Positions 1-20,979 of a stretch of DNA of 20,979 nucleotides are shown here, one piece after another (the stretch's first letter is position 1; each line of letters opens with the position of its first letter). The notes under the pieces are model-generated. The model was not told the origin of the DNA. It searched no databases and saw only the letters and a program-made list of their open reading frames with translations. Source of the stretch: a virus; the IMG/VR virus record IMGVR_UViG_3300027704_000203, positions 1-20,979 of that record. One strand, given 5' to 3'. The position numbers and the translations under genes are program-made.

Positions 1-126
1 CTTCTGATCTCTTTGGCTCAGTAAATTATCAATGGATGACCCAATGTCTTTTAGATCACTGGCGTGTTCTAATCCCGTTTTAACCAGCGCAATAGCTGCA
101 AGTGTTGCTGAGATTGGTTCTACCAT
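1..126 (-). CDS. Hypothetical phage protein, partial (N-terminal 42 aa)
   Basis: The gene starts at the ATG at 126 and runs off the left edge, so only 42 codons are visible. The N-terminus reads MVEPISATLAAIALVKTGLE, a hydrophobic, alanine-rich helix, followed by a polar stretch ending in RDQK. It begins 3 bases after the stop of the 110-aa gene, in the same strand and operon, at the end of the tail-fibre cluster. I associate short proteins with this kind of hydrophobic start with tail regions of marine phages, but no function is established. It may be a membrane-associated or virion protein. The true length is unknown. Confidence 0.6.
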   Translation of the reverse strand, partial: MVEPISATLAAIALVKTGLEHASDLKDIGSSIDNLLSQRDQK

Positions 127-129
127 TAT

Positions 130-462
130 TTATTCAATTTCAACCCAAGCTAAAGTGTCTTCATCCCATTCATACATCTTGTCATCAACAGGCATAGGTG
201 TCGGAGCTTGCCAGTCGTCGTTACTGTCTAATGCCCAACTTGGGAATGGCTGTGATGCTATAAACTTATCCTTAACTGCATCGTAGGTCATGCCAATGCC
301 AGCAAACTGTTTGCGAATGTTATTGTTGTAGCTAGTCTGCACCCAAGAGTCAGAAGACACGTTGGGTGTTAGCCAATCTTGTATCTCTTGTTCAGTCCAT
401 TCGTTGTCCATCACTAAGACTTGATGAACAATGTTGTTATTAATTTGTGCGTAATGTGCCAT
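130..462 (-). CDS. Conserved phage protein next to tail fibres (110 aa)
   Basis: This is a complete small acidic ORF. It opens with a strand-like segment (residues 1-20, MAHYAQINNNIVHQVLVMDN). A central segment, WVQTSYNNNIRKQFAGIGMT (about 41-60), is followed by YDAVKDKFI, and the C-terminus is Trp- and Asp-rich (WALDSNDDWQAP and MYEWDEDTLAWVE). I recognise this pattern as a conserved small protein found beside tail-fibre genes in many marine phages. It is usually unnamed and sometimes suspected of being a fibre-assembly or accessory protein. It follows the glycine-rich tip gene by 9 bases, which fits a fibre-related job. The function is inferred from position only. Confidence 0.8.
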   Translation of the reverse strand: MAHYAQINNNIVHQVLVMDNEWTEQEIQDWLTPNVSSDSWVQTSYNNNIRKQFAGIGMTYDAVKDKFIASQPFPSWALDSNDDWQAPTPMPVDDKMYEWDEDTLAWVEIE

Positions 463-471
463 ATCTATGCC

Positions 472-1392
472 CTATGCAGCCTGAAAACGATAACGGACTA
501 TGACAATGCCAGAGCCCCCCGCGCCGCCATTGTAGCCTACGCCAGCACCGCCACCGCCTGATCCAGTGTTTGCTGTTCCTGCACCACCAGTGCCACCCGA
601 ATTTGTGGATTTACCCGCGCCACCGCCGCCACTACCAGCATATCCGTTAGCTCCAAAGTTGTGACCTCCGCCTCCGCCGCCTCCACATTTCGTGACCGAC
701 GATCCGGTAATGCTACTCGCTTTTCCTGAGCCACCATCCCCAGCATTGTTGTTGACCCCGTTAGTGCCAGCAGAACCAGCACCGCCGCCTCCCGCCGCCG
801 CTGAAGATACACCAGTATTAGGCCCCCCGGTGCCGCCGTTGTTTCCATACGAGGTACTGCCGCCACCAGATTTTGAGCCAAGACCGCCACCACCACCTGA
901 TCCACCAGAAGCACCTGTACCCCACGAACCACTGAAGTAACCGCCTCGTCCACCACCTGATGATGTGATCCCGTTAAATACAGAGTTTGATCCTTGTCCC
1001 GGCGCACCAGATGTATTTGTGCCTCCAGAACCACCTGATCCAACAGTTACCGAGTGGCTTCCACCTGTAATTGCTAAACCCGTTCCAGACCTATGACCGC
1101 CAGCACCGCCACCGCCACCGATATAAGCACCGCCACCGCCGCCTCCTGCGATAACCAAGTATTCTACAACAGCGTCTGAACCAAGTGTCGTTACCGTAAA
1201 CGTGCCACCAGAATTAAACGTATGCACTTTGAAATCGCCATCAGTGGTTATAGACCCCCCGGTAGCGACCGTATGCGTGAAAGCAGAAAATTCAAGAGTA
1301 TTAAGGTTTTCAATATCGCCTGATGATATAGTATTAATCTTTTCTATATCACCTAGTGCAATAGTGTTAAATTTTTCAATTGCATTTGCCAT
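472..1392 (-). CDS. Glycine-rich tail fibre tip / adhesin-like protein (306 aa)
   Basis: The N-terminal 35 residues carry three imperfect 11-residue repeats: IEKFNTIALGD, IEKINTISSGD and IENLNTLEF. A beta-rich segment follows (about 36-80, with FKVHTFNSGGTFTVTTLGSD and VVEYLVIAGG). Most of the rest, about 80-295, is glycine-, serine- and alanine-rich with many GGGG runs. The protein ends in a hydrophobic strand, SGIVIVRYRF. This matches the glycine-rich domain of phage fibre tips and adhesins; polyglycine-II packing is known in T-even gp38-type adhesins. The role in receptor binding at the distal fibre is inferred. The start codon overlaps the stop of the long fibre gene as TAATG, so the two are likely translationally coupled. 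The high-GC repetitive codons create spurious ORFs in other frames. Confidence 0.85.
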   Translation of the reverse strand: MANAIEKFNTIALGDIEKINTISSGDIENLNTLEFSAFTHTVATGGSITTDGDFKVHTFNSGGTFTVTTLGSDAVVEYLVIAGGGGGGAYIGGGGGAGGHRSGTGLAITGGSHSVTVGSGGSGGTNTSGAPGQGSNSVFNGITSSGGGRGGYFSGSWGTGASGGSGGGGGLGSKSGGGSTSYGNNGGTGGPNTGVSSAAAGGGGAGSAGTNGVNNNAGDGGSGKASSITGSSVTKCGGGGGGGHNFGANGYAGSGGGGAGKSTNSGGTGGAGTANTGSGGGGAGVGYNGGAGGSGIVIVRYRFQAA

Positions 1393-4022
1393 TATGCGTG
1401 CTCAATCACATCCATACTTGGGTTTATGTAAACAACGTCAGGGCTAAGTGCTACTCCAACTACATTAACAAATGCGCCATCTGTAGTTGGTGCTGTGTGT
1501 GTCATAGCTCCTGCCGTTTCTGAGAGGTACAATGTTGATCCTGTTGTGAAATTAAATGTATCATCCCTTATGAATCCTTGCAGCAGTACTGTTCCCGTTG
1601 CAGTATCTCCGATTGCGGCAGGAGCTATTCCTAGCACTCTAGCCGTCGCGTATGCGCTTGCATCTGCTGTGACAACTTCTGATGTTGTCGTGTGGATACA
1701 AACTAATTTAAAAGCTGCTATTGCTCCACCAGCTAACATTTGTGCTGATAGCCCTGTAAAAGTGTGGTCAGTAGTTCCGAGTAATGGCGTTGATATATTT
1801 ACAGATTTTGCTTCTGAAAGAACTACATTTTCTTCTCTAACAGCAGCTAAATTAGCTGGAGTTAATGCTCTAGCAGTGTCACTACCTGTCACAGCTTCCG
1901 CATCTGTTGCTAGTTCTACTAAGCCAATGACAGTCGCGCTTGCTGTCTTAGCGTGTAATGAGGCGGGTGTAACTGCGCGGGCAGCGTCTGTTCCTGCAAT
2001 TGATTCAGCATCCGTGGCTAATTCAACTATACCTGCTGCTGTAGCAGATGAAGTATTAGAAGCCATGATAATATTAGAACCTTCAATCGCTAATATACCA
2101 GCAGATATTCTTGTTATAGTAGAGTCAGTAGCATGTCCTAGTTCGATGCCTGTTACCTGTGGACTATCCCCTGTACCTACACCTATACTTGTTCGTAGTG
2201 TTGCACCACTTTCAGCTACAGGGTCAGTAGTTCCATCTCCTACTATCATTTGCCCATCAGTTAGAACCGCCATAGCAGTTATTGCACCAGTACCTGATCC
2301 TAAAAGTATACCACCATCTGTAAGGGTTGATACTCCTGTACCACCATCTGCTACAACAATGTCAGTAATTCCAGTAACTGAACCACCCTCGATGTTAGCA
2401 ATTAGTGTACCTATGGCATAGCCTGTACCGCTGGTGTTAACGGTAGTAGTAGGGGCAACTTGTAGGTCTTTAAATAACTTCCATTTACCACTATCGTTTG
2501 CATCTCTAAACAATCCACTAAAGAGGTCTTGTGATCCTGAAGTGTCGTACAGGCCATAAAGGCCAATGTCTACACTATCAGCCCCACCATTCCCTGAAGC
2601 TAAAATAATAAGAGGGTCTTCTACTGAAAGTGTTGCAGTATTTACAGTTACAGTATCTCCATTAACTGTTAAGTCACCTGTTACTACTAGGTCTGCACCA
2701 ACATTTAAAGTACTAGCAAATGATGCAACACCTGCTGCTGTCATTTCAAAGTCACTTGTATCAGCTAATGCAGTAGAGGAGTGTATCTTAAAGATATCAC
2801 TGTCACTGTCATCAATTCCTATTACAAACTTTGTTGTGCCACCTGATTGTAAATTGAGGGCTACGTCACCTGAACCAGCAGCTACGTTAGCTGTATAGCC
2901 AGCAGAAGTAATAACACCGCTTGTTGTGTCATCTCCACTATTAATTAAAAAAGCATCGTCTACATTAAGAGTGTTAGTTGCTAGTGTTATATTAGTACCA
3001 GCTACCAGAGCAGTTTTATTTACGGCGATAGCTGCACCAGATGCTACGCTTGCATTTACTACAGCGTTTGCAGCTAACTCATCAGCACCTACTGCGTCAT
3101 CAGCTAAGTGTGCGTTATCAATAGAGCCGTCTACATACTGATCTGAGTCAACAGAGTTTGCTGCCATCATCGCCGCAACTATTTGTGTCTCACCAATTAA
3201 ACCAGTTGAAGTTGAGCCTAAGACCCTATTGGCAGTTGCAAGGTTTTGCATCTTTGCATAAGTAACTGCATCAGCCGCTATGGCAACAGCACCTGAAGCT
3301 GCTAATGTTGCATCACCAGATACAGCAACGGGGGTATAGTTAGTTCCATCCCCTACTAAGAGATGCCCTGCCGTGTTAGTAGCCATGAAGAAATCATCGC
3401 CTGAAACAGTTAGATCCCCTGTTACAGTCATGTTGCCACCAGCTATCACACGACCTGCATCAGACATGTCGATAGTCAGTGCTGTAACAACAGATCCCCC
3501 GTCATTACCTTTGAAGATAATATCTTTATCGGATACTTTAGATTCAACGATTACGTTACTTCCACTGTTGTGAAAGCGTAGAAGCTCAGTGCCACTATCT
3601 GTATAGCTTATTCCAGTAGCTGCTGTACCTGCATCAAGAATTATACCACCAGCTGAAACAATTGATGTGGTTAAGAATAGGCTTTTGAAAGCATTAGATG
3701 CACCACCCAAGTTGATATCGTTAGTTGTAGTTGGCAGTATCGCGCCATCAGATATAAACGCTTGCTGAGTAGATGTTCCAGATACATCTACAAAGAACTC
3801 AATAAAATCATTTGAGGAATCAATGAGGACTTTGTTTAAAGGGGTAGAGCTACCTGCATCACCAATTAGAGGAAGCACTGGCCCCTCAGCTGCTGTCCCA
3901 TCATGCTTGTGTCCAGATGATGAAGAAAATGCTGCGAGGATCTGGTCAAACTCATTGTTCGTATCATCAGATTGTATGATATCGCCAGTGGTAAAACTCT
4001 CTTGCCGTGTGTAACCCGCCAT
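1392..4022 (-). CDS. Long tail fibre / structural repeat protein (876 aa)
   Basis: A large Ala/Thr/Gly/Asp-rich protein with almost no cysteine, typical of trimeric beta-structured fibres. The N-terminus (MAGYTRQESFTTGD, then about 20 residues on SGHKHDGT) resembles the start of the neighbouring 209-aa protein and may attach to the tail. The centre contains repeated GDLTV(S/N)GD segments and a stretch around SVEDPLIILASGNGGADSVD that I know from cyanophage fibre proteins. Near the C-terminus are two phage-fibre repeats of the VELATDAE...TPA(S/N)L type, about 662-689 and 698-724. The last roughly 145 residues form a separate beta-rich domain ending MDVIEHA. A GGAAA-type ribosome site (AGGAAAATAAAATG) supports the start. 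It probably forms the fibre shaft, with the downstream glycine-rich protein as a tip candidate. Confidence 0.88.
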   Translation of the reverse strand: MAGYTRQESFTTGDIIQSDDTNNEFDQILAAFSSSSGHKHDGTAAEGPVLPLIGDAGSSTPLNKVLIDSSNDFIEFFVDVSGTSTQQAFISDGAILPTTTNDINLGGASNAFKSLFLTTSIVSAGGIILDAGTAATGISYTDSGTELLRFHNSGSNVIVESKVSDKDIIFKGNDGGSVVTALTIDMSDAGRVIAGGNMTVTGDLTVSGDDFFMATNTAGHLLVGDGTNYTPVAVSGDATLAASGAVAIAADAVTYAKMQNLATANRVLGSTSTGLIGETQIVAAMMAANSVDSDQYVDGSIDNAHLADDAVGADELAANAVVNASVASGAAIAVNKTALVAGTNITLATNTLNVDDAFLINSGDDTTSGVITSAGYTANVAAGSGDVALNLQSGGTTKFVIGIDDSDSDIFKIHSSTALADTSDFEMTAAGVASFASTLNVGADLVVTGDLTVNGDTVTVNTATLSVEDPLIILASGNGGADSVDIGLYGLYDTSGSQDLFSGLFRDANDSGKWKLFKDLQVAPTTTVNTSGTGYAIGTLIANIEGGSVTGITDIVVADGGTGVSTLTDGGILLGSGTGAITAMAVLTDGQMIVGDGTTDPVAESGATLRTSIGVGTGDSPQVTGIELGHATDSTITRISAGILAIEGSNIIMASNTSSATAAGIVELATDAESIAGTDAARAVTPASLHAKTASATVIGLVELATDAEAVTGSDTARALTPANLAAVREENVVLSEAKSVNISTPLLGTTDHTFTGLSAQMLAGGAIAAFKLVCIHTTTSEVVTADASAYATARVLGIAPAAIGDTATGTVLLQGFIRDDTFNFTTGSTLYLSETAGAMTHTAPTTDGAFVNVVGVALSPDVVYINPSMDVIEHA

Positions 4023-4036
4023 TTTATTTTCCTATA

Positions 4037-4666
4037 TTAAGCAGCATTGTAACGGTATTCGAGAACAACAGTTCCGTTCACAGCTGCTATCTTATCTGCG
4101 TTAGCTGCCCAGCCATCTGCATAGTTCAAGTGCACCGTGTGTGCAGCGCCTGTAAGTATGTTTAAGACAGTGCCTACTTGAGAGATCTCATCTGTACCGT
4201 TGGTATCAGGTGCAGCAGTTCCTGTAAGGATATTCTCAAAAGTGGCTGTGCCGTTTAATGCAGTAACAGCACCAGAAGCAATGACTGTTCCAAGTCCAAC
4301 TTCTGGGGTGTCGTTTGTTGTCGAAACACCACTCAAGTTCACCTGGATGTAGGCATTCTTTATTGTTATGTTACCTGCTGGCGCAGTCCAAATTAAAGAA
4401 CCAACACCCAAGTCAGCACTGTGACCAACCGTTAGAGCTATGTTGGTGAGTGTAAGTACAACGGTGTTGTTAATACCTGTTCCATAGGTAACAGCCGTTA
4501 CATTGGCCCCTGGTGTTCCTGTATTAATTGCAGTTTGGTGACTGACCTCTGCACCATCCCCATCTGTAGTTCCATCATGGGTATGCCCAGTAGAAGGTCT
4601 AAATGCTGCATAGACTTTCTTTAGTTCATTCATGCTAAGTTTTTTCTGTAGTACGTAACCTACCAT
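4037..4666 (-). CDS. Fibre-related virion protein (209 aa)
   Basis: A short beta-rich protein of Thr, Ala, Val and Asn with no cysteine. Its first 40 residues (MVGYVLQKKLSMNELKKVYA, then AFRPSTGHTHDGT) parallel the N-terminus of the 876-aa fibre, including the GHxHDGT motif. The remainder reads as a beta-sandwich, with repeated strand patterns such as VVLTLTNIALTVGH, and ends in TVVLEYRYNAA. An AGGA site 8 bases before the ATG supports the start. It lies between the nozzle and long-fibre genes. I infer a short fibre, tail spike base or fibre adaptor. No exact family is recognised. Confidence 0.75.
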   Translation of the reverse strand: MVGYVLQKKLSMNELKKVYAAFRPSTGHTHDGTTDGDGAEVSHQTAINTGTPGANVTAVTYGTGINNTVVLTLTNIALTVGHSADLGVGSLIWTAPAGNITIKNAYIQVNLSGVSTTNDTPEVGLGTVIASGAVTALNGTATFENILTGTAAPDTNGTDEISQVGTVLNILTGAAHTVHLNYADGWAANADKIAAVNGTVVLEYRYNAA

Positions 4667-4678
4667 TGTCTTATCCTT

Positions 4679-6190
4679 TTATCGTCGTGTTCCTGCGCTG
4701 AACTCCAATTGGAAACCTCGCATCGTATATGGACTAGAGGTTGTCCCGTCATCTACTATTCTTATCGCTACTGCATTACCTGAGCCTTCAATAGGCTGTC
4801 TCAAAACAGGATCACTTGCTCCACCATAAATCCCAGTTCCATAAACTTGGGTTCCATAAACTGAAACAAGACTTGATACGGATAGCGGGTAAGGTGCGGG
4901 GTTAACTGCTGTGTCTACAGAGTAGTCGTACTTTAAAGCTATTGTTGCGTTGACCACAGACTCTGGCGAATAGTTAATAAGTAGGTGAGTAAAGGATTTG
5001 TGCAGACCTGCATCCCCCATCATTAAATCAGGAGATCGAAATGTTCCTTCAATTTCAGAACCATCAAAACTATTACCTTTTTCTTGCTGGTATATAAAAC
5101 CATCATACCCACCGTGTATGACTGTCTCTATCCCTGACAACCTGTCTGTGTCGGTAGAAGAAGGTTTGATTCCCCTTAACTCGGAAAACTCATACCCCTC
5201 ACCCTTGAGGACACATACGATCCCTTTAGTTTCGCGCTCTAATCTACCATCATTACAAAAGAATATTCGATATTGTGTCTTTGACGGTATGACTAAAGAT
5301 TCAAATAGCTCAGGGTCTGGCTGCTCAGCAAAAAGTGGGCGTACTGCTTGACTAATAGTTCCAAGTTCAACGTCACCAATTCTGGATGTACCAGCAATAG
5401 TTCTCAATCCATCAGGCCCAAGGTAAACTAGGTCACCTGCAAATTCCTGAATGGTAAATCCGCTAACACACCCAATGCTTCTCGCTACAGGCTGCATGGC
5501 AAAGTTAGAAAGTGAACTTCCTGTTAACTTAAATATCCTAGTTTCACCAAAAATGTATAACTCTTCACGGAAAACTTTCATTCCAACAATGGTGCTATCA
5601 ATCTTGATAGTCCCTGACCCATTGTTTGAAGTGAAATCATTTTCAGAAAAAGGTGCACTAAATGTAACTGTGTTTGTAGTAGAGTCTGCGAAGAATATGT
5701 GGTCTTTAAATATGGTTATGTGTTGAGGAGCAGAGGGTGCAGTCCCTGCCCCACTACCTGATGCCCCATTTAAATCTACGAGATTAGTGCCGTCCCATGT
5801 ACTAGCGTGATTAGCACCATCTGCAAATACAATCTTGTCTGTCCCGTTAAAATTAAAGCGTTCAAAACTATATCGTTTAGCACCTGTTCGACCTGTATCT
5901 ATCTGTGTCCATACACCTGTTTTTCCTCCAGTAAATATTTTCTCACCACGAGCAGCTATAATTTTATTACCAAATATAGCAGACATTAAAACTTTCTCTG
6001 CTGCCGATCCTGTAAATGGAACTAATGTAGAATTGAATTTTACATAGCCATTGATGCGGCGATACCCCCCTCGTATCGAAGGTTCAAAATTCTGCAACTC
6101 AACAGCAGCCCCTGGGTTAATCTCAAAGCTTGATTTATTTAGGACTAGGCCACCTGATAGAGAAAATACAAAGGGTACAATCTCTGCCAT
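4679..6190 (-). CDS. Tail nozzle / tail accessory protein, P22 gp10-like (503 aa)
   Basis: The N-terminus (VPFVFSLSGGLVLNKSSFEI, then PGAAVELQNFEPSIRGGYRR) and the repeated strand-turn units (DKIVFADGANHASTWDGTNL, HITIFKDHIFFAD, GMKVFREELYIFGETRIFKL, DLVYLGPDGLR) look like a beta-propeller. Such propellers form the tail nozzle or hub in podoviruses: P22 gp10 and related phage stabilisation proteins. In the virion this would sit below the adaptor and carry the fibres. It directly follows the adaptor gene with a one-base TAATG overlap and precedes the fibre genes, the expected order. The length of about 500 residues fits the family. The exact family assignment is from recognition of pattern and context, not a search. 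Confidence 0.8.
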   Translation of the reverse strand: MAEIVPFVFSLSGGLVLNKSSFEINPGAAVELQNFEPSIRGGYRRINGYVKFNSTLVPFTGSAAEKVLMSAIFGNKIIAARGEKIFTGGKTGVWTQIDTGRTGAKRYSFERFNFNGTDKIVFADGANHASTWDGTNLVDLNGASGSGAGTAPSAPQHITIFKDHIFFADSTTNTVTFSAPFSENDFTSNNGSGTIKIDSTIVGMKVFREELYIFGETRIFKLTGSSLSNFAMQPVARSIGCVSGFTIQEFAGDLVYLGPDGLRTIAGTSRIGDVELGTISQAVRPLFAEQPDPELFESLVIPSKTQYRIFFCNDGRLERETKGIVCVLKGEGYEFSELRGIKPSSTDTDRLSGIETVIHGGYDGFIYQQEKGNSFDGSEIEGTFRSPDLMMGDAGLHKSFTHLLINYSPESVVNATIALKYDYSVDTAVNPAPYPLSVSSLVSVYGTQVYGTGIYGGASDPVLRQPIEGSGNAVAIRIVDDGTTSSPYTMRGFQLEFSAGTRR

Positions 6191-7122
6191 TAGAAATTAT
6201 ACCTACTTGCCATGTTGCCTGAGCCATGTGCGCGAGGGTTATAATGTGATCGAAGGTAATCGTAATTGTTAATCAGTAGGGTACGCATGTTCTTAACACC
6301 CTTCTCAAATCTATCTAGAGAAATAGCAGCTGTCTGATTATCCTGTCTGTACTGATAGAGGTAATACATAGCACCATCTACGACCACGCTCAGGTAAGCT
6401 TCAGGGACAGTGGGAACATCACCATGTCCAGACAGGTCTGTAGGCTGATTATAGTATTCAAAATCTATTAGATAAGTTTTGTTCGGGAAGGGATAGAACC
6501 CATAATTATTATCGGGGGTGCGAAATACGTTTGTTGGTGTCCCCCCACCTGAGAACTGAGAAACTACAGAGTTGTCTACATGAGTGACAGCTGAAGTAGA
6601 ACTTGCTGCACGGGTGCAACCAGTGAATGAAGTTGATGATACGCCTGTGTAGGTAATGACCTCATCTTCTATTTGGATATCACCAGTGGCACTGAAACCA
6701 GCGGTACTATCCACGGGAACAGTTGTTACGCTATTACTAACTGCGCTACTGAGGAGAGTTACTTTTGCATTATCTTCTTGAAAGAAGAATTTAGTAATAT
6801 AATCGTTGTAGTCTATCTTGTTTAATTTACGAGCTTCATTACCATCCCCGTCATTACGTATGCGGAATGTGTTGTATGCTATAGTTTTAAATGATGCGGG
6901 AGCAGTATACCTAGTTTTTCCTGGAGATACTGTAACAGAGGCCGTTGTATGATTGAAAGGCCATGAGAATTCAGATTGGTTGACGTGACGTATGGATGAG
7001 TTAACGGCACTCTTAGCTTGGGTTTGGATACCACGAGAACCTGCAAAGGTTGTTGATGTAAGGACAGGTTCGTTTAACCTCGTAAGAAGTTCGTTGGTCA
7101 AACTTAGAAAATTGTAAGTCAT
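6190..7122 (-). CDS. Head-to-tail adaptor, SU10-type, with an inserted domain (310 aa)
   Basis: The N-terminal helical part (MTYNFLSLTNELLTRLNEPV, then the AKSAVNSSIRHVNQSEFSWP segment) and the C-terminal helices (YLSVVVDGAMYYLYQYRQDN, FEKGVKNMRTLLINNYDYL) resemble the SU10 adaptor family. These proteins form a ring between portal and tail nozzle in podovirus-like virions. Residues about 119-190 look like an extra module: SSAVSNSVTTVPVDSTAGF, then IQIEDEVITYTG and TGCTRA. This is a beta-domain pattern that recurs in marine phage structural proteins. The core resumes at GTPTNVFRTPDNNYGFYPFP. The gene follows the 7171-7198 hairpin and is coupled to the nozzle gene by TAATG. The adaptor call is firm in context; the insert boundaries are estimates. 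Confidence 0.82.
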   Translation of the reverse strand: MTYNFLSLTNELLTRLNEPVLTSTTFAGSRGIQTQAKSAVNSSIRHVNQSEFSWPFNHTTASVTVSPGKTRYTAPASFKTIAYNTFRIRNDGDGNEARKLNKIDYNDYITKFFFQEDNAKVTLLSSAVSNSVTTVPVDSTAGFSATGDIQIEDEVITYTGVSSTSFTGCTRAASSTSAVTHVDNSVVSQFSGGGTPTNVFRTPDNNYGFYPFPNKTYLIDFEYYNQPTDLSGHGDVPTVPEAYLSVVVDGAMYYLYQYRQDNQTAAISLDRFEKGVKNMRTLLINNYDYLRSHYNPRAHGSGNMASRYNF

Positions 7123-7170
7123 AAAGAGTTCTCATTACCAAGCTCTTCAAATGGAAAAGTAATAGAAAAT

Positions 7171-7198
7171 GTGGGAAGAAGATTTCTCAACTTCCCAC
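7171..7198 (-). terminator. Hairpin between capsid and tail genes, possible terminator
   Basis: Arms GTGGGAAG (7171-7178) and CTTCCCAC (7191-7198) are perfectly complementary, with a 12-base loop and one more A-T pair possible outside. In the leftward transcript the hairpin is followed by ATTTTCTATTAC, a U-rich but broken tail. It sits in the 85-base gap between the 169-aa gene and the adaptor gene, one of the few gaps in the late block. It could be a partial terminator that keeps capsid transcripts more abundant than tail transcripts, or an mRNA-stabilising 3' hairpin. The imperfect U-run lowers confidence in termination. Confidence 0.5.
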
Positions 7199-7207
7199 AA
7201 TTCTTAA

Positions 7208-7717
7208 CTAGGACAAATAATCACGATCTGCCGCTGGGATGTCATTTGAATGATCTGAGATATCCATAACCAAGGCCCAACATCTGATCAAACCTGTGGT
7301 TACGTCTACACCAGTACCAGCTGTTACTAAGTCTAAGGTATCCTGTGCAGTAGTAACGGCTAGGCCAGCAAAGTTAGTAGCAGCACCAGCACTCACTGAT
7401 CCAGCTGCTGAACCACTATCGCAGTCCATAGCAACAACGAATAAATCATCATCGCCACCGTATCCCCAATCAAGGGTTAGGTCAGCAGCACCAGCGTCTG
7501 TAGCTGTGATAACTTCTAGTCCACCGTATAGCAGTGCAGTTTGCGCTGGCACTGTAATACATTGGATAACATCCGCAGCTGCGATAGCACCACCTTTTTT
7601 AGTAGTGACAACCGCCATGTCTACGTATGCCTCAACGAGGTAGGGCATACGGGTTTTGCCGTGTCGAGATGAATGCGTAGTAGCATTCGGGTTTAATGCA
7701 ACATTAACAGTAGCCAT
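7208..7717 (-). CDS. Candidate capsid decoration protein (169 aa)
   Basis: The N-terminus reads MATVNVALNPNATTHSSRHG, then KTRMPYLVEAYVDM. The middle is Ala/Gly/Thr-rich with strand-like segments (VIQCITVPAQTALLYGGLEV, DLTLDWGYGGDDDLFVVAMD). The C-terminus, WALVMDISDHSNDIPAADRDYLS, is polar. It follows the major capsid gene by 12 bases, with a GGGG ribosome site 7 bases from its ATG, and is followed by a hairpin. It is therefore probably expressed at capsid-like level. Position and beta-rich composition suggest a head decoration or capsid-stabilising protein. This is inference, as I do not recognise the family. It could be another minor virion protein. Confidence 0.75.
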   Translation of the reverse strand: MATVNVALNPNATTHSSRHGKTRMPYLVEAYVDMAVVTTKKGGAIAAADVIQCITVPAQTALLYGGLEVITATDAGAADLTLDWGYGGDDDLFVVAMDCDSGSAAGSVSAGAATNFAGLAVTTAQDTLDLVTAGTGVDVTTGLIRCWALVMDISDHSNDIPAADRDYLS

Positions 7718-7729
7718 TTTATATCCCCT

Positions 7730-8782
7730 TTATATGATACGGTAGATGGCACGAGTCAGCGCCTCTGGGCGAAGAATCTTCCGTCCGTACATGTTCATGC
7801 CGCGCACTATGTCTGCGAAGCTATCAGGGTCACGATATGACTCTGTTTTGTTGATTTGGTTGGCAGTAGCGACAGCGGCTTGATGACCTGCAAGCAGGAC
7901 GCCATAAGAAGATGACGTGGCTGCACCTGGACCACCGACAATGGATGGAAGGTTTGTTGAATTGTAGCACTGGAAGCCACGAAGCTTGCCAGAGAACTGC
8001 AACCCATTACGCAAAACCGTATCACCCTTTTGATCGAAGTCCCGATTTACAAGTTTGGAGTCTTCATCTTCAAGGACTTCCCAAAACACAGGATCGCCTA
8101 CAAACCAACGTCCATCTTGTGGGACTTGTTGTTGATCTAGTAGACGCTTCATGCGGTTCATTATTTGTAATGGCGTAGCATCTACACCAGTGCCTGTACC
8201 ATCAGCTGAGATAGAAATTTCAGTTCCACCAGAACCACCAAATGTACCTTCATCGATGTGCATAGAGGCTAAGAAGCCATCTGCTCCGACAGGAATTGGG
8301 TCAGTACCAGACTTGTCACCTGCAACTCGTGCAGCCCCTGCTGGCCCATGTAAAACTCCAGCAGCACGTTTGTAACCAGACATATAGCCTAGTACTTCTT
8401 CATCGTAGCTGTCTTTCATTCGATAACCCGCACGGTCTGTTGCCAGAGATTGCCAGTTAACATGGGAGTGCTTTTCTTCGATGTCATCAACTTTGAATGC
8501 AAAGTATAGAGACTTATCGACTACTAACGTGAAGTCATCATCAGACAAGTCTTGTGCTTGAATCTGAGTGCCACGCTCATAGTTTTGTACTGTGATCTCA
8601 GGCTCTTTAATAATGTGAACCGTATCACCTAGATTGGAGATCTCTCCGAAGTAGTCATTGTTTGTAATTGCCTCACACACAGCACTCTTCCGAAAAGCCA
8701 TTTGAGTTTTCTTGGAGTAGATGACGGGTGAGAAATTTCCGTTGGGCAGGTTGCCATGCCCACTAGCGGTAGGAAATGCCAT
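7730..8782 (-). CDS. Major capsid protein, HK97-fold type (350 aa)
   Basis: The size, the position after the scaffold gene and the sequence fit a podovirus major capsid protein. Visible features are an N-terminal arm (MAFPTASGHGNLPNGNFSPV), a segment around residues 45-75 (FGEISNLGDTVHIIKEPEIT, VQNYERGTQIQAQDLSDDDF), and LVVDKSLYFAFKVDDIEEKH, typical of the E-loop and spine-helix region of coat proteins of this type. GRWFVGDPVFWEVLEDEDSK and the C-terminal YGRKILRPEALTRAIYRII match the A-domain and P-domain ends. An AGGA ribosome site (AAAAGGAATATTAAAATG) sets the start. An independent promoter-like element and a leader of about 240 bases lie upstream, as expected for the most abundant virion protein. 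Confidence 0.93.
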   Translation of the reverse strand: MAFPTASGHGNLPNGNFSPVIYSKKTQMAFRKSAVCEAITNNDYFGEISNLGDTVHIIKEPEITVQNYERGTQIQAQDLSDDDFTLVVDKSLYFAFKVDDIEEKHSHVNWQSLATDRAGYRMKDSYDEEVLGYMSGYKRAAGVLHGPAGAARVAGDKSGTDPIPVGADGFLASMHIDEGTFGGSGGTEISISADGTGTGVDATPLQIMNRMKRLLDQQQVPQDGRWFVGDPVFWEVLEDEDSKLVNRDFDQKGDTVLRNGLQFSGKLRGFQCYNSTNLPSIVGGPGAATSSSYGVLLAGHQAAVATANQINKTESYRDPDSFADIVRGMNMYGRKILRPEALTRAIYRII

Positions 8783-9021
8783 TTTAATATTCCTTTTAAA
8801 GCATCTCTAATGCGTATTAATAACGCCATGTTCTCGATAGTGTTCCGTCACAGGGCCTTGTGGTAAGAGGTGTTCTTTCAGGAGGATCAATCCGAAGAGG
8901 CTCTACGTCATGGATAGCTGTTTGGATACGTTCTTACGCAAGGTTACCATAAAAGTTAATGGGGCTTTTTGTAAGAAGGGTTAGTCGCTAATTATTATTA
9001 TTCTATGTAGCGCGACTAGAT
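8783..9021 (-). other. Long 5' leader of the capsid mRNA with a 5'-end hairpin
   Basis: This is the only gap over 200 bases within the late block, and no credible gene is present. If transcription starts about 7 bases after the -10 box at 9028-9033, the transcript begins near 9021 and immediately folds. TAGTCGC at 8982-8988 pairs with GCGACTA at 9012-9018, around an A/T-rich loop. Shorter GCGT/ACGC and GCAT/ATGC stems lie close to the capsid start. A 5'-terminal stem can protect mRNA from decay, which would suit capsid expression. The function is inferred. A short ATG ORF from 8829 crosses the capsid start in another frame and is probably fortuitous. Confidence 0.55.
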
Positions 9022-9027
9022 TACATA

Positions 9028-9057
9028 GTTATACCATATTATTGAGTATTTAGTCAA
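9028..9057 (-). promoter_or_regulatory. Promoter-like element for the capsid gene (copy 1)
   Basis: On the minus strand TTGACT (9052-9057) is separated by 18 bases from TATAAC (9028-9033), which is preceded by TGG and so forms an extended -10. This is a close match to a sigma-70 promoter. It starts 10 bases after the scaffold stop codon and points at the capsid gene. The element shares CTATTGAC, AAAT and ATGGTATAACTATG with the element at 19538-19567, so it is a phage-specific repeated signal rather than a chance match. It could serve host RNA polymerase or a phage-encoded factor. Confidence 0.75.
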
Positions 9058-9067
9058 TAGTTAATTG

Positions 9068-9946
9068 TCACCTTGCAGCACCTGACATATCATAAATAAG
9101 TTTACCTGACATGATAGCAGCATTTATTGCTTCTTCATTACTCTCATACTCATCTTGTGACATTAGGTTGATCTGACTTTCACTGAAAGAACCCGAATTA
9201 TCTTCAGCAATGATATCTCCTTTATCATTATTAATAGAGATATTAGCAGCTGCTTGTTTCTCTGAAGATTTTCTCTTGGCTTTTTTCTTATCATTGCCCC
9301 ATCCTACATCGATCTTAAATAAGTCAATCGCTCTAGCAGCTGACCTTGGGTCATCAGGGTTCTCAAATAGAGCATGTTGCACCCACTGGGGCTGCTCTTC
9401 ACTCCACTCATGAAATTCATCTAAATCATTTATCTCTTCAAAGTCTGGATGTAACTCTATCAATTGAGCCTTAGCAGTAGCTTGCTCACTAGCTTGAGAC
9501 TTTTTATCTAGAATAGCCATCCTCTCATCTAATGATGAACTGATTTCCTTAGCCTTCTTCATAGCTATTGTCTCAACGATTTTAGCTACATCAGGATACT
9601 CAGTAGCCCACTCTTCTAGCTCCTCATCTGTCTTTGGAAGCTTGATGCTTTCACGGGATGCCTCAGAAAGTTGTACCTCAAGTTTTGTGATACGTTCTTC
9701 AAATGCATCTTTTTCTTTTTGACTGTGCCTACGAAGATCTCCATGACGTTTTTTCCAAGTCTTTTCTTCTGCACCCTTTGGCTCAACGGCTTCCAGCTTC
9801 TCTTCTTCTGTTTCTTCTTTAGGAGAATTTGAAGCCTCTAACTCAGCTAGTTCTTTTTCTTCCTTGTCCAAGTCCCGACCATACCGCTTAGACATAAACG
9901 CAACTTTAGGTTCATCTTGTACGACTGCTTCTTGAATTTCAGCCAT
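9068..9946 (-). CDS. Capsid scaffolding protein (292 aa)
   Basis: A highly charged, Glu/Lys/Asp-rich, cysteine-free protein lying directly upstream of the major capsid gene. The N-terminal third is acidic and likely disordered (about 25-62). Residues about 63-105 (TWKKRHGDLRRHSQKEKDAF, then EERITKLEVQLSEAS) predict a coiled coil. A helical middle (LPKTDEELEEWATEYPDVAK, about 103-122) and the HPDFEEINDLDEFHEWSEEQ segment follow, then a Lys-rich stretch near 225 and a C-terminal helix. This architecture is typical of tailed-phage scaffolds, which bind coat protein inside the procapsid and leave before maturation. It follows the 50-aa basic gene by 3 bases. Confidence 0.88.
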   Translation of the reverse strand: MAEIQEAVVQDEPKVAFMSKRYGRDLDKEEKELAELEASNSPKEETEEEKLEAVEPKGAEEKTWKKRHGDLRRHSQKEKDAFEERITKLEVQLSEASRESIKLPKTDEELEEWATEYPDVAKIVETIAMKKAKEISSSLDERMAILDKKSQASEQATAKAQLIELHPDFEEINDLDEFHEWSEEQPQWVQHALFENPDDPRSAARAIDLFKIDVGWGNDKKKAKRKSSEKQAAANISINNDKGDIIAEDNSGSFSESQINLMSQDEYESNEEAINAAIMSGKLIYDMSGAAR

Positions 9947-9949
9947 ATC

Positions 9950-10102
9950 TTAATACCCCGACTTCTTTTTCTTAGCCATCAATCCACCTTTGTTCATGGC
10001 TACTTTAGATCCTGCTTTTTTCATTGCAGCAGCTTTTTTCATACCTGCGGCTGTATATGGTAATTTAGTTACTTTGCCTTTTGGACTTATAATTTTTGGC
10101 AT
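9950..10102 (-). CDS. Small very basic protein (50 aa)
   Basis: Translation from the ATG at 10102 gives MPKIISPKGKVTKLPYTAAG, then a Lys/Ala/Met-rich helix with MKKAAAMKKAG, and the C-terminus GGLMAKKKKSGY. An AAGGA ribosome site (AAGGAAAACTAAATG) sits 8 bases upstream, and the scaffold ATG follows 3 bases after the stop, so it is a real cistron. Similar short Lys-rich peptides occur among head genes of marine phages without a known role. The charge suggests binding to DNA or to the acidic scaffold; this is inferred. The 81-base gap upstream (10103-10183) contains a GAAGTG/CACTTC inverted repeat at 10166-10171 and 10185-10190 and nothing else obvious. Confidence 0.72.
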   Translation of the reverse strand: MPKIISPKGKVTKLPYTAAGMKKAAAMKKAGSKVAMNKGGLMAKKKKSGY

Positions 10103-10183
10103 TTAGTTTTCCTTACTGGGGCTACCGTAGTCTGTGTGTACAGGGGGCTAGGTTGCCAGCTAATTGAAGTGTTTAACTTAACG

Positions 10184-12184
10184 TCACTTCCTACGCTTTC
10201 TTCTTTTTACAAGGCCACCCCGATTAAAGCTGTAGTCAGGGTCATCTTGTCCACCGTAATCCATGTCACCCTCTCCAGTAACACCTGATGCACCAGCACC
10301 GTATCCATCGTCCCATCCTCCAAGCTGCCCATCGCCACCTAGGCCCTCGTTAAGGCTGGCAACCGAGTTGGAATAAACCATAGTTTGCGCTTGTTCTTGC
10401 GATCTCGCATCCTCATTTTCTGATTTCCATGAAGCATCTGCTGCATCTTTATCTGCTTGTAGTGAAAGAGCGTTCAGGTCAATCGGTGCATTGTATTCTG
10501 CATCCCTCCTCTTTTTTTCTTCATCGTCTATTTCAAATGGTGTTCTGCTTACCATTTTAGTAGTATTTTTACTGAACGGACTAGTAACTGCATTAAATGC
10601 CCTCTTAGGTGCGTCACGAACAAAATCGCCAGCGACCCCTATAGATGTTGTAGGCAAATTTGGATACCCATCTTTAGGGTTACCCCTCATATTTGTAATT
10701 TCATTAGCTTTTCCTTCAGCGTCAGCACCTGCAAGTGCCGTGAGGCCAGCCGCTACAAAAGACACTGGAGTCAATGTTTGAGCAGCATTATATCTACTAT
10801 TTGATATATCTTCTTGTTGAGCTTGGTAGACACTCATACCTTCTTCTATAGCAGAGGGTGTTCTCTCTTTAGTGTACCCAATATCATCCTCACCATACAG
10901 ATCCATTCCTGTCATCTGCCCATCAGCATCTTTACCAGGAGCAAAAGAAGCCTGTGCGTCTGTTAGGCCACTTGAATCTTCAAAGTTAAAGTCTGATTCC
11001 CCCAGCCCTTCACTAATTTGCTGTTGAATTTTACGTTTGAGCATAGCTGGGGTATTTGATGAAGGCGCTACAACTTCAGATATAGCTTCAGGTGTTGCAG
11101 GTGTTGCAGGTGTTGCAGAAGTATCTTCTTCAGGGGCTGCACCCCTAACAAAGCCATCAGGTATCGTAAAGATAGGCTTGCCATCAATGAATGTAATAAG
11201 GATAGATCTACCTGTTTCAGGATTGTTGAATGGAAGAACTTGAGTCCTGTTTGTGAATCCTTGTACTTGTCCCCCTTCAGCAAAGTTATTACCTAAAGGA
11301 GCCTCACCCCCCATACGTCCCCCCGCTTCCATCTCCTCTAATTTCTTATTAGCGGATTGCACCATACCTTCAAGTTTACCTACGCCAAAGAACCTGACAG
11401 CATTGGCTGGAAAGATGAACTCCCCTTCTGATACATTGATAGGGATATCGTCACGTACTTCTTGGGGGAGTGCTCCAGGTGGTACTTCATTGCCACTGAT
11501 AGGATCTATCATACCCCCTTCTGCATAGTTAGTTTTTTTATTATTTTGTATCATATTAACCATGCCCTTTAGCTTGTCTGCGTATTGCATCTGCTCATCT
11601 GTAGGTCTACCAGCTGATGGGTCATTTGAGTATATTCTAGCTGCAATAGTCTGACGCATGGCATCGTCATTACCCTCATATGATGTGCCTCTAAATTGCT
11701 CTACCTGCTCAGGGGTTAGTGCAAAGGTAGGTTTATCTTTACTCATACGCATAGCTATTCTCGATAACTCATTACTATAAACAGCGCCCTGCTCTTCCTT
11801 TGAGTTTTTAGAATAGGGATTTAATATTACCTTATTATCTTCAGCTGCCATACCAGCTACGTTTGGGTTATCTTTAAAGTAATCATCTTCCCCTTGGAAA
11901 AGTTTTTCACGTAGATACTCAGTACCCTCTGAAGCAGCTACTAACCCACCTTCTGCGTAGTTACTTGGATCAGTATCCTCTGACCTAGCCTTAGCAGCAG
12001 ATACGGCATCTTCTATATTAGTCCATGTTGAATTGCCTTGTGCATCAGACAACGCTTCTGTTTGGCCCATTAGGTATGCTTTTTCAGCTTCCTCATTGGA
12101 TACCTGCATACCCCCCACTACAGATGGAATATTGATGAATCTATCCGCACCTGCTCTAACCGTAATTGAGTTCTCGTGGGCCAT
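10184..12184 (-). CDS. Modular virion-associated protein between portal and scaffold (666 aa)
   Basis: The motif N(Y/F)AEGG occurs three times, at about 75-80, 219-224 and 300-305. The protein ends in FNRGGLVKRRKRRK, a strongly basic tail. The first interval holds a conserved-looking domain (LREKLFQGEDDYFKDNPNVA, GMAAEDNKVILNPYS, about 91-210). The second contains IPINVSEGEFIFPANAVRFF (about 247-266) plus a short helix, a module I know from cyanophage and pelagiphage structural proteins. A tandem ATP repeat lies near residue 360. A hydrophobic segment, LTPVSFVAAGLTALAG, occurs around residue 475. The ATG directly follows the stop of the 73-aa gene. It is likely a minor or internal virion protein. 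The function is unknown and the module role is inferred. Confidence 0.75.
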   Translation of the reverse strand: MAHENSITVRAGADRFINIPSVVGGMQVSNEEAEKAYLMGQTEALSDAQGNSTWTNIEDAVSAAKARSEDTDPSNYAEGGLVAASEGTEYLREKLFQGEDDYFKDNPNVAGMAAEDNKVILNPYSKNSKEEQGAVYSNELSRIAMRMSKDKPTFALTPEQVEQFRGTSYEGNDDAMRQTIAARIYSNDPSAGRPTDEQMQYADKLKGMVNMIQNNKKTNYAEGGMIDPISGNEVPPGALPQEVRDDIPINVSEGEFIFPANAVRFFGVGKLEGMVQSANKKLEEMEAGGRMGGEAPLGNNFAEGGQVQGFTNRTQVLPFNNPETGRSILITFIDGKPIFTIPDGFVRGAAPEEDTSATPATPATPEAISEVVAPSSNTPAMLKRKIQQQISEGLGESDFNFEDSSGLTDAQASFAPGKDADGQMTGMDLYGEDDIGYTKERTPSAIEEGMSVYQAQQEDISNSRYNAAQTLTPVSFVAAGLTALAGADAEGKANEITNMRGNPKDGYPNLPTTSIGVAGDFVRDAPKRAFNAVTSPFSKNTTKMVSRTPFEIDDEEKKRRDAEYNAPIDLNALSLQADKDAADASWKSENEDARSQEQAQTMVYSNSVASLNEGLGGDGQLGGWDDGYGAGASGVTGEGDMDYGGQDDPDYSFNRGGLVKRRKRRK
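11091..11117 (+). repeat. Three perfect tandem copies of a 9-bp unit
   Basis: GGTGTTGCA is repeated three times without spacing, inside the 666-aa gene. On the coding strand it encodes Ala-Thr-Pro three times. The unit is a multiple of three, so copy-number change by slippage would alter linker length without a frameshift. It lies in a low-complexity linker between domains. Confidence 0.85.
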
Positions 12185-12406
12185 CTATTTGTCTCCTGCT
12201 AAAACTTCTTCTCTTATGTTGAGCATACGCTTTAACTCCCTTGCTCCACCTTGTGATCTACGCATCTCAACATCACTTTCAGCATCTTGTAGTATCTTAT
12301 TTACTTCATCTATGCGGAGATTAATGTAGGCATTCACCGCATCAAGTAGGGGTTTGTTCGTTACCAGCGGCTTGAGGGGCTGGGATATTTCCTTGGGCAG
12401 GGGCAT
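12185..12406 (-). CDS. Small coiled-coil protein overlapping the portal gene (73 aa)
   Basis: The ORF begins 65 bases inside the 3' end of the portal gene, in a different frame. A ribosome site (AGGAAACCCAGTAAATG) before its ATG supports an in-gene start. The protein is helical: LLDAVNAYINLRIDEVNKIL, then DAESDVEMRRSQGGARELKR, ML and IREEVL, with heptad-like hydrophobics. Small helical ORFs of this sort are common just after portal genes in marine podoviruses, without known function. Its stop is immediately followed by the ATG of the 666-aa gene. It could be a portal-associated or assembly factor. The long overlap makes the exact start less certain, but no later Met gives a sensible alternative. 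Confidence 0.7.
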   Translation of the reverse strand: MPLPKEISQPLKPLVTNKPLLDAVNAYINLRIDEVNKILQDAESDVEMRRSQGGARELKRMLNIREEVLAGDK

Positions 12407-14477
12407 TTACTGGGTTTCCTGAGAACTGGTCCATACCTGGAACTGGAACTGCACTTGCACCGATGGTCCCACCTCCAGAACCTGTCATGTCTGATGGGTC
12501 AGCACCTGCTGGAGCAGCGGGTGCAGGGGGTTGTGGGTTATTCTGAGCTTGTAACGCCATGATACGTGCTGTTTCTTCTGGCGAGTTTGTTACCTTATCA
12601 GCATCTAATTGCATAGACTTCGCAATCTCTTGCAGTAGGTATGGGAATTTAACGTATGGTGTTAACGCTTCTGAACTTCCTACTTGCAGGAACGATGTCA
12701 GTCGTTGACTACGAACTTCGTTTGCCATTAACGCATCTGTACCCCGTGCCTTAACTTCTAAGTCACCTTGTATCGATTCATCAAAGTCAAACTGCATATT
12801 AAACGAGAAGTACCCTTCCCCTAGAGGCCTCAGTAAGTAGTCATCGTAGTTCTTTACGACACTCTTTATTGATCCAGCAGCGGCATTCATCAGCATGGAG
12901 ATGCCAGCTGCTGTCCGACCTATTCCCTGTACGCCTGTTTGACCATGAGAAAAGGATGGTAAGCCTGTGCTTTCATCCGCAAGTTGCCTTGCCTTATCGA
13001 ACATCTGCATATTCTCATTGCTGATGTTCGGATACTTAGTGCCAAAGATGGCTTGTCCTGGTGCTCCACCTTGTCTACGAAATACTTTACCAGGATATAC
13101 ATCTGTGTCTTGGCCTGGAACTAAGTTAGTCTCATCAATCTCAATGATTAAGTTGCCAGACAGAACAGCGTTATCTACCGCCATTCGCATAAATCCATTC
13201 ATTAATGTTTGGGTATCATCCATGTTCTCAGCTACACCAATACCGAATATGGAATAAGGGTTGAGTTCATAAGGGATGATATAGAATGGAATACGTTGTG
13301 GCTTAAATGGGTTGAGCACAAACCTGAGTATATGGTTCTGACATACCCATACATTTACTTGCAACTCATCCGTATCTTTAAACTGCTCAGGTATATCTAT
13401 ACCCTCATCTTCAGCAGTCTCTTTGTCTATAAAGCCCCAGTATTCTAGGACTTCAAAACGATTAACTTCTGAGGTGTCACCGTAGTCTTTTAGATCATCT
13501 TCCCAATACTTTTTCTGGTACTCTTCACCGTTGAGAATTACTTGCTCAATAACATCCTTACGAAAGTGTGGACGTTTTTTCAAAGCACGTAGCTTGTTGC
13601 GTGACATCCTGCGTCTACGGATAAAGTAGGTTAGCTCCTCTGCATTACGTGCATCAGGATCAGGATAGCTATCCCAAAAGGACACGTTCTCACTCTTAGG
13701 CATCGTCTTAAACACAGGTGTGTATTCCCCTGCTGCATCCCAATTAGGATACTCTTTAGACTCTGCGAATGGACCCTGCATAACGCCTGTGCCGAGCAAG
13801 ACGCTTTCAAATACAGTCGCACGTAGATGCTTAGATGCTGAGCCTTCTTCAAGCTGATCGTGTATCTTTTTCTCCATCTTCTTTGCAGCAATAGATGCAG
13901 GGTGCAAAGTTTGTGAGGTAGGCGTTTTACCCTCACCTTCTTTAATTCCCATCAGATCTTTAAGCTTATTTGTTAGAGGGCCTAAACGATCTTTAATGTT
14001 GTGTATCGATGCACCTGCCTGCATCTCTTTACCATCACCTGCATAGCCAAATGGAGAAGCTTCATCTTCATCCTTTACTCCCTCTGGTGCGCCAGGATCA
14101 AAGTGGACAGACTCTGCAACATTCTCTGGTAAAGTAGTTGGTTCAATTGAAAGAGGAAACTTCTGGTTAGAGAATAATACGTCAGTGATCTGTTGGTATG
14201 CAGCTAGTACTTTAGTCTTTGTGACCTTTATGAACACACGGCTGCGCTCCGTATCTGTAAACATAACATCAGGACCATAGATGCCACGGTAATTTCGGTA
14301 CGCTTGTAACGCTCTTTGCTCATCGTAAAGCTTACCATCTTCTGCCCGCCGCATTGCTGAATCAACATGTGACAGGACACCATCCAATGGTGCGTCATCC
14401 CCTAATGCATCGTCTGTATCCTCTAAGGCAATTGCTTCAGCATTCTCGATTAAGTCATCCTCTATTAATTGGGCCAT
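12342..14477 (-). CDS. Portal protein (711 aa)
   Basis: Size, position directly after the large terminase and sequence all point to a podovirus portal, the dodecameric ring through which DNA is packaged and ejected. The acidic N-terminus precedes RRAEDGKLYDEQRALQAYRN and the segment FIKVTKTKVLAAYQQITDVL, typical of the portal clip and wing region. HDQLEEGSASKHLRATVFES-like helices, the NVSFWDSYPDPDARN and FYIIPYELNPYSIFGIGVAE stretches, and a later helix (LMNGFMRMAVDNAVLSGN) recur in P22- and SU10-like portals. The C-terminus is Pro/Ala/Gln-rich and disordered, and this part overlaps the 73-aa ORF. The gene follows the terminase stop with no gap. Confidence 0.92.
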   Translation of the reverse strand: MAQLIEDDLIENAEAIALEDTDDALGDDAPLDGVLSHVDSAMRRAEDGKLYDEQRALQAYRNYRGIYGPDVMFTDTERSRVFIKVTKTKVLAAYQQITDVLFSNQKFPLSIEPTTLPENVAESVHFDPGAPEGVKDEDEASPFGYAGDGKEMQAGASIHNIKDRLGPLTNKLKDLMGIKEGEGKTPTSQTLHPASIAAKKMEKKIHDQLEEGSASKHLRATVFESVLLGTGVMQGPFAESKEYPNWDAAGEYTPVFKTMPKSENVSFWDSYPDPDARNAEELTYFIRRRRMSRNKLRALKKRPHFRKDVIEQVILNGEEYQKKYWEDDLKDYGDTSEVNRFEVLEYWGFIDKETAEDEGIDIPEQFKDTDELQVNVWVCQNHILRFVLNPFKPQRIPFYIIPYELNPYSIFGIGVAENMDDTQTLMNGFMRMAVDNAVLSGNLIIEIDETNLVPGQDTDVYPGKVFRRQGGAPGQAIFGTKYPNISNENMQMFDKARQLADESTGLPSFSHGQTGVQGIGRTAAGISMLMNAAAGSIKSVVKNYDDYLLRPLGEGYFSFNMQFDFDESIQGDLEVKARGTDALMANEVRSQRLTSFLQVGSSEALTPYVKFPYLLQEIAKSMQLDADKVTNSPEETARIMALQAQNNPQPPAPAAPAGADPSDMTGSGGGTIGASAVPVPGMDQFSGNPVNAPAQGNIPAPQAAGNEQTPT

Positions 14478-16016
14478 TTAGTATCCAAACTTTGCGTCAG
14501 ACATAGGAGCACCACGTTTCTCAAGACTTGGATTGAATGAGAAAAGATCGCCTCTTGGTCTACTCATGATGCCATAGCGTAAGGCATCGTATATGTGGTC
14601 TTCACTTTTAGTATCGATATCTTCTGGGTTCTTTTTATCCAAAGGGATAATAGGAAGTTGGGCTATCGAGTGTACGCATGTATTAAAGAAAACAATGTCA
14701 GCTTCCTCTGTGAACTCATCCATGCGGAGTCTTCTATGCAGTTCATTTTTGCCTGCTATCCGACTACCCTTGCTACGATCTGAGGGCCTCCATCGACACC
14801 CCCTGCTTACCATCTGTTCAGCAAGTGAGGGGCCAGTGTCTCCACGTTTGTGCCACAAAGAACTATCAAGTACGCCATAGTAGATCTGCCCATCTTCACT
14901 TTCTAAATCAAGAATCATATCAGCCAAATCTACAGCCAACACCTTAGATACATACAGTTCTCTATAGACAACCAGTTGACCAGCTGGAGTAACAGCAAAC
15001 CAAAGAACAGCTGAAAAACTTCCGTATCCATAATCACATGCTCTAAACTTTACCCAGTTATGTGGGATATCAAATGGGTTAACTACATGGATATCTCTGT
15101 TCCACTCAGTGAACGCAGCCCCTTCTGCGATATCCCAACTACCTTCTAGTAGCTGCCTACGTTGTACTTCAGGCATCGATAGTAGGTTAGCTTCATACTC
15201 GCCATCTGCTGTTAAGTATGGGTTATCGAATAAAGATGCAGGGATAAACCTGCGCTTAAACAAACCCTCACCTCGCCTACTGTGGCTGCTGGGGTACTCT
15301 AGTCTATTACCTGTCTCGATATCTGTAGCCCAAAAAGGAGTATTGGATGGGGATGGGTCTATAAACATCTTTTTTACCCACCCATGACCTGGGCCACCTG
15401 GGTTTGTAGTTGCCCTCATACACAGTGGTAACTCAGGACTTGTAGTACGTAACCGTGATCGCATGTAGTTCCAAGGATATGGAGTCGGGTATTGTGTTAG
15501 CTCATCGAACCCAACCCAATTAAAAGCTTGTCCTTGGTAACGCTTAACATCTTCATCTCTATCTAAGTAGGTCATCCAGAGCGTAGCTCCAGAGGGGAAT
15601 GTCCATAAGGACTTTCGCTCAGACCACTTTGAACCAGGGTATACCAATGGGTATAAGTCCTGAGATACAGAAACGATCTCTCTTAATTCATCTGTTGATC
15701 TACGTAGTAGTAGACCGTTGAAAGCTTTAACCCCACAGTACCGTAGGGGGTCTGTAACCATTGCGTAGGTTTTACCCCCACCAGCTGAACCCCCATATAA
15801 TACCTCACGTTCTGATGCAGACAGGAAGTCAGTCTGTGGACCATCGTTAGGCTTAAAGATTATATCTGAACGAGACTCAGCGGGTACGCTATCAATGAGT
15901 ACAGACACTTCCTCATGAGTCGCTTCAATAATCTTAGGTTCTGGTTTCGGCTCTCGCTTCGCTCTTGGGCGATTGTTCTTTGTTCCCAAGTGTTTTGTTG
16001 ATTTTTTCTTGGGCAT
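14478..16016 (-). CDS. terL: Terminase large subunit (about 512 aa)
   Basis: The DNA-packaging motor. In numbering from the ATG at 16016, Walker A is GGSAGGGKT at about 75-83, and Walker B is VGFDELT at about 168-174 with the acidic pair D171-E172. The coupling motif ATTNPGG is near 203-208. The nuclease domain shows likely metal-binding aspartates in ACDYGYG (D328), GVLDSSL (D384) and HIYDALRYG (D477). The open frame extends to a TTG at 16085, and another ATG lies at 16043. I prefer the ATG at 16016 because a GAG-type site lies 9 bases before it and the upstream residues are low-complexity and overlap the HTH gene. Even so, 83 bases overlap that gene. Confidence 0.95.
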   Translation of the reverse strand: MPKKKSTKHLGTKNNRPRAKREPKPEPKIIEATHEEVSVLIDSVPAESRSDIIFKPNDGPQTDFLSASEREVLYGGSAGGGKTYAMVTDPLRYCGVKAFNGLLLRRSTDELREIVSVSQDLYPLVYPGSKWSERKSLWTFPSGATLWMTYLDRDEDVKRYQGQAFNWVGFDELTQYPTPYPWNYMRSRLRTTSPELPLCMRATTNPGGPGHGWVKKMFIDPSPSNTPFWATDIETGNRLEYPSSHSRRGEGLFKRRFIPASLFDNPYLTADGEYEANLLSMPEVQRRQLLEGSWDIAEGAAFTEWNRDIHVVNPFDIPHNWVKFRACDYGYGSFSAVLWFAVTPAGQLVVYRELYVSKVLAVDLADMILDLESEDGQIYYGVLDSSLWHKRGDTGPSLAEQMVSRGCRWRPSDRSKGSRIAGKNELHRRLRMDEFTEEADIVFFNTCVHSIAQLPIIPLDKKNPEDIDTKSEDHIYDALRYGIMSRPRGDLFSFNPSLEKRGAPMSDAKFGY

Positions 16017-16386
16017 TGATGATTGCTCTAAGGTGAGCTTCATCTTTTGCGAGAGTTTTCTTTTTGCGCTTTCTCTTTCGCTCAACTTTTAATCTCTTAT
16101 CTAATCCAGAATGACTAATGCTCCTGCCAGTAATCTCCGACAACCAATGAGCAACTTGCCTTATGCTGTACTGTTTATGTCTTATAAATTTAGCCGCTTC
16201 TTCAAGAGCAACCAATTCATCAACCAGTGGTAATAGGATATACGGATCTTCAGGAGAAACCTCGTAACCAAAGGGTATCGTCCTTGATCTCTTCGGTATC
16301 GGAACGTATTCACCGTTTGTATTAATGGGACCAACAGGAAGATCCCACACTTTCGCAGTACCTTTCCTAACTGGTGCTTCACTCAT
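15934..16386 (-). CDS. HTH DNA-binding-like protein between the terminase subunits (150 aa)
   Basis: The N-terminus has a conserved-looking segment, WDLPVGPINTNGEYVPIPKR, then TIPFGYEV and PYILLPLVDELVALEEA. The middle (YSIRQVAHWLSEITGRSISH, then SGLDKRL, about 73-98) reads as a helix-turn-helix. The C-terminal 50 residues are very basic (KVERKRKRKKK). I recognise this arrangement from marine phages, where such a protein sits between the terminase genes. A role in packaging-site recognition or as terminase accessory is inferred. The ATG at 16386 overlaps the small-terminase end by 8 bases and has GAGG just upstream. A TTG at 16395 is an alternative start. Its 3' end overlaps the start of terL in another frame. 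Confidence 0.8.
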   Translation of the reverse strand: MSEAPVRKGTAKVWDLPVGPINTNGEYVPIPKRSRTIPFGYEVSPEDPYILLPLVDELVALEEAAKFIRHKQYSIRQVAHWLSEITGRSISHSGLDKRLKVERKRKRKKKTLAKDEAHLRAIINAQEKINKTLGNKEQSPKSEARAETRT

Positions 16387-16762
16387 CGTCCTCAATTTCT
16401 TCTTTCTTTGGAGGTAGTATCATAACTCCATTAGCTGATTGAACCTGTAAGCCTTCAGTCTTAATTACACCAATACGATCCAACACTTGTTGTGCAGCCA
16501 TCATCAGTTCTTTGTTACCCAGGCGTGTAGGGTCTGTCATAACTCCTACCAATTTCGTTGCAGCCTGTGGGGCTTTGGAAGCGAGGTATTCTTTTGTCTT
16601 CTCCAAGATCTCAGACTTAAGGCTACGGGTAACAGTAGAAGAAGGAATATTATCAGAGTAACCAGCTTCACGCATCGCCCACTTGATATCGCCATCACAT
16701 GAATCAAAAAGAACATTAAGGAACCGTTGCTGCTGTTCTGTTAATTGTCTAGCCGTATTCAC
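16379..16762 (-). CDS. terS: Terminase small subunit (127 aa)
   Basis: The N-terminal part (LTEQQQRFLNVLFDSCDGDI, KWAMREAGYSD, about 7-37) is a helix-turn-helix of the kind found in small terminases. A helical oligomerisation region follows (SLKSEILEKTKEYLASKAPQ, then AATKLVGVMTDP, about 47-78), and then NKELMMAAQQVLDRIGVIKTEG. The C-terminus, GVMILPPKKEEIEDDE, is a disordered acidic tail that could contact the large subunit. It lies just before the HTH and large-terminase genes, with a 4-base ATGA overlap with the holin-like gene upstream. The product would recognise the packaging site and load DNA onto the motor. Confidence 0.88.
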   Translation of the reverse strand: MNTARQLTEQQQRFLNVLFDSCDGDIKWAMREAGYSDNIPSSTVTRSLKSEILEKTKEYLASKAPQAATKLVGVMTDPTRLGNKELMMAAQQVLDRIGVIKTEGLQVQSANGVMILPPKKEEIEDDE

Positions 16763-17220
16763 TTGTGAGACTTGTTGGGGGATCTATCACCCCACCACCA
16801 GCTAAGTGCCATACTTGTCATGAACAGGATCTGATTAATTACATTAACCTTCAGCCCCTCATCATGTACGTTAATAAATACCATTACAGTGAGAGCTAAG
16901 AGCATGACTGTAAGGAATGGCCTTACCAATCTGAGAATATTAACTACCCATTTGCTGGGCTTACCGTACCCAGTGTCATGACCATATGATGCTGAACGCA
17001 TTGAAGCAGCAGTTTCCGTAGATGCTATACGCTCCTCGATCTCTAATTCTTGGTTACGTGCTTGTAGATTTAAACCTTGCATCTTTAACTCGTGGTCAAA
17101 CTCAAGTGACATGCTCTTACGCTTTTGAGAAGCTTCAAAGATGCCAGCGACACGCCCTAGCAGACTACCAAATATTCCAGTTGCCCCACCCGATACAATA
17201 CCCATCAGTACGTCAAACAT
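16759..17220 (-). CDS. Holin-like membrane protein (153 aa)
   Basis: The N-terminal 29 residues (MFDVLMGIVSGGATGIFGSL, LGRVAGIFE) are hydrophobic and amphipathic. Residues about 30-72 form a charged helical stretch (likely coiled coil). Two membrane segments follow, about 100-117 (RPFLTVMLLALTVMVFIN) and 126-143 (NVINQILFMTSMALSWWW), with GDR after the last. The layout resembles the three-TM holin family of gene-transfer-agent type. Such proteins would make membrane lesions that release the endolysin. It is near the M15 endolysin, in a lysis cluster next to the terminase genes. The holin role is inferred from topology and context. Confidence 0.75.
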   Translation of the reverse strand: MFDVLMGIVSGGATGIFGSLLGRVAGIFEASQKRKSMSLEFDHELKMQGLNLQARNQELEIEERIASTETAASMRSASYGHDTGYGKPSKWVVNILRLVRPFLTVMLLALTVMVFINVHDEGLKVNVINQILFMTSMALSWWWGDRSPNKSHK

Positions 17221-17222
17221 TA

Positions 17223-17426
17223 TTAAACCTTTAACCTCTCAGGCTTCTCTTCAAAATTGACATCGAAACACAATGCAGACCAATCGTGGATAGCCCCCTG
17301 TGTCTTTAACTTATCATATTTCATTTCAATTATTGCTTTTGAAGGACATGTAGAAACGACCTTTGTGATGAAGTCTACTTTACCATCATGGAGCAATAAC
17401 ATGATTATCATTATGGTTTTAACCAT
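17223..17426 (-). CDS. Small protein with hydrophobic N-terminus (67 aa)
   Basis: It starts MVKTIMIIMLLLHDGKVDFI, a short hydrophobic stretch, followed by a soluble part with two cysteines (STCPSKAIIEMKYDKL and HDWSALCFDVNFEEK). It lies between the 84-aa gene and the holin gene, 2 bases before the holin start, so it belongs to the same operon. The hydrophobic start suggests membrane attachment or a signal-like segment; the paired cysteines could be periplasmic. A role near lysis, for example spanin-like, is only a guess. I see no clear ribosome site. Its ATG overlaps the stop of a 16-codon ORF as TAATG, which could allow coupled translation. Confidence 0.6.
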   Translation of the reverse strand: MVKTIMIIMLLLHDGKVDFITKVVSTCPSKAIIEMKYDKLKTQGAIHDWSALCFDVNFEEKPERLKV

Positions 17427-17476
17427 TAGCGATTACGTAACAAAACATCTATGACTGACAAGATAACTTTAAGCAT
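17426..17476 (-). CDS. Possible 16-residue minicistron
   Basis: ATG at 17476 opens a 16-codon frame, MLKVILSVIDVLLRNR, ending in TAA at 17426. Its ATG overlaps the stop region of the 84-aa gene, and its TAA overlaps the next ATG as TAATG. It thus bridges what would otherwise be a gap of about 40 bases. The peptide is amphipathic with a basic end. It could be a translational relay, a tiny membrane peptide, or chance. Nothing beyond position supports translation. Confidence 0.25.
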   Translation of the reverse strand: MLKVILSVIDVLLRNR

Positions 17477-17723
17477 TTTGAATCTCCCAACAGAATATAG
17501 GAGTTGCAGATCCTACGTATGAACCTAGGACATTGAACTCAAAGTATTCAGCGGCTTCATCTGGCTCCATGCTATTGCTATCAATTAGGATATCTATGCA
17601 CTTATGTGCGCTATAGACTAAGACATCATTTTCCCCACATCGACTCCCTAAGCCCATGATAGCATCGTCAAAGCCATCAGCTTTTAGGTGGCCTTCAAAT
17701 TCAGTCATATCTATGTTAGTCAT
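17469..17723 (-). CDS. Conserved small phage protein (84 aa)
   Basis: From the ATG at 17723 the protein reads MTNIDMTEFEGHLKADGFDD, then AIMGLGSRCGENDVLVYSAH, with a helix-like MEPDEAAEYFEFNVLGSYVG and the end TPIFCWEIQNA. I recognise this pattern (an acidic protein with an AIxGxGxR start, a VLVY strand and an EAxEYFEFNxxG helix) from small conserved ORFs in cyanophage and related marine phage genomes, where it is unnamed. The frame opens further upstream (ATG 17762, TTG 17774), overlapping the endolysin. I chose 17723 because GGTGAG lies 9 bases before it and avoids the overlap. That site includes the endolysin stop codon. Confidence 0.75.
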   Translation of the reverse strand: MTNIDMTEFEGHLKADGFDDAIMGLGSRCGENDVLVYSAHKCIDILIDSNSMEPDEAAEYFEFNVLGSYVGSATPIFCWEIQNA

Positions 17724-17733
17724 GTGTACGTTC

Positions 17734-18102
17734 TCACCATTCAGCCTTATTAGATCTATCATCACAATGGACAAAAGAATTATAGTTCACACCGATACCC
17801 TTGAATTGCACACGTCGAGCAGCACTAATTAGATCAGCCTTATCTACAGTACGTAAGCTGATATCGAATGCCTTGGTTGGGGAGTTTTCAGTAGATCGAT
17901 GGAAACTCAATGGAGCACCCCCTACTAGAGAGTTATGCCTAGGACACCTAGCACAACTGTTTATTTGAAATGGTAAGCCTACCATGTTACGCAATGCTTC
18001 AAGTTTTTCTAATGCCCTTGGTGCTATGTACGCTGAACCACACCCACACTTACATGCTAACTCACTCCATAAGAAATGAGGTGTAGCATTATCTGTGGGC
18101 AT
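17734..18102 (-). CDS. Endolysin, peptidase M15 family (about 122 aa)
   Basis: The sequence shows the M15_3 peptidase pattern. After HFLWSELACKCGC near the N-terminus come RCPRHNSLVGGAPLSFH and a conserved A-F-D-I, then FVHCDD near the end. Predicted zinc ligands are the His in SFH (about 68), the Asp in AFDIS (80) and the His in FVH (112), numbered from the ATG. M15 enzymes cut peptide cross-links of peptidoglycan and serve as phage lysins. No signal peptide is seen, so release would need the holin-like protein nearby. The frame extends to a TTG at 18129 that has a good AAGGG site, so that start is a real alternative. Its stop codon overlaps the ribosome site of the next gene. Confidence 0.88.
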   Translation of the reverse strand: MPTDNATPHFLWSELACKCGCGSAYIAPRALEKLEALRNMVGLPFQINSCARCPRHNSLVGGAPLSFHRSTENSPTKAFDISLRTVDKADLISAARRVQFKGIGVNYNSFVHCDDRSNKAEW

Positions 18103-18132
18103 GACCTGCCCATGTAAGGTGTTGATCAAAGG

Positions 18133-18330
18133 TTAGCCCTTATAAATAATACAAGCCTGGAATACTTGTTTTACAGGTGGCCCAACTGTTCTACCTATTG
18201 GAAATATTTCTGATATGTAGAGGGGGTTGTCTGTGCTATCTAATGACTCAAGCTTTACTTCAATAGCTGCTGCTACAACAGCTAGTGTACCCTCTACGCT
18301 TACCCAATCTACAACTGTATAATCTGCCAT
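18133..18330 (-). CDS. Small protein of unknown function (65 aa)
   Basis: A short mostly beta-like protein: MADYTVVDWVSVEGTLAVVA, then AAIEVKLESLDST, PLYISEIFPIGRTV and QVFQACIIYKG. It begins after a GGGG-containing leader (GGGGTTAAAACATG) and sits 3 bases before the next gene's start and 3 bases after the Lys/Ala-rich gene. I do not recognise a family. Composition and position among virion-linked basic proteins allow a minor structural role, but nothing specific is seen. It is a credible gene because it fills the operon without a gap. Confidence 0.65.
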   Translation of the reverse strand: MADYTVVDWVSVEGTLAVVAAAIEVKLESLDSTDNPLYISEIFPIGRTVGPPVKQVFQACIIYKG

Positions 18331-18333
18331 GTT

Positions 18334-18942
18334 TTAACCCCTATCCCCAAAATTATCATTATTATATCGCCTTGCTTGCGCTACACTCTTTTGCTTAGGC
18401 TTAGAAGGGGGACGCTTCCTAGCAGTCTTGGTGGGCTGACGGTTCATGTACTCACGTAATGATTCACCATCTTTTAGATCAGACTTATATACAGCCGCCA
18501 TCTTCACACCATCCTTATAGTAATATAAAGATCCAGCTTTCTTAGCTGCTGCGATAGATGTTGGTTTAGAGTCTGATGTGGTAGTGGATACCTTCTTAGC
18601 TGGCTTAGGCTTAGTGGCTGTTGGGGTATCCTTTTTGGGTATGGTAGCTAATGCACGTTTAGTAACAGCTGCCTTCTTAGCCTTTGGAGTAGCTGCTGTT
18701 TCCTTTGCATTACGAGCAGCAATGTCAGCTTTACGCTTAGCCATAGCAGCGGTACGCTTCTTAGCGGCATCAGCTTTCTTATTACGAGATGCAGTAGCAT
18801 CTGCACTCTTCTTGATACTGCTGAACTCGCCACCCTCAGTGGAAGCTGTCATGGACTTACGAGCAATGGCTCTTTCCTTAGTTCTTTTGTTAAGTGCTTT
18901 AGCCTTAGCTATACGCGCACGTACCTCTTCCTTTGTAGCCAT
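18334..18942 (-). CDS. Lys/Ala-rich histone-H1-like basic protein (202 aa)
   Basis: Residues 1-130 are dominated by Lys, Ala, Arg and Thr (KADAAKKRTAAMAKRKADIA and similar). These are followed by a Pro/Lys stretch (about 102-118) and a compact-looking segment, KKAGSLYYYKDGVKMAAVYK, then SDLKDGESLREYMNR (about 134-168). The C-terminus is basic (RKRPPSKPKQKSVAQARRYN). The tyrosine segment resembles one in small basic proteins of marine phages. Such polycationic proteins could bind packaged DNA or RNA, or be virion internal proteins. Its start overlaps the stop of the 56-aa gene as TAATG. The function is inferred from composition only; no DNA-binding fold is identified. Confidence 0.7.
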   Translation of the reverse strand: MATKEEVRARIAKAKALNKRTKERAIARKSMTASTEGGEFSSIKKSADATASRNKKADAAKKRTAAMAKRKADIAARNAKETAATPKAKKAAVTKRALATIPKKDTPTATKPKPAKKVSTTTSDSKPTSIAAAKKAGSLYYYKDGVKMAAVYKSDLKDGESLREYMNRQPTKTARKRPPSKPKQKSVAQARRYNNDNFGDRG

Positions 18943-19112
18943 TACTTGGTATTCCCTTTATTAACTTTCTGATTATGAACCTTCTGAATTTCAAAAGATG
19001 CCTTCTTAACAGCACCAGCGTGGGGTTTGTATTCCCCCTTCATGAGCTTGTAGCTATTACCTGACTTCATCCAGTGGAACCCACTAGGAGCAGATACAGT
19101 TTTATTAGCCAT
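18942..19112 (-). CDS. Small basic protein with GFHWMKSG motif (56 aa)
   Basis: Translated from the ATG at 19112: MANKTVSAPSGFHWMKSGNS, then YKLMKGEYKPHAGAVKKASF and EIQKVHNQKVNKGNTK. The GxHWMKxGxxYKLMK pattern followed by PHxGA and ASFxIQKVH is one I recognise from short proteins in cyanophage and pelagiphage genomes, without known function. The ATG lies one base after the TAG of the DUF5872-like gene, and the stop TAA overlaps the next ATG. This places it firmly in the operon. It is basic and may be virion- or nucleic-acid-associated, which is inferred. Confidence 0.78.
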   Translation of the reverse strand: MANKTVSAPSGFHWMKSGNSYKLMKGEYKPHAGAVKKASFEIQKVHNQKVNKGNTK

Positions 19113-19113
19113 T

Positions 19114-19536
19114 CTATGCCTTCTTACTTGTTGCTGATTTATTTCTAAACTTAGCTGTTTTCTTAGCTACAGCCTTTGGCTGCTTCACGAACTGCTTCCC
19201 GGCAGCAGTCCCCTGGCGCTTTGCTTTTGTGGTTGCTGCATACTCCTTGGGGGACAATGCTTCTATTGCCTTCTTTGGAAGGTATCGCTCTCCAGTTTTG
19301 CTTGAGGGTTTCCCAGATTTTGTTTGCCACTTTTCTTTTGTCCACTTAGATAACTTATTCTCAGGCTTCTTATTTCCTGTGTAGCTACCACCATCATCTT
19401 TGTAATACTTAGTAGCGAGTTGCATAGCCCTTGCGGAATGCTTACCACCCATCTTAGCTTTAGCTTTTGCTTTAGCTCTTGCCCATTTAGCTGGGTCTTT
19501 CTTAGTTGCTACATTATCTGAGGATACTTTTGCCAT
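19114..19536 (-). CDS. DUF5872-like basic protein (140 aa)
   Basis: The sequence has the DUF5872-type core KWTKEKWQTKSGKPSSKTGE, then RYLPKKAIEALSPKEYAATT and KAKRQGTAAGKQFVKQPK (about 64-121). It is preceded by an N-terminal part with HSARAMQLATKYYKDDGGSY (about 33-52). The protein is strongly Lys/Ala-rich. The family is found in marine viruses and phages without known biochemical role. It is the first gene of the leftward late block. The ATG is only 1 base after the -10 of a promoter-like element, so that element could not produce a normal leader for this start. The next Met (residue 29, ATG at 19452) would cut into the conserved N-terminal part, so 19536 is kept. Confidence 0.85.
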   Translation of the reverse strand: MAKVSSDNVATKKDPAKWARAKAKAKAKMGGKHSARAMQLATKYYKDDGGSYTGNKKPENKLSKWTKEKWQTKSGKPSSKTGERYLPKKAIEALSPKEYAATTKAKRQGTAAGKQFVKQPKAVAKKTAKFRNKSATSKKA

Positions 19537-19537
19537 A

Positions 19538-19567
19538 GTTATACCATGTTAGTACACATTTTGTCAA
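19538..19567 (-). promoter_or_regulatory. Promoter-like element at the start of the late block (copy 2)
   Basis: On the minus strand TTGACA (19562-19567) is followed after 18 bases by TATAAC (19538-19543), with TGG before the -10. It shares CTATTGAC, AAAT and the 14-base ATGGTATAACTATG with the copy before the capsid gene. The ATG of the DUF5872-like gene is inside the shared 14-mer. A conventional start about 7 bases downstream of the -10 would lie inside the gene, so either transcripts from here serve later genes or the gene starts differently. The match itself is clear. Confidence 0.7.
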
Positions 19568-19630
19568 TAGTAACTAATCACCTACACTTGATCTTGTTAC
19601 AACTCAAAGCAAGTTAAAGTAGTTACAGGG

Positions 19631-19820
19631 TAAGGGGGGTAAACTTCTATATAATATGTTTATTATATGTTTGTTTATAACAGTATTAAGAGGGAGGGCT
19701 TAAAGCTGGTATGTTTAAACTTATAATATTCTTTATATGTTTTAGTTATATTATATATAAAGATAATACTCTTTGAAGGTTATGTTTTTACATAGGATAT
19801 ATTATTATATACCCCCCTTA
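19631..19820. repeat. AT-rich block framed by an 11-bp inverted repeat
   Basis: TAAGGGGGGTA (19631-19641) and TACCCCCCTTA (19810-19820) are perfect inverse copies. Between them lie 168 bases rich in A and T. ATATGTTT occurs three times in direct orientation (19654-19661, 19665-19672, 19735-19742), and a GTTTAAAC palindrome lies at 19713-19720. An 8-base direct repeat, GCAAGTTA, flanks the block (19609-19616 and 19824-19831). The layout fits an easily melted DNA segment bounded by protein-binding sites, as in some replication origins. That function is inferred. Confidence 0.6.
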
Positions 19821-19871
19821 GTTGCAAGTTATCCCATTTCCTGTACCTTTAGTCAAGCTGAAAGACTCACT

Positions 19872-19893
19872 CTGTATAAATTAAATTATACAG
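19872..19893. repeat. 8-bp inverted repeat, operator- or hairpin-like
   Basis: CTGTATAA (19872-19879) and TTATACAG (19886-19893) are perfect inverse copies around a 6-base A/T spacer. The symmetric dyad would suit a dimeric regulator, or a small hairpin in a transcript of either strand. No U-tract follows. Confidence 0.55.
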
Positions 19894-19993
19894 CAACTCT
19901 GTAGCCCGCAGATAATCGATTAAGTGTGACATTTATGCAACACTCTCTATGTACGATTTCCCATTGACACGATTTGAGGCCCTACTCCACACA

Positions 19994-20034
19994 TTGGCTA
20001 GGTTCTGCCATTGCTACTATAACTATTATAATAG
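19994..20034 (+). promoter_or_regulatory. Candidate rightward promoter with palindromic -10 region
   Basis: On the plus strand TTGGCT (19994-19999) is 18 bases before TATAAC (20018-20023), the same spacing and -10 as the two leftward elements. A consensus TATAAT follows at 20027-20032, inside a perfect 12-base palindrome CTATTATAATAG (20023-20034). The direction fits the gene at 20637, but the leader would exceed 600 bases. A further extended -10 match, TGGTATACA, lies at 20149-20157 without a good -35. These are candidates only. Confidence 0.35.
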
Positions 20035-20199
20035 AATATGTACATGTTATGGTAGTATCTGCTATCCAGGGGGGCATAGGTTCTCTATAGTACCGTCCTG
20101 GTGTACGATCTGTAATATGATGTGTGGTAGGCTCTGTGTATGGTGATGTGGTATACAGTTGAAATACCTGATTTTGTGCACACTTCATATATATATACG

Positions 20200-20310
20200 T
20201 ATAGGCCCCCCATGGCCCCTGCGTACCCCCGCATTAGCCGCATGAGGGGGGTATATGATCGCTGTGAGGCGTGGTGACCCGCATTCGCTCACCTTATCCC
20301 CCCACAATCG
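20200..20310. other. GC-rich patch with inverted repeats and C runs
   Basis: This stretch is far richer in G and C than the AT-rich DNA 400 bases to its left. It contains TACCCCC (20224-20230) paired with GGGGGTA (20247-20253), a GGTGA/TCACC pair (20272-20276 and 20288-20292), and TTATCCCCCCA (20294-20304). The local change in base composition suggests a distinct functional site, a structured RNA or imported DNA. An 80-codon frame crosses it on the minus strand but starts at TTG and looks non-protein-like. Confidence 0.45.
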
Positions 20311-20340
20311 CAGTAAACCAAGGGTTTTATAGGTCAAACC

Positions 20341-20359
20341 AGCTGATTGATAGTCAGCT
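20341..20359. repeat. 6-bp inverted repeat
   Basis: AGCTGA (20341-20346) and TCAGCT (20354-20359) are inverse copies around a 7-base spacer. It is followed by CCCCCTGTTTTG on the plus strand, not a clean U-run. It could be a binding site or a small hairpin. Confidence 0.4.
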
Positions 20360-20487
20360 TCCCCCTGTTTTGCGATTAAATTGTGTGATTTCTGAGCCGC
20401 CACCGTCGCTTTAAGGGTCAAGTACAACCATATCCCCCCTACCCTATGGGTAAATCATACTCTCAAAACCTACCCCATATCCTACCT

Positions 20488-20504
20488 TTATATCCTAGAT
20501 ATAA
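20488..20504. repeat. 7-bp inverted repeat with 3-base loop
   Basis: TTATATC (20488-20494) and GATATAA (20498-20504) are perfect inverse copies separated by CTA, an almost continuous palindrome 130 bases before the rightward gene. It is operator-like in form. A second small dyad, ACCC-TAT-GGGT, lies at 20441-20451. Confidence 0.4.
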
Positions 20505-20563
20505 GCTGGAACAATCCCTAATCCCTACTGTCATAATAGAAGATTGACGCGCATCTTTCTTAT

Positions 20564-20606
20564 GAATGAAAATAATGGCTGACTTCTTACGAAGCCATTA
20601 TTATTC
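20564..20606 (+). terminator. Long hairpin upstream of the rightward gene
   Basis: AATAATGGCT (20571-20580) pairs with AGCCATTATT (20593-20602) around a 12-base loop. GAAT (20564-20567) can extend the stem with ATTC (20603-20606) across a 3-base bulge. An alternative inner stem, CTTC/GAAG, with a TTAC loop is also possible. Both strands are U-rich after the stem, so it could act as a bidirectional terminator isolating the two blocks. It lies only about 30 bases before the ATG at 20637, so it could equally be a 5' leader structure controlling that gene. Confidence 0.5.
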
Positions 20607-20636
20607 TTTCACATCAACCAATCGGAGCAAAATCAA

Positions 20637-20979
20637 ATGGCCCTAACCCAGAATTGGCAGCACCTTGAAGCCGTAGGATTTGATGTCGCTGTTAGCCCAA
20701 AGGCAAGCCGTGGCAAGCTTAAAGTTTATGGCAAAAAGATTAATCAGCACCGTGACGACCTAGCGGGATGCAAAGCATCAGAGGGTCAACTCGTATTCCA
20801 TAAGGACGCTGTGTTCTTGTTGGAACAACAACTTATCAATGAAGGATCGATCATCATGGCACAACGTATCTTAAGAGCACGTCCTTTCGTAGAAAATAAC
20901 ACAGTGGCTGTCATTGCTATGCAATCATTGGCTGAACTCAACAAATGGAAGTCACGCTTTGTAAACAAAGATGTGATAG
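20637..20979 (+). CDS. Unknown rightward phage gene, partial at its 3' end
   Basis: The ATG at 20637 opens a frame that runs off the right edge after 114 codons. A GGAG ribosome site at 20624-20627 is 9 bases upstream. The protein starts MALTQNWQHLEAVGFDVAVS, continues PKASRGKLKVYGKKINQHRD, and contains a helical stretch (EGSIIMAQRILRARPFVEN, then TVAVIAMQSLAELNKWKSR). I recognise no domain. It is the only gene on this strand and faces away from the late block, so it may begin the early or replication module. The minus-strand 60-codon frame beneath it is a shadow. Confidence 0.75.
   Translation, partial: MALTQNWQHLEAVGFDVAVSPKASRGKLKVYGKKINQHRDDLAGCKASEGQLVFHKDAVFLLEQQLINEGSIIMAQRILRARPFVENNTVAVIAMQSLAELNKWKSRFVNKDVI

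Follow-up and report, generated by a model that had tools for sequence, protein, structure and literature searches.

A predicted sigma70-type promoter fixed ahead of the capsid gene of HMO-2011-like marine phages, with a structured leader RNA in relatives

Antiterminator RNAs of phage HK022, known as put, are structured RNAs that lie just after a phage promoter. The dimer initiation site of retroviruses is a palindromic kissing loop (reviewed in PMC7357161). In the alphaproteobacteria, over 60% of sigma70 promoters are without T at position -7; promoters of this kind are transcribed more strongly with CarD in Rhodobacter sphaeroides (PMC8407463). Phages of the HMO-2011 type are dominant in the sea, and their promoters and untranslated regions are not mentioned in the study that reports this dominance (PMC9038755). 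Here we describe a locus that shares features with each of these systems.

The DNA analyzed is a 20,979-base IMG/VR virus fragment (record IMGVR_UViG_3300027704_000203), referred to below, at its full length, as the window. Its minus strand carries, in order, small late genes, the terminase, the portal, a gene in the scaffold position, the major capsid gene and tail genes. A tRNA search of the window found none, and a search of a phage collection found no near-identical phage. We place the phage in the neighbourhood of the HMO-2011-like marine podoviruses because of its capsid protein, which is 59% (58.7%) identical to the coat protein of Puniceispirillum phage HMO-2011 and 46-58% identical to the capsids of the CRP roseophages and pelagiphage HTVC115P; these relatives point to an alphaproteobacterial host. 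The reading that we consider likely is that a host-type sigma70 promoter is used more than once by these phages, is fixed before the capsid gene, is accompanied in relatives by a leader RNA, and gives extra capsid mRNA with the aid of CarD. In such a scheme, host RNA polymerase with the housekeeping sigma factor, helped by CarD, would read the capsid promoter; this promoter, internal to the long late operon, would yield additional capsid mRNA; and the leader, likely dimerised through a loop, would determine how stable that mRNA is or how it is translated. The genes and sites involved are as follows.

7730-8782, minus strand: major capsid gene (PHROG 267 major head protein, E 2e-57)
9024-9060, minus strand: predicted capsid promoter, with -35 TTGACT (9057-9052), spacer of 18, extended -10 TGg, -10 TATAAC (9033-9028), the conserved TAT (9027-9025) and a predicted start at about 9021
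9068-9946, minus strand: gene 5' of the capsid promoter, in a scaffold-like position (PHROG 13678, unknown function)
19114-19536, minus strand: first late ORF, a small basic protein (PHROG 14910, unknown function)
19534-19570, minus strand: second promoter copy, with TTGACA (19567-19562), spacer of 18 and TATAAC (19543-19538)

The initial annotation had reported two minus-strand sites with shared bases and the same 18-base spacing, and both are present as described. The two sites are identical at 30 of 37 positions, which makes them the top-scoring 37-base repeat among all same-strand pairs in the window (the runner-up has 28/37). A chance repeat was rejected, since the best 37-base pair in 12 dinucleotide shuffles of the window did not exceed 26/37. 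The capsid-side site reads CTATTGACTAAATACTCAATAATATGGTATAACTATG (9060 to 9024, minus strand) and the second site reads CTATTGACAAAATGTGTACTAACATGGTATAACTATG (19570 to 19534, minus strand); both have no mismatches to the shared frame, for which the shuffle expectation is 0.01 matches even with three mismatches allowed. An extended -10 TG is found in both copies (TGGTATAAC), as is TATAAC followed by TATG. A generic sigma70 scan of the window listed neither site because it demands T at -7. It should be noted that the second-best repeat (28/37; positions 18389 and 18731) lies within a lysine/alanine-rich ORF, 18334-18942. Two contigs, L004 and L097, apparently represent the same virus as the window (100% identity of the capsid or the first-late protein), and each keeps the respective promoter copy.

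The same annotation placed one site ahead of the capsid gene and the other ahead of the first late gene. The first placement stands. The stop codon of gene 9068-9946 sits immediately ahead of the capsid promoter. The second does not, as the copy at 19534 overlaps the ATG (19536-19534) of ORF 19114-19536 and its -10 ends 1 nt ahead of this ATG, so that a transcript starting at the usual distance would begin inside the ORF. With the predicted elements in these positions, the second copy cannot act as an ordinary leadered promoter for this start. It is nearly an even question whether the copy is a working promoter for ORF 19114-19536 at all; the alternative, only slightly the weaker of the two possibilities, is that it drives later genes or a leaderless or internally started product, or that it is a chance occurrence or a relict. 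A start 5-9 nt past the -10 would exclude the ATG of the ORF, and a translation start far downstream is unlikely because homologues retain VATKKDPAKW close to the N terminus. Before homologues of this ORF the promoter was seen only in L097, the contig of the same virus; due to this absence from other relatives, the second copy was rejected as a conserved promoter of the same gene, a gene found widely in unrelated contigs and in other contexts as well. Conversely, the copy shows no departure from the group consensus, and in isolates this class of motif stands about 215-265 nt ahead of the first late gene. We also observed promoter-like TTGACAATG...AAAACTATA at the start codon of the first late gene in several isolates (minus strand; L084 47899, L085 49124, L086 49079), which coding constraint may explain. 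The first late gene of the window adjoins a stretch of about 1.4 kb with little coding potential (19571-20979), in the position of the divergent region that separates the early and late blocks of HMO-2011.

Conservation was assessed ahead of the capsid gene in relatives. A lack of conservation was the outcome that the initial annotation had named as speaking against the element, and the opposite was found. Of 75 usable contigs, the window included, 72 have the pattern TTGACA-N16(17,18)-TATAACTAT about 200-340 nt 5' of the capsid start; written as TTGAC-N-TATAACT, the element lies at about 200-295 nt. Usable contigs are those with sufficient upstream DNA among 80 fetched capsid relatives (57-64% amino-acid identity of the capsid, save one contig of the same virus). 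The exceptions are L007 and L008, with TTGACA-17-TATAAT, and L030, without the promoter. Among further contigs obtained with other capsid queries, the promoter is found in 59/61. In 30 whole records the promoter pattern matches the capsid site only, and the reversed control pattern has 0 matches. The annotation had also proposed that bases are kept beyond the two hexamers, which agrees with the nearly invariant TAT after the -10 at the capsid site of relatives. The C at -7 is nearly invariant there as well. The base frequencies at -7 in the main set are biased by pre-selection of sites for TTGAC and TATAAC/TAAAAC; fair evidence comes from the further capsid-site promoters, 59/59 of which have C at -7 under a search pattern that permits any base there. 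Relatives have no additional conserved block 5' of the -35, only the end of the preceding gene and a short A-run. Among 49 non-redundant capsid sites, 46 have a spacer of 16, and the 18 of the window is unusual. The capsid promoter is weaker or different in the GC-richer isolates CRP-212, CRP-3 and CRP-235, and none is recognisable in CRP-738. Taken by sequence, these comparisons show a predicted capsid promoter that is fixed across the HMO-2011-like group.

In relatives, the promoter is conserved together with a structured RNA of about 127 nt, which lies between promoter and capsid and stops about 20-45 nt short of the capsid start codon. The RNA consists of helices P1-P6; in an alignment of 39 non-redundant leaders, 90.8% of the cells are paired, compared to 24-39% in misregistered controls, and covariation is 0.382, compared to at most 0.068 in those controls, with 0 of 500 shuffles reaching 0.382. 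A covariance model search of 93 sources (1.37 Mb) gave 82 matches, one per locus and all just 5' of the capsid, of which the weak ones (to E 0.9, including CRP-212, CRP-3, CRP-235 and CRP-2) are credible mainly by position. Examples are L054:9848-9974 and L084:32130-32258 (minus strand), in addition to 80 others. A second set of 73 further loci gave 47 model matches, 46 on the expected strand; its covariation is 0.436, compared to at most 0.070 in controls, with alignments that were fitted to the model and hence favour the structure of the model. By these alignments, the leader of relatives is shown to be a structured RNA with compensatory change above misregistered controls. Rfam gave no match for the leader of the window and none at E<1 in the leaders of nine relatives, and a known Rfam RNA was rejected as its identity on this ground; the leader RNA is an unreported family that can be added to those in Rfam. 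It was not found near the first late gene in any of 45 loci.

The corresponding region of the window has the following features.

8783-9021, minus strand: predicted leader at the 5' end of the capsid mRNA, about 239 nt long and including ribosome site AAAAGGAA before the ATG; position and size as in relatives
8931-8977, minus strand: predicted stem with internal loops, UUCUUAC/GUAAGAA, AAG/CUU and CCAU/AUGG (fold z -2.3)
8982-9018, minus strand: predicted 5' hairpin of the leader, UAGUCGC / GCGACUA, the counterpart of the hairpin after the start site in most relatives

The stem at 8931-8977 resembles P3-P4-P5 of the relatives by eye only, and the covariance model (R2) has no match in the window leader, even with filters off; for these reasons we do not claim the window leader as a member of the family. 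It has diverged beyond recognition by the model. The first 97 nt of this leader have z -2.7, and the leader as a whole is not unusually stable (z -0.4). In relatives, the 5' hairpin directly after the start site has z below -2 in 30 of 49 cases.

The location of the RNA allows it to be compared with the put RNAs of HK022, which likewise are structured RNAs right after a phage promoter; in sequence and architecture the two are unrelated as far as seen, and Rfam gave no match. An antiterminator of this type, i.e., a leader that binds the polymerase and acts on transcription rather than on translation or stability, would suit an RNA just 3' of the promoter with a 5' hairpin plus a structured domain; still, we consider it unlikely. 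In phage ctYwJ313 (L093), the capsid promoter and the RNA core have an HNH endonuclease gene (29495-30256) between them, and the core remains beside the capsid start. Because this gene splits promoter from RNA, an action on capsid translation or on the mRNA is favoured over one at the promoter. Also speaking against antitermination is an alternative hairpin, possible in 28 of 40 leaders, that would draw in the 3' strand of P1 beside the ribosome site; the role of this modelled hairpin is only a lead.

An action on the capsid mRNA, which we prefer, may involve pairing between leaders. Most leaders have (A/C)GGCCA as the apical loop of P6, and other lineages have GCGC, GTAC, TGCA, TGTACA or TGATCA (alignments A2 and A3); the GCGC loop was seen only in the second, unseen set. 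The loop is thus self-complementary in each of the classes GGCC, GCGC, GTAC, TGCA, TGTACA and TGATCA. When the loop classes are placed on a capsid tree, GGCC alone accounts for at least 12 changes on branches with good support, a count that recombination between leader and capsid could inflate. Non-palindromic GGCA or GGCG loops are found in L037, ctYwJ313, CRP-235 and CRP-212; a few members that are deep or truncated have unrelated loops. Since self-pairing is kept while the letters of the loop change, the leader RNA is probably a kissing-loop homodimer. The similarity to the retroviral dimer initiation site includes an apical loop of 4-6 nt in which letters change and self-complementarity is kept, and an A on the 3' side. 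The phage loop differs in that it lies in the leader of a capsid mRNA of a DNA phage, often has C as its 5' flank and is a non-palindromic GGCA in some members, and in that its dimerisation is predicted from sequence. The broader proposal, namely that HMO-2011-like phages control capsid synthesis by a new class of leader RNA that homodimerises through a palindromic kissing loop and has its own fixed promoter, is put forward tentatively, as an idea that may well fail. If it is true, dimerisation would tie capsid output to the concentration of the mRNA; a fixed capsid promoter with a conserved, probably dimerising leader would offer a handle on the timing and scaling of capsid production.

As to the kind of promoter, the initial annotation favoured a phage-specific late class, perhaps with an extra factor, rather than ordinary sigma70 sites. 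We regard as improbable such a class, for which the phage itself would supply a sigma factor, an activator or a protein that binds RNA polymerase. The hexamers are those of the sigma70 consensus TTGACA / TATAAT, with 5-6 of 6 matches at the -35 and 5 of 6 at the -10, and the spacings of 18 in the window and 16 in most relatives are near the usual 17; the element is a predicted promoter of the bacterial, sigma70 type. The restriction to late genes was not upheld either. HMO-2011 has four exact copies. Three precede the first late gene, the capsid and a tail gene, and the fourth comes after the DNA polymerase on the plus strand. This fourth copy stands on the early strand, 31 nt ahead of the next gene after the DNA polymerase, and CRP-345 has the same arrangement; CRP-1 and CRP-2 have close but weaker versions of the motif on the early strand after the DNA polymerase. 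In HMO-2011 and CRP-13, the first-late copy is TATAATTAT, with TATAAT. Because of the early-strand copies, which are exact in HMO-2011 and CRP-345, a late-only class was rejected. In 18 proteins of HMO-2011, mostly from the early region, Pfam recognised no sigma factor, RNA polymerase or known activator. What speaks for a phage factor is that the nearly constant C and TAT exceed the needs of a housekeeping -10, and that many early proteins are of unknown function. The possibility that the conserved bases form a DNA operator or replication site and not a promoter is very improbable, since the inverted repeat ATAGTTAT...ATAACTAT, which spans the spacer and the -10 in some relatives, is absent from many others, and TTGACA and TATAAC stay fixed at a spacing of 16-18, always pointing toward the gene.

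We return to a sigma70-type promoter read by the host enzyme, at which host CarD appears to be the likeliest extra factor. CarD help is proposed because -7 is C, in both window copies as in the 59 further sites, and CarD compensates for a missing -7T. The phage site resembles the CarD-activated promoters of alphaproteobacteria in its strong TTGAC -35 and in a TATAA with a non-T last base (PMC8407463); however, -7 varies freely in the bacteria, whereas the capsid sites of the phages almost always have C there, followed by TAT. CarD alone does not account for the fixation of C over A or G. With a base so nearly invariant, a phage promoter can serve as a direct test of the CarD idea. A likeness to extended -10 sigma70 promoters is also seen, in that both window copies and some relatives have TGnTATAAC, whereas most relatives are without TG and have the spacer of 16 instead of 18.
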